A stretch of DNA of 64,000 nucleotides from Mycobacterium sp. UM_CSW (GTDB lineage: Bacteria; Actinomycetota; Actinomycetes; Mycobacteriales; Mycobacteriaceae), in assembly GCF_000455205.1 (NCBI RefSeq), contig NZ_AUWQ01000029.1:1-64000 (forward strand), in the 5' to 3' direction. A program made the translations under genes and the position numbers. The notes beneath the pieces are model-generated. The model searched no databases. It was given only the letters and a program-made list of their open reading frames with translations, and was not told the DNA's origin. Shown here in pieces: positions 1-64,000 of the stretch (the stretch's first letter is position 1; each line of letters begins with the position of its first letter).

Positions 1-468
1 CAGCCCGGCCGCGTTGGCGGCCACGGTCACGGCCCGGGTCGCCGCCACCACGCCGTCGCCCGGCAACGCCGTCGCGGGCGCCTTGTTGGTTGAGCGGCAA
101 CGTTTTTCGGCGTCCTCGACAACGCGGCACAGGTCACGCAGCGAAATGTCCGGATCGCCGAGGGTGACGACGACGCGGGACAGGGGGTGGTTCAGGCTGG
201 CCGACGTGACCCCGGGGTGATCGCCCAGGCCGCCGAGCACGGCGCGGCCCAATTCGTCGTCATTCGCGTCTTCGAGGCCGCGCACCTCGATCCAGGCGCG
301 CTGCTCGCCGCGCCAACAGCGCCGGCTCAGCGTTTCGGCGGGAAGGTCACCGGTGAGCGCCCTGGCGCCTTCGCGCAGCGGAATCGCCGCGATGTGAAGG
401 GCCTCTTGTGCCAGTCCCGTGAGAGCCCGCAGCGGCGTCGATTTTGGTAGCGACGTGACAATGCTCAA
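1..468 (-). CDS. ctpH: P-type cation ATPase CtpH, N-terminal part (runs off window)
   Basis: This is the first 156 codons of a minus-strand gene that continues past base 1. It starts at TTG 468, the first start codon after the upstream in-frame stop, with a GGGGAG ribosome site a few bases before it and only 18 bp after the preceding gene. The protein begins MSIVTSLPKS and has the soluble N-terminal character of the large mycobacterial CtpH/CtpI ATPases. No transmembrane or phosphorylation motif falls inside the window, so the family call rests mainly on position: ctpH follows the Rv0426c-like gene in the M. tuberculosis order. The metal substrate cannot be inferred. Confidence 0.7.
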   Translation of the reverse strand, partial: MSIVTSLPKSTPLRALTGLAQEALHIAAIPLREGARALTGDLPAETLSRRCWRGEQRAWIEVRGLEDANDDELGRAVLGGLGDHPGVTSASLNHPLSRVVVTLGDPDISLRDLCRVVEDAEKRCRSTNKAPATALPGDGVVAATRAVTVAANAAGL

Positions 469-486
469 GGGCTCCCCGGACGATTC

Positions 487-927
487 TTAGTTGGTGCTGC
501 GCAGCTCGGCGGCACCGGCGCGGCGCCCGGCCGCCTTCTTGGCGGCCGGCTTGGCGGCGGCCTTCTGTGGCGCCGCCTTCTTCGACGGCTCGGAGGGTAC
601 CGGCTTGAGGTTGGCCTTCGGCGCGGCGCCGTTCTGGGGCTTGCGATTCATCCTGTGCAACAGGAGCGCCCCGCCCCCGACGGCCAGCAGCACCGGCCAC
701 TCGACCAGGCCGGCCAACCCGATCGCGCCGAGCGCCAGCGCGGCCGCGGGCGTCGAGTGACTGCCGCTGTTGAGCCCGCGCTTGATGCCCTCGGCGGCTC
801 CCGTGACACCGCCGACGACTCCGTTGACGGCGGCCCCGCCCACGGCTCCGGCGGCCGCCGTAGTCGCGTCCGCGGCGCGTCCCACCGTCTTGCCCACGTT
901 GCGTACTGCCCCGCCGACGACACCCAT
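487..927 (-). CDS. small Ala/Gly-rich membrane protein (Rv0426c-like)
   Basis: A 146-residue protein of unknown function. The N-terminal half is rich in Ala, Gly and Val and contains a hydrophobic stretch (ALALGAIGLAGLVEWPVLLA) long enough for a membrane segment or hairpin. The C-terminal third is a Lys/Ala/Pro-rich basic tail with PAAKKA-type repeats. I chose ATG 927 because AGGGAG lies 5-6 bases upstream; ATG 948 adds seven residues but has poor spacing. It directly precedes ctpH with an 18-bp gap and is probably co-transcribed. The tail may bind nucleic acid or anionic lipid, but that is inference. Confidence 0.7.
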   Translation of the reverse strand: MGVVGGAVRNVGKTVGRAADATTAAAGAVGGAAVNGVVGGVTGAAEGIKRGLNSGSHSTPAAALALGAIGLAGLVEWPVLLAVGGGALLLHRMNRKPQNGAAPKANLKPVPSEPSKKAAPQKAAAKPAAKKAAGRRAGAAELRSTN

Positions 928-1103
928 GATCACTCCCTGGTAGCTCATCGCTCTCACTGGGAACCGCGTGGCAACCCGTATACCCGTTGAACGCGAGGTT
1001 AACAGCAACAACGAAATAGTTCTCTGCATCTATAGGGCGAAAGCCTGCCACGTTACAAACGCGCGTACAACGAGCAACTTCTTAAACCGGGCTCACATGG
1101 AGC

Positions 1104-1925
1104 TTAAAGCCGGCTCACATCGACCAGCACCGGCGCGTGATCGCTCGGGGCCTTGCCCTTGCGCTCGTCACGGGCGATCTGGGCGCCGGTGACGCGGCCG
1201 GCCAACGCCGGTGACGCGAGGATGAAATCGATGCGCATGCCCCGGTTCTTCGGGAACCGCAGCTGGGTGTAGTCCCAGTAGGTGTAGACGCCGGGGCCGG
1301 GGGTGAAAGGCCTTACCACGTCGGTGAATTGCGCGTCGACGATGGCGTCGAACGCGCGGCGCTCGGGCTCGGAGACGTGGGTCGCGCCGGCATAGTATTC
1401 GGTGCTCCACACGTCCTCGTCCGTCGGGGCGATGTTCCAGTCGCCGACCAGCGCGATCGGTGCCGCGGGATCGTCGCGCAGCCAGCCCGCCGCCGTATCC
1501 CGCAGCGCGGCAAGCCAATTCAGCTTGTAGGTGTAGTGCGGGTCGCCGACGGCGCGGCCGTTGGGCACGTACAGGCTCCACACCCGCACCCCGGCGCAGG
1601 TGGCGCCCAGCGCGCGGGCCTCCGCCGTGGCGGCCACCTCCGGCTTGGACGTCCAGGTGGGCTGGCCCTCGAAGCCGATCGTGACGTCGTCGAGGCCGAC
1701 GCGTGAGGCGATGGCCACGCCGTTCCATTGGTTGAAGCCGACGTGTGCGACCTCGTAGCCCAGTTCGAAGAACGGCAGGGTGGGGAACTGGCCGTCGGCG
1801 CACTTGGTTTCCTGCATGGCGAGCACGTCGACGTCGGCGCGGGCCAGCCAGTCGAGGACGCGGTCGAGGCGCGTGCGAATCGAATTCACGTTCCAGGTGG
1901 CCAAGCGAATCGCGCCGTCGGGCAT
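1104..1925 (-). CDS. xthA: exodeoxyribonuclease III (AP endonuclease family)
   Basis: A 273-residue exonuclease-endonuclease-phosphatase fold protein. It starts with the family signature LATWNVNSIRTR, followed by the metal-binding Glu in MQETKC, a YVPNG loop, the NxD motif in GDWNIAPTDEDVW, the IDFIL segment and the C-terminal catalytic SDHAPV. All key residues are visible, so it should act in base excision repair as an AP endonuclease and 3'-5' exonuclease. ATG 1925 is 2 bp after the stop of the acetyltransferase gene, which suggests translational coupling in a def-GNAT-xthA operon, as in M. tuberculosis (Rv0429c-Rv0427c). Confidence 0.93.
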   Translation of the reverse strand: MPDGAIRLATWNVNSIRTRLDRVLDWLARADVDVLAMQETKCADGQFPTLPFFELGYEVAHVGFNQWNGVAIASRVGLDDVTIGFEGQPTWTSKPEVAATAEARALGATCAGVRVWSLYVPNGRAVGDPHYTYKLNWLAALRDTAAGWLRDDPAAPIALVGDWNIAPTDEDVWSTEYYAGATHVSEPERRAFDAIVDAQFTDVVRPFTPGPGVYTYWDYTQLRFPKNRGMRIDFILASPALAGRVTGAQIARDERKGKAPSDHAPVLVDVSRL

Positions 1926-1927
1926 GG

Positions 1928-2680
1928 CTAGACGGTATCGATCGCCCGGATGTAGCGGCGGCGGTGGTGTAGCCGGAAGCCGAGTGCCGCGGCCAGGGCG
2001 AGGTTGGCGGCGTCGTCGTCGCCGACTTGCAGGCAGCCGCGGGCCGCCCCTTGGCCGGCGCCCCAGGCCAACAGCGTCTCGCACTCGGGAGGCGCCGGGC
2101 CGTCGGCGGCCAGGCACAGCCACCGGGTGCCGTCGGGCGCTTCGGTGACCGCGGCGCGCCAGCCCCCGTTGCGCCGTTGTCCCGGCGTGACGCCCGAGAG
2201 GTCGCGCACCAGGATCTGTTCGGTGCGTTCGCTCGCCACCCCGGTTGGGATCGGGAGCAAGCGGTCGGGGATGGCCAGCCGCGGTGTCAGGTGTCGCCGC
2301 CGATACCAGTCGACGATCGCCGGGACGGCGGTCATTTGGGCCGAGATATCAAGTGGTAAAGCCGAATTGGCGAAGGACCCGGGGCCGGTGCGCAGCAGCC
2401 AGCCGTCGACCCAGGCCTGTTCGGCGCCGGGCCACGCCGCGGCGGCCGCGTGCTCGACCGCCCGGATGTCGGAGGTGCGCACCGGCGCGTCGGTCAGCGC
2501 GCGGAGTGCGACGACGTCGGTGGGCGCGAACTGCACCACCGCGCCGGTTTTCGTCCGCACCCGCACCAGCGGATCGACGGCCAGCAGGTGTCCGACCGCG
2601 TCGGTCAGCGGCGGGACGGATCCGGCGGGGAGCCGATAGCGAACCGTCACCCGCGTTCCCAGGTCCGGCCACGAGACCAT
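1928..2680 (-). CDS. GNAT-family N-acetyltransferase (Rv0428c-like)
   Basis: A 250-residue protein. The first ~80 residues (GTRVTVRYRLP ... GAVVQFAPTDVV) form a small beta-rich module, and the rest reads as an acetyltransferase domain. The C-terminal AANLALAAALGFRLHHRRRYI is the typical end of a GNAT fold, with the A-x-x-L-A-x-x-L-G-F helix. ATG 2680 overlaps the def stop in a TGATG arrangement. The substrate is unknown. Its place between peptide deformylase and an AP endonuclease is conserved in mycobacteria but does not reveal its role. The M. tuberculosis gene is annotated longer, so the start could lie further upstream, inside def. Confidence 0.8.
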   Translation of the reverse strand: MVSWPDLGTRVTVRYRLPAGSVPPLTDAVGHLLAVDPLVRVRTKTGAVVQFAPTDVVALRALTDAPVRTSDIRAVEHAAAAAWPGAEQAWVDGWLLRTGPGSFANSALPLDISAQMTAVPAIVDWYRRRHLTPRLAIPDRLLPIPTGVASERTEQILVRDLSGVTPGQRRNGGWRAAVTEAPDGTRWLCLAADGPAPPECETLLAWGAGQGAARGCLQVGDDDAANLALAAALGFRLHHRRRYIRAIDTV

Positions 2681-3273
2681 CAGTGACCGAACGGGTCCGG
2701 CCCCTCGCCGGGCAGCCACGACAGTCCCGGAACGCCCCAACCGTGCGACTTCACGGCGCGTTTCGCGGCGCGCGCGTGCCGGCCGATGAGGCGGTCCAGG
2801 TACAGGAAGCCGTCCAGGTGCCCGGTTTCGTGTTGCAGCATCCGCGCGAACAGGCCGGTGCCCTCGATGGCGATCGGGCTGCCGTCGGCGTCGAGCCCGG
2901 TCACCCGCGCCCACTTCGCCCGGCCGGTGGGGAACGACTCGCCCGGAACCGACAGGCAGCCCTCGTCGTCGTCGCCCGGGTCGGGCATGGTCTCGGGAAT
3001 CTCGGAGGTCTCCAGGACCGGGTTGATGACGACGCCGCGCCGGCGGTCGGTCAGCCCGCGGTCCTCGGAGCAGTCGTAGACGAAGAGCCGCAGACCGTAT
3101 CCGATCTGGTTGGCGGCGAGCCCGACGCCGTGCGCGGCGTCCATGGTGTCGTACATGGTGGCGATCAGCTCGGGCAGCTCGGGCGGCAGCGAACCGTCGG
3201 CGGCGACGGCCACCGGCGTCGTCGGGGCGTGCAGGACCGGGTCTCCGACGATGCGTATGGGTACGACTGCCAT
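2680..3273 (-). CDS. def: peptide deformylase
   Basis: A 197-residue enzyme, the same length as the M. tuberculosis protein. It removes the N-formyl group from nascent peptides. The three deformylase motifs are present: [19 protein letters not shown], which supplies the metal-binding Cys, and QHETGHLDG, the HExxH-type motif that supplies two His ligands and the catalytic Glu. It is the first gene of a minus-strand group with the GNAT and xthA genes. About 200 bp of non-coding DNA separates it from the divergent DUF3263 gene and should hold both promoters. Confidence 0.96.
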
Positions 3274-3477
3274 GATCGGTCAGCTTATTCGTGGGCCACT
3301 GCCGCGATGAGTGGAGCCGGGCAATCACAGCGAATCGGCCGACTCGCGGGTCTGGATTACGGCTTGAGGGTTCGCGGCGTGGTTCAATATTCGCGCGAAA
3401 CATGCCCTTGAAACGCCTACGTAAGTCAAGTCATTCGAGCACGTTGAGAATCGCCGGAAGGTCCAGGGGAAGCGGAT

Positions 3478-3786
3478 ATGGACAGCGCCATGGCGCGGGC
3501 AAATCGATCGGGGGACGACGCTGAAATCGCCGATGGCCTCACCCGTCGCGAGCACGACATCCTGGCGTTCGAGCGCCAATGGTGGAAGTACGCCGGGGTG
3601 AAAGAGGACGCCATCAAGGAGCTGTTCTCGATGTCGGCGACGCGTTACTACCAGGTGCTCAACGCGCTGGTCGATCGGCCCGAGGCGCTCGCCGCCGACC
3701 CGATGCTGGTGAAGCGGCTGCGGCGGCTACGCGCCAGCCGGCAGAAGGCGCGGGCCGCGCGCCGCCTCGGCTTCGAGGTGACCTAA
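3478..3786 (+). CDS. DUF3263 protein (Rv0430-like)
   Basis: A 102-residue, charged, helical protein of the actinobacterial DUF3263 family. The segment REHDILAFERQWWKYAGVK followed by SATRYYQVLNALVD reads like a small helix-turn-helix-like fold. The C-terminus is strongly basic (RRLRASRQKARAARR). ATG 3478 is preceded by AGGGGAAG. The gene sits just before the Rv0431-like gene with a 19-bp gap and is likely co-transcribed with it. A nucleic acid binding role is plausible from the charge pattern but unproven. Confidence 0.85.
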   Translation: MDSAMARANRSGDDAEIADGLTRREHDILAFERQWWKYAGVKEDAIKELFSMSATRYYQVLNALVDRPEALAADPMLVKRLRRLRASRQKARAARRLGFEVT

Positions 3787-3805
3787 CTCGCTACAGTGGG
3801 GCACG

Positions 3806-4279
3806 ATGAAAGAGCGCGTGCCCGACTCCACGGGCCTTCCCCTTCGGGCCATGGTGATGGTGCTGTTGTTCCTGGGCGTCATCTTCCTGCTGCTCGGGTG
3901 GCAGGCGCTCAGTTCCTCCGGCAAGTCCGATGACGAGTCGGCCTCGGCGGCGTCCAGCGTCACCAGCACCACCACCTCGTCGGCCGCCACCAGCAGCGCC
4001 CCCGCGAACCAGGCCGAGGTGCACGTCTACAACATCTCGTCCAAAGAGGGTGTCGCCGCAAAGACCAAGGATCAGCTCACGTCCGCCGGGTTCAAGGTGA
4101 CCGACGTCGGAAACCTGACGATCCCCGACGTCACGGCGACGACGGTGTATTACACCGACGCCGAGGGCGAGCACGCCACCGCGGACGCGGTGGGCCAGAA
4201 GCTGGGAGCGCCCGTCCAGCCGCGGATTCCGGCGCTCAAGGACCAGCCGCCCGGCGTCATCGTCCTGGTGACGGGCTGA
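3806..4279 (+). CDS. LytR_C-domain membrane-anchored protein (Rv0431-like)
   Basis: A 157-residue protein with a short cytoplasmic start, one transmembrane helix (about residues 15-36, MVMVLLFLGVIFLLLGW), a Ser/Thr/Ala-rich linker and an extracytoplasmic LytR_C-type domain (VHVYNISSKEG ... ITVYYTDAEGE region). In M. tuberculosis the orthologue is annotated as a tuberculin-related peptide. The LytR_C fold accompanies cell-envelope proteins, so it probably acts at the membrane-wall interface. It lies between the DUF3263 gene and sodC on the same strand. Confidence 0.85.
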   Translation: MKERVPDSTGLPLRAMVMVLLFLGVIFLLLGWQALSSSGKSDDESASAASSVTSTTTSSAATSSAPANQAEVHVYNISSKEGVAAKTKDQLTSAGFKVTDVGNLTIPDVTATTVYYTDAEGEHATADAVGQKLGAPVQPRIPALKDQPPGVIVLVTG

Positions 4280-4325
4280 GGGACGCTGCTCGGAGATTCG
4301 GGGGTGCTCGGGATAGGCTCTCGCT

Positions 4326-5033
4326 ATGCCTAAGCACCGCAACGCCGCCGCCATGCCCGCCCTATTCGCGGTGGGTTGCGTCGCCTTGGTGGGCGCGTGC
4401 GCATCGCCCCAGCACGCCTCGTCGGTCCCCGGCACCACTCCGGCGGTGTGGACCGGGTCGAGCGCGTCGACGGCCAGCGCGGGCGCCGAGGGCGATCAGC
4501 AACAGCAGCCCGCGGGGCGCAGCATCATCACCCGGCTGAAGGGACCCGACGGGGTCGAGGTGGCGACCGCGAAGTTCGATTTCAGCAACGGCTACGCCAC
4601 CATCACGATCGCGACGAGCGGCGCCGGCCACCTCGCGCCGGGGTTCCACGGCGTACACATCCACAAGGTCGGCAAGTGCGAGGCCAATTCGACGGCCCCG
4701 ACCGGCGGCGCGCCCGGCGACTTCCTGTCCGCCGGCGGGCATTTCCAGGCGCCGGGGCATTCCGGGTCACCGGAGAGCGGCGACCTGACCTCGCTGCAGG
4801 TCCGCAAGGACGGGGTCGGGATGTTGGTGACGACCACCGACGCCTTCGCCATGGAGGATCTGCTGACCGGCGAGAAGACCGCGATCGTGATCCACGCGGG
4901 CGCCGACAATTTCGCCAACATCCCATCCGATCGCTACAACCAGACCAACGGAACGCCGGGCCCCGACCAGATGACGATGACGACCGGTGACGCCGGCAAG
5001 CGGGTGGCGTGCGGTGTCATCGGTGCCGGCTAG
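4326..5033 (+). CDS. sodC: Cu/Zn superoxide dismutase, lipoprotein
   Basis: A 235-residue exported superoxide dismutase. The lipobox LVGAC near residues 22-26 marks it as a lipoprotein displayed on the outer face of the cytoplasmic membrane. Copper-ligand motif [11 protein letters not shown] is present, followed by [18 protein letters not shown] with bridging and zinc His/Asp residues, and [11 protein letters not shown] near the end. It dismutates superoxide outside the membrane, such as that from a phagocyte burst. The end overlaps by 11 bp the start of the next gene, so the two are probably co-translated. Confidence 0.94.
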
Positions 5034-6153
5034 CAGGTCCCGCGCTCACATCGATTTCGCCCGCTCACCGCGGCCGACCATCGGCGTGGAATGGGAGTTC
5101 GCGCTCATCGACGCGCAGACCCGCGACCTGAGCAACGAAGCCCCCGCCGTGATCGCCGAGATCGGCCAAAACCCGCGCGTGCACAAGGAATTGCTGCGCA
5201 ACACCGTCGAGGTGGTCAGCGGCATCTGTGAATGTGCCGCGGAGGCGATGCAGGACCTGCGCGACACCTTGGGCCCGGCCCGCAAGATCGTCCGCGACCG
5301 CGGCATGGAGCTGTTCTGCGCGGGTACCCACCCGTTCGCCAAGTGGTCCGCGCAGAAGCTCACCGACGCGCCGCGCTACGCCGAGCTGATCAAGCGCACC
5401 CAGTGGTGGGGCCGGCAGATGCTGATCTGGGGAGTGCATGTGCACGTGGGGATCTCGTCGGCCAACAAGGTGATGCCGATCATGACGTCGCTGCTCAACT
5501 ACTACCCGCACCTGCTGGCGCTGTCGGCGTCGTCGCCGTGGTGGGCCGGGGAGGACACCGGGTACGCAAGCAATCGCGCGATGATGTTCCAGCAGCTGCC
5601 GACGGCCGGTTTGCCGTTCCACTTTCAGACCTGGGCCGAGTTCGAAGGCTTCGTCTACGACCAGAAGAAGACCGGCATCATCGACCACATGGACGAAATC
5701 CGTTGGGACATCAGGCCTTCGCCGCACCTGGGCACGCTCGAGGTGCGGGTGTGCGACGGCGTGCCCAACCTGCGCGAGCTCGGCGCGCTGGTCGCGTTGA
5801 CGCACTGTCTGGTGGTGGACCTGGACCGCCGGCTGGACGCCGGCGACTCGTTGCCGATCATGCCGCCGTGGCACGTCCAGGAGAACAAGTGGCGCGCGGC
5901 GCGATACGGCCTGGACGCGGTGATCATCCTGGACGCCGAGAGCAACGAGCGGCTGGTGACCGAGGACCTCGACGACGTGCTGACCCGGCTGGAACCGATC
6001 GCGAAGTCGCTGCATTGCGCCGACGAACTGGCCGCGGTCTCCGACATTTGCCAAGGCGGGGCTTCATACCAGCGGCAGCGGCGGGTGGCCGAGGAGCACG
6101 ACGGCGACCTGCGCGCGGTCGTCGACGCGCTGGTGGCCGAGCTGGACATTTAG
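5023..6153 (+). CDS. glutamate-cysteine ligase family 2 (YbdK-type carboxylate-amine ligase)
   Basis: A 376-residue enzyme, the same length as Rv0433. It begins with a GCS2-type signature ([12 protein letters not shown]) and carries [10 protein letters not shown], an [12 protein letters not shown] motif, and [15 protein letters not shown], which match the YbdK group of ATP-dependent glutamate-amine or glutamate-cysteine ligases. GTG 5023 was chosen because it gives the family length and overlaps sodC. YbdK proteins have weak gamma-glutamylcysteine ligase activity in vitro; the true substrate here is unknown. Mycothiol rather than glutathione is the mycobacterial thiol, so a glutathione role is unlikely. 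Confidence 0.88.
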
Positions 6154-6157
6154 CATC

Positions 6158-6808
6158 ATGGCGGATCCCGAAACCCTTGAGCTGGCGATGTTTCCGCTGG
6201 AGTCGGCGCTGCTGCCCGACCAGGAGCTGCCGTTGCGCATCTTCGAGCCCCGGTACGGCGCGTTGGTGCGGCACTGCCTCGACCGCGACGAACCGTTCGG
6301 CGTCGTGCTGATCGCGCAGGGCCGCGAGGTGGGCGGCGGCGACGCGCGCTGTGACGTCGGGGTCCTGTCGCGCATCGACGAGCACGCCGACCTCGGCGCC
6401 GGCCGGTACGCGCTGCGCTGCCGGACCGGTGAGCGGATCCGGGTGCGCCAGTGGCTGCCCGACGACCCGTATCCGCGCGCGATCGTGACGCGCTGGCCCG
6501 ACGAACCGGGCGACCCGGTGTCCGGCGCGCAGCTGCGCGACCTCGAGGATCGGGTGATCGCCCTGTTCGAACGGATCGCGGAGGCCCGCGACGCCCGGCT
6601 GCCGGGCCGCGAGGTGCTGCTGGGCTACCGGGAGGGCGACGCCGCCGACGCCGGACAACGCCTGCTCGCGTTGGCATCTCGCATCCCGATCGGCGCCGCC
6701 GACCGCTATGCCGTGCTGTCGGCGCCGTCGGCCGCCGATCGCTTCACCGCGCTCAGCGAGGCCGTGGACGCGCTTGCCGACATGGTGGAGTTCCAGCTGT
6801 CCGAGTAG
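6158..6808 (+). CDS. Lon N-terminal substrate-binding-domain protein (Rv0434-like)
   Basis: A 216-residue stand-alone LON substrate-binding (PUA-like) domain. The first 60 residues (MFPLESALLPDQELPLRIFE) match the start of Lon family proteins. There is no AAA ATPase or protease domain. The start is 4 bp after the stop of the ligase gene, so it is in the same operon. Such proteins bind peptides or act as adaptors in other organisms; the role here is not known. Confidence 0.85.
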   Translation: MADPETLELAMFPLESALLPDQELPLRIFEPRYGALVRHCLDRDEPFGVVLIAQGREVGGGDARCDVGVLSRIDEHADLGAGRYALRCRTGERIRVRQWLPDDPYPRAIVTRWPDEPGDPVSGAQLRDLEDRVIALFERIAEARDARLPGREVLLGYREGDAADAGQRLLALASRIPIGAADRYAVLSAPSAADRFTALSEAVDALADMVEFQLSE

Positions 6809-6819
6809 GGGGCAAGGCG

Positions 6820-7638
6820 ATGAGCGCCGACATGACGATCGACATCGACCAGGGCGTGGCGGTGCTGACGCTGAACCGCCCCGAACATCTCAACGCCTAC
6901 ACCGCCGAAATGGGCGCCCTGCTGAGCCGGGCCTATCGCGACTGCGACGCCGACGACGACGTCCGCGCCATCGTGTTGACCGGTGCGGGCAGGGCGTTTT
7001 GCGTCGGCGCGGATTTTTCGGGCAACATCTCGCCGTTCGACGCCCCGTCGGACCGCGACGCGTTCTCGGCGTCACCGATCGACCCGGCCGCCTTCGAGTT
7101 GCGCAAGCCGGTGATCGCCGCGCTCAACGGTCACGCGATCGGGATCGGCCTGACGATCGCGCTGCAGGCTGACATCCGCCTGGTCGCCGAGGACGCCAAA
7201 TACGGTGTGGTGCAGGTGCGCCGGGGCGTGATACCCGACTGCATGTCGCACTGGACGCTGGCGCACCTGGCCACCCTGGGGGTGGCCGCCGAGGTGCTGC
7301 TCACCGGGCGCACCTTCACGGGCGCCGAGGCGGTGGCGCTGGGCGTCGCGAACCGGGCGCTGCCGTCCGAGCGGGTGCTCGAGTCCGCGGTGGAGATGGC
7401 CCGCGACATCGCGGCACACGTGGCGCCGATGTCCGCGGCGTTGTGCAAGCGGCTGCTGTGGGACAGCGCCGTCCACAACTACAGCCCGCGGCAGGTCGCG
7501 TCGCTGGAAACCCAGCTGCACCACCGCGTGATGGGCACCGCCGACGCCCGCGAGGGGGTCACCGCGTTCCTGGATCGGCGGCCGCCGCGGTTCAGCTCGC
7601 GGCTGTCGGCCGACTGGGCGCCGTTGCCGGAGCCGTGA
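6820..7638 (+). CDS. enoyl-CoA hydratase/isomerase (crotonase) family protein
   Basis: A 272-residue crotonase-fold protein with the usual N-terminal LTLNRPEHLNAY, the first oxyanion-hole segment GRAFCVGADF and the second around NGHAIGIG. By my alignment, the two catalytic glutamates of classical hydratases (Glu144 and Glu164 in the rat enzyme) are replaced by Thr and Gln (GLTIAL and VVQVRRG). It may therefore catalyse another crotonase reaction, such as isomerisation, or have lost hydratase activity. It starts 11 bp after the Lon-domain gene. No counterpart is expected here in M. tuberculosis, so it marks the start of an accessory block. Confidence 0.85.
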   Translation: MSADMTIDIDQGVAVLTLNRPEHLNAYTAEMGALLSRAYRDCDADDDVRAIVLTGAGRAFCVGADFSGNISPFDAPSDRDAFSASPIDPAAFELRKPVIAALNGHAIGIGLTIALQADIRLVAEDAKYGVVQVRRGVIPDCMSHWTLAHLATLGVAAEVLLTGRTFTGAEAVALGVANRALPSERVLESAVEMARDIAAHVAPMSAALCKRLLWDSAVHNYSPRQVASLETQLHHRVMGTADAREGVTAFLDRRPPRFSSRLSADWAPLPEP

Positions 7639-7643
7639 GCGCG

Positions 7644-8216
7644 TCAGACGCTCAGCAATTCGGCTAGCGCGACACCGAGGTTGTGCAGGTTGGTCTCCAA
7701 CGAATACGTCCGGTCAACCGTCCAGTTGAGGATGCCCCCGCACAGCGCGCCAACGAGTATGTCGGCCAACGTTTCTGCGTCGTGTCGCGGATTGACCTCT
7801 CCGCGTGCGACGCCCTCCTTGATCAGCTCGACGAAGGTGTCGTGCAGATTGAAACCACGCTGGATGCCGTAGCCGCTGGTGGCCATCATCTCCCCGATCA
7901 GCTCGCGGTACGTGTCGCCCGATCCGACCAGCGTGGTGGCGATGTCGTCGAACACGCCGGCCAGGCGCGCCGGGATGGGTTGATCGCCGCGGTCGAACAC
8001 AACGTCGTGCAGGTTGAGCAGCCGCCGCTCCGCCAGCGCCCGGATCATGTCCTGACGGGTCGCGAAGTGGTTGAAGAACGTTCGATTGGCGACGTCGGCG
8101 CTCTCGCAGATTTCCTCGATGGTCGTGGCCGCACCGCCCTTCCGCAGGAACAGCTCGAAGGCGGCCGAGAGGATTTTGTCCCGCACCTCGAGCTTTCGCC
8201 GCTGGTGTCTGTTCAC
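7644..8216 (-). CDS. TetR-family regulator of the LuxC/LuxE-like operon
   Basis: A 190-residue TetR protein. The N-terminal helix-turn-helix reads TTIEEICESADVANRTFFNHFATR, split here by its recognition helix ANRTFFNHF, and the ligand domain follows. It starts with GTG 8216, overlapping the SDR stop by four bases (GTGA), so it is the last gene of the coupled LuxE-LuxC-SDR-TetR operon. It probably represses this operon, and the palindrome at 12065-12080 is the best candidate operator. The gene is convergent with the crotonase gene, leaving only 5 bp between stops. Confidence 0.88.
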   Translation of the reverse strand: MNRHQRRKLEVRDKILSAAFELFLRKGGAATTIEEICESADVANRTFFNHFATRQDMIRALAERRLLNLHDVVFDRGDQPIPARLAGVFDDIATTLVGSGDTYRELIGEMMATSGYGIQRGFNLHDTFVELIKEGVARGEVNPRHDAETLADILVGALCGGILNWTVDRTYSLETNLHNLGVALAELLSV

Positions 8217-9145
8217 GTTCTGTCACACAACTTCTCGGAGAGGATCCACCAGTCCGCCGCGCGCTGTTCGTCGCGCGCGTGGGGCGCGACCGCGTCGCTG
8301 ACCCCGCAGTCTTCCAGGTACAGCGCCCCCTTGTCCGCCAGGTCCGGGCTGACCGCGGCCCACACCTGGGTCGCCGCGCCCTGTCCGGGCGTGGCGAGCT
8401 CCAGCGAGCCGTCGCTCGGTTCGCCGCGGGCGGCGGCGCGCGCGGCGACCATCGTTCGCAGCTCGGAAAAGTCTGCGCGGGACATGTACCGCGCCAGGGA
8501 GGTGGCCACGGTGCCGGGGTGGACGGCGTAGGCGCGGATGCCAGACTCGCGGAGGCGTCGGTCCGCTTCGATCGCATGAAGGATGTTCGCCGTCTTGGAC
8601 GCGCCGTAGGCGACGAACTTGTCGTACTGCCTGCTCTCCCAGTGGGGGTCGTCGAAGTCGACGTCGCCCATGACGTGGCCGCCGGAGGACAGGATGACGA
8701 TTCGCGCGCCCTCGGCGGCGGCCAGTTGCGGCACCAGCAGCCGGGTGAGTTCGAAATGCCCGAAATGGTTTGTGCCGATCTGCGTTTCGAATCCGTCGCG
8801 GGTCCGGCCGAACGGCGTGAACATGACCCCGGCGTTGTTCATCAAGACGTCTATGACCGGCGCGATATCGCGGATGGCGCGCGCCGCCGCGCGGACACTG
8901 GCCACCGACGTGAGGTCGAGCTCCACCGCCGGGGTCCGGGCGTCGGGCACCTGGTTCGCTATCCACTGGGAAGTCTGCGCCAAGGCATCGCGGTTGCGGG
9001 CGGCCAGGACGACGTGCGCGCCGGCGGCGGCGAGCGCGCGCGCCGACTCGCGGCCCAACCCCGAGGACGCGCCGGTGACGACGCACGTCTTGCCCGACAG
9101 GTCGATTCCGTCGACGACCTGCATGGCCGTCGGGCGTTCCGTCAT
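8213..9145 (-). CDS. short-chain dehydrogenase/reductase
   Basis: A 310-residue SDR of the retinol-dehydrogenase-like type. It has the NAD(P)-binding TGASSGLGRES, the NNAG motif (MNNAGVMF), and the catalytic Ser (ILSSGG) and Tyr-Lys (YGASKTAN). ATG 9145 overlaps the LuxC stop in an ATGA junction, and its own stop overlaps the TetR start, so translation is coupled on both sides. With an acyl reductase just upstream, a likely role is further reduction of an aldehyde to an alcohol or handling of a related carbonyl, but this is inference from position. Confidence 0.9.
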   Translation of the reverse strand: MTERPTAMQVVDGIDLSGKTCVVTGASSGLGRESARALAAAGAHVVLAARNRDALAQTSQWIANQVPDARTPAVELDLTSVASVRAAARAIRDIAPVIDVLMNNAGVMFTPFGRTRDGFETQIGTNHFGHFELTRLLVPQLAAAEGARIVILSSGGHVMGDVDFDDPHWESRQYDKFVAYGASKTANILHAIEADRRLRESGIRAYAVHPGTVATSLARYMSRADFSELRTMVAARAAARGEPSDGSLELATPGQGAATQVWAAVSPDLADKGALYLEDCGVSDAVAPHARDEQRAADWWILSEKLCDRT

Positions 9146-10593
9146 GCCGGTGCCAACCGCCACAGCGGAATGACCACGTCCGGGTCGCATTCCTCGTCGA
9201 CGATCCATTTGCACATCCGCCGGATCGGCTCGAGGGCGTCCTGCGGCGCGGCGACCGCGACGCTGCAGGCGTAGCCCAGGCTGGTCAGCCGCTGCGCGCC
9301 GAACAGCGGCAACGTGTTTCGCAGCCGACGCTTGAGGGACTCCGGGTAGATGCCGATCGTCTGCGTATAGGAGTTCACCGCCGCCGTGACCTGGTCGATG
9401 TTGTCCACCGGGACGATGTTAGCCACCCGCCCGGACAGCATCGGCGAGTAGTCCACGGGCTGATCGAACTGCGAGACGACGATGGCGCCCTCGCGCCGCT
9501 CGCCGCCGATGACGCGGTAGAAATCGTCGGCCATGCGCGAGGACTCCAAGTGATCCAGCAGCTCGCGGCTCGGATACCGCGGCGGGGTGCTGACAACCGC
9601 GGGCAACGCCACCAGCTCGCGGTAGACCAATTCGCCGAACCGGTTGGCGTTGGCCAGCCCCTCGGCATCCGTCCCGCTGAGCACGTAGATGACCCGGGCG
9701 TTGGCGCAGCCTTCCTGGTTGGCGACGCCGATGTCTGTCGCGGCGCGGCGGGCCACCTCGCGCATGGTGTGTTCGTCGGTGAACGCCTCGCGTCCGATGA
9801 TGGTGGCGCTGCGCTTCGGGTCGAGAGCGATGAGCTCCAAACCGGGCTGAATGTAACGGGTTACGTGCTTGACCGACGCCAATCCTCCCCACGCCACGAT
9901 CTTTTCGATGTGATGCGGTTGGTAGAGGGCCTCTTCGACGGCCACGTCGCCGCCCTTCCAATACCCCACCGCCAGGTGCCGGGTGATCGGGTGATTCGGC
10001 GCGACGTCGGCCAGGGTGATCGCGATCGCGGTCAGCGGATCGTTGGACGGCGCCTTGACGATCACGTCGGACCGGGTGATCACCGAACGCAGGATCGTCA
10101 CGGCCGAGACCAGCCCGCCGTTGCCCGCCGGGATGTGCAGGACGCGGGAGCCGAAGGCCCGCACGCGCAGTTCGCGGCCGTCGCGCAGTTTGTGCGGGAC
10201 CCATCCGTTGAGGTAGTCCAGCCCGACCTGGCTGTCGGCGATTTCGGCGACGTTATCGCGGGAAAAGAGTGGCCGCAGAACGCGATAGCTGTTCTGCAGC
10301 ATGTCCGCCGGCAACACGTTGGCCACCAGCGATGCTTCGTACGCCTCCTGCAGGTGGGCATTGGACTCGAAGTCAAGGGCGTCGCCCAGCGCCTGGAGCA
10401 CGTCGAGGATCTCGTCGAAGCCGACCTCGTAGAGGTCGGTCATTTCCGCGGGGCTTTTGAGCGGGAGCTGCTCGACGTACTTGCGCATGTCAGGTGCCTG
10501 AAACTGCGCGGCACCGAGGCGGGTGTCGAAGCCAACGAGGTCGTCGGTGATGACCCGTCCGCGCAAGAACAGCGGGACGGTGTAGGCGATCAC
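9142..10593 (-). CDS. LuxC-like acyl-CoA / acyl-protein reductase
   Basis: A 483-residue protein of the LuxC family, related to aldehyde dehydrogenases. The catalytic cysteine is Cys296 in NQEGCANAR, a cofactor-binding segment is seen around ADVAPNHPIT and VAWGGLASV, and the length suits the family. LuxC enzymes reduce an activated fatty acyl group to the aldehyde with NADPH. The start (GTG 10593) overlaps the stop of the LuxE-like gene (GTGA), the arrangement expected for two subunits made together. There are no luxA or luxB genes, so the aldehyde would not feed bioluminescence. Wax ester, alkane or alcohol synthesis are alternatives. Confidence 0.9.
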   Translation of the reverse strand: MIAYTVPLFLRGRVITDDLVGFDTRLGAAQFQAPDMRKYVEQLPLKSPAEMTDLYEVGFDEILDVLQALGDALDFESNAHLQEAYEASLVANVLPADMLQNSYRVLRPLFSRDNVAEIADSQVGLDYLNGWVPHKLRDGRELRVRAFGSRVLHIPAGNGGLVSAVTILRSVITRSDVIVKAPSNDPLTAIAITLADVAPNHPITRHLAVGYWKGGDVAVEEALYQPHHIEKIVAWGGLASVKHVTRYIQPGLELIALDPKRSATIIGREAFTDEHTMREVARRAATDIGVANQEGCANARVIYVLSGTDAEGLANANRFGELVYRELVALPAVVSTPPRYPSRELLDHLESSRMADDFYRVIGGERREGAIVVSQFDQPVDYSPMLSGRVANIVPVDNIDQVTAAVNSYTQTIGIYPESLKRRLRNTLPLFGAQRLTSLGYACSVAVAAPQDALEPIRRMCKWIVDEECDPDVVIPLWRLAPA

Positions 10594-12026
10594 AGGTCCA
10601 CGCCCTTCATGAAGTTGACCGCCTCGTCGTGCACCTCTTGTGTTGCGGCGCAGGTGATCCGGTCGTCTTCGATCTCATTCTTTTCGCTGTAGCGCATGAT
10701 GTCCTTCTCGAACGCGACGCTCGCCTGCCCGCAGGGGCATCGCAGGTCCCAGTCGATCGTCACCTCGTCGCCGGAGATGACGCCGCCCCAGTGCGCGCGC
10801 AGCAGGATGTCGTAAACGGCCGCGCGGCCGGTCTGCACCCCGGTGCGGGGGAGCGGCTCGCTGGTGTCTGGATCGAGGACGAACGGGATGACCCAGGGTG
10901 CGACGTGATAGCGGCCCTCGCCGCAGCCCCAGTGAAACGTGCTCGACTCGGAGAAGCCGTAACCCACCTGGATCCGGTCGACCCCGAGGAAGTCCTTGAT
11001 GACTTCCATGAAATCGTCAGGCAGCGCAACGCCTTTCATGCCGCCGCCCGTGAGAATCGCCGAGTCGGGCGCGAAAACATTGCGTACCCCGCGCTCCAGA
11101 CCGGCCCTGGCGATGTCGTACATCAGGTGGAAGGTACTGGTCATGAACACCCGTTTGCCGTGCAGCTGTTCGGTAATGCGGGCGAAGAACGCCTCCATGT
11201 CCTGGGCCTGGCGCGCCTGCAAGGCGATGAACTCGTCCTTGCGGGCGGCAAGTGCGGGGTCGATCTCGAGCCGGTCGAGCTCGCCGCGGGACGCGGCCGC
11301 CCGCATCTTGGACGCCAGGAACATCAGGTCGGTGTCCACCGCGAAGGGATACAGGGCGTGGAATCTGCTTTCGTCGCCGCCGGTGAAGCCACGCTTGATC
11401 ATGTTGGCGATGCGCAGATGACCGAGCTTGCCGTTGGCGAAGTTGGGCCACACCACGTCCACCACCGGGTTGAGTTCTGTTTCGGTGGGTTCTCGGCCGA
11501 AGGTTTGGAAAAGGCAGATCTTCCACAGCGCCATGCCCTCCCGGGCGCCGCGCTTGTCCTTGGGCAGGATCGAGATGGTGCCGGTGGTGCCGCTGGAGGT
11601 GATGACCTCAAGCGGGGTCTGCGCGTCGAGTCGGTCGATCCAGTCGTCGATCCCGGCGCAGCCCGCGGTGTCCACGCCGGACAGGTCGTAGCTGGTCAGC
11701 TTGTCCAGCCACTTGGTCATCAGGTCGAAGCGCTTCTTGTCGACAAGCGCGGCCGGGTAGGACTTGAAGGCTGTGTGCGAAAAGAACAGCGGCACAACGT
11801 CATTGAATTCGTCAAGCGCCGTGATGCCGAGCCGGTCGGCCAGTTTGCGCAGCATCTCGATGGAGTCGTAGTGCTCCCGGAAGCGGACGCCCATCGCCTG
11901 GCGTTGCAACTCTTCCAGCTCGGGGCGCCCGATGCTGTGCATTCGGGTGTAGGACTGGCCGAAGAACCCGATCGGGTCGTTCATGAATTGGTCGACCGCT
12001 TGGGCGGTGGTTCCGGTGGCTGTCAC
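10590..12026 (-). CDS. LuxE-like acyl-protein synthetase (ANL adenylating family)
   Basis: A 478-residue AMP-forming ligase-like protein. The P-loop-like motif TSSGTTGT lies at residues 143-150, GGGMKG at 327-332, the YGFSE motif at 356-360, the ATP-ribose Asp at GD 419-420, and a CPCG knuckle at 430-433 as in phenylacetate-CoA ligase relatives. LuxE activates fatty acids to acyl-AMP and passes them to the reductase. The start is GTG 12026. It is the first gene of the coupled operon and has a good -35/-10 pair upstream with a palindrome on the -35. The family call between LuxE and PaaK-like ligase rests on motif layout and the LuxC neighbour. Confidence 0.82.
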   Translation of the reverse strand: MTATGTTAQAVDQFMNDPIGFFGQSYTRMHSIGRPELEELQRQAMGVRFREHYDSIEMLRKLADRLGITALDEFNDVVPLFFSHTAFKSYPAALVDKKRFDLMTKWLDKLTSYDLSGVDTAGCAGIDDWIDRLDAQTPLEVITSSGTTGTISILPKDKRGAREGMALWKICLFQTFGREPTETELNPVVDVVWPNFANGKLGHLRIANMIKRGFTGGDESRFHALYPFAVDTDLMFLASKMRAAASRGELDRLEIDPALAARKDEFIALQARQAQDMEAFFARITEQLHGKRVFMTSTFHLMYDIARAGLERGVRNVFAPDSAILTGGGMKGVALPDDFMEVIKDFLGVDRIQVGYGFSESSTFHWGCGEGRYHVAPWVIPFVLDPDTSEPLPRTGVQTGRAAVYDILLRAHWGGVISGDEVTIDWDLRCPCGQASVAFEKDIMRYSEKNEIEDDRITCAATQEVHDEAVNFMKGVDL

Positions 12027-12044
12027 CCGATCACGTTAACGCGA

Positions 12045-12084
12045 AGATGCAGTTATAAGCAAGATTGCAGATTACTGCAAAATC
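12045..12084 (-). promoter_or_regulatory. promoter and palindromic operator of the LuxE-LuxC operon
   Basis: On the minus strand TTGCAG (12080-12075) is followed after exactly 17 bp by TATAAC (12057-12052), a plausible sigma-A type promoter giving a transcript start near 12045. This is about 20 bases before the GTG start of the LuxE-like gene. The -35 is half of a perfect palindrome, TTGCAG-ATTA-CTGCAA (12065-12080). Such an overlap is what a repressor such as the operon's own TetR would use. Seen in sequence; binding is inferred. Confidence 0.55.
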
Positions 12085-13496
12085 TAGCTCGATGCCAGCT
12101 GCGGCTGACCGGCGGGGGCGGCCTCCCGCGGCTCGGCCGCTGCGTGCCCGTTTCGGATGGCGAGGCCGCCGACGGCGGCGCCGACGAAGAACAGCGCCGC
12201 GCTGACGACCATGAGCCGGGCGAAGCTGGCGTCGGTGAGCCTGTTGGCCGTGATCACTCCCACGCAGGCCACCGCGATCAGCGCGGAGGTACGCCCCGTC
12301 GCGTTCTGGATCGCGGCGGCGATTCCGCTGTGCGCGGACTTGACGGCGGACAAATTGACCACGGTCAGCGGGGTGACGGCAAGGACCATGCCGACGGCCA
12401 GCACGATCCGGCCCGGCAACACGTCGGTGAGGGCGTGCAATCCGTGGGCGGTGGGGCGAATGAGCAGCAGCCCGAGCCCGGCCAGCGCGGGACCCGCCAT
12501 CAGGAAGATGCGCGGTCCGATCCAGGCGGCCATGCCGCCGACGCCGCGGGCGAACAGCAACGACATGATCGGGCTGGGCAGCGTGATCAGGCCCGAGGCG
12601 GTGGCCGAATACCCCGCGACCTCCTGCAGGTACAGCGCGATCGCCAACGAACCCATCGTGATGCCGCCGTAGACGAACGCGGTGACCAGGTTGGCCCCGG
12701 CGAAGTTGCGGGCGGCGAACAGGCTCAGCGGCACCATCGGGTGGGGCGTGCGGCGCTGCCACGCCACGAACGCCAGCAGTGCCGCGATGCCCACCGCCAG
12801 CGCCGCCCTGACCAGTGCGTCGGCCCAGCCCCGCCGGCCCTGTTCGATCAGCGCGTACACCGTGGCGGCCAGCCCGACCGCTGACAGTGCGGCGCCGACG
12901 AGGTCGAGGGGCGCGCGTCCGGACGGTCCGGGAATCCCGCGCAGCCAGTACGTCAACGCAAAACCGACGGCCACGGGGACCGCGGACAAGACGTAGATCC
13001 AGCGCCAGCCCAGAAAGTCCACGGCCAGCCCGCCGAGCAGCGGCCCCACCGCGAAGGCGGTTCCGGTCCAGGCCGTCCACGATCCGATCGCGGCGGGCCG
13101 GTCGGCGGGCTCGAACGTCGAGTTGATCAGGGCCAGCGAGCCCGGCACCAGAAACGCGCCGCCCAATCCCTGGACGAGGCGCCCGGCGATCAGCATCGAC
13201 GGGGTGCCCGCGGTCGCCGCCATCACCGAGCCGACCCCGAAAGCCGCCAGCGCGAAGCGCATCACCCGGATCCGCCCGAACAGGTCGGAGATGGCACCGC
13301 CGGGCAGGACCATGGCCGCCACGGCCAGCAGGTAGCCGTCCACCACCCACTGTTGGGTGCACATGCCCCCGCCGACGTCGCGTCCCATGGCCGGCAGGGC
13401 CAGGTTCACGACGGTGCCATCGAGGAACACGACCGCCGAGACCATGATCGCCACCGTCATGACCCGCGCCGTCGGGGCGACATCAGGGAACTTCAC
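12084..13496 (-). CDS. MFS transporter, DHA2-like (drug:H+ antiporter)
   Basis: A 470-residue integral membrane protein with about 14 predicted helices. DHA2/EmrB features include FLDGTVVNLALP in helix 1, the QQWVVDGYLLA segment, the motif-A-like loop SDLFGRIRVMR and motif C (LVPGSLALI). I chose GTG 13496, which has AGGA 8 bases upstream and lies before the first helix; longer starts overlap the upstream gene. The stop is 57 bp before the LuxE-like gene on the same strand, so read-through into that operon is possible. It exports drugs or amphiphilic metabolites; the substrate is unknown. Confidence 0.88.
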   Translation of the reverse strand: MKFPDVAPTARVMTVAIMVSAVVFLDGTVVNLALPAMGRDVGGGMCTQQWVVDGYLLAVAAMVLPGGAISDLFGRIRVMRFALAAFGVGSVMAATAGTPSMLIAGRLVQGLGGAFLVPGSLALINSTFEPADRPAAIGSWTAWTGTAFAVGPLLGGLAVDFLGWRWIYVLSAVPVAVGFALTYWLRGIPGPSGRAPLDLVGAALSAVGLAATVYALIEQGRRGWADALVRAALAVGIAALLAFVAWQRRTPHPMVPLSLFAARNFAGANLVTAFVYGGITMGSLAIALYLQEVAGYSATASGLITLPSPIMSLLFARGVGGMAAWIGPRIFLMAGPALAGLGLLLIRPTAHGLHALTDVLPGRIVLAVGMVLAVTPLTVVNLSAVKSAHSGIAAAIQNATGRTSALIAVACVGVITANRLTDASFARLMVVSAALFFVGAAVGGLAIRNGHAAAEPREAAPAGQPQLASS

Positions 13497-13528
13497 GAAA
13501 CCGGTCCTGCTCTTCTCGGTGAGGTTGT

Positions 13529-13552
13529 CGGATGCCTGTTTGTAGGCATCCG
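13529..13552. promoter_or_regulatory. perfect inverted repeat upstream of the MFS gene
   Basis: CGGATGCCT and AGGCATCCG form a perfect 9-bp inverted repeat around the 6-base spacer GTTTGT. It ends 32 bp before the chosen MFS start, inside the short gap after the DUF2867 gene. There is no T-run, so it does not look like a terminator. A TetR-type operator for the transporter is the simplest reading. Confidence 0.4.
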
Positions 13553-13590
13553 GGTTACACCAAGTCGGACGAACGAACGCGCCAAACGGT

Positions 13591-14370
13591 TCAGGTGTGT
13601 GCCGCAACGCGTTTCACTAGCCCCGGCGCCACGGCCCGGTGCAGCGGGCCGACCGCGGCCCACACCGCTCGTGCGGCGAGGCGGTTGTAATGCACGCCGG
13701 TGATGAGCATCACCCGGCCGTCCCGGCGCCGCAGCGTCAACCGGCCGCGGATGAGCGGCCCGCCCGACGTCAGCACGATCTCCTCGCGATCCGAACGCGT
13801 GATCGGCCAGCCGATGATGTGGTCCGGCGAAGAGTACGGGCCCAGGCGAAGTCTCAGCACGTGGCGGTGGATCCACAGCACGAGGTTCCCGCCAGCTCCC
13901 GGCCTGCGGCCCACCGCGTCGCGGAGCGTCTCTTCGGCGGTGCGTGAATCGCCTTGCGGGATAGGGGCCTCGAACACGTCGGCATAGTCGGCCTCGGTCC
14001 CGCCGAGCGCCGCCGCCGCAACGCGTTTCAGCACGCTGCGCACCACGATTCGGTGTGCGCCCGTTCCGATGACGAGCGCGCGATAGGCCTTGCCGTGGAT
14101 GCCGGGGAAGGCCGCCCAGGTCGCGGAGCGCACCCGGGTGCCGGGTGCCACGTCGTCCAACTCGAACACCCACCGGTAGATCGCGAACGGGTGGCGGCCC
14201 TTGAGCGCGAACAGCTCCGGGCGCCGCGCCTCGTCCAAAACGAAGCCCGTCGGCACGGTCGACGGGTCGAGCGGGTCGCGGCACATCACCCGCAGCAGCG
14301 CCGACCACGTGTCGGCGCGATTCGCGGGCACGGTTATGGCATGCTCATCAATATAGGGTAATCGTTCCAT
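13591..14370 (-). CDS. DUF2867 protein with SRPBCC-like N-terminal half
   Basis: A 259-residue protein. The first ~120 residues (ITVPANRADTWSALL ... FELDDVAPGTRVRSAT) resemble a START/SRPBCC hydrophobic-ligand fold. The rest (YADVFEAPIP ... HIIGWPITRSDREEIV ... VHYNRLAARAVWAAVGPLH) matches DUF2867 proteins. Function is unknown; the combination suggests binding or transfer of a lipid-like molecule. It is divergent from a TetR gene with only 21 bp between the start codons, so that regulator probably controls it. Confidence 0.75.
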   Translation of the reverse strand: MERLPYIDEHAITVPANRADTWSALLRVMCRDPLDPSTVPTGFVLDEARRPELFALKGRHPFAIYRWVFELDDVAPGTRVRSATWAAFPGIHGKAYRALVIGTGAHRIVVRSVLKRVAAAALGGTEADYADVFEAPIPQGDSRTAEETLRDAVGRRPGAGGNLVLWIHRHVLRLRLGPYSSPDHIIGWPITRSDREEIVLTSGGPLIRGRLTLRRRDGRVMLITGVHYNRLAARAVWAAVGPLHRAVAPGLVKRVAAHT

Positions 14371-14391
14371 ATAGAAGGAATGTACTAGATC
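14361..14391. promoter_or_regulatory. divergent start region with imperfect inverted repeat
   Basis: Only 21 bp separate the two divergent start codons (14370 and 14392). GTTCC (14364-14368) faces GGAAT (14377-14381), a 4-of-5 inverted repeat that overlaps the DUF2867 start. With so little space the promoters must overlap the opposite coding region. The repeat is short and could be chance. Confidence 0.25.
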
Positions 14392-14988
14392 ATGGCGCCT
14401 CCGCGGAAGCATGAAACCGATGTGATCCTCGACGCAGCCCGGGCGCTGGTGCTCGACGGGGGACCGAGGGCGGCGAGCGTCGCGGCGATCTCCGAGGCGA
14501 GCGGCGCGCCCGCCGGCACGCTGTATCACCGGTTCGGCAATCGCGACGGCATCCTGACGGCGGCGTGGCTGCGGGCGCTCGAACGTTTCCAGGCGCGGGC
14601 GCTGGCCGCCGAGGGCGAGACGGCCATCGACACGGCGGTGGCGATGGCCGTGACCGCCGTCGGCTTCGCCCGCGAGCTCCCCGAGGACGCCCGGCTGTTG
14701 TTGACGATCCGGCCCACCGACCTGCTCGACGACGAGCCCGACGCGGCGTTTCGGGAGACGCTCGCCGCGATGAATGCGCCCTTGACCGAACGGCTTTCGG
14801 CCCTGGCGAAGCAACTGTACGGAAGACGCGACCGGCGATCGGTCGACGCCGTGGCGCGCGCGGTGGCCGACCTGCCGTACGCCGTCGTGCGCCGCCACGC
14901 ACACGACGAGCCGATGCCGCCCTGGCTGGAGGCCGACGTCGCGGCGTCGGCCCGCGCGGTGTTAGAGCGTTTTGCCGAACGCGCGTAG
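14392..14988 (+). CDS. TetR-family regulator
   Basis: A 198-residue TetR protein. The helix-turn-helix is at about residues 26-52 with the recognition stretch APAGTLYHRFGNRDG, and the C-terminal ligand domain is of moderate length. It is divergent from the DUF2867/SRPBCC gene and probably regulates it. The 3' end overlaps by 27 bp the 3' end of the convergent ATPase gene. Confidence 0.88.
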   Translation: MAPPRKHETDVILDAARALVLDGGPRAASVAAISEASGAPAGTLYHRFGNRDGILTAAWLRALERFQARALAAEGETAIDTAVAMAVTAVGFARELPEDARLLLTIRPTDLLDDEPDAAFRETLAAMNAPLTERLSALAKQLYGRRDRRSVDAVARAVADLPYAVVRRHAHDEPMPPWLEADVAASARAVLERFAERA

Positions 14989-17127
14989 GGACTCCACCTG
15001 CGCGGGGTCCAGCGACGGGCGGACGGTCTTGCGGGCGGCGTCGAGGTCGGCGGCCGTCACGTCGGAGGCGTCCAGGGAGCGTCGCATGGCGGTCAGCGCG
15101 GCCTCCCGCAGCAGCGCGACGCAGTCGGCGGCGCTGTAGCCGTCGAGCGAGGCGGCCACCGCGTCGAGGTCGACGTCGTCGCTCAGCGGGATGGATTTGC
15201 CTGCGGTGCGCAGGATTTCGCCGCGGGCGGCGGCGTCGGGCGGTTCGACGAATACCAGCCGCTCCAGCCGGCCCGGGCGCAGTAGCGCCGGATCGATGAG
15301 GTCGGGCCGGTTGGTGGCGCCCAGCACGACGACGTCGCGCAGCGGGTCGATGCCGTCGAGTTCGGTCAGCAGCGCGGCCACCACCCGGTCGGTGACGCCG
15401 GAGTCGAAGCTCTGCCCGCGCCGCGGCGCCAGCGCGTCCACCTCGTCGAGGAACACCAGTGACGGCGCCGAATCGCGGGCCCTCCGAAAGAGTTCCCGCA
15501 CCGCCTTTTCCGAGCTGCCCACCCACTTGTCCATCAGCTCGGAGCCCTTGACCGCGTGCACGGACAGCTGTCCCGTGCTGGCCAGGGCGCGGACGATGAA
15601 CGTCTTGCCGCAGCCGGGCGGGCCGTACAGCAGCACGCCGCGCGGGGGATCGACGCCGAGGCGGGCGAAGGTGTCGGGATGCTGCAGCGGCCACAACACC
15701 GCTTCGGTCAGGGCTTGGCGGGCCTCGGCCATGTCGCCGACGTCGTCGAGCGTGACGTTACCGACGGTCAATTCCTCAGTGGCCGAGCGGGACAGCGGCC
15801 GGATGACGGTCAGCGCCCCGACGAGGTCGTCCTGATTCAGCTTCGGTGGCTGCCCGTCGGCGCTGGCCCGCGACGCCGCCCGCAGTGCGGCCTCACGCAC
15901 CAGCGCGGCGAGGTCGGCGACGACGAAACCCGGTGTCCGCCCGGCGATCTCGTCGAGATCGAGATCGCCGGTGGGCACCGGTTTGAGCAGCGCCTCCAGC
16001 AGCGCCTTGCGGGTCGCGGCGTCGGGCAGCGGCAGGCCCAGCTCCCGGTCGCACAGGTCGGGGGCGCGCAGCCGGGCGTCGAGCTGGTCCGGGTGGGCGG
16101 AGGTGGCGATCAGCGCGACGCCCCCGGTGGCGACGGCGGCGCGCAGCTCGCCGAGGATGAGGGCGGCCACCGGCTCGGCGGTGGCCGGCAGCAGCGCGTC
16201 GACGTCGGCGATCAGCAGCACGCCGCCGCCGTCGCGAACCTTCTTCACCGCCGCGGCAACGGTTTTCAGCCGGTCGTCGGCGGCCAGCGCGCCCACCTCC
16301 GGGCCGTCGAGCTCGACCAGTCGGCGGCCGTCGCACACCGCGCGCACCAGCGTCACCTTGCCCACGCCGGCCGGGCCCGAAACCAGCACACCGAGGTTGG
16401 TGCCCGCGCCCAGGCTCTTGAGCAGGTGTGGCTCGTCGAGCGAGAGCTTGAGCCACTCGGCGAGTTTGGCGGCCTGCGGCTGCGAACCCTTGAGCTCCTC
16501 GACGAGGATCTCCGGGGTGCCGGTGGGAAGCTGCTCGTGCGGGCCCCCGGCGGCCGGGACCCCGGTTCCCCAGCTGACCAACGAGTTCGGCTGCACGCTG
16601 ACCGGCCCCTCCGGGTCGACCTCGGTGACCGTCAACAGCTCCGAGGTCCAGCTGATCCCGACGGCCGAGGCCAGCGCCCGGGTGGCGGCCGACGTCGACG
16701 TCCCGGGACCCAGGTCGCGCGGCAGCAGTGACACGGCGTCGCCGACGGTCATCACCTTGCCCAGCAACGCCTGTCGCAGCGTGACCGGCGTGATCGAGGT
16801 GGTGGCCATCGACGAGCCGGACAGCGTCACCGACCGCGCGCCGTAGACGGTGACCGCGCTGACGATCACCGCGGTGCCCTCGCGCAGCCCGGCGTTGGAC
16901 AGCGTCACGTCGTCGAGCAGCACGATGCCGACCGGGGTGTCCGGGCCCGCCAGCCCGACGACGGCCGCCGTCGTCCGTGATCCGGTCAGCGACACCGCAT
17001 CCCACTCCCGGATGCCAAGGGCGGCAACGGCATTGGGGTGGATGCGGACGACGCCGCGGCGGGAGTCGACGGCGGAGGTGTTCAGCCTGGCGGTGAGCGT
17101 GAGCTGACTGCCGGAGGCCGGGATCAT
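14962..17127 (-). CDS. double-AAA CDC48/VAT-like ATPase (Rv0435c-like)
   Basis: A 721-residue ATPase with a CDC48-type N domain (about residues 1-190, RIHPNAVAALGIREWDAV) and two AAA modules. In D1 the P-loop is GPAGVGKVT, with Val where Thr or Ser normally binds magnesium, and the Walker B region is LLIADVDAL, lacking the usual Asp-Glu pair. D2 has intact GPPGCGKT, FLDEVDAL and GATNRPDLIDPALLRPGR. D2 should therefore do the ATP hydrolysis, while D1 looks structural. The start ATG overlaps the pssA stop (ATGA). It is probably an unfoldase or segregase; the substrate is unknown. Confidence 0.9.
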   Translation of the reverse strand: MIPASGSQLTLTARLNTSAVDSRRGVVRIHPNAVAALGIREWDAVSLTGSRTTAAVVGLAGPDTPVGIVLLDDVTLSNAGLREGTAVIVSAVTVYGARSVTLSGSSMATTSITPVTLRQALLGKVMTVGDAVSLLPRDLGPGTSTSAATRALASAVGISWTSELLTVTEVDPEGPVSVQPNSLVSWGTGVPAAGGPHEQLPTGTPEILVEELKGSQPQAAKLAEWLKLSLDEPHLLKSLGAGTNLGVLVSGPAGVGKVTLVRAVCDGRRLVELDGPEVGALAADDRLKTVAAAVKKVRDGGGVLLIADVDALLPATAEPVAALILGELRAAVATGGVALIATSAHPDQLDARLRAPDLCDRELGLPLPDAATRKALLEALLKPVPTGDLDLDEIAGRTPGFVVADLAALVREAALRAASRASADGQPPKLNQDDLVGALTVIRPLSRSATEELTVGNVTLDDVGDMAEARQALTEAVLWPLQHPDTFARLGVDPPRGVLLYGPPGCGKTFIVRALASTGQLSVHAVKGSELMDKWVGSSEKAVRELFRRARDSAPSLVFLDEVDALAPRRGQSFDSGVTDRVVAALLTELDGIDPLRDVVVLGATNRPDLIDPALLRPGRLERLVFVEPPDAAARGEILRTAGKSIPLSDDVDLDAVAASLDGYSAADCVALLREAALTAMRRSLDASDVTAADLDAARKTVRPSLDPAQVESLRAFGKTL

Positions 17128-17987
17128 CGCAGGCGCCCGCCCGGCTTGCGCAGCCCCAGCCGCGTCATCGACCGGCGGCTCGGCTGCGCCCGGCGGTCCG
17201 CGCGCCGCACCGCGCGGCGTTCCTTGGGCTTGTCGTCCCACACCTCGGGGTGTTTGGCCAGCCAGCTCTTGGTGCGCACCGCGAACGGCACGTGGCACAG
17301 GTAGGCGATGATGATCACCCAGATCAGGATGTAGGGCTGCAGCACCGCGGCCGCCGCGACGGCCGCGAGCACCGCCAGCAGGGGAACCGCCCAGTTCGGT
17401 GGAATCGCCACGGTGTGCAGCTTCTTCATCGGGATCGCGCTGACCATCAGCATCGATGTCCCGGTGATCCAGACCGCGAGGAACCACACCGACGTCCACC
17501 AGCCCTCGCCGAACTGCAACTTGAGGGCGATGGTGCCGATCATGGAGACCGCGCCCGCCGGCGCGGGCATCCCGACGAAGAATTCATGCTGGTAGGCGTG
17601 CTGGGTTTCGTCGTCCTGCTGCGCGTTGTACCGGGCCAGTCGTAGCACCACGCACACCGCGTACAGCAGCACCACCGCCCAGCCGACCGGCCACTTCGAC
17701 AGCAACATCACGTAGACCACCAGGGCGGGTGTCACCCCGAAGTTCACCGCGTCGGCCAGGGAGTCGATCTCGGCGCCGAGCCGCGACTGGGCGCCCAGGA
17801 TGCGGGCGACCCGTCCGTCCAGCGCGTCCAGGATCGCCGCCGCGGCGATCAGCGCCATCGCGGGAATCGGCTTGCCGTCGAGGGCGAACTTGATCGACGT
17901 CATGCCCGCGCAGATGGACAGCACCGTCATCGCGCTGGGCAACAGTTGCAGGCTCGCGGTTCGCCGATCCCGGCGCTTGTCCGTCAT
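17124..17987 (-). CDS. pssA: CDP-diacylglycerol-serine O-phosphatidyltransferase
   Basis: A 287-residue membrane enzyme of the CDP-alcohol phosphatidyltransferase family. The active-site motif D-G-x2-A-R-x8-G-x3-D-x3-D is complete in [12 protein letters not shown] and [11 protein letters not shown]. It makes phosphatidylserine, which the next enzyme decarboxylates to phosphatidylethanolamine. The overlap with psd upstream (17984-17987) and with the ATPase downstream indicates coupled translation. The C-terminal tail is cytoplasmic-like and rich in Arg and Lys. Confidence 0.94.
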
Positions 17988-18715
17988 CGCAGTTCGGCCA
18001 GGACGGTCTCGCCGGCCACCGCGCGCTGGCCCACCTTCACCAGCGGCTCCGTCCCGGGCGGGAGGTAGGTGTCCAGCCGGGAGCCGAATCGGATCAGGCC
18101 GTAGGTGTCGCCCATCGACAGCTTGTCCCCGGCGCGGGCCTTGCAGATGATGCGGCGCGCGAGCAGTCCCGCGACCTGGACGGCCACCACGTCGGCGCCG
18201 GTGTCGGTGCGGATGCGCAGGCTGGTGCGCTCGTTTTCGGTGCTCGCCGCGGGCAGGTCGGCCGACCCGAACCGGCCCGGCCGGTGCTGCACGTCGATCA
18301 CCTCGCCGCTCACCGGGGCCCGCTGCACGTGGGCGTCCAGCAGCGACAGGAAGATGCTGACCCGCGGCAGCGGCGCGTCGCCCATGCCGAGCTCGGCCGG
18401 CGGGGCCGCCGCGTCGATCACGCAGATCTCGCCGTCGGCGGGGGCGACGACGGCGCCGGGCCGCGAGGGCGGCACCCGCGGGGGGTGGCGGAAGAATCCG
18501 GCGCAGGCGCCGGCGGCCAGCAGGCCCGCCCGGCGCAGCCAGCGGTGGTTGCGCCCGACCAGCGCCACGCCCAGGCCGGCGGCGATGAACGGCCGCCCGG
18601 CCGGGTGCACCGGCGGAATGGCGGAACGCACCAACTCGAGGGCGTGCTGGGGGCTGAAGGCCGGATCCTCGGCGGTCGGGCCGACGGTGTGGGGGCGTCT
18701 TGCCACGGCGGCCAT
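17984..18715 (-). CDS. psd: phosphatidylserine decarboxylase proenzyme
   Basis: A 243-residue proenzyme. The self-cleavage site Gly-Ser is seen in IRFGSRLD near the C-terminus, where the Ser becomes the pyruvoyl group. Other family segments are [10 protein letters not shown] and [16 protein letters not shown]. It converts phosphatidylserine to phosphatidylethanolamine. ATG 18715 was chosen from context: it gives a normal N-terminus and lies 8 bp after the moeA2 stop. M. tuberculosis Psd is 231 residues, close to this length. Confidence 0.93.
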
Positions 18716-18723
18716 CTTACGGA

Positions 18724-19929
18724 CTACGTCAGGTCCCAGACCGCCAGCTCGGTCCCCTCGGACACCTCGACGACATCCTCCGGGATGTCCAGCAGCCCGT
18801 TCGCCGATGCCAGCCACCGCAAGTGGTGGGAGGCCGGCGGCCCGTAGCTGATGACGGTCCCCGCTTCGCTGTCGAGGATCGCCCGCCGGAACTGACGTTT
18901 GCCCCGCGGCGAGGTCAGCGATTCGGCGAGGACCGCGGGCCGGTGCGGCCGCTCGGGGTCGGGCAGGCCCATCGCGCGGCGCAGCGCGGGGCGGATGAAC
19001 ACCTCGAAAGACACCAGCGCGCTGACCGGGTTGCCCGGCAGCGTGACGATCGTCGTGCCGGCCACCCGCCCGATGCCCTGCGGCATGCCCGGCTGCATCG
19101 CCACCTTGACGAACTCCACCCCCTGGTCGCCGTCGCGCCCGAACGCGTCCTTGACCACCTCGTAGGCGCCGGCGCTGACGCCGCCGCTGGTGATGATCAG
19201 GTCACAGTCGCCCGCGTAGCGATCGAGGATCGAACTGAACTGTGCGACATCGTCTTCGGCGGTCGCGACGGCGATCACCTCGGCGCCGGCCTCGCGCACG
19301 GCCCCGGCCAGCATGATCGAATTGGACTCGTAGATCTGTCCCGGCCGCAGCGGCGCCCCCGGCGCCACCAGCTCGGAACCCGTCGACATCACCAGAACAC
19401 GTTGGCGCGGAACCACTTTGAGATCCGCCATGCCCAGCGCCGACGCCAGGCCGAGCACCGCCGGCGTGACGACCTGTCCCCGGCGCAGCACGGTGGTGCC
19501 GGGCGCGACGTCCTCACCGGCCCGCCGGATGTGCGCCCCCTCCGGACGCGGCGCCCGGATCGCCACCGCCTGCACGCCGCCGTCGGTGTCCTCGACCGGC
19601 ACCACGGCCGTCGCCCCGGCCGGCACCGGCGCGCCCGTCATGATGCGGTGCGCCGTTTTGGGTTGCAGCACCAGCTCGTCGATGCGCCCGGCCGGAATGT
19701 CCTCGGCGACTTCCAACACCACCGGGTGCTCGGGCGTGGCGCCCGCGACGTCCTCGGCGCGCACCGCGTATCCGTCCATCGCGGAGTTGTCGAAGACCGG
19801 CAGCGCCAGCGACGCGACCACGTCGTCGGCCAGCACCAGCCCCTGGGCCTCGGCCAGCCCGACCGCGACCGCTGGGCGGGCGCGGATCATCTCCGCTACG
19901 ACTCGCTGATGCTCCTCGACAGACCGCAC
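18724..19929 (-). CDS. moeA2: molybdopterin molybdotransferase
   Basis: A 401-residue MoeA protein that inserts molybdate into adenylylated molybdopterin. Visible motifs are [11 protein letters not shown] near residue 50, [27 protein letters not shown] and [13 protein letters not shown]. The start GTG 19929 yields a length close to M. tuberculosis MoeA2 (405). It heads a minus-strand group moeA2-psd-pssA-ATPase with very short gaps or overlaps, conserved with Rv0438c-Rv0435c. Confidence 0.93.
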
Positions 19930-19983
19930 CCGGCCATTATCCAAGGCGCCAAAAAAGCGGCTTCCGGACGTAAGGTTGAGAAC

Positions 19984-20460
19984 GTGATTACCGGGTTGGC
20001 CCACACCGGGGTGTGCGTGCCCGACTGCGAGGCCGCGGTGGCGTTCTACCGCGACGTATTGGGCCTGCGTGTGCTCTCGCCGCCGTACGTCATGAGCGGT
20101 AACGCCATTCGCGAGGACATGGGCGAGCTGGTCGGTGACCCGAGCATGAAGGCGGCCATCGTCGGGTTTCCCGGCGACGGCGACCGGGTGCTCGAGGTCA
20201 TCGAATACCTCAACGTCGACGGCCTGCATGCCGAGCGGGCCCTGACCGATCACGGCCTTTCGCACGTGGGCCTGATCTGCGAGGACCTCGACGCCACCCG
20301 CGCCGAGCTGGAGGGCAAGGGGGTGCGCTTCCTGGTCAGCGGGATCGCCGACGTCGCCCGGGTGCGCACCACCTGGTTCGTCGACCCCTGGGGCGTGGTG
20401 TTCATCCTGGTGGAAAAAAGCCGGCCCGAGCGACCGTACTTCGCGCAATACGGGGCGTGA
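19984..20460 (+). CDS. VOC (glyoxalase/bleomycin resistance) family protein
   Basis: A 158-residue protein with two VOC beta-alpha-beta modules. The start LAHTGVCVPDCEAAVAFYRD and the end VRTTWFVDPWGVVFILVE carry the His and Glu positions typical of metal ligands. GTG 19984 follows AAGGTTGAG. Its stop overlaps the start of the monooxygenase gene (TGATG), so the two are translated together. It may act as a dioxygenase or isomerase on the monooxygenase product, but this is inferred from the pairing. Confidence 0.85.
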   Translation: MITGLAHTGVCVPDCEAAVAFYRDVLGLRVLSPPYVMSGNAIREDMGELVGDPSMKAAIVGFPGDGDRVLEVIEYLNVDGLHAERALTDHGLSHVGLICEDLDATRAELEGKGVRFLVSGIADVARVRTTWFVDPWGVVFILVEKSRPERPYFAQYGA

Positions 20461-21902
20461 TGCCCCGAAAAATCACAGTCGGGATCATCGGCGCGGGTGC
20501 CGGCGGCATCGCGATGGGCATCCAGCTGGCCGACGGCGGCTACGACTTCACCATCTTCGACCGCGCTGACGGGTTCGGCGGGACCTGGCGGCACAACACG
20601 TTTCCGGGCGCGGCCTGCGACGTGCCCTCGCACCTGTACTCGTATTCGTTCGCGCCCAACCCGCGGTGGAGCAAGACCTACGCCAACCAGCCCGAGATCC
20701 TGGCCTACCTGGAGAAGGTCGCCGCCGACCACGGGCTGGCCTCGCATTTGCGCCCCCGCACCGAGATCACCACGGTGCGCTGGTCCGACCGGGAGCGGCG
20801 CTGGACGCTCGGCACCGAGGACGGCGCCGAACACCACTTCGACGTCGTGGTCAGTGCCGTCGGGATGCTCGACGTGCCCAACATCCCCGACATCCCCGGC
20901 GCGCGACGCTTCCGCGGGCGCCAATTCCATTCGGCGCGTTGGGATCACAGCAAGCCGACGGCCGGGGAGCGGGTCGCGTCCATCGGAACGGGCGCCAGCG
21001 CCATCCAATATGTGCCCGCGATCGCGCGAGACACCGCGCACCTCACCGTGTTTCAGCGGACACCGATCTGGATCGCGCCGCGGTTCGACTTCCCGTTCAC
21101 CCCCGAGCAGCACGCGGAGTTCGAGCGCCACCCGGAGACGGCGCGAAAGCTGCGCGACGAGGCCTTCGACGCCTACGAGTCATCCGACTTCGACGTCGAC
21201 GCCGCGCAGACGCGCGAGGCGACCGAGCTGGCCCGCAGCTATCTGATGCGCAAGGTCGCCGACCCTGAGCTGCGCGCGAAGCTGACGCCCGACTACCCCG
21301 TCGGCTGCAAGCGGCCGTTGATGTCGCGCGATTGGTACCCGACGTTCGCCCTACCCAACGTCAGCCTGGAGACGACGGCCATCGCCGAGCTGACCGAGCG
21401 CGGGGTACGCACCGTCGACGGCGTCGAGCACCGCGTCGACACGGTCATCTACGGCACCGGGTTCAAGGCGGCCGACTACCTGGCGAGCATCGACGTGTAC
21501 GGGTCGGGCGGTCGCCACCTGCGCGACGAGTGGAGCGGGGGCGCGGAGGCCTACCTCGGCACGCTGATCGCCGGGTATCCGAACTTCTTCACGCTGTACG
21601 GCCCGAATACCAACGGCGTCAACTCGATCCTGTACATCCACGAGGCGCAGACGACGTTCGTCCGCCACATCCTCGACGTCATGGGTGATCGCGGCGCGCG
21701 CACGATCGAGGTCACGCCCGCGGCGCAGCGGCGCTACAACGACGAGATCCAGGCCGCCATGGTCGGCAAGGTCTGGCTTGCCTGCACCAACTACTTCCGG
21801 CACCCCAGCGGCAAGGTCGTCACCCAGTTGCCCTACAGCGGCCGGACGTTCTTCGAGCGGACCCGCGAGCTGGTCGACGGCGATTACCGATTCGCCTGTT
21901 AG
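20460..21902 (+). CDS. flavin-binding monooxygenase (Baeyer-Villiger type)
   Basis: A 480-residue FAD- and NADPH-dependent monooxygenase. It has the N-terminal Rossmann motif GAGAGGIAMG, the Baeyer-Villiger fingerprint F-x-G-x3-H-x3-W (FRGRQFHSARW), and the second nucleotide site GTGASAIQY. Such enzymes insert oxygen into ketones or oxidise soft heteroatoms. ATG 20460 overlaps the VOC stop; a GTG one codon earlier is also possible. This gene is absent from the expected M. tuberculosis order (moeA2 to Rv0439c), so it belongs to an accessory block. Confidence 0.92.
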   Translation: MPRKITVGIIGAGAGGIAMGIQLADGGYDFTIFDRADGFGGTWRHNTFPGAACDVPSHLYSYSFAPNPRWSKTYANQPEILAYLEKVAADHGLASHLRPRTEITTVRWSDRERRWTLGTEDGAEHHFDVVVSAVGMLDVPNIPDIPGARRFRGRQFHSARWDHSKPTAGERVASIGTGASAIQYVPAIARDTAHLTVFQRTPIWIAPRFDFPFTPEQHAEFERHPETARKLRDEAFDAYESSDFDVDAAQTREATELARSYLMRKVADPELRAKLTPDYPVGCKRPLMSRDWYPTFALPNVSLETTAIAELTERGVRTVDGVEHRVDTVIYGTGFKAADYLASIDVYGSGGRHLRDEWSGGAEAYLGTLIAGYPNFFTLYGPNTNGVNSILYIHEAQTTFVRHILDVMGDRGARTIEVTPAAQRRYNDEIQAAMVGKVWLACTNYFRHPSGKVVTQLPYSGRTFFERTRELVDGDYRFAC

Positions 21903-22143
21903 CGGCCGGCGCGTCCCGGTGGCGGTGGATCCTGCGCACCCCGCGCTCGCCCCGGTGCCGGGCCGGCGCTCCAATTCCGGGCTGCCGCAAGGTATTTGGC
22001 GCCGGCGATGCCGGCCGGCTGCCCTGCCTTAGCCGTTTGACCCGCTCCGCTGCCCTGATCGGGGCGCTGCGCGCCATCTCGATCTTGGTCCGCGCCCACG
22101 CCGCTTCCCGCTTCGACTGCGGCTTCTTAGCCTGCACGGCCAA
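21820..22143 (-). CDS. doubtful small basic ORF in the gap after the monooxygenase gene
   Basis: The 307-bp gap 21903-22209 holds no clear gene. A minus-strand frame from ATG 22143 encodes 107 residues; its first ~40 (MAVQAKKPQSKREAAWARTK onward) have a natural Lys/Glu composition and good third-position GC, while the rest looks like noise. A neighbouring frame (22099-21899) continues more protein-like and would end at the monooxygenase stop, so a frameshifted remnant is possible. The ORF overlaps the monooxygenase 3' end by 83 bp. Function unknown. Confidence 0.25.
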   Translation of the reverse strand: MAVQAKKPQSKREAAWARTKIEMARSAPIRAAERVKRLRQGSRPASPAPNTLRQPGIGAPARHRGERGVRRIHRHRDAPAANRRIGNRRRPARGSARRTSGRCRATG

Positions 22144-22209
22144 ACCCTACGTCGCAGCCGGGGCCCGCATCGCGGCCCGGCACCGAATGTTCGCCCACCA
22201 TTAACCCGG

Positions 22210-22704
22210 CTACTGCACCCAGTAGTTGTCGTGGCGGATGAACCACTCCCGGCGTTCGTCGTCGGTCATGTCGGCCAACGCCGCGAAGCCCTCGAAATAG
22301 GCCTCGCGCGGCGCGCCGGGCGCGAACAACATCAGGACCGAGGCCGGCGCGTCGGCCTCGTTGCGGAAACCGTGGACGCCGCCGGGCGGGACGTAGAGGA
22401 AGTCGCCCTGGTGACCGTCGACCCACTCGTTGCCGTCGAAGAGCTTCATCGTCCCGGACAGGACGAAGAACGCCTCGGACATCGCGCGGTGATAGTGCGC
22501 CGGGGGCCCACCGCCGGCCGGCGCGATGTCGACCCGGTACAGGCCGTAGTCGCCGTCGGTGGCCTGCTGGTTGGCCAGGTAGTGGTACTTGGTCCCGAAG
22601 GTCTCGTAGTCCGGCGGCGAGTCGGCTCGCCTGAGCCAGGCACTGATCTCCGGTTCGTCCTTGGTGTAGCGCGGCGGCGGGTACGGGGGCACGACGAGGG
22701 ACAC
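22210..22704 (-). CDS. cupin-domain protein
   Basis: A 164-residue protein with a single cupin fold. The first cupin motif is GGGPPAHYHRAMSEAFFVLSG, in which two His and one Glu can bind metal (key residues in AHYHRAMSE). The second is PPGGVHGFRNEA. GTG 22704 was chosen because GGAAAA precedes it and ATG 22728 lacks a ribosome site. It is divergent from the M24 peptidase, with 31 bp between starts. Function is unknown; quercetinase-like or isomerase roles are typical for this fold. Confidence 0.82.
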   Translation of the reverse strand: MSLVVPPYPPPRYTKDEPEISAWLRRADSPPDYETFGTKYHYLANQQATDGDYGLYRVDIAPAGGGPPAHYHRAMSEAFFVLSGTMKLFDGNEWVDGHQGDFLYVPPGGVHGFRNEADAPASVLMLFAPGAPREAYFEGFAALADMTDDERREWFIRHDNYWVQ

Positions 22705-22735
22705 GTTTTCCAGCTTGCCAGTTAGCATCGCCGGT

Positions 22736-23437
22736 GTGGAGGGGCGGACCGACGACGAACAACGGCGCGTGGAACGGCTTCTCGACGCCCAGACGAAGGC
22801 ATCGCAACTGTTCGACGAGATCGAACGCCGCACGATGATCCGCCCGGGCGTCGGCGAACGCGAGTTGTCCGACGACATCGCCCGCCTCGCCGAGGACATG
22901 CTCGGCGTGACCCGGCACTGGCATCGCCGGATCGTGCGGGCCGGCGTGAACACGTTGCAGCCCTTCAAGGAACACCCGCCGGACCGCGCGATCGCCGAGG
23001 ACGACATCGTCTTCCTCGACCTGGGACCGATCTTCGAGGAGTGGGAGGCCGACTTCGGGCGCACGTTCGTGTTGGGCGACGATCCGCACAAGACGGCCGT
23101 CCGCGATGCGCTGCCCCGGGTGTGGGACGCCGGGCGTCGCTATTTCGACGACCACCCGGACGTCACCGGCGCCCAGTTGTTCGACTACGTCGTCGGGGCG
23201 GCCCACGCGGAGGGCTTCGAGTGGGGCAGCCACATCGCGGGCCATCTGCTGGGGGAGTTCCCGCACAAGAAGATCGCCGGCGACGCGGTCGAGTGGTACA
23301 TCAAGCCCGGCTCGGACAAGCCGATGCGGCGCACGGACCCGACCGGTCGCCGTTGCCACTGGATCCTCGAAATCCATCTGGTCGATCGGGTCCGCGGCTT
23401 CGGCGGTTTCTACGAGCAGCTGCTCGATCTGCCCTGA
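22736..23437 (+). CDS. M24-family metallopeptidase (Xaa-Pro aminopeptidase-like)
   Basis: A 233-residue single-domain pita-bread fold protein. Likely metal ligands are the two Asp in FLDLGPIFEEWEADFGRTF, His in GHLLGEFPH, Glu in WILEIHLVD and a last Glu in FYEQLL. The N-terminal domain of aminopeptidase P is missing, so it resembles the short M24 proteins whose substrates are often not peptides. The start GTG 22736 is tentative; TTG 22715 would add seven residues. It is convergent with the Rv0439c-like SDR, whose stop is 18 bp away. Confidence 0.83.
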   Translation: MEGRTDDEQRRVERLLDAQTKASQLFDEIERRTMIRPGVGERELSDDIARLAEDMLGVTRHWHRRIVRAGVNTLQPFKEHPPDRAIAEDDIVFLDLGPIFEEWEADFGRTFVLGDDPHKTAVRDALPRVWDAGRRYFDDHPDVTGAQLFDYVVGAAHAEGFEWGSHIAGHLLGEFPHKKIAGDAVEWYIKPGSDKPMRRTDPTGRRCHWILEIHLVDRVRGFGGFYEQLLDLP

Positions 23438-23455
23438 ACCGGCCGGGCCGGCCCG

Positions 23456-24370
23456 TCAGTCGAACGGATAGACCACCCCGGTGAGCTCCTCGGAGACGGC
23501 CCACAGCCGCCGCTGGGTGTCGACGTCGTGCGACTTCGCGCTGGAGCCCACCAGCTTGGGGTAGCCGCGCGTCTCGCCGAAACCGTCGGGCCCGTAGTAC
23601 TGGCCGCCGAGCACGCCGGGGTCGGTAGCGGCGCGCAGCGTCGGGAGCGCGCCCATGGCCGCGTCCTGCGCAATCACGTTGAAGAACACGTTGACGAGCG
23701 GCCGGAGCACCGGGGGCGTGTAGCGGCCCAGCTCGGTGTTGGACCCTCCGGGGTGGGCGGCGGCGGCGATCGTCGTGCCATGTGGGGCGAGCCGGCGCTG
23801 CAACTCGTAGGTGAACAGCAGGTTTGCCAGCTTGGCCTGTCCGTACGCCGCCACGCGGTTGTACCGGCGCTCCCACTGCAGGTCGTCGAAGTGGATGTCG
23901 GCGAGGATGCGATGGCCCACGCTGCTGACGGTCACGACCCGGGAGCCGGCGACGGGCAGCAGCCGGTCCAGCAGCAGGCCGGTGAGCGCAAAGTGGCCGA
24001 GGTGGTTGGTGCCGAACTGCATCTCGAAGCCGTCTTTGGTGGTTTCCTTCGGCGTGTACATGACGCCGGCGTTGTTGATCAGCAGGTCGATGCGGTCGTG
24101 GGCGGAACGCAGCTGCTCGGCCGCGGCGCGGACCGATTCCAGGGACGTCAGGTCGAGTTCCTGCAGCGCGACGTCGGCGTGCGGGCTCTTGGCGGTGATC
24201 CGGGCCGCGGCGTCCTTGCCCTTGTCCAGGTTGCGCACCGCCAGCACCACGTGGGCGCCGTGGTCGGCGAGGGCCAGGGCGGTCTCGTAGCCCAGCCCGG
24301 TGTTCGCTCCCGTGATGACGGCGACGCGGCCGGTCTGGTCTGGAATGTCCGCGGCGGTCCACTTGGCCAT
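23456..24370 (-). CDS. short-chain dehydrogenase/reductase (Rv0439c-like)
   Basis: A 304-residue SDR with the cofactor motif TGANTGLGYETA, NNAGVM, catalytic Ser in TVSSVGH and the Tyr-Lys pair in YGQAKLAN. GGAG lies just before ATG 24370. In M. tuberculosis the orthologue sits directly next to groEL2; here a TetR gene lies in between. Divergence from that TetR (103-bp gap) suggests it is the regulator's target. The substrate is unknown. The protein is similar in type to the SDR at 8213-9145. Confidence 0.9.
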   Translation of the reverse strand: MAKWTAADIPDQTGRVAVITGANTGLGYETALALADHGAHVVLAVRNLDKGKDAAARITAKSPHADVALQELDLTSLESVRAAAEQLRSAHDRIDLLINNAGVMYTPKETTKDGFEMQFGTNHLGHFALTGLLLDRLLPVAGSRVVTVSSVGHRILADIHFDDLQWERRYNRVAAYGQAKLANLLFTYELQRRLAPHGTTIAAAAHPGGSNTELGRYTPPVLRPLVNVFFNVIAQDAAMGALPTLRAATDPGVLGGQYYGPDGFGETRGYPKLVGSSAKSHDVDTQRRLWAVSEELTGVVYPFD

Positions 24371-24473
24371 GGGAATGCTCCTAAACTAGTAAGGTAAACG
24401 GGGCGAGCGCTCCGGTTGTTCTTCACTATACGGAACGCGCGCCCCGCTTTGTCAACCGTTGTGAGGTGAACTT
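24371..24473. promoter_or_regulatory. divergent promoter region between SDR and TetR genes
   Basis: This 103-bp gap should hold both promoters. It contains the 8-bp palindrome GAGCGCTC (24405-24412), the AT-rich TTCACTATAC near 24422-24431 that could serve as a -10, and outer blocks GGGGCG and CGCCCC that can pair. One of these is a plausible operator for the TetR encoded at 24474. None is strong on its own. Confidence 0.35.
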
Positions 24474-25040
24474 ATGGCACAACCCGTCCGGCCGCTGCGC
24501 GCCGACGCGGCGCGTAACCGGGCGCGCGTGCTTGAGGTCGCCTACGACACCTTCGCGGCCGAGGGGCTGTCGGTGCCGATCGACGAGATCGCCCGGCGTG
24601 CCGGGGTCGGGGCCGGCACGGTCTACCGGCACTTCCCGACCAAGGAGTCGCTGTTTCTGGCCGTGATCGAAGACCGGATGCAGCGCCTCGTCGACGACGG
24701 GCGCGCCCTGCTGGAGTCCGAGGGGCCGGGGGAAGCGCTCTTCACCTTCCTGCGCTCCATGGTGCTGCAGTGGGGCGCGGCGGACCGCGGCCTGGCCGAC
24801 GCGCTGGCCGGCTATGGAATCGACATCGCCTGCGCCGCCCCCGAGGCCGAGGACGCGTTCAAGGCGATGCTCGGCGAGCTGCTGCGTGCCGCGCAGCAAG
24901 CGGGCACCGCGCGGCGCGACGTCGACATGCGGGATCTGAAGGCGATCCTGGTCGGCTGCCAGGCGATGGAGGCGTACGACTCGGCGCTGGCCGGGCGGGT
25001 GACCGACGTCGTCGTCGACGGTTTACGCGCGCAGCGATAA
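24474..25040 (+). CDS. TetR-family regulator
   Basis: A 188-residue TetR protein. The DNA-binding domain covers residues ~10-60 with recognition sequence AGVGAGTVYRHFPTKES. The C-terminal domain is of the type often found in actinobacterial regulators of SDR and efflux genes. It is preceded by GTGAGGTG and starts at ATG 24474. It is divergent from the SDR and upstream of groEL2, where M. tuberculosis has no regulator, so it is a local addition. Confidence 0.88.
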   Translation: MAQPVRPLRADAARNRARVLEVAYDTFAAEGLSVPIDEIARRAGVGAGTVYRHFPTKESLFLAVIEDRMQRLVDDGRALLESEGPGEALFTFLRSMVLQWGAADRGLADALAGYGIDIACAAPEAEDAFKAMLGELLRAAQQAGTARRDVDMRDLKAILVGCQAMEAYDSALAGRVTDVVVDGLRAQR

Positions 25041-25052
25041 CGCCGGGGCGTT

Positions 25053-25079
25053 CTTGCACTCGGCATAGGCGAGTGCTAA
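25053..25079. promoter_or_regulatory. CIRCE element 1 (HrcA operator)
   Basis: GCACTC (25056-25061), nine bases, then GAGTGC (25071-25076) and TAA match the CIRCE consensus TTAGCACTC-N9-GAGTGCTAA closely. It lies about 130-150 bp upstream of groEL2. HrcA binds CIRCE to repress chaperonin genes until heat shock. Confidence 0.9.
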
Positions 25080-25087
25080 GAATGACG

Positions 25088-25114
25088 TTGGCACTCGCGA
25101 CCGGTGAGTGCTAG
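25088..25114. promoter_or_regulatory. CIRCE element 2 (HrcA operator)
   Basis: TTGGCACTC, nine bases, GAGTGCTAG: a second CIRCE copy, with two mismatches to the consensus at its ends, starting 9 bp after the first. Tandem CIRCE boxes before groEL2 are known in M. tuberculosis and imply tight HrcA control. Confidence 0.9.
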
Positions 25115-26830
<1,716 letters not shown>

Positions 26831-26838
26831 TAAGTCAA

Positions 26839-26878
26839 CGAAAAAGCCCGGTTCCCCTATGGGGGCCGGGCTTTTTCG
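26839..26878 (+). terminator. intrinsic terminator of groEL2
   Basis: A perfect 13-bp stem, CGAAAAAGCCCGG against CCGGGCTTTTTCG, with an inner CCCC/GGGG pair around TAT, begins 8 bp after the groEL2 stop. The right arm carries a run of five T residues. The symmetric A and T runs could let it act in both directions. Confidence 0.9.
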
Positions 26879-26980
26879 TGTCCGCGAGTGTGAGGGATAA
26901 ATACGTTCTGACAACGATTTCATCCACAGGACCCACACCAGACGCATACGCAGGCCGGCCAGGGCGGCGAATATGCCGGC

Positions 26981-27814
26981 ATGGACCCGTTTTTAGGCAG
27001 CGACGCGCTTCGGCGTGGCGCCGTCACCCGCAACCAGTTGCGCACTCGATACCGGGCGGTTTTCCGGGATGTGTATATCGCGAAAGGAACTGAACTGACG
27101 GCGGCCGTCAAAGCGCGCGCGGCGTGGCTGTCGACGGGCGCGACGCTGGGCGGGCTCTCGGCCGCCGCCGTGTATGGAACGAAGTGGCTAGACGCGGCGG
27201 CGCCAGCGGAAATCGTGCGCGTCAACCGTCATAATCAGCCCGGGATGGTCGTCCACAGCTACCGTCTCGCCGGCGACGAGATGCAAACGGTCTGGGGAAT
27301 GCCCGCGACGACGCCGGCTCGCACGGCCTTCGACATCGGTCGCACCCGGCCCGTCGCCACGGCCGTGCCGATCCTCGACGCGTTGCTCAATGCGACGGGT
27401 ATCAAGCCCGAAGACGTAGTCGCTTTTCTCGACCGCCACCCGAAAGCCAAAGGCAGTCGCCGGCTGCGAACCGCGTTGGAGTTGGCCGACGGCGGTGCGG
27501 AGTCGCCACAGGAGACGAGACTTCGGCTGCTGCTGGTAGATGCCGGACTTCCGAAGCCGGAGACGCAGATCGAGTTTCCGAATCTGCGCATTCGCGTCGA
27601 CATGGGATGGCGCGAGTGGAAGGTGGCCGTCGAGTACGACGGCATCCAGCATTTTGCGGACCGATACCAGCGGTCGTGGGATATCGAGCGGATCGCCATG
27701 CTAGAAGCGGCCGGGTGGACTGTGGTCAGAGTCAGTGCCGAGATGTTGTCGCGGCCCAAGGCGCTTGTGGAGCGCGTGAAGAACAAGCTGCGCGAGCGTG
27801 GGGCCTATGGATGA
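26981..27814 (+). CDS. DUF559-type endonuclease-fold protein with AbiEi-like N-terminus
   Basis: A 277-residue protein. The N-terminal part (RRGAVTRNQLRTRYRAVFRDVYIA) resembles the winged-helix start of AbiEi-type antitoxins and related mycobacterial proteins. The C-terminus (RIRVDMGWREWKVAVEYDG) fits the D...E-x-D pattern of the Vsr/DUF559 PD-(D/E)xK fold, followed by a WDIERIAMLEAAGWTVVRV strand-helix segment. It may be a nuclease-like or regulatory protein. No toxin partner is seen on either side. It is absent from the M. tuberculosis order after groEL2 and is likely acquired. Confidence 0.72.
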   Translation: MDPFLGSDALRRGAVTRNQLRTRYRAVFRDVYIAKGTELTAAVKARAAWLSTGATLGGLSAAAVYGTKWLDAAAPAEIVRVNRHNQPGMVVHSYRLAGDEMQTVWGMPATTPARTAFDIGRTRPVATAVPILDALLNATGIKPEDVVAFLDRHPKAKGSRRLRTALELADGGAESPQETRLRLLLVDAGLPKPETQIEFPNLRIRVDMGWREWKVAVEYDGIQHFADRYQRSWDIERIAMLEAAGWTVVRVSAEMLSRPKALVERVKNKLRERGAYG

Positions 27815-27862
27815 ATTCGAGGCAGTTTCCGTACCTAGGGCCCACAGTCGGTGCCATACAAG

Positions 27863-28261
27863 TCAGGCCGGCAGCGAGAACACCACGCAGTCGTGCAGGC
27901 AGCCCTTGGCGACGCTGGGGGCGTCGGCCTCGCGGTGCAGCAGCGCACGCTCCGGCACGACGCCCAGGCGGACCGTGTCGTCGTCCGACTCGGTCACCTC
28001 GGCGCTGCCGTCGACGATCAACGAGTAGCCCCCGGGCTCGCGCGGGGGCCAGAGCAGGGTGACGTCGCGGCGGTGTGCCAGGTTGGTGCGCGTGCGGCCG
28101 CCGATGAGCCCGACGTCGAGGACAGCGCCGTCATGCAGCCGCGGCTCGACCGTCACGGTGTGCACGCGATAGTCCTCGCCGACGGTGATCAGATAGGCGA
28201 ACGGGAAGTCTGGGAGCGCCGCGGCCAGCCGCTTGACGTCGACCTTTTTCTTCGTGCGCAT
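27863..28261 (-). CDS. pyridoxamine 5'-phosphate oxidase-fold protein (Rv0441c-like)
   Basis: A 132-residue split beta-barrel protein: [20 protein letters not shown], then [16 protein letters not shown] and [12 protein letters not shown] fit the PNPOx-like flavin or F420 binding fold. It ends 18 bp before the PPE10 gene... on the opposite side of its start lies the PPE10 stop, so the two minus-strand genes are adjacent with PPE10 upstream. Its enzymatic role is unknown. The start ATG 28261 is well placed. Confidence 0.8.
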
Positions 28262-28279
28262 GGCTTCGAGGATAGGCCG

Positions 28280-29671
28280 CTAGTCGGTTAGGAGCGGTTC
28301 CCTGGTCCCGGGGTCGGGGGCGTCGGGACCGCGCTCGCCTTTGTTGAAGAACCCGGAGCTGGGGATGTTGGACTCCCGGCCGGTCAGGGTCCGCACACCC
28401 GGGTCGGCGTTGCCGGCGGTGAAGAAGCCCGACGGGGCGGTCGCCCCCGTCGTGGTCCGCAGGGCCGGCGGGGTTGGGGTGGGGCCACCCGCCGCGCTGA
28501 CAGAGGAATTCGCGTGGCCGGCTTCGATGCCGCTGGCGAGGGCGCTGGCGTCGGCCGGCGCCGCGAAGCTCGCGTTGCTCAGCAGGCTCGATCCGGCGGC
28601 CGGGGCCAGGCCGCCCGTTGACGCGGTGACCGAGTTGAGCAGGCCCGAGCTGAGGTTGGCCGCGCTGACGCCGCCCGTCATGTAGTGGCTGGAGTTGATC
28701 GCCTCCGCGCTGCCCAGCCCGTTCTCCTGGAAGAAACCGGTGTTGGCGGTGCCGGTGTTCAAAACGCCGGCATTGACCGACCCGGAATTCAGGAAGCCGG
28801 TATTCGAGACGCCCGAATTCCCGATGCCTAAGTTGCCGCTGCCGGAGTTGAAAAAGCCGATGTTGCCGGTGCCCGAGTTGAACAACCCGATGTTGCCGCT
28901 GCCCGAGTTGAAGCCGCCGAAGCCGATCTGATTGCTCCCGGTCAGCCCGATCCCGAAGTCGTTGCTACCGCTGTTGCCGAAGCCGAAGTTGTTATTTCCG
29001 AGGTTGCCCAAACCGAAGTTGTTGTTACCCGAATTTCCGGAACCGACATTCAGGCTGCCGCTGTTTCCAAAACCGATGTTCGAATTGCCCATCGTTATGG
29101 GGCCGAAACTCATTCGGCCGTTGGCGAAGCTGAAACCGAGCTTCTGCAGGACCTGCTGCCAGGGCGCCAATTGCGCGACGGCCGAGGACGCGTCGGCGTG
29201 ATAGCCGAACATCGCGGCGACGTCGGTTGCCCACATCGCCTCGTAGGCCGCCTCGGTGTCCATGATCGCCGGGATGTTGAAACCGAACCAATCCGTGGCC
29301 GCCAAGGCCTGCACCAGGGCGCGGTTGGCCGCCACCACCGCGGGCTGCACCGTGGCCGCCACCGCCGTCTCGAACGCGGCCGCAATGGCCGCGGCCTGGC
29401 TCGATGCCGCCTCGGCCTGCGCGGCCGCCGCGCTGAGCCAGCTCACATACTGCGTCGCCACGGTCATCATTGCGGCCGCCGACGCGCCCTGCCACGAACC
29501 GTTGGCCAGATCGTTTGTCACCGAGAAGAATGACGAAGCCGAAGACGCCAGATCCTCGGCCAACCCATCCCATGCGGCGGCCGCAGCAAGCAGCGGCGCC
29601 GCCCCGGGACCGGCGAAGATAAGTGCCGAGTTGATTTCTGGCGGCAACCACGCAAAATGCGGGCTTGTCAC
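28280..29671 (-). CDS. PPE family protein, MPTR subfamily (PPE10-like)
   Basis: A 463-residue PPE protein, start GTG 29671. The PPE domain covers residues 1-~180: FAWLPPEINSA near the start gives the Pro-Pro-Glu signature, and SWQG at 59-62 is the WxG turn. The MPTR block of N-x-G-x-G-N repeats covers residues ~194-314, and a Pro/Ala-rich C-terminus follows. MPTR-type PPE proteins are ESX-5 substrates in slow growers. No PE partner gene is next to it. Position beside the Rv0441c-like gene supports orthology with PPE10 (Rv0442c). Confidence 0.93.
   Translation of the reverse strand: MTSPHFAWLPPEINSALIFAGPGAAPLLAAAAAWDGLAEDLASSASSFFSVTNDLANGSWQGASAAAMMTVATQYVSWLSAAAAQAEAASSQAAAIAAAFETAVAATVQPAVVAANRALVQALAATDWFGFNIPAIMDTEAAYEAMWATDVAAMFGYHADASSAVAQLAPWQQVLQKLGFSFANGRMSFGPITMGNSNIGFGNSGSLNVGSGNSGNNNFGLGNLGNNNFGFGNSGSNDFGIGLTGSNQIGFGGFNSGSGNIGLFNSGTGNIGFFNSGSGNLGIGNSGVSNTGFLNSGSVNAGVLNTGTANTGFFQENGLGSAEAINSSHYMTGGVSAANLSSGLLNSVTASTGGLAPAAGSSLLSNASFAAPADASALASGIEAGHANSSVSAAGGPTPTPPALRTTTGATAPSGFFTAGNADPGVRTLTGRESNIPSSGFFNKGERGPDAPDPGTREPLLTD
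28730..29092 (-). repeat. MPTR coding repeats in the PPE gene
   Basis: About 120 codons of degenerate N-x-G-x-x-N-x-G units (for example GNSGNNNFGLGN and FNSGTGNIGFFN). On the plus strand this appears as repeated blocks such as CCGATGTTGCC and CCGAAGTTGTT. It is a protein-level repeat, not a CRISPR. Confidence 0.9.
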
Positions 29672-29709
29672 TAACCCAACTTAACCGGGAAGGGCCGCCC
29701 TTCGTGGCG

Positions 29710-31461
29710 TTATCGACCAGGTACCGGAATAGGCTTTCGGCCCCGGACCAACTTGCCTGGCCGCGCGGCGGTCGGAACGCCATTTTCGGCAATTATTTCA
29801 CCGGAAACCACCGTTGTCACATATCCTTCAGCGGTCTGGTCCAGTCTCCGGCCCCCGGCGGGTAGGTCGTGCCGGATCACGGGTTTGTGCAGCCGCAGGG
29901 CGGCGTGATCGATGACGTTGAGGTCGGCCTTGTAGCCGACGGCAATCCGGCCGCGGTCGCCCAGCCCGGCGACGCGGGCCGGCACGGAGGTCAGCTCGCG
30001 GACGGCCTCCGGCACCGTGAACCGCCCGGACTTGCGGTCGCGGGCCCAGTGGGCCAGGAAGTACGTCGTGTAGCTGGCGTCGCAGATCATCCCGTAGTGC
30101 GCGCCGCCGTCGCCGAGTCCGAGCACGACGTCGTCGCGGTGCAGCAGCTCGCCGACGGTGTCGAGCGAGTTGCCCTGCAGGTTGCTGGTCGCGACCAGCA
30201 GCATCGCACGGCCGTCGTCGTCGAGCAGCCGGTCGTAGGCCTCCTCCATCGGGTCCACCCCGCGGGCGCGGGCGCGGGCCCCGACGCTGGTCGACGGGTC
30301 GGGCTCGTAGTCGGGGTTGTCGCCCAGCGGGAAGATCCAGTCCCACATCTGGGCCACGTACAGGATGGGGTGGCCGACGCCGGGCTTGTCGGCCAGGATG
30401 CGGGCGCGGACCTCCGGCTTGCGCATCTCGGCGACCCGCTCGGCCAGCGGCAGGTGCGCGATCTCGCGGTAGCTGGGATAGAGCACGAACGGGTTGGCGG
30501 ACAGTTGCAGCCCGATGATCAACCCGATCGGGCGGGGCAGCAGCTGCGCGGTGACCTGCGGCTCGTCCCCGGCCGTCCTCGAGTTGGCCTTCTCGATCAT
30601 GGTGATGGCGTCCGGCCACGTCGGGTCGCCCGCGTTGGCGACGACGAGGGTGAACGTGACCGGCAGCCCGACGTCCTCGGCCACGTCGAACACCGTCTGC
30701 AGGACGGGCTGATAGCCGCCGGCCGGGATGTCCGGCACGAACTGGAGCAGGCCGCCGCCGCCGTCGACCACGCCTCGGGCGATCTCTTCGATCTCCTCGC
30801 GGGCGGCGTCGTAACTCGGTATGGGCGAACCGCTTTCGGTCTTGTGGATCGTCAGCCGCGACGACGCGAAGCCCAGCGCGCCGACCTCGATCGCCTCCTT
30901 GGCCAGCGCCCGCATCTTGGCCAGGTCTTCGGCGGTGGCCGGCTCGCGGTCGGCGCCGCGCTGGCCCATCACGTACACCCGCAGCGGCGAGTGCGGCAGA
31001 TAGGCGGCTACGTCGATATCGCGCTTGCCCGCGTCCAGCGCGTCCATGTACTCGGGGAAGGTCTCCCAGTTCCACGGCAGGCCGTCGGTCATGACGACGC
31101 CGGGAATGTCCTCGACCCCGGCCATCACGTCGACGAGCACGTCGTGGTCCTCGCGGCGGCACGGCGCGAACCCGACCCCGCAGTTGCCCATCACCACCGT
31201 GGTCACCCCGTGCGCCGACGACGGCGTCAGCCGCTCCGACCAGATGGACTGGCCGTCGTAGTGGGTGTGCAGGTCGACGAAGCCGGGCGTGACCAGCAGG
31301 CCGGTGGCGTCGATCTCCCGCGTGGCGCCATCCCCGTTCACGGACCCGACGGCTCCCACCTTCTTGATGATGCCGCCCTCTACCGCCACGTCGCCGACGT
31401 ACGGCTCACCGCCCAGCCCGTCGACGATGCTGCCGTTGCGGATGATCAGGTCGTAGGTCAT
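29710..31461 (-). CDS. N-acyl-D-amino-acid deacylase family amidohydrolase
   Basis: A 583-residue amidohydrolase. The family start MTYDLIIRNGSIVDG, metal-binding HTHYDGQ after TPGFVDL, and the C-terminal LGLGDGGAHYGMICDAS are present. Members hydrolyse N-acyl-D-amino acids or related amides with a metal centre. The gene lies 38 bp upstream of PPE10 on the same strand, an insertion relative to the Rv0442c-Rv0443 order. It is divergent from a VOC gene with a 47-bp gap. The substrate is unknown. Confidence 0.9.
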   Translation of the reverse strand: MTYDLIIRNGSIVDGLGGEPYVGDVAVEGGIIKKVGAVGSVNGDGATREIDATGLLVTPGFVDLHTHYDGQSIWSERLTPSSAHGVTTVVMGNCGVGFAPCRREDHDVLVDVMAGVEDIPGVVMTDGLPWNWETFPEYMDALDAGKRDIDVAAYLPHSPLRVYVMGQRGADREPATAEDLAKMRALAKEAIEVGALGFASSRLTIHKTESGSPIPSYDAAREEIEEIARGVVDGGGGLLQFVPDIPAGGYQPVLQTVFDVAEDVGLPVTFTLVVANAGDPTWPDAITMIEKANSRTAGDEPQVTAQLLPRPIGLIIGLQLSANPFVLYPSYREIAHLPLAERVAEMRKPEVRARILADKPGVGHPILYVAQMWDWIFPLGDNPDYEPDPSTSVGARARARGVDPMEEAYDRLLDDDGRAMLLVATSNLQGNSLDTVGELLHRDDVVLGLGDGGAHYGMICDASYTTYFLAHWARDRKSGRFTVPEAVRELTSVPARVAGLGDRGRIAVGYKADLNVIDHAALRLHKPVIRHDLPAGGRRLDQTAEGYVTTVVSGEIIAENGVPTAARPGKLVRGRKPIPVPGR

Positions 31462-31508
31462 CTAAATAATCTACGACCGCGCCGGTGGGTCGTGCCAGGA
31501 TCTCTTCC

Positions 31509-31877
31509 GTGATCGATCACGTCGGAATCAATTGCGCCGATTATCGGAAATCGCAGGATTTTTACGACAGCGTGCTGGGAGTGCTCGGGTTCTCGCGGCA
31601 AATGGATTTCGGCCGGGCCATCGGATATGGCCGCGACGGCAAGCCCACGTTCTGGATTTCCGACGGGGCGGGGATGGGTCCGGCTCGGGAGGTGCACCTG
31701 GCCTTCGCCGCCGCCGACGAGGACGCGGTGCGCGCCTTTCACCGGGCGGCCGTGGAACGAGGCGCCGAGTCGTTGCACGAGCCGCGGCTGTGGCCCGAAT
31801 ACCACCCCGGCTATTTCGGCGCTTTCGTGCGTGATCCCGACGGCAACAACGTCGAGGCGGTCTGGCACGGCGCGTAG
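31509..31877 (+). CDS. VOC family protein (glyoxalase-like)
   Basis: A 122-residue single-domain VOC protein. IDHVGINCADYRKSQDFYD at the start gives the first metal His, and HPGYFGAFVRDPDGNNVEAV at the end gives the typical DPDGN-x-E motif. GTG 31509 was chosen since it places the fold right at the N-terminus. It is followed 10 bp later by the Rv0443-like gene and divergent from the amidohydrolase. Its activity (lyase, dioxygenase or resistance binding) cannot be told. Confidence 0.85.
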   Translation: MIDHVGINCADYRKSQDFYDSVLGVLGFSRQMDFGRAIGYGRDGKPTFWISDGAGMGPAREVHLAFAAADEDAVRAFHRAAVERGAESLHEPRLWPEYHPGYFGAFVRDPDGNNVEAVWHGA

Positions 31878-31887
31878 TGTCGGCCGT

Positions 31888-32403
31888 ATGGGAGCTGAAA
31901 GCGACGCCGCCACACAGGAACTGCTTCGCGACGCGTTCACCCGGTTGATTGAGCACGTCGACGAGCTCGTCGACGGGCTGACCGACGAGGTGGCCGACTA
32001 CCGGCCGACGCCGAACGCCAACAGCATCGCCTGGCTGATCTGGCACAGCGCGCGGGTGCAGGACATTCAGCTGGCCCACGTGGCCGCCGTCGAGCAAGTG
32101 TGGACCCGCGACGGCTGGGTGGACCGCTTGGGGCTGGACCTGCCGCGCAACGACACCGGCTACGGGCACGGCCCCGACGAGGTGGCGAAGGTCAAGGCGC
32201 CGGCAGAGCTGCTGGCCGGCTACTACCACGCGGTGCACAAGCTGACCCTCGAATACATTGCCAGCGTGACCGCCGGCGAGCTGTCCCGCGTCGTCGACAC
32301 CAATTGGGACCCGCCGGTGACGGCCAGCGCCCGGCTGGTGAGCATCATCGACGACTGCGCCCAGCACCTCGGGCAGGCCGCCTATGTGCGGGGCATTCAG
32401 TAG
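31888..32403 (+). CDS. DinB/DUF664-like four-helix protein (Rv0443-like)
   Basis: A 171-residue protein, exactly the length of Rv0443. Segments NSIAWLIWHSARVQDIQLAH and IDDCAQHLGQAAYVRG carry spaced His residues that resemble the metal triad of DinB-like (DUF664) proteins, a fold shared with mycothiol-dependent maleylpyruvate isomerase. A mycothiol-dependent transferase role is possible but unproven. ATG 31888 lies 10 bp after the VOC gene, suggesting an operon. Confidence 0.85.
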   Translation: MGAESDAATQELLRDAFTRLIEHVDELVDGLTDEVADYRPTPNANSIAWLIWHSARVQDIQLAHVAAVEQVWTRDGWVDRLGLDLPRNDTGYGHGPDEVAKVKAPAELLAGYYHAVHKLTLEYIASVTAGELSRVVDTNWDPPVTASARLVSIIDDCAQHLGQAAYVRGIQ

Positions 32404-32413
32404 GTTCTAGGGC

Positions 32414-33259
32414 GTGCGATTCGCCGCGACCGTGCTGCTGTGGCTGGCCGCCACGCTCGTCCTGGCAGTAGCGATCCCGGCGTCGTGGGCGCAGCGCAAC
32501 CTCGTCAGCGAGGACGGCTACGCCGCGCTGGCGCAGCGCGCGGCCGGCGATCCCGCCCTGCAGTCGGCGATGGCGGCCGAGCTCACCACCCGGGCGATGG
32601 CGCTGATCGCGGCGCACGGCGGGGGACGTTATCCCGTGGACGGCTCGGAGGTGCACGACGTCGCCGCAGCCTTCACGGCCGGGCCGGGGTTCCCGCCGCT
32701 GTTCGCCCGCGCGAACCGGGCGGCACACCGCTACCTGTTCACCGCCGACGGGTCCGCGGAATGGGCCATCGACGTGGCCCCGATGCTCAACGACGCCGCT
32801 ATGCAGCAGGTGCTGGCCCGGCACCACGTGACCGTGCCGGCGAACCTGACGGTGCCGCTCACGGAGTCGATGCCGTCGTCGGTGCGGCCGGGGCGGCTGA
32901 GCGCGCTGGCGAGGTGGGGGCCGTGGATCAGCGCCGGCGCGGCGGCCCTGAGCGGTCTGTGTGCGCTCCTGACGCTGGCCGCCGCGCGCGGCCGGGGCAA
33001 GGCGCTGACCAGCCTGGGCGTCTCGGCGCTGCTTGTCGGTGGGGCGGGCTGGGCCTGCATCGAGGCGAGCGGCCGCTACGTCAACGACGCGCTCAACCGC
33101 ACCACCGGTAACGTCCGCCAGATCGCCGAGGTGATGGTCGCCCATGCCGAGGCCGGCCTGCGCGGCTGGCTCGACCTGACCTTGGTCGCCGGGGTAGCGC
33201 TGGTCGCCGCTGGGGTGCTCGCGGCGGTTCTGGGCGGGCTGCGGAAAAGCCCTAGCTGA
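32414..33259 (+). CDS. membrane protein with extracytoplasmic N-terminal domain
   Basis: A 281-residue protein of unknown function. It starts at GTG 32414 with an N-terminal helix ([20 protein letters not shown]), then an outside domain of about 140 residues ([18 protein letters not shown] ...), and three C-terminal membrane helices (around residues 175-200, 200-220 and 250-275). The 3' end overlaps the rskA 3' end by 8 bp. It is not part of the recalled Rv0443-Rv0444c interval. No domain is recognised. Confidence 0.75.
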
Positions 33260-33950
33260 GCGGCAGCTCGGCCAGGATCGGGGTGGTCGGCTGCGGCGAT
33301 CCCTTGCCGGGCTCGACGGTGAACGCGAGCTCGGTGGAGGCGCCGATGTTGGTGAGCGTGTCTTTGGTCGACGGCGACACGGCGGCCGCGTCCATCGTTC
33401 CGGCCGAGGTCGGGCCGTTGGCCCCGATCAGCCACATCTGATAGACGGTGCCGGGGGACGGGGGCGGCACGTTGTTCATCACCAGCAGCGCCGCGTTGCG
33501 GTCACGGGAGAACATCACCGTCGCGGTCCCGTTGGCCAGGGGACGCGAGACCGTCTGGACGTCCGGGGCTGACATGATCTGTTCGGCGACCGTGGGCTTC
33601 GCCGGGGGGCGCATCAGCACGCCGGCGCCGAACGCCGCGGCGCCCACCACGACCGCCGCCGCGGCGGAAGCCAACACGGCTCTGCGCCAAGGTATTTGGC
33701 GGACATTGTTCGGCTTTACGGCCGACAGCGTGGCGTCCCGCAGCTGCGCCGGCGGTTCGCTCGCGGTGGCCGCCGACACGACCGCCATCGTCTCGCGGAC
33801 GGCACGGACCTCGTCATCGAAGGCCGCCGCCACCGACGACGGCGCCGCGGCGCGCAGGCGCTCGATCTCGGCGCGCTCCGCGTCCGACACCGCGTGCAGG
33901 GCATACGGCGTGGCCAGCTCGAGGAGTTCGAATTCGGTCGGTTCGGTCAT
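33252..33950 (-). CDS. rskA: anti-sigma-K factor RskA
   Basis: A 232-residue anti-sigma factor, the same length as Rv0444c. The cytoplasmic part begins [20 protein letters not shown] and contains the sigma-binding anti-sigma domain, then one transmembrane helix at about residues 91-113, then an extracytoplasmic domain ending in [20 protein letters not shown]. RskA holds SigK at the membrane and is degraded by regulated proteolysis. Of two adjacent ATGs I chose 33950, which gives the known length and overlaps the sigK stop (TGATG). Confidence 0.95.
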
Positions 33951-34507
33951 CATGCCACGTCCAGGCAGTTACGCAGGCCGCGCAGCGCGTCGCGGATGCG
34001 CGATTTGATCGTCGACAAGTTGGCGGCCAGCCGCTGCGACACCTCGCTGTACGTCAGCCCCTGGTAGTAGGCCAGCTCGATGCACTGTCGCTGCGCGTCG
34101 CTCAACGCGTCGAGGCATTGGGCCACCCGGCGACGCTCGTCACCGGAAATCGCCGAGTCAGCCACTGGATCCTGCGCGGCACCTGCCGCGCTTTCGACAT
34201 TGGCCGCGCCATAGCGGGATTCGCGCCTGCTGCCGGCCTGTTCGGCGCGCACCCGGTCCACGGCCCGCCGGTGTGCCATGGTCAGCAGCCACGCCAGGGC
34301 CGAACCTTTGGCCGGGTCGTACTGCGACGCCGAGCGCCACACCTCGAGATAGACCTCCTGGGTGGTTTCTTCGCTGTAGCCGGGATCACGCACCACCCGC
34401 GTCACCAGTCCATACACCCGGGCCTTGGTGAGGTCGTAGATCGTGGCGAAGGCGGCGCTGTCCCCGCGCGCGACCTGGCGCAGCAAGGTGTCGAGCTCGT
34501 TGCTCAT
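33950..34507 (-). CDS. sigK: RNA polymerase sigma factor SigK
   Basis: A 185-residue ECF sigma factor. Region 2 includes [27 protein letters not shown] and region 4 includes [19 protein letters not shown] with its helix-turn-helix. In M. tuberculosis SigK controls mpt70, mpt83, dipZ and its own locus. Here the gene is flanked by rskA downstream and by a dipZ homologue upstream, and a promoter of SigK type lies 115-142 bp before its start, which suggests autoregulation. Confidence 0.96.
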
Positions 34508-34621
34508 CGATCGGTAGCCTAGCGTCCGTCATCGGTGCGCCTATGCCGGTGGCGGGTAAAGAAATACGCCGTCCGTTCCCGGTATTCCGGCAGCACGTGC
34601 ACCAGGCTGATCCACACCGGT

Positions 34622-34649
34622 GATTCGGAGCCGCCACCGGAGTGGATGG
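34622..34649 (-). promoter_or_regulatory. candidate SigK-dependent promoter for sigK-rskA
   Basis: On the minus strand CCATCC (34649-34644), 15 bp, then CCGAATC (34628-34622). This resembles the -35 and -10 elements described for SigK genes such as mpt70 and mpt83. It begins 2 bp after the dipZ stop and points at sigK, giving a leader of about 105 bases. Confidence 0.7.
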
Positions 34650-34651
34650 GC

Positions 34652-36334
34652 TCAACCGAATGTGAACGAAAACACTTGCAGGCCTTTGCCGACCTGCATG
34701 TCGAGCTGGTCGCGGTGCGCGGTGTCATCGGAGGCGATCTGGTGCAGGGTGGGCGGCCCGCCGATCGTTGTCACGGTGGTCCTGCCGCCCCGGGTCACCG
34801 TGATCGTGCCGGTGCCGCCGACGACGACGTAGACGCTTTTGCCGGTGTAGTTCAGCCGGATGGCGGCGTCATCGCTGTCCGCGGTGGCGCCCTGGTCGTC
34901 CAGTGTCCAGCGCCCGCGCAGCGCGAACCGGTCGTCGGGCAAGGTCGCCGGGTACGCGAACGTGGCGGTGCCCGGCTTGTATTCGCCGGCGCCGCCGTAG
35001 TTGACGGCCTTGCCGGCGCCCAGATAGGTCTCCGGCGTGAGCCTGCCGTGCGGGGTGTCGTCCACCGGGTTCGTCGCGGCGGGCAACTTGACGTCCGGGT
35101 TGGCGGCGACCAGCAAGTCGCGGATGAGCTGTTCGGTCGTGTCGTAGTCGCCCTCGCCGAACTTGGTGTGGCGGATCGCGCCGTTGGCGTCGATGAGGTA
35201 CTCGGCCGGCCAATACAGGTTCTGGTAGCCGTTCCAGGTCGAGTAGTCGTTGTCCAGCGCAACGGGATAGGTGATGTGCAACGCGGCGGCGCCGCTGGCC
35301 ACGTTGGCGGGAACCTGTTCGAACGCGTACTCGGGGGTGTGCACGCCGATGACGACCAAACCGTCGTCGCGATAGCGGTTGTACCAGCCCACCGCGTGCG
35401 GGATGGCGCGCTGGCAGTTGATGCAGGAGTAGGCCCAGAAGTCGATCAGGACGACCTTGCCGCGCAGCGAGGCCAGGTCGATCGGCGCGCCGCCCGGGGT
35501 GTTGAGCCACCCGGTGATCCCGGTGAGGGCGGGGGCCGGGCCGCACTGCTGCAGTTGGTTGGAACCATCAACGCAGTCGGCCAGCTGGCCGGACACCGCG
35601 CCGCCCAGCTGGTGGCGAATCTGGTTGGCCCCGATGCCTTTTTGCATCGCGGTCGTGTAGTCGGGGACGGCGCGCTGCAGCGTGGCGGGCAGGTTGAAGA
35701 CCAGCGCCGCGGCCAGCACGATCATCGTGATTCCGCCGGCGACCCGGATCACGTGTTGCCGGCGGCGGAATGCCGAGACTCGCTCGGTGAGGCGCCGCCC
35801 GGCCAGCGCGAAAACCAGCAGTGGCAGCGCGGTGCCGATCGCGAACGCCGCCGTCAACACCAGCACCGGCGGGCCGATGGAGGCGGTGCCGCCCGCGACG
35901 ACGATCGCGGCCAGCACCGGTCCCGCGCACGGCACATACAGCGCGCCCAACGTCAGACCCAACCCGAAACCGTTGCCGCTCAAGCGCTTCGGGCCGAGCT
36001 GGGGCAGCGGGATGCGGGCGAACGGGCGCTCGATCAGGTGCGCCAGCGGCGGGAAGATCAAGCCGAGGCCGATGAGCGTCAGCGTCACCAGCGCCGCCCA
36101 GCGGATCGCGTCCTGCGGCAGGTGCAGCGCCGACAGCAGGGCCGAGCCGGCCAGGGTGACCACGCTGAAGCTGCAGACCAGCCCGGCGATCACCAGGTAC
36201 GGCCGGGCCGCCGGGGCGGCGTCACGTGAGCTGCCGGCCCCCGAGAAGAACACCACCGGAAGCACCGGCAGGATGCACGGCGAGACGCCGGTGATCAGGC
36301 CGCCGAGGAATCCGATCAACGCGACTGTGGGCAT
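34652..36334 (-). CDS. DipZ-like cytochrome c biogenesis/thioredoxin fusion protein
   Basis: A 560-residue membrane protein. Residues 1-~215 form a CcdA/DsbD-type membrane domain with Cys20 (GVSPCILP) and Cys136 (YVPCAGP). A periplasmic thioredoxin-like domain has the redox motif CINC at 304-307 ([15 protein letters not shown]), and a C-terminal beta domain follows. It should carry electrons from cytoplasmic thioredoxin to extracytoplasmic disulfides. M. tuberculosis DipZ (Rv2874) lies in the SigK-controlled mpt83-dipZ-mpt70 cluster; here a homologue sits next to sigK itself. It is shorter than Rv2874 (695 residues). Confidence 0.9.
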
Positions 36335-36340
36335 GGTTGT

Positions 36341-36368
36341 TATTCGGAGCCGCGGCAGTTACGGATCA
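36341..36368 (-). promoter_or_regulatory. candidate SigK-type promoter of dipZ, giving a leaderless mRNA
   Basis: Minus strand TGATCC (36368-36363), 15 bp, then CCGAATA (36347-36341), the same spacing as the promoter before sigK. Only six bases (ACAACC) separate the -10 from the dipZ ATG, so transcription would begin at or beside the start codon. The -35 overlaps the mmpL4 stop and matches CCATCC at 4 of 6 bases. Confidence 0.5.
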
Positions 36369-39254
36369 GTCGCTGTAGGCCAGGGAGCGGTCCGGCGGGT
36401 GGGGCTGCACCGGCTGCGACGGAACCCGCAGGGGCCGCGAGCGCACCCGCATCGGCCACCAGAACCAGCGTCCCAGCAGCGCGGCGATGGACGGGGTCAT
36501 GAACGCGCGGATGATCAGCGTGTCGAACATCAGGCCCAGCCCGATCGTGGTGCCCACCTGCCCGACGATCCGCACGTCGCTGACGACCATGGACGCCATC
36601 GTGAACGCGAACACCAGGCCCGCGTTGGTCACCACCTTGCCGGTGCCGCCCATTGACCGGATGATGCCGGTGTTCAGGCCGGCATGAATTTCCTGCTTGA
36701 ACCGGGAGACCAACAACAGGTTGTAGTCGGAGCCCACGGCCAACAAGACGATCACCGACATGGCCAGCACCATCCAGTGCAGATCGATGCCGAGGATGTG
36801 CTGCCAGACGAGCACCGACAGGCCAAACGAAGCGCCCAGCGAAACCGCCACCGTGCCAACGATGACCGCGGCGGCGACCAGCGCGCGGGTCAGGATCAAC
36901 ATGATGATGAAAATCAGGCACAGCGACGAGACTCCGGCGATCACCAGGTCCCACTTGGCGCCCTCGGCGATGTCCTTGAAGACGGCCCCCGTGCCGGCCA
37001 CGTAGATCTTCGCGTCCTCCAGCGGGGTGCCCTTGAGCGACTCCTCGGCCGCGGTGCGGATCTTGTCAATGCTGGCGATGCCCTCGGCCGACGCGGGATC
37101 GCCGCGATGCAGGATGATCATGCGCGCCGCGCGCCCGTCGGGGGACAGGAAATTCTTCATGGCGCGCTGAAAGTCTTTGTTCTTGAACACTTCCGGCGGC
37201 AGATAGAACGAGTCGTCGTTCTTGGAGGCGTCGAAGGCGTGGCCCATCGCCGTCGCGTTGTCGCTCATCTCGTTCATCTGGTCGAAGATCCCGGACATGG
37301 TGCTGTGCATGTCCAGCATCATGGTCCGCATGTTCACCATGGTCTGGATCATCGGCGGGAACTGGGCGACCATCTGCGGCATCAGCCGGTCCAGATCCTT
37401 GATGTCACCGACCAACGTGTTGAGTTTCTCGTCGATCTGGTCCAGGCCGTCGAGCGCGTCGAATATCGAGCGAATCGACCAGCAGATCGGGATGTCGAAA
37501 CAGTGCCTCTCCCAATAGAAGTAGCTGCGGATCGGCCGCCAGAAGTCGTCGAAGTCCGAGATACGGTCCCGCAGCTCGTTGGTGATCTGCTGCATCTGTT
37601 CGGTGTCGCCGACCATGCGGTGTGTGGTGCCGACGAGCTGCGTCATCAAGTCGTACATCCGCTGCATGTTGGCGATCGTCTTGGTCATCTCGTCGGCCTG
37701 CTTGACCATGTTGTCCATCTGATCGCGCTGGTATTTCATGGTCTGCGTCTGAGCGGCGTTCTGCATGCTCATCTGGAACGGGATCGACGTGTGGTCCATC
37801 GTCGTCCCGTCCGGCCGGGTGATCGCCTGGACGCGGGAGATTCCCGGGACCCGAAAGATGCCCTTTGCCAACCGGTCCAGGACCAGGAAGTCGGTCGGGT
37901 TACGCATGTCGTGGTTGGCCTGGATCATCAAGATCTCCGGCTTCATCCGGGCCTGGGAGAAGTGGCGGTCCGCCGCCGTCAGCCCCGCGTTGGCGGGGAT
38001 GGTGCTGGGCAGGTACTCGCGGTCGTTGTAGTTGGCCCGGTAGCCGGGCAGCGTCAGCAGGCCGACCAGGGCGACCGCACACGTGACGGCGAGGATCGGA
38101 AGCGGCCAGCGGACCACCGCGGTGCCGACCCGGCGCCAGCCACGGACCCCGAGCTTGCGCTTGGGGTCGAAGACGCCGAACCGGCTGCCGACGGTGAGGA
38201 TCGCGGGGCCCAGCGTGAGCGCGACCAGCACCGCGAGCAGCATGCCCACCGCGCACGGAATACCGAGGGTCTGGAAGTACGGCATCCGCGCGAAGCTGAG
38301 GCAGAACATCGCGCCGGCGATCGTCAGGCCGGAGCCCAGGATGACGTGAGCCGTCCCCCGGTACATGGTGTAGAAGGCCGATTCCTTGTCTTCGCCGGCG
38401 TGGCGGGCCTCCTGATACCGGCCGACGATGAAGATGCCGTAGTCCGTCCCGGCCGCGATCGCCAGCGAGGTGAGCAGGCTGACCGCGAAGGTGGAAAGCC
38501 CGATGAGCCCGAAGTGCCCTATCACCGCGACGGCTCCGCGCGCCGCGGTCAATTCGAAGCCCACCGTGATCAGCAACAGGATCACGGTGAGGATCGACCG
38601 GTAGACGAACAGCAACACGATGAGGATCACCGCGACCGTCGTCAGCGTGATCCTGACCATGGACTTGTCGCCGCTGTGGTGCAGGTCCGCGGCCATCGCC
38701 GAGACCCCGGTGACGTACGCCTTGACCCCGGGCGGTGCGGGCACGCTGTTCACGATGTTGCGGACGGACTCGACGGATTCGTTGGCCAGCGGCTCGCCCT
38801 GATTACCGGCGAGGTTGACCTGAACGGTCACGGCCTTGCCGTCGTTGCTCTGCGCGCCCGCCGCCGTGAGCGGATCGCCCCAGAAGTCCTGGATGCTCAG
38901 CACGTGCGCCTTGTCCTCGCGCAGCTTGCGGATCACGGTGTCGTAGTACCGGTGGGCGTCGTCGCCGAGGGGCTGGTTGCCCTCCAGCACGATCATCGCC
39001 GAGCTGTCGGTCTCGCCCTCGTTGAACGCATGGCCGATCTGCTTCATCGCCACGAATGACGGTGCGTCCTTTGGGCTCAACGACACCGACCGCTCCTGCC
39101 CGACCACTTCCAGCGACGGGACGAACAGGCTGAGGACGATGGCCACGCCCACCCAGAACAGGATGATGGGCACCGCGAGGGTGTGAATCATCCGCGCGAG
39201 GAACGGCCGCTCGGGGTGGGCGTCGCGCGCGAATTCGGCGAATCGACTGGTCAC
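36366..39254 (-). CDS. mmpL4: RND transporter MmpL4
   Basis: A 962-residue MmpL protein (Rv0450c is 967). It has the N-terminal membrane helix, a large periplasmic loop, a helix block with [16 protein letters not shown], a second loop containing a long Met/Gln-rich coiled-coil ([20 protein letters not shown] region), and a C-terminal helix block with [16 protein letters not shown]. These D-Y pairs are the proton-relay residues of MmpL transporters. With MmpS4 it exports mycobactin and carboxymycobactin siderophores. The start overlaps the mmpS4 stop by four bases. Confidence 0.96.
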
Positions 39255-39673
39255 GCGGACTTCACCACGCAGAAGGTGAAGGCATGGACGCCGTTGGAGA
39301 TGCGCTCGGCCTTGACCACGTCGTCCACCGTGATGCGGCAGCCGATGCTGTCGCTATCGCCCCGCGCCGTGAGGTTTCCCATCATGGCCGCTTTGTCGGT
39401 GGTGACGCGCAGCGTCCACGGCAACGGTGCGCCGTCGATGCGTTGCGGGTCGGCGTTCACGTCGAAATAGCTGATGTCGGCGAGGGTTCCGGGCGGCCCG
39501 AAGACCTCGTAGACAATTCGTTTCGGGTTGAACGGCTTGGGATTCTGCAGGTTGCTGTCGGCATACGATTCGCGCTTTTCCGAGCCGAAGTAGCCGTGGA
39601 CCCGATACACGATGAAGCCACCGACCATGACGACCGCCAGGATGACCAGTGGAATCCACGTTCGGGACAGCAC
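39251..39673 (-). CDS. mmpS4: MmpS4 accessory protein of the siderophore exporter
   Basis: A 140-residue protein, exactly the length of Rv0451c, with one N-terminal membrane helix ([20 protein letters not shown]) and a periplasmic beta-sandwich ([18 protein letters not shown] ... [15 protein letters not shown]). GTG 39673 was chosen for that length; TTG 39742 adds 23 residues and cannot be excluded because its extension also looks coding. MmpS4 works with MmpL4 in siderophore export. An IdeR-like box lies upstream at 39788-39806. Confidence 0.92.
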
Positions 39674-39787
39674 CTTGAAAATTGGAATCCCTTTCAGCGG
39701 TCGGTAGTTCTGCGTGCGGTCCGTCGCCGCCGAACGTGGCAACCACGGATCGCCGCGCTGCGCCCGTCCGCCGATCCCGGTAGGAAA

Positions 39788-39806
39788 ACAGCCAAGGCTT
39801 ACCTAA
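39788..39806. promoter_or_regulatory. candidate IdeR iron box upstream of mmpS4
   Basis: The 19-mer starting ACAGCCAAGG and ending CTTACCTAA matches the iron-box consensus (TTAGGTTAGG then CTAACCTAA) at 13 of 19 positions, with the right half nearly perfect. IdeR control of mmpS4-mmpL4 is known in M. tuberculosis, so the site fits its context. Confidence 0.5.
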
Positions 39807-39993
39807 GTAAATCACGGCCAGGTGTGTCGCCCGCCCTGGGACCGTTGACTCCTTCCCCTCGCGCCCTGGAGTGTAACGCATATCACGTGCGTAACCCGAA
39901 ATCGTCTGCGAGCTGTGACCTGGGACAGCCTCAGGGATCTAGCCGGCAGGCACCGCCGCGGTCACAATCGTTGGTACGGTGCCGATTTCGCGC

Positions 39994-40323
39994 TCAGGCG
40001 TAGGTGCGGAGCTGCACCATCTTGCGCATCACGTCGCTCAGCTTGTGCACCGGCGCGCCACAGGTCAGGCAGTAGCCGCCCGGGCAGCGGTTAATCCGGT
40101 CGACCTGCGCCAACACCTGGGTCTTGAGGCGGCGCAGGCAGCCGATGCACAGGATCTCGACGATGTTGCCGGATGGGTCGAGGTTCGGCCGGTTGCATTG
40201 GTCCACGGCGTGCCGGTAGACGATGTGCGTCGCGCGGTTGGTGCAGCCGCCCTCGGATTGGCACGTGATGTCCTGCCAGTCGAGGGTCGCCAGCGCGTCC
40301 GACTGCGGATCTACCGCGCTCAT
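39994..40323 (-). CDS. Cys-rich putative zinc-binding protein
   Basis: A 109-residue protein with cysteine clusters CQSEGGC near the start, a lone Cys in VDQCNRPN, CIGC mid-way and CPGGYCLTC near the end, plus a His in HIVYRHAVD. The spacing suggests two zinc knuckles. ATG 40323 has GGGGA five bases upstream. It stands where M. tuberculosis has Rv0452 to Rv0454 (TetR, PPE11 and a small ORF). No function is recognised. Confidence 0.72.
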   Translation of the reverse strand: MSAVDPQSDALATLDWQDITCQSEGGCTNRATHIVYRHAVDQCNRPNLDPSGNIVEILCIGCLRRLKTQVLAQVDRINRCPGGYCLTCGAPVHKLSDVMRKMVQLRTYA

Positions 40324-40518
40324 CGCGTCCCCACGGGGCCGCGGCATCCCGGCATGAGCATCATGTCAGTCCTGTAGAAGGTGGTCGAGCGGACCGGTAT
40401 CCCCAATTGCACGGAATGCCAGTCAAGAACTATTGATTTGTCCCCTAAAGCGGGGAAATAAACGATTCCCGACAGTCGCCGATCTTAAACCGGCTCGTGA
40501 ATAAAGACCAGAGTGGAT

Positions 40519-40977
40519 CTAGGACCAGTTCCACACCGACATGTCGCCGGGCGGGTATTGGTTGCACACGTCGGTGGCCTTGGCGACGACGCCCTTGTTG
40601 TTGAAGAAGATCTTCATGTGATTGACCCAGGCGAAGGTCAGCGGATCGCCGTTGTAGAAGTTTTCCGAATAAGTCCTGCGGTCCGCCGGCGACAGCGAGT
40701 AAAACCAGTGCGCCTTATCGATCGTCGCCTGCTGAAGGTTGGCGTGGTTGTTGAAGTCGATCATGTACCGCTGGTAGTACACCGGGCTGGTGTCCCGGAC
40801 GGCGGCCAGGTACTGCTCGGCGTCGCAGGTGGTCTCGATCTGCCTGCGCGGGACGGGGAAGTCTTCCGTGGAGTCGGCCGCGGCCGTCTTCGGGAAGGTC
40901 GCAGCCGCGATGCTCATGGCTACCAGGAAAGCAACAAAAACGACGCCTGCGCGCAGGCCGGAACTCAGCCGAGACAT
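40519..40977 (-). CDS. secreted siderophore-export accessory protein (Rv0455c-like)
   Basis: A 152-residue exported protein with a Sec signal peptide ([16 protein letters not shown], cleavage near AAA-DST) and a compact helical domain with two Cys ([10 protein letters not shown] and DVCNQYPPG) that can form a disulfide. Rv0455c of M. tuberculosis was reported as a periplasmic protein required for siderophore secretion together with MmpS4/L4. The gene here lies on the same strand as mmpS4-mmpL4, separated by one small gene. Confidence 0.9.
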
Positions 40978-41043
40978 AGTCGTTACGTTAGCACTTTCTC
41001 CAGCCGCGATGGGGCGCCCGGGGCAAATTCGTAGTTGAGCTCA

Positions 41044-41952
41044 CTATCCATCGCGATCAGGCACGATGACGTTGCGGGGATCGGGCCGCAGCTCCGGCGG
41101 GGCCTGGCTGTAATCGCCGAACGGGCCGTCGCGGCGCTCGACCGCCGCGCGCACGCCCTGGGTCTGGGCCGTCTCGATGAAGTCGAGCGCTTCGGGGGTG
41201 TTGCGCATCAGGCCGTCGAGGATGCCGCCCAGCAGCTGGGTCGAGGCCAGGCCCATGTTCTCGTAGGCCTGGTTGACGATCAGTTTCTGCGCCCGCAACT
41301 GCGACAACGGGATTCGCGCCAGCTCGGCGGCGATCTCGGCGACGCGCGCCTCGAGCCGCTCGAACGGCACCGCCTCGTTGATCAGCTCGACCTCGGCGGC
41401 CTGGACGCCCGTCAGCGGCCGCCCGGTCAGCGCGTGCCACTTGACCTTGGCCAGGCTCAGCCGGTACAGCCAGATGCCGGTCAGATACGCGCCCCACATC
41501 CGGCTGTACGGGGTGCCGATCACGGCGTCCTCGCTGGCGATCACGATGTCGGCGCACAGCGCGTAGTCGCTGCCCCCGCCGACGCACCAGCCGTGCACCT
41601 GCGCGATCACCGGTTTGGTTGCCCGCCAGATGGCCATGAACTTCTGATGCGGTCCGGTCTCGCGGGCCGTGATCACTGCGAAGTCCTTGCCGGGGTCCCA
41701 CTTGCCGTCGGTCATCATGGCGTCCCCCCACCGCTGGAAGCCGTCGCCGAAGTCGTAGCCGGCGCAGAACGCGCGGCCGGCGCCCCGCAACACGATGACC
41801 TTGACGCCCTGGTCCCGCTCGGCCAGCCCGATGGCGGCCTCGATCTCGTCGGGCATGGGCGGAACGATCGCGTTGAGGTGCTCGGGGCGGTTCAGCGTGA
41901 TGGTGGCGACCGGGCCGGCCGTCGCGTACAGCAGGGTCTCGAAGGCGGGCAT
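41044..41952 (-). CDS. echA2: crotonase-family protein EchA2
   Basis: A 302-residue crotonase with oxyanion-hole segments GRAFCAGYDFGDGF and HGWCVGGGSDYALCADIV. By alignment the first catalytic Glu of classical hydratases is Asp (GGGSD) and the second is replaced by Tyr (GTPYSRMWG). It may thus not act as a standard enoyl-CoA hydratase. An insert around the DPGKDFAVI region is longer than in typical members. Position and length (304 in Rv0456c) support orthology. Confidence 0.9.
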   Translation of the reverse strand: MPAFETLLYATAGPVATITLNRPEHLNAIVPPMPDEIEAAIGLAERDQGVKVIVLRGAGRAFCAGYDFGDGFQRWGDAMMTDGKWDPGKDFAVITARETGPHQKFMAIWRATKPVIAQVHGWCVGGGSDYALCADIVIASEDAVIGTPYSRMWGAYLTGIWLYRLSLAKVKWHALTGRPLTGVQAAEVELINEAVPFERLEARVAEIAAELARIPLSQLRAQKLIVNQAYENMGLASTQLLGGILDGLMRNTPEALDFIETAQTQGVRAAVERRDGPFGDYSQAPPELRPDPRNVIVPDRDG

Positions 41953-41960
41953 GGCTTCCT

Positions 41961-42272
41961 TTAGGGGTCGGGCTGCCGGTTTTCCGGCGACGACGCGTAG
42001 ATGCGGCCGCCGATCTTCAGATAGGGCGTCGTCAGGTAGGCCGAGAAGGCGACGACGGCGGAGAAGATGGCCGCCACGACGACGGCGTTGGGCCAGAGCT
42101 TGCCCACCCCGGCCGCGAACGAGACGATCCCGATAATCGAGGTGGCCCAGTAGAACCGCCGGCCCGGGCGGCGTTCTTTGATGAACCGGTAGCGCGCTTG
42201 CGCCGCCCCGGCCACGACGAAGATCAAACCGGTAGCCAGCAGGGTGAGTTCGATGCGTTCGGTGGCTGCCAC
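41961..42272 (-). CDS. small membrane protein
   Basis: A 103-residue protein with three likely helices (LTLLATGLIFVVAGAAQARY, WATSIIGIVSFAAGVGKL and VVAAIFSAVVAFSAYLTTPY). The stop is 8 bp before the echA2 start, so they are probably co-transcribed. No family is recognised. It is not in the recalled M. tuberculosis order (which has mazEF1 here). Confidence 0.75.
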   Translation of the reverse strand: MAATERIELTLLATGLIFVVAGAAQARYRFIKERRPGRRFYWATSIIGIVSFAAGVGKLWPNAVVVAAIFSAVVAFSAYLTTPYLKIGGRIYASSPENRQPDP

Positions 42273-42351
42273 GCGACGATCCTATGGCCGCTAGCATGTC
42301 CACCAGGTGGGGGTATCGGAAGGTCTGCCGAGGCTGATCGGGCAGTGCGCA

Positions 42352-43608
42352 ATGGGCAAGGTTATCCCGGCGGTGGCCGCGGCCGTGATAGCGCTGGCCC
42401 CGCTCGGCGTCCCGGCCGCCACAACCGGTGTGGCACAGGCGGCGCCGTGCGCCGGCGATGGGTCGAACCCGGTGTCCTGCCAGAACTGCCTGTCTTACGT
42501 GGAGATGTACCACACCGCGAACGTCTGCTACAGCGCCGCGCCGCCCCGCACCGCCCAGCCGCCCCCGACCCGGGTGCCGGTGCCCGAGCCGGAGCCTGTT
42601 CCGCTGGAGCCGGCGCCGCCGGTGCAGCCGCCCCGCGCCGTTCCGCCGAGCCCGACGTCCCCCACCCCGATTCCGGTGCAGACCTCGAAACTGCCGCCCA
42701 GTGCGCGAGGAAGCGCCCCGGAGGTGGCACCGCCGAAGGGACTGGACGTGCCGCCGAACGAGGTCGCGGACGCCAAGGCCGCTCCGGCGACGCGCATCAA
42801 CCCCGCCAGGCCACTCGAGCCGCCGAGCCAGGTGTACGACTTCAATCAGCAGGTGCGCAACGTGGTCGACGCGCATAACGGCAACGTCGACGTGGTGAAG
42901 GCGGACAACCAGGAACTGGTGCGCCCCCGGCACTGGGAGTACGTCGACTACGACGACAATCACCGTCCGGCCCTGTTCAACCCGCTCAGCGAGGCGATGA
43001 CGTTCCGCTACTTCTACGACGGCGCCTATCGGGAGGCGTTCGTGCCGGCCGGGGGCCGCATCGTGCTCGACGCCGCCGCCGCCGGCGTGTTCCCGTTCAC
43101 CGGGGTCGGTTACAGCCACGTGGTGGCGGGCAGCTTTTACGGCGGGGCTTGGATACCGCCACCGGACTCGAGCGGGCCGCCGCCGCCGAACTACAACCCA
43201 CCGGCGCCCCCGGAGGTGTACGAACACGTCGCCGCCAATATCGCCGCGGACAACCAGACCGTCGAAGTCGGTCAGGTCGTGGTCCTGGGGCACGACGCCG
43301 GCCAACCCGCGGGCAGCCAGGACACCTTTCTGCTCGACGACTCCACCCTGGCCTGGGGTCAGGTGAACGATCCCAGCAACCCCGCCCAGATCAGGGTCAC
43401 CAAGACTCAGTCGCTACCGGCCGCGGGGCCGACCGACAACGGCAGCTATCTCGCGGCGCTGGCCGCCCTCAAGCAGCCCGCCCCGCACTCCGAACCCTGG
43501 TGGCCTTCGGCGCTGCGGTACGGCGGGCTCGCGATCGCCGTGGTCGTGGTCGCCTGGCTGATCGGGCGCCGCAACCGGAGCGAGGATGAGGCCGCTACGG
43601 ATGATTGA
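42352..43608 (+). CDS. secreted Pro-rich protein with C-terminal membrane anchor
   Basis: A 418-residue protein from ATG 42352 (GTG 42307 adds 15 residues). A signal peptide (MGKVIPAVAAAVIALAPLG, cleavage near AQA-APC) is followed by a Cys cluster (CAGDGSNPVSCQNCLSYVEMY region), a long Pro-rich linker, a folded domain (YVDYDDNHRPALFNPLSEAM ...) and a C-terminal helix (YGGLAIAVVVVAWLIG) with a charged end. It should sit in the envelope anchored by its C-terminus. Function unknown. It faces the small secreted gene, and their 3' ends overlap by 14 bp. Confidence 0.8.
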   Translation: MGKVIPAVAAAVIALAPLGVPAATTGVAQAAPCAGDGSNPVSCQNCLSYVEMYHTANVCYSAAPPRTAQPPPTRVPVPEPEPVPLEPAPPVQPPRAVPPSPTSPTPIPVQTSKLPPSARGSAPEVAPPKGLDVPPNEVADAKAAPATRINPARPLEPPSQVYDFNQQVRNVVDAHNGNVDVVKADNQELVRPRHWEYVDYDDNHRPALFNPLSEAMTFRYFYDGAYREAFVPAGGRIVLDAAAAGVFPFTGVGYSHVVAGSFYGGAWIPPPDSSGPPPPNYNPPAPPEVYEHVAANIAADNQTVEVGQVVVLGHDAGQPAGSQDTFLLDDSTLAWGQVNDPSNPAQIRVTKTQSLPAAGPTDNGSYLAALAALKQPAPHSEPWWPSALRYGGLAIAVVVVAWLIGRRNRSEDEAATDD

Positions 43609-43837
43609 CGCAGAACGCCACGCACATGGCGTCGACGGGAATGGACACCCAGTGCGCCTGCCCGTCGGGCTGTGGCTCGCAGTAGATCGGGCCGGGGACC
43701 CCCCAGACCTTCGCTCCCGCCGGCGAGCACGGCTTACCGAGGTCGGTGTCGGCGTGCGCGGGGCCGGCTCCGAGGACGATCGCGATCGGGGCGATCGCCG
43801 TCACTGTCGCCAAGCCGATGAACCTCAGTGCTGCCAT
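43595..43837 (-). CDS. small secreted Cys-containing protein
   Basis: An 80-residue protein with a signal peptide (RFIGLATVTAIAPIAIVLGA, cleavage near AHA-DTD) and a short mature part with four Cys (GKPCSPAG, IYCEPQPDG, MCVAFC). ATG 43837 has AGGAAGG eight bases upstream; ATG 43861 would add eight residues. It resembles the many small exported mycobacterial proteins with a GKPCSPAG-type start. Function unknown. Confidence 0.72.
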   Translation of the reverse strand: MAALRFIGLATVTAIAPIAIVLGAGPAHADTDLGKPCSPAGAKVWGVPGPIYCEPQPDGQAHWVSIPVDAMCVAFCVNHP

Positions 43838-43881
43838 GATCCACGCCTTCCTCGACAACATTAGTTAGATCGCCTTCGAGC

Positions 43882-45927
43882 TTAACCGTTGCTCAGCATC
43901 CGCCACAGGAAGGAGAAGCTGAGCGCGGACTTGAAGGCGACCTGCTCGTTGTCGGCCGCGCCGGCATGCCCGCCCTCGATGTTCTCGTAGTAGGCGACGT
44001 GGTGGCCGGCGGCCTCGAGCGCGGCCGTCATCTTGCGGGCGTGGCCCGGATGCACCCGGTCGTCGCGGGTGGACGTGGTCATCAGCACGGGCGGATAGTC
44101 GCGGGTGTCCGAAATGTTTTGGTACGGGGAGTACTCGGAGATGAACTCCCAGTCCTCGGGATTGTCCGGGTCGCCGTATTCGGCCATCCACGACGCCCCG
44201 GCGAGCAGCAGGTGGTAGCGCTTCATGTCCAGCAGCGGCACGTCGCACACCAGCGCGCCGAACTTCTCCGGGTATTGGGTCAGCATGATGCCCATCAGCA
44301 GGCCCCCGTTGCTGCCGCCTCGGGCGCCCAGCTGCCCGACCGTGGTGATGCCGCGGTCCACCAAATCGGTTGCCACCGCGGCGAAGTCTTCTGCGACCTT
44401 GTGCCGGTTCTCGCGCATCGCCTGCGTGTGCCAGCCTGGCCCGTACTCGCCGCCGCCGCGGATGTTGGCCAAGGCGTAGGTGCCCCCGCGGGCCAGCCAC
44501 AGCCGGCCCAGCACGCCGCTGTAGGCAGGCGTGTTGGCGGTTTCGAATCCGCCGTATCCGCTCAGCAGCGTGGGCCCGGGGCCGTCTGAGCCCGCGCGCC
44601 GCACGACGAAGTACGGGATGGACGTGCCGTCCTTGGACGCGACGAAATGCTGTGACACCGAAAGGCTTTCGGCATCGAAGAACGCCGGGGCAGATTTGAT
44701 CGGCTCGAGCGGCGAGTCGGCGGTACCCCGCATCAGGCGCGACGGTGTGACGAATCCGCTGGAATCGAGGAAGAACTCGTCGCCCTTGTCGTCGGCGGCG
44801 ACGACGACGGTATTGGTCGCGGGCGGGATGCCCGCGACCGGCTCGCGGCGCCACTCGGGCGGCGTGACGATCTCCACCCGGCTGGCGACGTCGGCCAGCG
44901 TGACCATCAGCAGGCGGTCCTTCGTCCACGCGTAGTGGTTCAGGGCGGTGTGCTCGTCGGGCTCGAACACCACGGCCAATTCCGCTGTGCCCGACAGGAA
45001 TTCGTCGTAGTCGGCGGCCAGCAGCGAACCCGCGGCGTATGTGGCGTCGCCGAGGTACCAGTCGCTGCGCAGCTCGATCAGGATCCACTCGCGGTGCATC
45101 GACAGGCCCGCGTCGGTGGGCGCGTCGATGCGGATCAACTCCGTGCCGCGCAGCTCGTAGACCTCTTCGTTCCAGAAGTCGAGCGCCCGCCCCAGGAAGG
45201 TGCGCTCGAAGCCCGGCGTCCGATCCACCGAGGCGGAAACGCGGACGTCGGAGCGGGCTCCCTCGAAGACGGTCTCCGCGGCCTCCAGCGGGGTGCCGCG
45301 CCGCCAGCGCTTGATCACACGTGGGTAGCCGGACTCGGTGAGCGAATCGGCGCCGAAGTCGGTGCCGAGCAGCACGGTGTCCGGGTCCGCCCAGGCGATC
45401 TGCGACTTGGCCTCCGGCAGTTCGAAACCGCCGGGAACGAATTCGCGTGTGAGCATGTCGAATTCGCGCACGATCGACGCGTCCGAGCCGCCGCGGGACA
45501 GGCCGACCAGCGCCCGGCTGTGGTCGGGTTCGATGACACCGGCGCCCGCCCACACCCACTTCGTGTCATCGAGGCGGCCCAACTCGTCGACATCGATGAG
45601 CACGTCCCACTCTGGGGCGGTGGTGCGGTAGCTGTCCAACGTGGTGCGGCGCCACAGCCCGCGCGGGTTGGCGGCGTCGCGCCAGAAGTTGTAGAGGTAT
45701 TCGCCGCGGCGGACCACATACGGAATGCGGGCATCGGTGTCGAGCACCTCGAGGGCCTCGCCGCGCATCCGCTCGAACTCTTCGTCGCAGAACTCGGCGA
45801 GGGTGGGCTCGTTGCGTGCGCGGACCCACGTCAGCGCGTCGTCGCCGGTGACGTCCTCGAGCCAGAGGTAGGGGTCTTGCGAGCTCGGGTCGGGGGCGGC
45901 GGCGCCTTCGGATGTCATGGCAGCCAT
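43882..45927 (-). CDS. S9A prolyl oligopeptidase family peptidase (Rv0457c-like)
   Basis: A 681-residue serine peptidase (Rv0457c is 673). It has an N-terminal [18 protein letters not shown], a beta-propeller region and a C-terminal alpha/beta hydrolase with the nucleophile Ser in [11 protein letters not shown], the Asp in [13 protein letters not shown] and the His in EGGHAGAAD. No signal peptide is seen, so it is probably cytosolic and cuts short Pro-containing peptides. ATG 45927 was chosen; ATG 45918 is also possible. Confidence 0.93.
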
Positions 45928-45984
45928 TCTGGCCCCGGCGGTAGTGTGAGGTGTGTTACACACGGTCCAACAAGGAGCGGACAG

Positions 45985-47507
<1,523 letters not shown>

Positions 47508-47508
<1 letters not shown>

Positions 47509-48335
47509 TGCGCGCCGACGACGATGCAGAGCGCAGCGATGAGGAGGAGCGGCGCCATGATGCCGTGGGTGCCGTGATCACCGCCGCGGCCGCGGACCTG
47601 CTGGCCCGGCTGCAGGAGCGGCACGGCCCGGTGATGTTCCACCAGTCCGGCGGCTGCTGCGACGGGTCGTCGCCGATGTGCTACCCGCGCGGGGATTTCC
47701 TGGTCGGCGACCGCGACGTGCTGCTCGGCGTGCTCGACGTCGGGGACGGGGTGCCGGTGTGGATCTCGGGCCCGCAGTACCAGACCTGGAAGCACACCCA
47801 ACTGGTCATCGACGTCGTCCCGGGACGCGGCGGCGGGTTCAGCCTCGAGGCGCCCGAGGGCGTGCGGTTCTTGTCGCGCGGGCGCGTCTTCACCGACGAA
47901 GAGCAGGCCGAGCTGGCGGCCGAATCCGTCATCACCGGCGCCGCCTACGAGCGTGGCGAACGCCCGTCGGCGCGCGGCCCGGTGGTGACGCCCGATCAAG
48001 CGGCCGCGCCGGGACGTGCAGCCCTCCCACTCGATGACGGCGCTACCCTCGTCAGCGTGATCCCGCTCCCGCGTCCCTGGCAGCTGGCCGGCGCCATGTT
48101 GATCGGCTGTGCCGTCGGGTTTTTGGCCGGGGTCGCGCTCACCGTGCTGGTGCACGCGAGGATCCGGCCCGACGTCGTCATCGCGCTGGTGGTCGGGGTC
48201 CCCGCCGTGTTCGGGTTGCTGACGGTCCTGTTCTCCGGGCGCCGCTGGGTGACCGCGCTCGGCGCGTTCATCCTGTCGCTCGGGCCGGGTTGGTTCGGCG
48301 TGCTCGTCGCCCTGCGGGTGACCTGCGGTGGCTGA
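47508..48335 (+). CDS. DUF779 protein fused to a small membrane protein (Rv0459-Rv0460 in one frame)
   Basis: A 275-residue open frame. Residues ~1-150 are a DUF779 protein (HGPVMFHQSGGCCDGSSPMCYP, DVLLGVLDVGDGVPVWI). From about residue 184 (VIPLPRPWQLAGAMLIGCAVGF) it matches the separate membrane protein Rv0460, with three helices. No stop separates the two parts. GTG 48057 is in frame and could start the second protein alone, so it may be a fusion or two proteins. ATG 47508 overlaps the aldehyde dehydrogenase stop (TGATG), and the 3' end overlaps the next gene by 8 bp. Confidence 0.8.
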
Positions 48336-48861
48336 CGAGGAGGACACGGGCACCCAGTCATGGGTCCCGGACTTTTCCGACGACGACGACACCGGCCCGC
48401 GGCTGGCGGCCGAGTCACTCCCGGAGGAAAAGGAGGGCTCCGCCGACGAGGGCGCCGCCGACGAGGTCCCCGCCGAGGAGGAGGCCGGGGCCGAAGCCGG
48501 CGGGCTGCCGGTGCAACCGGTCGCCGTGCCCGGTCGCTACCAGTACCTGCGGTGGTGGCACCTGGTTCTGGTCCTCTTCGGCGGGTGGATCGTGGCGGGC
48601 GTGGTCGGGCTCGGGCTCTTCTATTGGTGGTACCACTCAATCGACAAGACGCCCGCGGTGTTCACGGTCCTGGTGTACGTCGTGGCGTGCGCGGTGGGCG
48701 GCGTGCTGCTGGCCATGGCGGAGGGCAGGGCGCTGATCTCCGCGCTGTCGCTCGCGGTGATGTCGGGGCCGTTCGCGTCCGTCGCCGCCGCGGCGCCCCT
48801 ATACGGCTACTACTACTGCGCCCATACGGGCCACTGCCTGATCGGCGTCATCCCGTACTAA
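48328..48861 (+). CDS. acidic membrane protein (Rv0461-like)
   Basis: A 177-residue protein (Rv0461 is 174). The first ~70 residues are strongly acidic (EEDTGTQSW, DDDDTG, EEKEGSADEGAADEV), then come helices at about residues 76-100, 108-130 and 135-160, and a Cys-containing end (YYYCAHTGHCLIG). It starts at GTG 48328 inside the end of the previous gene. It is the last gene of the aldehyde dehydrogenase operon before the inserted element. Function unknown. Confidence 0.85.
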   Translation: MADEEDTGTQSWVPDFSDDDDTGPRLAAESLPEEKEGSADEGAADEVPAEEEAGAEAGGLPVQPVAVPGRYQYLRWWHLVLVLFGGWIVAGVVGLGLFYWWYHSIDKTPAVFTVLVYVVACAVGGVLLAMAEGRALISALSLAVMSGPFASVAAAAPLYGYYYCAHTGHCLIGVIPY

Positions 48862-48865
48862 GAGT

Positions 48866-48882
48866 TGACCCATATTGGGTCA
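48866..48882. repeat. perfect palindrome at the inner boundary of the inserted element
   Basis: TGACCC-ATATT-GGGTCA starts 4 bp after the Rv0461-like stop and overlaps the stop codon of the TnpB-like gene. IS200/IS605 elements carry short hairpins at their ends, so it may mark the right end of the element. It could also act as a weak transcription end for the converging genes. Confidence 0.4.
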
Positions 48883-50886
48883 TGCGGCACCAATCAGCTT
48901 GGGGGCTGGTTGTTTTCGGCTGGTCCCGCGACGTCCGGGCTTGGAGTCTGGTCTGTTCGGGGGTGGGCCGGGTGCTGCTTGCTCAGCAGAGGCCACCACC
49001 GGGTGATGGCTGCCGGTCCTGGCCGAGCCAGCACCATTTGATGGTGGTCGTGGCTGGTGCCGGTTGACTGAGCCCTCCCACTCTTGCTGGGAGGCAAGCC
49101 ACACCCGTTGCAGGGTGTTGGCAAGCGTGTAGTCGACGCGCGCGGTGCGCGGATCATCGGGATCGGCGAGCTCGACGCATGCCGCCAGGATCGCCGAGGT
49201 GACGTCGCGGTCGGCCTGCAATCCGCATTCGGGGCAGTGGTGAGTGCGCTGTGCGAGCGTCTTGGGCACTCGATGACCGCATAAGCAGTGCTGGGACAGT
49301 GCGGTGCTGCGGGTACTGGCACGGTACAGTCTGCCGCCGGCGGCTTGGCATTCGCGTTCGAGGGCGGCCACCAGCATGCCGGGGCTAAACAACTGAATAC
49401 GCTTGCCCCACAACCTGGCCCAGGTCGAGATCCGGCAGTCTTCCACGGTGATCGCGTTGCCGTGGGCGGCAACGATCCGCGCGGAAACCTGCTCGGCGCG
49501 GGCCTGTTTGGCCTGACTGGCGGTGCGGGACTCGCTGGTGCGATCGCTGCGGGTGCGCTGATAGCGGCGGGAGAGCGTGTCGTGGCGGTAGGCACGCAGT
49601 GGCACCCCATCGGCGCGGGCAGCCCTCGGCCCGCCGGGGTTGGTGATCTGGCGTGCCGCCAACCCGGCCGCCGCTCGACGGGCCGCTCGCTTGTGCTGCC
49701 GCTGCGATGGGCCGTACTGATTGGGGTTGCTGTTACGCCGCGACCGATCCAACGCCTTGTGCCGTGCCCGGGCCTTCTTGGCCGCCCGCGCCGCGGCCTT
49801 CTGTTGTTCAGGTGTGCAGTCGATCCGATCGATGACCAGTTGCGCGGGACACTGGCTTGGGAACGAGGCGACCGCCAGGTTGGACACGTTGGCATCCACC
49901 CCGGCCCGCCGGCCGGCCGGAATCTCGGCGCGGCGGGCTCGGGTGGCCGGGGACTGATACCCGCTTTGATGGACCAGTAGGTGCGCGTAGTAGCGCCAGC
50001 CGCCAGGGGCCCGACGATCGGCGACGCGGACCAGGTCGATCTTGTGCCACACATCCGGATCGGCCAGGAAATGGGCCAGATGCGCCCACCGGCCCGCCCC
50101 TTGCGGTAGCCGCACAGGTAGCACGAGATCTCCGGCGGGCAGCCCGGTGAATACCACCGCCAGAACACCATCGTGATCCCACCAGGAGCCGCTGGCCGGC
50201 CGCCTCGGTGGCGCCAGCCGAGCGGGCTGGCCCAGGACCGAGGTGCCCGCCACCCGACCGGTCGCCGCGGTCGCCGTGCTCACTGCAGCAGGCAGCCCTG
50301 GGTGCCGATATTCGCCCAGGTGCCCATCCAAGGTGCCGACCAGCCGGTAGGTTTCCCACGTCGGCCGACTCTTGGTGTGGGACCGGGCCCGGCCGGGAAT
50401 GCGGGTGAACTCCCACCACGACCCCACCCGCGGCGGGCCGTGCCGGCGTCCCGAGGCGTGGGCAAACAGATGCCGATCCACCGTTTCCCACACTTCGTCA
50501 GCCACGTGCAACCCGATGGCTTTGGTCAGGTGATCCCGCATCCATCCGCTGTCCTCAATATGGCGCTTGGCCGCGGCCTCAAGACCTTTGCGCGTCAATC
50601 CCAGCCGCTCGCGCACCGCGTTCGGATCACGGGCCCGTTCTTGGCGGGCCGCCCGATACACCTGACACCGCGCTTGGGCGTCGCGCTGCAGCGCGCGGCG
50701 CAGCCGAAACACCGCCTCCCAGTGCCGGTCCACCCGCCGCCGCACCACCGGGTCGCTGACGTCGAGTTCCAGGCGGATCACCGACACCGGCCCGCGGTAT
50801 GTGAAGTTGGGGGCCTTCGACTTGCCGCGCCGCCGCGGAATCATCTCATCGCTGATAGCGGTGGGGCTGGCTGCCATGTGCGTCAT
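48880..50886 (-). CDS. large TnpB-like RuvC endonuclease
   Basis: A 668-residue protein, well above the ~400 of canonical TnpB. Residues 1-~320 form a long, Arg-rich N-terminal region. RuvC motifs follow: Asp331 in AGVDANVSNLA, Glu482 in ITVEDCRIS, and DRDVTSA at about 559-565. A zinc ribbon (CLCG ... CPECG) lies just before the last motif; its first knuckle is C-x-C instead of C-x2-C. The Pro-rich last 60 residues are probably disordered. ATG 50886 is tentative; ATG 50877 or 50844 may be the true start. TnpB proteins are RNA-guided nucleases. No tnpA or CRISPR lies nearby. Confidence 0.85.
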   Translation of the reverse strand: MTHMAASPTAISDEMIPRRRGKSKAPNFTYRGPVSVIRLELDVSDPVVRRRVDRHWEAVFRLRRALQRDAQARCQVYRAARQERARDPNAVRERLGLTRKGLEAAAKRHIEDSGWMRDHLTKAIGLHVADEVWETVDRHLFAHASGRRHGPPRVGSWWEFTRIPGRARSHTKSRPTWETYRLVGTLDGHLGEYRHPGLPAAVSTATAATGRVAGTSVLGQPARLAPPRRPASGSWWDHDGVLAVVFTGLPAGDLVLPVRLPQGAGRWAHLAHFLADPDVWHKIDLVRVADRRAPGGWRYYAHLLVHQSGYQSPATRARRAEIPAGRRAGVDANVSNLAVASFPSQCPAQLVIDRIDCTPEQQKAAARAAKKARARHKALDRSRRNSNPNQYGPSQRQHKRAARRAAAGLAARQITNPGGPRAARADGVPLRAYRHDTLSRRYQRTRSDRTSESRTASQAKQARAEQVSARIVAAHGNAITVEDCRISTWARLWGKRIQLFSPGMLVAALERECQAAGGRLYRASTRSTALSQHCLCGHRVPKTLAQRTHHCPECGLQADRDVTSAILAACVELADPDDPRTARVDYTLANTLQRVWLASQQEWEGSVNRHQPRPPSNGAGSARTGSHHPVVASAEQAAPGPPPNRPDSKPGRRGTSRKQPAPKLIGAA

Positions 50887-51362
50887 GAAACCATCACCCA
50901 CTGACACCGACACGCTGCGACACCGATGGCGAAACCTGCTGCCGCTCACCGGGCTAACCTGCGCCTAGGTGCAGCCGCTGTACGCCATGGCCGCACAGCG
51001 GCTGCCGCCACTTCTCGGACGGCCCTCGGCCCTGCCGTTGGCGGTGCGGGTGCTGCTGGTGCTCGCCCATCTGCGCACAAACCTGACCACCCGCGCGCTG
51101 GCGGCGCTGTTTTACACCAGCCAATCCAGGGTGGACCGCGTCATCCATTACCTGGTGCGGTGCTGCCCGCGCGTTACAGCCCATTCCGACCGGCGGCACC
51201 GGGCCGTGGATCATCACGGCCCTCTCATCCCGGTGCACGATCAGTCGATCACCGCCGTCAGTAAGAACTACCGCCGCAGCGTCAACCACCCAGATCATCA
51301 TCTGTGCTCACCGGCGCCGCGTGCTGGTAGCCAGTCACTGCTGGCCCGGTAACCGCAACGAC
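50885..51362 (+). pseudogene. decayed, truncated IS5-type (DDE) transposase
   Basis: Reading from ATG 50885, the frame has an in-frame TAG at 50966-50968, then a good helix-turn-helix part (RVLLVLAHLRTNLTTRALAA, TSQSRVDRVIHYLV). After that the conserved text changes frame several times: ALQPIPTGGTGPWII, then PLIPVHDQSITAVSKNYRRS, then QIIICAHRRRVLV and HCWPGNRND. These are segments of the DDE_Tnp_4 family, including the Asp-containing VHDQS strand. The remainder of the catalytic domain is missing. Its first ATG shares the CATG with the TnpB-like start on the other strand. Confidence 0.8.
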
Positions 51363-51657
51363 GGTCAGCACAGCATTGACCTCCTCGGTGGCAACCGGGC
51401 AGTGCTCAACTCCACGGGGAACAACGAACAGTTGTCCCGCCCCACCACGACGTCTCGATCACGCAGCCGGATCGTCAGCTAAACGTGCTAAGACCAGGAA
51501 CAGTTCGTCGGTGTCTTCGTGGCTATGCCAGACCAACCCGCCATCAAGTTTGACAACCTTGATTTCGTAATCGCTCAGGCGCGCAACCATTTTCGGTGAC
51601 CAGAGCCCGGAGAAACAACGATAACTCCTCGGTGAGGCCCACGACGTTATTCGTCAC
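51363..51657 (-). pseudogene. decayed cupin gene remnant
   Basis: On the minus strand, three frames together read as a small cupin: GTG 51657 begins TNNVVGLTEELSLF, the next frame continues LWSPKMVARLSDYEIKVVKL and WHSHEDTDELFLVL, and the third reads RLRDRDVVVG then QLFVVPRGVEHCPVATEEVN. At least two frameshifts and a stop break it. The end is cut at about 51363 by the transposase remnant, which suggests that the IS inserted into or beside this gene. Confidence 0.7.
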
Positions 51658-51751
51658 GACACAAGCATGACCCGCTACCCACAGCGTTCAAATCGCCATC
51701 GAGCGCCCACCACGATTACAGGTCACCTTTTAGGCCGTTAGGGTAGGGCTC

Positions 51752-53146
<1,395 letters not shown>

Positions 53147-53153
53147 GCTCGTC

Positions 53154-53438
53154 GTGACCAGCAGCGACACCACCGCCATGACCGTGGGCGCGATCGGCGG
53201 GGTCGCCGCGGGTTATGTCCTGTGGTTGGTGGCCTTTTCGATCGCCGACGACAACGCGGCGGTGGGCCGGTGGGCCCCGACGGTGCTGCTCGGCTCGGCC
53301 GTGCTCGCGGTCTGCGCCGTGCTGTGGGCTTTGGTGCAACGCCGGCGCGGCAAGTACGCGTGGTATGGGTTCGGCGTCGGCCTGCCCGTCGCGCCCCTGG
53401 CGCTGACGCTGGCCGTGCTGGCCGACGTCTACTTCTAA
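53154..53438 (+). CDS. small membrane protein (Rv0463-like)
   Basis: A 94-residue protein with three helices (VGAIGGVAAGYVLWLVAFSI, VLLGSAVLAVCAVLWALV, FGVGLPVAPLALTLAVLA). It starts 7 bp after lpdC, so it is in the same transcript, and its end overlaps the converging Rv0464c-like gene by 4 bp. Function unknown; Rv0463 is 97 residues. Confidence 0.82.
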   Translation: MTSSDTTAMTVGAIGGVAAGYVLWLVAFSIADDNAAVGRWAPTVLLGSAVLAVCAVLWALVQRRRGKYAWYGFGVGLPVAPLALTLAVLADVYF

Positions 53439-53988
53439 CCGGGCTTGTCCAACGGGATGGCCAGCGCCGACATCGTCGCGGCCAGGCCGTCGTATTGGCT
53501 TGCCAGCAAGCAGAATTCGATGAGCTGGCGCCGGTCCAGGTGAGTGGCCAGCTCCCGCCAGGTCGCGTCGCTGACCGTGCGGTCCTTGACGAATTCGTCG
53601 GTGGCCGCCAGCAGCGCCTGCTGGCGCACGGTCAGGCGCGCCTCGACCCGGTCCAGGGTCTCGGGCCACGCGAAAATCGCGGCCTGCAGGTCGTCGTCCA
53701 GGCCCTGATGGCGGGCCATCCCGCGGTGGTGCTGCAGCTCGTATTCGCAACCGCGCACGTGCGCGACCCGCAGGATCACCAACTCGGTGTCGATCGCCGG
53801 CAACCGGCCCCGCAGCAGCCGTCCGCCGTACATCGCCCAGGTCCAGAACAACGCCCGGCGCTGCCCCAGGGTGGTGAACAGGTGCATCTCCGGCACCCCC
53901 ATCCGGCGCGCGGCCGCCTTCGCCATCACCCAGTTGATCGGCCCCAGCTCGCGGAAGCGTCCCGACGGGATCCGGCCGCTTTGCGCGG

Positions 53989-53992
<4 letters not shown>
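53435..53992 (-). CDS. carboxymuconolactone decarboxylase (AhpD-like) family protein
   Basis: A 185-residue helical protein. AIDTELVILRVAHVRGCEYELQHH, split around the Cys and His of GCEYELQHH, corresponds to the AhpD active region, but the usual Cys-x2-Cys is reduced to a single Cys followed by Glu. It therefore may not be a disulfide reductase. The start overlaps the ramB stop (ATGA), so it is co-translated with ramB. Rv0464c is 190 residues. Confidence 0.87.
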
Positions 53993-55413
<1,421 letters not shown>

Positions 55414-55575
55414 TTAACGAAGAATACCGGCCGATGCGAAGGCGCTGTTAGCAGAGTTGGCACGGAGTCGCTTTCGCGTCGCGATTGGTGTTTTGAAGTT
55501 GCGCTTTGGCAGTATTCGCATCGCGGGCCGGGGTTAACCTGGGATACCGATGCGGAGGGAACGGGGAGCACAGCC

Positions 55576-56370
55576 GTGAGCCTGGACAAGATACTGATGC
55601 CGGTGCCGGACGGGCACCCGGATGTATTTGGTCGCGAGTGGCCGCTCCGGGTCGCCGACATCGACCGCACCGGCCGGCTGCGGCTCGACGCCGCCGCCCG
55701 GCACATCCAGGACATCGGCCAGGACCAGCTGCGCGAGATGGGCTTCGAGGAGACCCACCCCCTGTGGATCGTGCGGCGCACCATGGTCGACCTGATCCGC
55801 CCGATCGAGTTTCAGGACATGTTGCGGTGCCGGCGCTGGTGTTCGGGCACCTCGAACCGATGGTGCGAGATGCGGGTCCGCATCGACGGTCGCAAGGGCG
55901 GCCTGATCGAGTCCGAGGCCTTCTGGATCAACATCAACCGGGAAACGCAGATGCCGTCGCGCATCGCCGACGACTTCCTGGCCGGCCTGCACAAGACCAC
56001 CTCGGTGACCCGCCTGAAGTGGAAGGGCTACCTCAAGCCGGGCAGCCGCGACGACGCGACCGAGATCCACGAGTTCCCCGTCCGGGTGACCGACATCGAC
56101 CTGTTCGACCACATGAACAACTCGGTGTATTGGAGCGTGATCGAGGATTACCTGGCTTCGCATCCCGAGCTGCTGCGGTGGCCGCTGCGGACCACGATCG
56201 AGCACGAGGCGCCGGTCGCGCTGGGCGACAAACTCGAGATCATTTCGCATGTCCACCCGGCCGGTTCGACCGATCAATTCGGTCCGAACCTGGCGGACCG
56301 GGCTGTTACAACGCTCACATATGCGGTCGGCGACGAGACAAAAGCCGTCGCCGCGATCTTCGCTTTATAG
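55576..56370 (+). CDS. acyl-ACP thioesterase family protein (Rv0466-like)
   Basis: A 264-residue protein, exactly the length of Rv0466, with two hotdog halves. Half one (VADIDRTGRLRLDAAARHIQ) and half two (VRVTDIDLFDHMNNSVYWSV) match FatA-type thioesterases, where the Asp/Asn and His in DHMNNS are catalytic. It may release fatty acids from acyl-ACP. GTG 55576 follows GGGGAGCA. It is upstream of icl with 286 bp between. Confidence 0.92.
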   Translation: MSLDKILMPVPDGHPDVFGREWPLRVADIDRTGRLRLDAAARHIQDIGQDQLREMGFEETHPLWIVRRTMVDLIRPIEFQDMLRCRRWCSGTSNRWCEMRVRIDGRKGGLIESEAFWININRETQMPSRIADDFLAGLHKTTSVTRLKWKGYLKPGSRDDATEIHEFPVRVTDIDLFDHMNNSVYWSVIEDYLASHPELLRWPLRTTIEHEAPVALGDKLEIISHVHPAGSTDQFGPNLADRAVTTLTYAVGDETKAVAAIFAL

Positions 56371-56389
56371 CGGTACCGTCGGTCCCCTC

Positions 56390-56510
56390 AATTTGCGTTC
56401 TGACCTGCGAAAATATGGTTACTGACCGGTAGCTTCTGAAACGGTTAAGTTTGCGTTCATCTTCGCAAAGTTCGCAAAATTGAGCGATCGTGTTGCCGAA
56501 ATTGGCAAAT
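56390..56510. promoter_or_regulatory. cluster of RamB-like sites upstream of icl
   Basis: The 286-bp gap before icl is unusually AT-rich in its first half and holds repeated TTTGC/GCAAA words: AATTTGCG (56390), TGCGAAAAT (56406), AAGTTTGCG (56447), tandem TTCGCAAAGTT and TTCGCAAAATT (56462-56481) and AAATTGGCAAAT (56499). These resemble the RamB half-site (A/C)A(A/C)TTTGCAAA and lie in the promoter of a known RamB target. Confidence 0.55.
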
Positions 56511-56656
56511 GAAACGGGTGGACCTGCACGAACAAGCTGTGCCATCTTCGAGTTAGCACGCCAGTGAAGTTGAGCCCTAGCTACCGCCGCAAGGCGGGTG
56601 GCGTGGACCGTTCAGCGTCAGTTCAGCAATTGAAGACCGTTTAAGGAGTAAGCCCA

Positions 56657-57943
56657 ATGTCTGTCGTTGGCACGCCCAAGAGCGCCGAGCAGATCCAGCA
56701 CGACTGGGACACCAACCCGCGGTGGAAGGGTGTCACGCGCACCTACTCCGCCGAGGACGTCGTCGCGCTGCAAGGCACTGTTGTCGAGGAGCACACCCTG
56801 GCCCGCCGCGGCGCGGAGGTGTTGTGGGAAGAGCTGCACGACCTGGAGTGGGTCAACGCGCTGGGCGCGCTGACCGGCAACCAGGCCGTGCAGCAGGTTC
56901 GCGCCGGCCTGAAGGCCATCTACCTGTCGGGGTGGCAGGTCGCCGGTGACGCCAACCTGTCCGGCCACACCTACCCCGACCAGAGCCTGTACCCGGCCAA
57001 CTCGGTGCCCCAGGTGGTCCGCCGGATCAACAACGCGCTGCAGCGCGCCGACCAGATCGCCAAGGTCGAGGGCGACAAGTCGGTGGAGAACTGGCTGGCG
57101 CCGATCGTCGCGGACGGCGAGGCCGGCTTCGGCGGTGCGCTCAACGTCTACGAGCTGCAGAAGGCCCTGATCGCCGCCGGCGTCGCCGGTTCGCACTGGG
57201 AGGACCAGCTGGCGTCGGAGAAGAAGTGCGGCCACCTCGGCGGCAAGGTGCTGATCCCGACCCAGCAGCACATCCGCACCCTGACCTCGGCCCGGCTGGC
57301 CGCCGACGTGTGCGGCGTGCCGACCGTCGTGATCGCCCGCACCGACGCCGAGGCGGCGACGCTGATCACGTCCGACGTCGACGAGCGTGACCAGCCGTTC
57401 ATCACCGGCGAGCGCACCAAGGAAGGCTTCTACCGGACCAAGAACGGCATCGAGCCCTGCATCGCTCGGGCGAAGGCCTACGCCCCGTTCGCCGACCTGA
57501 TCTGGATGGAGACCGGCACGCCCGACCTCGAGCTGGCGCGCAAGTTCTCCGAGTCGGTGAAGGCGGAGTTCCCCGACCAGATGCTGGCGTACAACTGCTC
57601 GCCGTCGTTCAACTGGCGCAAGCACCTGGACGACGGCACCATCGCGAAGTTCCAGAAGGAGCTTGCCGCAATGGGATTCAAGTTCCAGTTCATCACGCTG
57701 GCCGGCTTCCACGCGCTGAACTACTCGATGTTCGATCTGGCCTACGGCTACGCCCGCAACCAGATGAGCGCCTACGTGGAGCTGCAGGAGCGCGAGTTCG
57801 CCGCCGAGGAGCGTGGCTACACCGCCACCAAGCACCAGCGCGAGGTCGGTGCCGGTTACTTCGACCGGATCGCGACCACGGTGGACCCCACCTCGTCGAC
57901 CACGGCGCTGACCGGTTCGACCGAAGAGGGCCAGTTCCACTGA
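56657..57943 (+). CDS. icl: isocitrate lyase
   Basis: A 428-residue enzyme, the same length as Rv0467. The active-site loop [10 protein letters not shown] has the catalytic Cys, with [13 protein letters not shown] near the start and the NCSPSFNW motif after residue 310. It splits isocitrate into glyoxylate and succinate and also serves in the methylcitrate cycle, so it is needed for growth on fatty acids. AAGGAG lies 8-9 bases before ATG 56657. A terminator-like hairpin follows at 58025. Confidence 0.98.
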
Positions 57944-57959
57944 GTTAATCCGCCGACCA

Positions 57960-58005
57960 GACGCAGAATCGCACGTTTGCGATTGAGATCATGCGAGTCT
58001 GCGTC
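57960..58005. repeat. imperfect palindromic intergenic element
   Basis: GACGCAGAATCGCA (57960-57973) and TGCGAGTCTGCGTC (57992-58005) form a 14-bp inverted repeat with one mismatch around 18 bases. An inner pair TCGCA/TGCGA can form an alternative hairpin. It looks like a mycobacterial repetitive extragenic palindrome rather than a terminator, as no T-run follows. Confidence 0.55.
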
Positions 58006-58024
58006 TGCTCGCGGCTGAAGTAGC

Positions 58025-58059
58025 ATAGGCCCCGCCCGGCCACGCTGGGCGGGGCCTAT
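58025..58059 (+). terminator. GC-rich hairpin after icl
   Basis: A perfect 13-bp stem, ATAGGCCCCGCCC against GGGCGGGGCCTAT, with a 9-base loop. It lacks a T-run, as is common for mycobacterial terminators. It lies 82 bp after the icl stop and 40 bp before the fadB2 start. Confidence 0.6.
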
Positions 58060-58098
58060 TGCGGTGCATGACAACACGACTCGGGAGAGAGACAACAA

Positions 58099-58962
58099 GT
58101 GAGCGACGCAGCGATTCAGCGGGTCGGGGTTGTCGGTGCGGGGCAGATGGGCTCCGGCATCGCCGAGGTCTCCGTCCGCGCGGGAGTCGACGTAACGGTG
58201 TACGAGCCGACCGAGGCGCTGATCACGGCGGGGCGCAACCGCATCGTCAAGTCGCTGGAGCGGGGAGTCAGCGCCGGCAAGGTGACCGAGCGGGAGCGGG
58301 ACAGCGCGCTCGGCAAGCTGACCTTCACGACCAACCTGAAGGACCTGGCCGACCGCCAGTTGGTGATCGAGGCCATCGTCGAGGACGAGGCCGTCAAGGC
58401 CGAGCTGTTCGCCGAACTGGACCGGGTCGTCACCGATCCCGACGCCGTGCTGGCGTCGAACACCTCCAGCATCCCGATCATGAAGGTCGCGGCGGCCACC
58501 AAGAACCCCCAGCGCGTGCTCGGCCTGCACTTCTTCAACCCGGTGCCGGTGCTGCCGTTGGTCGAGCTGGTGTGCACGCTCGTCACCGACGAAGCCGCCG
58601 CCGCGCGCACCGAGCAGTTCGCCGGCGCGGTGCTGGGCAAGCAGGTGGTGCGCTGCTCGGACCGGTCCGGCTTCGTGGTCAACGCGCTGCTGGTGCCCTA
58701 CTTGCTGTCGGCGATCCGGATGGTGGAGGCCGGCTTCGCCAGCGTCGAGGACGTCGACAAGGCCGTCGTCGCGGGGTTGTCGCACCCGATGGGACCGCTG
58801 CGGCTGTCCGACCTCGTCGGCCTCGACACCCTCAAACTCATCGCGGATAAAATGTTCGAGGAATTCAAAGAACCGCAATACGGTCCACCGCCGCTGCTGC
58901 TGCGCATGGTCGAGGCGGGCCGGCTGGGCAAAAAATCCGGTCAGGGTTTCTATACTTACTGA
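58099..58962 (+). CDS. fadB2: 3-hydroxybutyryl-CoA dehydrogenase
   Basis: A 287-residue enzyme (Rv0468 is 286). NAD site GVVGAGQMGSGIAE, catalytic His and Glu in GLHFFNPVPVLPLVE, and the Asn in SGFVVNALL are present. It oxidises 3-hydroxyacyl-CoA reversibly, linking beta-oxidation and fatty acid synthesis. It starts with GTG 58099. Its place right after icl suits fatty acid catabolism, although the hairpin between suggests separate transcription. Confidence 0.95.
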   Translation: MSDAAIQRVGVVGAGQMGSGIAEVSVRAGVDVTVYEPTEALITAGRNRIVKSLERGVSAGKVTERERDSALGKLTFTTNLKDLADRQLVIEAIVEDEAVKAELFAELDRVVTDPDAVLASNTSSIPIMKVAAATKNPQRVLGLHFFNPVPVLPLVELVCTLVTDEAAAARTEQFAGAVLGKQVVRCSDRSGFVVNALLVPYLLSAIRMVEAGFASVEDVDKAVVAGLSHPMGPLRLSDLVGLDTLKLIADKMFEEFKEPQYGPPPLLLRMVEAGRLGKKSGQGFYTY

Positions 58963-58982
58963 CGCGGCCGGTGTCTGTGTAG

Positions 58983-59906
<924 letters not shown>

Positions 59907-59930
59907 CGTCCCGGCGGCCGGCGCCGCCGG

Positions 59931-60794
59931 TCACTTCTCGCAGGTGAACTGGTTGACGTCCGTGTAGCCCTGGCGGAACAACTTGGCGCAGCCGGTGAGG
60001 TACTTCATGTACCGGTCGTAGACCTTCTCCGACTGGATCGCGATGGCCTTGTCCTTGTTGGACTCGAGGGCCGCGGCCCATATTTCCAGCGTCCTGGCGT
60101 AGTGCAGCTGAAGCGACTGGATCCGGGTCACCTTGAAACCGGCGTCGCCGGCGTGCTCTTCGACCGACGGGATCGTCGGCAGCCATCCGCCGGGGAAGAT
60201 CTCGGCCAGGATGAACTGGGTGAAGTGAACGACCTCGTGGGTCAACGGTGTGCCCTGGGCCCTGGCCTCTTTGAAGGTCGGACGCGAGATGGTGTGCAGC
60301 AGCATGACCCCGTCGGCCGGCAGCACCCGGTAGGCCATCTTGAAGAAGTGGCCCCACCGTTGCCGGCCGAAGTGCTCGAAGGCGCCGATGGAGACGATGC
60401 GGTCGACGGGCTCGTCGAACTTCTCCCAGCCCTCCAGCAGCACCTGCGCCGAGCGGTTCGTGTTCAGCCCGTCGAACATCTGCTGGACGTGCTCGGCCTG
60501 GTTCTCCGACAGCGTCAGGCCCACGACGTTGACGTCGTACTTCTCAATGGCGCGCCGCAGCGTGGCTCCCCAGCCGCAGCCGATGTCGAGCAGGGTCATC
60601 CCCGGCTCGAGCCCGAGCTTCCCCAGCGACAGGTCGATCTTGGCGAGCTGCGCCTCCTCGAGCGTCATGTCGTCGCGCTCGAAGTAGGCGCAGCTGTAGG
60701 TCTGGGTCGGGTCCAGGAACAGCCGGAAGAAGTCGTCGGACAGATCGTAGTGCGCCTGCACGTTCCCGAAATGCGGCGTGAGCTGCACGGACAT
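59931..60794 (-). CDS. pcaA: mycolic acid cyclopropane synthase PcaA
   Basis: A 287-residue enzyme, exactly the length of Rv0470c. [38 protein letters not shown] and the C-terminal YMKYLTGC identify the family. PcaA makes the proximal cis-cyclopropane of alpha-mycolates and is needed for cording and persistence. About half of its residues match UmaA by eye, consistent with an old duplication. ATG 60794 gives the known length. A 143-bp region upstream separates it from the prenyltransferase. Confidence 0.95.
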   Translation of the reverse strand: MSVQLTPHFGNVQAHYDLSDDFFRLFLDPTQTYSCAYFERDDMTLEEAQLAKIDLSLGKLGLEPGMTLLDIGCGWGATLRRAIEKYDVNVVGLTLSENQAEHVQQMFDGLNTNRSAQVLLEGWEKFDEPVDRIVSIGAFEHFGRQRWGHFFKMAYRVLPADGVMLLHTISRPTFKEARAQGTPLTHEVVHFTQFILAEIFPGGWLPTIPSVEEHAGDAGFKVTRIQSLQLHYARTLEIWAAALESNKDKAIAIQSEKVYDRYMKYLTGCAKLFRQGYTDVNQFTCEK

Positions 60795-60937
60795 GAGTGG
60801 TAGGGCCTTTCTGTATCTCGGGGCTCCGGGCGGCCTGGCGGCCATGCGCCGCGGTTCACCCCCGATGCATCCCCTGCATGCTAGCCGTTAAGGCCCTACA
60901 AGTCGCATTCCAAAGTCGGCTTTGCGTCACACGTACG

Positions 60938-61951
60938 TCACACAGCCGTGCGCAACACGGCGCCGACGGCGAGCCCCAGGACCAGCAGCGCCCCCGCCTG
61001 GCGCACGTGCACCCAGGCCAACGCCGCGTACCACAGCGGCCACACCGGGAAGTTCGGTGGCGGTTCGTCGGGCCTCGGCCGGCGGAAATACGGCCATACC
61101 TTCGCCAGCCGAGGCAGCGCCAACACGACGATCAGTGCGGGCCAGGGCATCGCCCCCACGACGACGGCGATGGCCACCAGCGCATAGAAGCCGACCATCA
61201 TGCCCAGCGTGACGGCCCGGGCGCGCGCCTCGCCGAGCAGCACGGGCAGGGTCCGGATGCCAAGCGGCTCGTCGTAGGGGATCTTGTCGATGTGCTTGCC
61301 CATCAGCACCGTCGTGCACAACAGCCCGTAGGGCAGCGATGCGACGACGACGTCCCACCCGACCGCGCCCACCGCGGAGTAGTAGGTGCCGCACACCATC
61401 AGCGGTCCCCACACCACGAAGACGTCCGGCTCGCCGAGGCCGCGCTTCTTCAGCCGCAGCGGTGGCGCCGTGTAGGCGACGCTGAGGGCGAACCCGCCGA
61501 GCGCGAACGCCACCACCGGCCACCCCCGCGCCCACGCCAGCGTCACCAGGATGGCCAGATCCGCCACGTTGACCGCCAGGATCGCCAGCCCGAGCGTGCG
61601 CCGGCTGATCAGCCCCGACAGCACCGGATGCGGGGCGTACAGGGCGCGCGGGTAGGTGGCGCTGTCGGTGCCGACCTGGGTGTCGTAGAGGTCGTTCATA
61701 AGGTTGTTGGCGGTGTGCGCAAGCGTGATGCCCAGCACAGCCAGGACCAGCCAGCGCCAGTCCAGCCCGGGTTTGCCGACCGCCAGCAGGGCCGCCACCA
61801 GCCCGGAGACCAGGGTCATCGGCAGCACCGCGGCCCGGGTGACCACGAGCCAGCGCGTGACGGCGTCGACCGGCCCGTCCGGGGGCGGGTTGGTGGTGCG
61901 AAGCGCGTAGGCCCACGACCGGAGGCGTGAGCCGGCGCTCACGTCAGCCAT
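60938..61951 (-). CDS. UbiA-family prenyltransferase
   Basis: A 337-residue membrane enzyme with eight or nine helices. The two Asp-rich motifs of the family are seen: NDLYDTQVGTD (about residue 86) and DKIPYDEP (about residue 220), which bind Mg-prenyl diphosphate. It transfers a prenyl chain to an acceptor; MenA, DPPR synthase and heme O synthase are relatives, but the acceptor here is unclear. It is upstream of pcaA and 12 bp after a TetR gene on the same strand. It occupies the place of the short Rv0471c. Confidence 0.88.
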   Translation of the reverse strand: MADVSAGSRLRSWAYALRTTNPPPDGPVDAVTRWLVVTRAAVLPMTLVSGLVAALLAVGKPGLDWRWLVLAVLGITLAHTANNLMNDLYDTQVGTDSATYPRALYAPHPVLSGLISRRTLGLAILAVNVADLAILVTLAWARGWPVVAFALGGFALSVAYTAPPLRLKKRGLGEPDVFVVWGPLMVCGTYYSAVGAVGWDVVVASLPYGLLCTTVLMGKHIDKIPYDEPLGIRTLPVLLGEARARAVTLGMMVGFYALVAIAVVVGAMPWPALIVVLALPRLAKVWPYFRRPRPDEPPPNFPVWPLWYAALAWVHVRQAGALLVLGLAVGAVLRTAV

Positions 61952-61963
61952 CGGGGCCCGACG

Positions 61964-62665
61964 TCATGGCGCCCGCGGCGGCACGATCGGCGACGGGTGC
62001 GGCTGCTCGCGGAACTTCTCCAGCGACCCGCCCGCCTCGACGATGCCGCAGATCGCGCTCCAGCTCAGCATGGTCAGGTAGTCGATCAGCTCGTCGGCGG
62101 TCATCCGCGGGTCGGAGATCCACGAGTGGGTCGCGAGCTGCACGCCACCGACGATCATGTAGGCCCACGGTTCCACGCCGCCGGTGTCCATCCCGGCCTC
62201 CTGCATGCGGCGGCGCAGCATCATTGCCAGCATGCGGGCGATGATTCGCTCGGAGTCGGCGATCACCTTGCTCTTGGTCGGCGAGCTGTTGGCCATCACG
62301 AACCGGTACGGCTCCGGTTCGTCGGCAACCGTCTCGACATACACCCGGATGATCTCGCGGGTCAGGTCGAAGCCGTCCAGGTTGGAGGTCAGCGCGCCCG
62401 CCATGTTGGGAATCAGCGTCGACTGCGCGAAGCGCATCAGCACCGCGGTGGTCAGGTCGTTCTTGTCGACGAAGTAGCGGTACAGCACGGTCTTGGAGAC
62501 CCCGATCTCCGCCGCGATCTCGTCCATGCTCAGGAAGCGGCCGCGCTGCCGGATCGCCACGATCGTGCCGTCCACCAGCTCATTGCGGCGCTCCACCTTG
62601 TGTTGGTGCCAGCGCCGCTTGCGACCATCCGTCTTTACGGTCACAGCCCGGATCCGCTCTGCCAC
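61964..62665 (-). CDS. TetR-family regulator (Rv0472c-like)
   Basis: A 233-residue TetR protein (Rv0472c is 234). DNA-binding domain at about residues 28-75 with recognition helix VSKTVLYRYFVDKND, and a long C-terminal ligand domain ending in a Pro-rich tail. It starts with GTG 62665. It is first in a likely operon with the prenyltransferase and divergent from the DUF445 gene, so it may regulate either. M. tuberculosis Rv0472c (MadR) is reported to control desaturases. Confidence 0.9.
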   Translation of the reverse strand: MAERIRAVTVKTDGRKRRWHQHKVERRNELVDGTIVAIRQRGRFLSMDEIAAEIGVSKTVLYRYFVDKNDLTTAVLMRFAQSTLIPNMAGALTSNLDGFDLTREIIRVYVETVADEPEPYRFVMANSSPTKSKVIADSERIIARMLAMMLRRRMQEAGMDTGGVEPWAYMIVGGVQLATHSWISDPRMTADELIDYLTMLSWSAICGIVEAGGSLEKFREQPHPSPIVPPRAP

Positions 62666-62801
62666 TGTCGCCGCTTCTCACTCATCAGACGCCCCTGATA
62701 CTACGGCTTGCCGGGTGCCTTTTGGCGGATGGGCCGCGCGAGCGGGGGCTGTCCAAGCAGGGCAGTAACACTAACCGGCCGCGGCGAGACATGATGGTGT
62801 G

Positions 62802-64000
62802 GTGACACACCGAGCCTCCCCTGGGGGCGGAGCACCGGGCCCGCCCGCAGCGAGGCCGACGTCCCTGGCGGAATCGTTCGCCGGGGCGGATCCGGCGGCC
62901 GACGCCGAGCGGCGGGTGGCGCTGCGCCGGATGAAGCTGGTGGCGCTGAGCTTCCTGGTCGGCGCCACCGGCCTGTTCCTGGCCTGCCGGTGGGCGCAGG
63001 CCCATGCCGTCACGGCAACCTGGGTGGGCTACGTCGGTGCGGCCGCGGAGGCCGGGATGGTGGGCGCGCTGGCCGACTGGTTCGCGGTCACCGCCCTGTT
63101 CAAGCACCCGCTGGGCATACCGATTCCGCACACCGCGATCATCAAGCGCAAGAAGGACCAGCTCGGCGAGGGCCTGGGGACCTTCGTGCGGGAGAACTTC
63201 CTGTCGCCGTCCGTCGTCGAGACCAAGTTGCGCGACGCCCAGGTGCCCAGCCGGCTCGGTAAGTGGCTGTCGGAGACCGCCCACGCCGAGCGGGTGGCCG
63301 GCGAGACGGCGACGGTGCTGCGGGTGCTGGTGGAGCTGTTGCGCGACGAGGACGTCCAGCAGGTGATCGACCGGATGATCGTGCGCCGCATCGCCGAACC
63401 GCAGTGGGGCCCGCCGGTGGGCCGGGTGCTGGCGACCCTGCTGGCCGAGAACCGCCAGGAGGCCCTGATCCAACTGCTGGCCGACCGGGCGTTCCAGTGG
63501 TCGCTGAACGCCGGGGAGGTGATCCAGCGCGTCGTCGAGCGTGACTCGCCGAGCTGGTCGCCCCGGTTCATCGACCACCTCGTCGGCGACCGGATCCACC
63601 GCGAGTTGATGGACTTCACCGACAAGGTGCGCCGCAACCCCGACCACGAGTTGCGCCGTTCGGCGACGCGTTTCCTGTTCGAGTTCGCCGACGACCTGCA
63701 GCACGATCCGGAGACCATCGCGCGCGCGGATGCGGTCAAGGAACAGCTGATGGCGCGCGACGAGATCGCCACCGCGGCCGCGACGGCGTGGAAGACGCTG
63801 AAGCGGCTGGTGCTCGAGGGCGTCGATGACCCGTCCAGCACGTTGCGAACCCGCATCGCCGACACCGTGGTCCGGATCGGGGAGTCGCTGCGTGACGACG
63901 CCGACCTGCGCGACAAGGTCGACAGCTGGATCGTGCGGGCCGCCCAGCATCTGGTTTCCGAGTACGGGGTGGAAATCACCGCGATCATCACCGACACGAT
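62802..64000 (+). CDS. DUF445 membrane protein (Rv0473-like), cut by the window end
   Basis: The first 399 codons of a DUF445 protein. An N-terminal cytoplasmic part (HRASPGGGAP ...) is followed by helices LVALSFLVGATGLFLACRWA and VGYVGAAAEAGMVGALADWF, with the family motif ADWFAVTALFKHPLGIPIPHTAII, broken here around FKHPLG. Then come long helical segments. GTG 62802 is the likely start; ATG 62932 would remove the first helix start. Rv0473 is 456 residues, so about 57 codons are missing. Function unknown. Confidence 0.87.
   Translation, partial: MTHRASPGGGAPGPPAARPTSLAESFAGADPAADAERRVALRRMKLVALSFLVGATGLFLACRWAQAHAVTATWVGYVGAAAEAGMVGALADWFAVTALFKHPLGIPIPHTAIIKRKKDQLGEGLGTFVRENFLSPSVVETKLRDAQVPSRLGKWLSETAHAERVAGETATVLRVLVELLRDEDVQQVIDRMIVRRIAEPQWGPPVGRVLATLLAENRQEALIQLLADRAFQWSLNAGEVIQRVVERDSPSWSPRFIDHLVGDRIHRELMDFTDKVRRNPDHELRRSATRFLFEFADDLQHDPETIARADAVKEQLMARDEIATAAATAWKTLKRLVLEGVDDPSSTLRTRIADTVVRIGESLRDDADLRDKVDSWIVRAAQHLVSEYGVEITAIITDT

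What the first reader, a model, noticed from the sequence alone, without database searches (positions are those of the whole stretch)
48880..50886. Large TnpB-like nuclease with intact RuvC triad inserted beside lpdC
The protein is 668 residues with Asp-Glu-Asp RuvC positions all present, about 1.6 times a canonical TnpB, with a ~320-residue N-terminal region and a 150-residue insert between RuvC-I and RuvC-II. The zinc ribbon first knuckle is shortened to C-x-C. No tnpA, serine recombinase or CRISPR array is next to it. It may be a lone guide-RNA nuclease on its way to a host role, or an intermediate toward type V-U effectors such as the mycobacterial Cas12m group.
Basis: partly seen in the sequence, partly recalled or inferred. 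Interest (0 to 1): 0.75.

Follow-up and report, generated by a model that had tools for sequence, protein, structure and literature searches.

The report
Cut-and-paste transposon carrying large TnpB
This gene looks like a large RNA-guided DNA-cutting enzyme that travels in a small bacterial jumping element together with an ordinary cut-and-paste transposase, a partnership I did not find described in bacteria; in this copy the transposase has decayed but the RNA-guided enzyme gene is still intact.

Summary
The 668-aa TnpB-like ORF is real, with an intact RuvC triad, but it is not lone. It lies in a 2.87-kb transposon (48861-51730) with terminal inverted repeats, inserted at CTAG with TA duplicated; a sister genome shows the empty site. 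The transposon's other gene is a divergent DDE (IS5-like) transposase. Here the transposase and a cupin cargo gene are pseudogenes; tnpB is not. The DDE gene or a remnant accompanies this TnpB in 31 of 35 elements, Mycobacterium to Euzebya. The last ~50 tnpB codons plus the right end form a conserved structured RNA ending at the element border, as an omegaRNA should. Best explanation: a bacterial TnpB recruited by a DDE cut-and-paste element, predicted to cut emptied CTAG sites and so restore the element. A Cas12m intermediate is not supported. Searches of an open paper library listed no bacterial DDE-TnpB element; key subscription papers could not be read. No structure model was obtained; nothing is bench-tested.

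The parts
48861..51730 (.). transposon body; TA target duplication at 48859-48860 and 51731-51732, target C-TA-G
   Evidence: TIRs at both ends; empty site in sister-genome locus L049
48858..48878 (+). right-end terminal inverted repeat (CTAAGAGTTGACCC...)
51713..51733 (-). left-end terminal inverted repeat (read on - strand CTAAAAGGTGACC...)
   Evidence: 4 mismatches to the 21-nt consensus
48880..50886 (-). large TnpB, 668 aa; RuvC D331/E482/D561; zinc ribbon H533 C534 C536 C551 C554
48858..49033 (-). predicted omegaRNA scaffold, overlapping the tnpB 3' end and running to the element border
   Evidence: synonymous-site drop, shared structure, fold z -3.4 for 48840-49033, covariance-model hits in relatives
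48838..48857 (-). predicted guide segment (host DNA, antisense to the 3' end of gene 48328-48861)
   Evidence: position just outside a sharp border; identical in the empty allele of L049; inferred from the ISDra2 reRNA layout (PMC8612924, passages)
50885..51366 (+). DDE transposase pseudogene (HTH_Tnp_4; catalytic C-terminal part missing)
   Evidence: relatives L041, L042, L045 score over Pfam cut-offs for HTH_Tnp_4 and DDE_Tnp_4
51367..51711 (-). cupin cargo pseudogene, intact in the M. kyorinense element L005
48328..48861 (+). host gene whose TAG stop was the insertion site; stop is now TAA

Best explanation
This is a two-gene cut-and-paste transposon: an IS5-like DDE transposase moves the element into CTAG sites (TA duplicated), and a divergent gene encodes a large TnpB. 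[quoted passage not shown] When the transposase excises the element and leaves CTAG next to the guide-matching sequence, TnpB is expected to recognise CTAG as its TAM, cut the emptied site, and so force repair from an intact copy, which puts the element back (or carries it into an empty homologous allele). In the filled site the four bases before the guide read TTAG, not CTAG, so the element would spare itself. In the window the transposase is dead while the nuclease gene and RNA remain. Shown by sequence: ends, target, gene pair, co-diversification, RNA conservation, decay pattern. Inferred: excision, cleavage, TAM, restoration.
For: Bounded element: related TIRs flank tnpB and the DDE gene in Mycobacterium, Hoyosella, Streptomyces and Euzebya and in L103 and L105 from other parts of the phylum (in L104 only the right end was found). 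Empty site: L049 reads CCGTAC-TAG-GCC where the window reads CCGTAC-TA[element]TAG-GCC; L016 against L142 (97% identical right flank, no element) again shows the TA duplication. Partnership: DDE gene or remnant in 31 of 35 elements, opposite strand in 31 of 31; 12 of the 13 genus genomes with the DDE protein are among the 23 of 297 with a TnpB match; distances of the two proteins correlate over 12 loci, Mantel r 0.97, 0 of 5000 permutations. RNA: pS 0.34-0.59 over the first 600 codons, 0.17 over the last 68; 96.2% of cells paired and 13 cells changed on both sides, each 0 of 500 shuffles, slid controls 17-41% paired; the model finds the right ends of 5 loci not used to build it. Border: no strong flank signal beyond C-TA at 27 right and 26 left ends. 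Nuclease residues invariant. Decay contrast.
Against: No biochemistry. TAM = CTAG rests on the insertion target alone; the second empty site has TTAG in the sister. Within mycobacteria alone the protein distances correlate only weakly (r 0.24). Two RNA measures do not beat shuffles: pairs with a double change, 4 (42 of 500 as high), and further pair types, 14 (484 of 500). The window RNA has mismatches in the covarying stem (my reading). The RNA model does not find L103-L106 and only weakly L044 and L045; L006 and L010 are copies in one genome. TnpB scores 61 bits with NCBIfam guided_TnpB, under its cut-off of 100. Four of 35 elements show no DDE match: L004 with an intact tnpB, L003 with a full-length tnpB holding a stop, and the fragments L046 and L106. 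Some counted remnants are short (34-49 aa in L002, L032, L036, L044). No structure model.
Confidence: 0.8

Rival explanations
1. The TnpB in this window has been taken over by the host: a domesticated RNA-guided nuclease or regulator acting on the 3' end of the neighbouring gene or elsewhere.
For: Single copy, transposase dead, tnpB intact; pairwise dN/dS against M. kyorinense about 0.26 and 0.33 in its two halves.
Against: Sparse: 23 of 297 genus genomes have any match, 7 over 590 residues or more. Not at a shared locus: of 29 other loci opened around the left-hand gene, 25 have the lpdC-type gene 22-112 nt away without the element and 4 gave no lpdC match (loci were opened for the best-scoring genomes only, of 170 of 198 with that gene). 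Catalytic residues intact, unlike TldR-type regulators (recalled). The selection seen may predate the death of the transposase.
Confidence: 0.12
2. The DDE gene and tnpB are separate elements that happen to sit together (an IS5-type insertion beside an IS1341-type tnpB).
For: DDE relatives at about 41-44% identity are common on Streptomyces plasmids; three were opened and none has a TnpB match within 2.5 kb, one with clear ends (L139). A DDE-only derivative (L079) and a deleted derivative keeping both ends (L022) exist.
Against: Shared outer TIRs, empty site spanning both genes, overlapping or adjacent divergent starts, 31 of 35 elements, co-diversification.
Confidence: 0.04
3. An intermediate toward type V-U/Cas12m CRISPR effectors.
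For: Mycobacterial host; H-C-C-C-like zinc residues.
Against: D-E-D triad, no CRISPR-like repeats, no hit named Cas12m among PDB or PADLOC matches.
Confidence: 0.03

Closest known systems
TnpB of IS200/IS605 and IS607 elements (OMEGA nucleases, e.g. ISDra2)
   Same: RuvC D-E-D, TNB zinc ribbon, RNA scaffold overlapping the tnpB 3' end and the right end, guide position outside the right end
   Different: partner is a DDE transposase, not Y1 or serine; true TIRs and TA duplication; about 650-690 aa; C-x-C first knuckle; CTAG target
IS5-family insertion sequences with CTAG targets (ISMysh01 of M. shottsii, PMC9241763, passages; Streptomyces IS at L139)
   Same: single-ORF transposase, TIRs, CTAG at the ends; L139 ends (AGAGGTTGTCCCGTAA) resemble those here (AGAGWTGWCCCGTAAT)
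   Different: no tnpB reported or found there; the transposase here scores 56 bits with NCBIfam IS5_4, below its cut-off of 140
Fanzor1 in eukaryotic DDE transposons
   Same: TnpB relative carried by DDE cut-and-paste transposons (PMC10711439, one passage of the introduction)
   Different: eukaryotic, other DDE superfamilies, divergent protein
Cas12m2 (type V-M)
   Same: H-C-C-C zinc residues possible
   Different: H-D-D RuvC that does not cleave, CRISPR-guided (PMC10442227, passages), no transposon ends

Membership tests
TnpB / OMEGA nuclease | RuvC D-E-D triad | tested here: met
   D331, E482, D561 invariant in 12 sequences
TnpB / OMEGA nuclease | TNB zinc ribbon | tested here: met
   Pfam PF07282 35.9 bits over cut-off 26.3; first knuckle C-x-C rather than C-x2-C
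TnpB / OMEGA nuclease | structured RNA at the tnpB 3' end ending at the right end | tested here: met
   by sequence only:
TnpB / OMEGA nuclease | curated NCBIfam guided_TnpB score | tested here: not met
   61.1 bits against cut-off 100; a naming threshold, not a biological feature
TnpB / OMEGA nuclease | RNA-guided, TAM-dependent cleavage | not testable with these tools
   needs bench work
IS200/IS605 | Y1 TnpA; ends without TIRs | tested here: not met
   Pfam Y1_Tnp: no match in the whole genome (6 of 14 control genomes ring); TIRs present
IS607 | serine recombinase TnpA | tested here: not met
   one Resolvase match in the genome, on another contig, C34; in L041 an IS607 pair lies beside, outside, the element
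IS5-type DDE insertion sequence | HTH + DDE transposase with D-D-E | tested here: met
   HTH_Tnp_4, DDE_Tnp_4, DDE_Tnp_1 over cut-offs in L041, L042, L045; D, D and E columns invariant among the 12 aligned, some partial. Met by relatives; the window copy is broken
IS5-type DDE insertion sequence | TIRs and CTAG-type target duplication | tested here: met
IS5-type DDE insertion sequence | NCBIfam IS5 cut-off | tested here: not met
   IS5_4 56.5 bits against 140
Cas12m (V-M) | H-D-D RuvC and CRISPR array | tested here: not met

The most novel reading that the evidence does not exclude
Bacteria have their own counterpart of the eukaryotic Fanzor1-DDE transposons: an IS5-type cut-and-paste element captured a TnpB and an omegaRNA, spread across Actinomycetota with it, made the transposase target CTAG double as the TAM, and uses RNA-guided cleavage to make a double-strand cut-and-paste transposon effectively copy itself, homing into stop codons that the insertion leaves intact.
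Probability: 0.6. Interest if true: 0.85.

Novelty: new variant of a known kind. Interest (0 to 1): 0.74.

Why it matters
Bacterial TnpB has been explained through two transposase chemistries, Y1 and serine. A DDE partner would show that the nuclease is modular and serves conventional double-strand cut-and-paste transposition too, which links bacterial TnpB to the DDE-associated Fanzors of eukaryotes and makes the 'nuclease as retention device' model testable in a system where excision should leave a plain CTAG. It also gives a set of large, uncharacterised actinobacterial TnpBs with a predicted TAM and predicted guide RNA.

Tried and rejected
Rejected: lone TnpB (TIRs and DDE partner found); Cas12m intermediate; chance neighbours. 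Rfam: no match up to E 1 in 48000-52500. Viral contigs: 40 stretches matched a pattern, none confirmed; phages: no match. ndk site (L012): in L108 and L109 both flanks are found about 160 nt apart without the element, but the sequence between has diverged too far for a base-exact empty site. (IS5_4 model, own genome: no match) is weak, since it does not detect the window's own remnant either, with the DDE protein, finds only that remnant in the own genome. Structure prediction: busy on many calls, one job accepted, failed, then switched off; no fold comparison was made. No broad TnpB tree was built, so a transposase swap or the direction of capture has no rooted tree behind it. The PNAS 2023 TnpB/Cas12 classification paper (recalled) is not held, so novelty against it is untested.

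Rows dropped before counts: I left out TnpB loci matching only the RuvC/zinc part (L011, L025, L027-L031, L033, L037-L040, L047) and duplicates (L008 with L005, L013, L014, L102). In one search, 57 junction sides were scored: 22 STOP-frame, 6 in another frame (one of them the lpdC 5' flank read backwards), 29 undecided; the 19-of-34 element tally and the right/left split were made by hand. The odds of the best explanation were lowered from 0.82 to 0.80 on recheck, for the weak within-mycobacteria correlation and the RNA measures that do not beat shuffles.

Full report
What is there. The ORF at 48880-50886 (minus) encodes 668 aa with a Cas12f1-like TNB domain over the Pfam cut-off. RuvC residues D331, E482 and D561 and residues H533, C534, C536, C551 and C554 of the zinc ribbon are invariant in 12 relatives. 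It is single copy in its genome, and so is its 3' RNA region. The genome has no Y1 transposase match and one serine-recombinase match, on another contig.

It is part of a transposon. The four near-full-length plasmid relatives that are annotated have a divergent 'transposase family protein' beside the TnpB, in M. intracellulare (two), M. abscessus and Euzebya. That protein is HTH_Tnp_4 + DDE_Tnp_4, IS5-like at 56 bits but below the NCBIfam cut-off. In the window its remnant starts at 50885, overlapping the tnpB start codon. Outside the pair lie terminal inverted repeats, CTAAGAGTTGACCCGTAAT and its complement; in the window they are at 48858-48878 and 51713-51733, with a cupin fragment between the DDE remnant and the left end that M. 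kyorinense (L005) carries intact. Related repeats bound the element in Hoyosella, Streptomyces and Euzebya. With a profile, 5 of 396 phylum genomes have the protein, one of them the window's own; of the other 4, L103, L104 and L105 have a DDE gene and L106, a broken element of about 1.1 kb, has none.

Target and empty sites. The left-hand gene was found in 170 of 198 genus genomes and the 29 best other loci were opened: in 25 the lpdC-type gene follows within 22-112 nt, in 4 it was not matched. L049, the closest, reads CCGTAC-TAG-GCC exactly where the window reads CCGTAC-TA[element]TAG-GCC, so the target was CTAG, TA was duplicated, and the gene's TAG stop became TAA. The 20 nt of the predicted guide are identical in L049. 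A second site, L016 against L142, shows the same duplication, with TTAG in the sister. Across 27 right and 26 left ends the strong sequence signal stops at the C of C-TA; flank positions carry at most 0.36 bit.

Stop codons. CTAG is rare in these sequences (104 scored sites, about 550 expected from composition, in 176,729 bp of 12 loci). By one heuristic 22 of 57 junction sides (19 of 34 elements) sit at the stop codon of a gene, against 31 of 208 sides (29 of 104 sites) in the background (Fisher P 0.0003 and 0.004; the elements are related, so P is optimistic). Insertion keeps a stop there because the repeat begins with A after C-TA.

Partnership. DDE gene or remnant: 31 of 35 elements, opposite strand in all 31. 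In the genus, 13 of 297 genomes have the DDE protein and 12 of these are among the 23 of 297 with a TnpB match; G120 has the DDE protein alone. Distances of the two proteins correlate over 12 loci (r 0.97, 0 of 5000 permutations), carried by the deep splits: within mycobacteria alone r is 0.24. DDE relatives at about 41-44% identity abound on Streptomyces plasmids (136 plasmid records with a match, 124 Streptomyces; 30 listed). Three were opened; none has a TnpB match within 2.5 kb, and one (L139) shows ends AGAGGTTGTCCCGTAA about 0.88 kb apart at CTAG, while the other two gave no clear ends. This suggests, without proof, that such an IS captured tnpB.

The RNA. Synonymous divergence (pS, 28 pairs of 8 sequences) is 0.34-0.59 over the first 600 codons and 0.17 over the last 68. 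The last 176 nt of 18 elements, solo right ends included, share a structure: 96.2% of cells pair and 13 cells change on both sides (0 of 500 shuffles reach either); slid versions pair 17-41%. Two measures are not exceptional: pairs with a double change (4; 42 of 500 as high) and further pair types (14; 484 of 500). The window RNA with 18 nt of flank folds at z -3.4. A covariance model searched over 23 sources finds, besides the window, the right end in 5 loci outside its training set at E 3e-9 to 9e-36 (L006 and L010 are copies in one genome), weakly L044 and L045, and not L103-L106. ISDra2 TnpB carries a ~150-nt RNA from the tnpB 3' end and right end plus ~16 nt of flank, and its TAM is the sequence its transposase requires (PMC8612924, passages); the layout here is the same.

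Decay in the window. Against L005 the DDE and cupin stretch has 10 frame-breaking indels in 849 nt, two of them large deletions; the 2004-nt tnpB is open. Pairwise dN/dS of tnpB against M. kyorinense is about 0.26 and 0.33 in its two halves. So the nuclease gene outlived its transposase. Whether for the element's benefit or the host's is open.

Novelty. Paper searches (listings; one search returned none; capped lists), with 76 and 121 on neighbouring topics, and passages of PMC10711439, PMC9956272, PMC11870625 and PMC10432273 gave no bacterial DDE-associated TnpB; PMC10711439 names DDE partners for eukaryotic Fanzor1. The library lacks most subscription papers, and the 2023 PNAS classification is not held.

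Noticed in passing
window 51367-51711 (-); L005 4860-5222: Cupin gene carried as cargo inside the element in M. kyorinense (intact, 120 aa) and in the window (broken).
   Followed up: partly
L044 3026-8002: The Streptomyces element has about 2.8 kb between its left end/DDE remnant and tnpB, with an ORF that looks (by eye, no search) like a SAM methyltransferase at 3905-4702.
   Followed up: no
L022 1462-2183; L036, L032, L046; L079 1498-2227: Internally deleted or solo-right-end derivatives keep the RNA region, and one derivative keeps only the DDE gene: possible non-autonomous elements served in trans.
   Followed up: partly
elements with both ends known: When only one end faces a stop codon it is more often the right end (9 versus 2 by hand count, binomial P 0.065), so the predicted guide would be antisense to a conserved coding 3' end.
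   Followed up: partly
H533-C534-x-C536 / C551-x2-C554 of the TnpB (window 49218-49290 region, - strand): An invariant histidine gives an H-x2-C...C-x2-C pattern like the H-C-C-C zinc finger of Cas12m2; ligands not resolved without a structure.
   Followed up: partly
L047 1455-3555: A mycobacterial plasmid also carries a different large TnpB (554 aa) beside a Y1 IS200/IS605 transposase.
   Followed up: no
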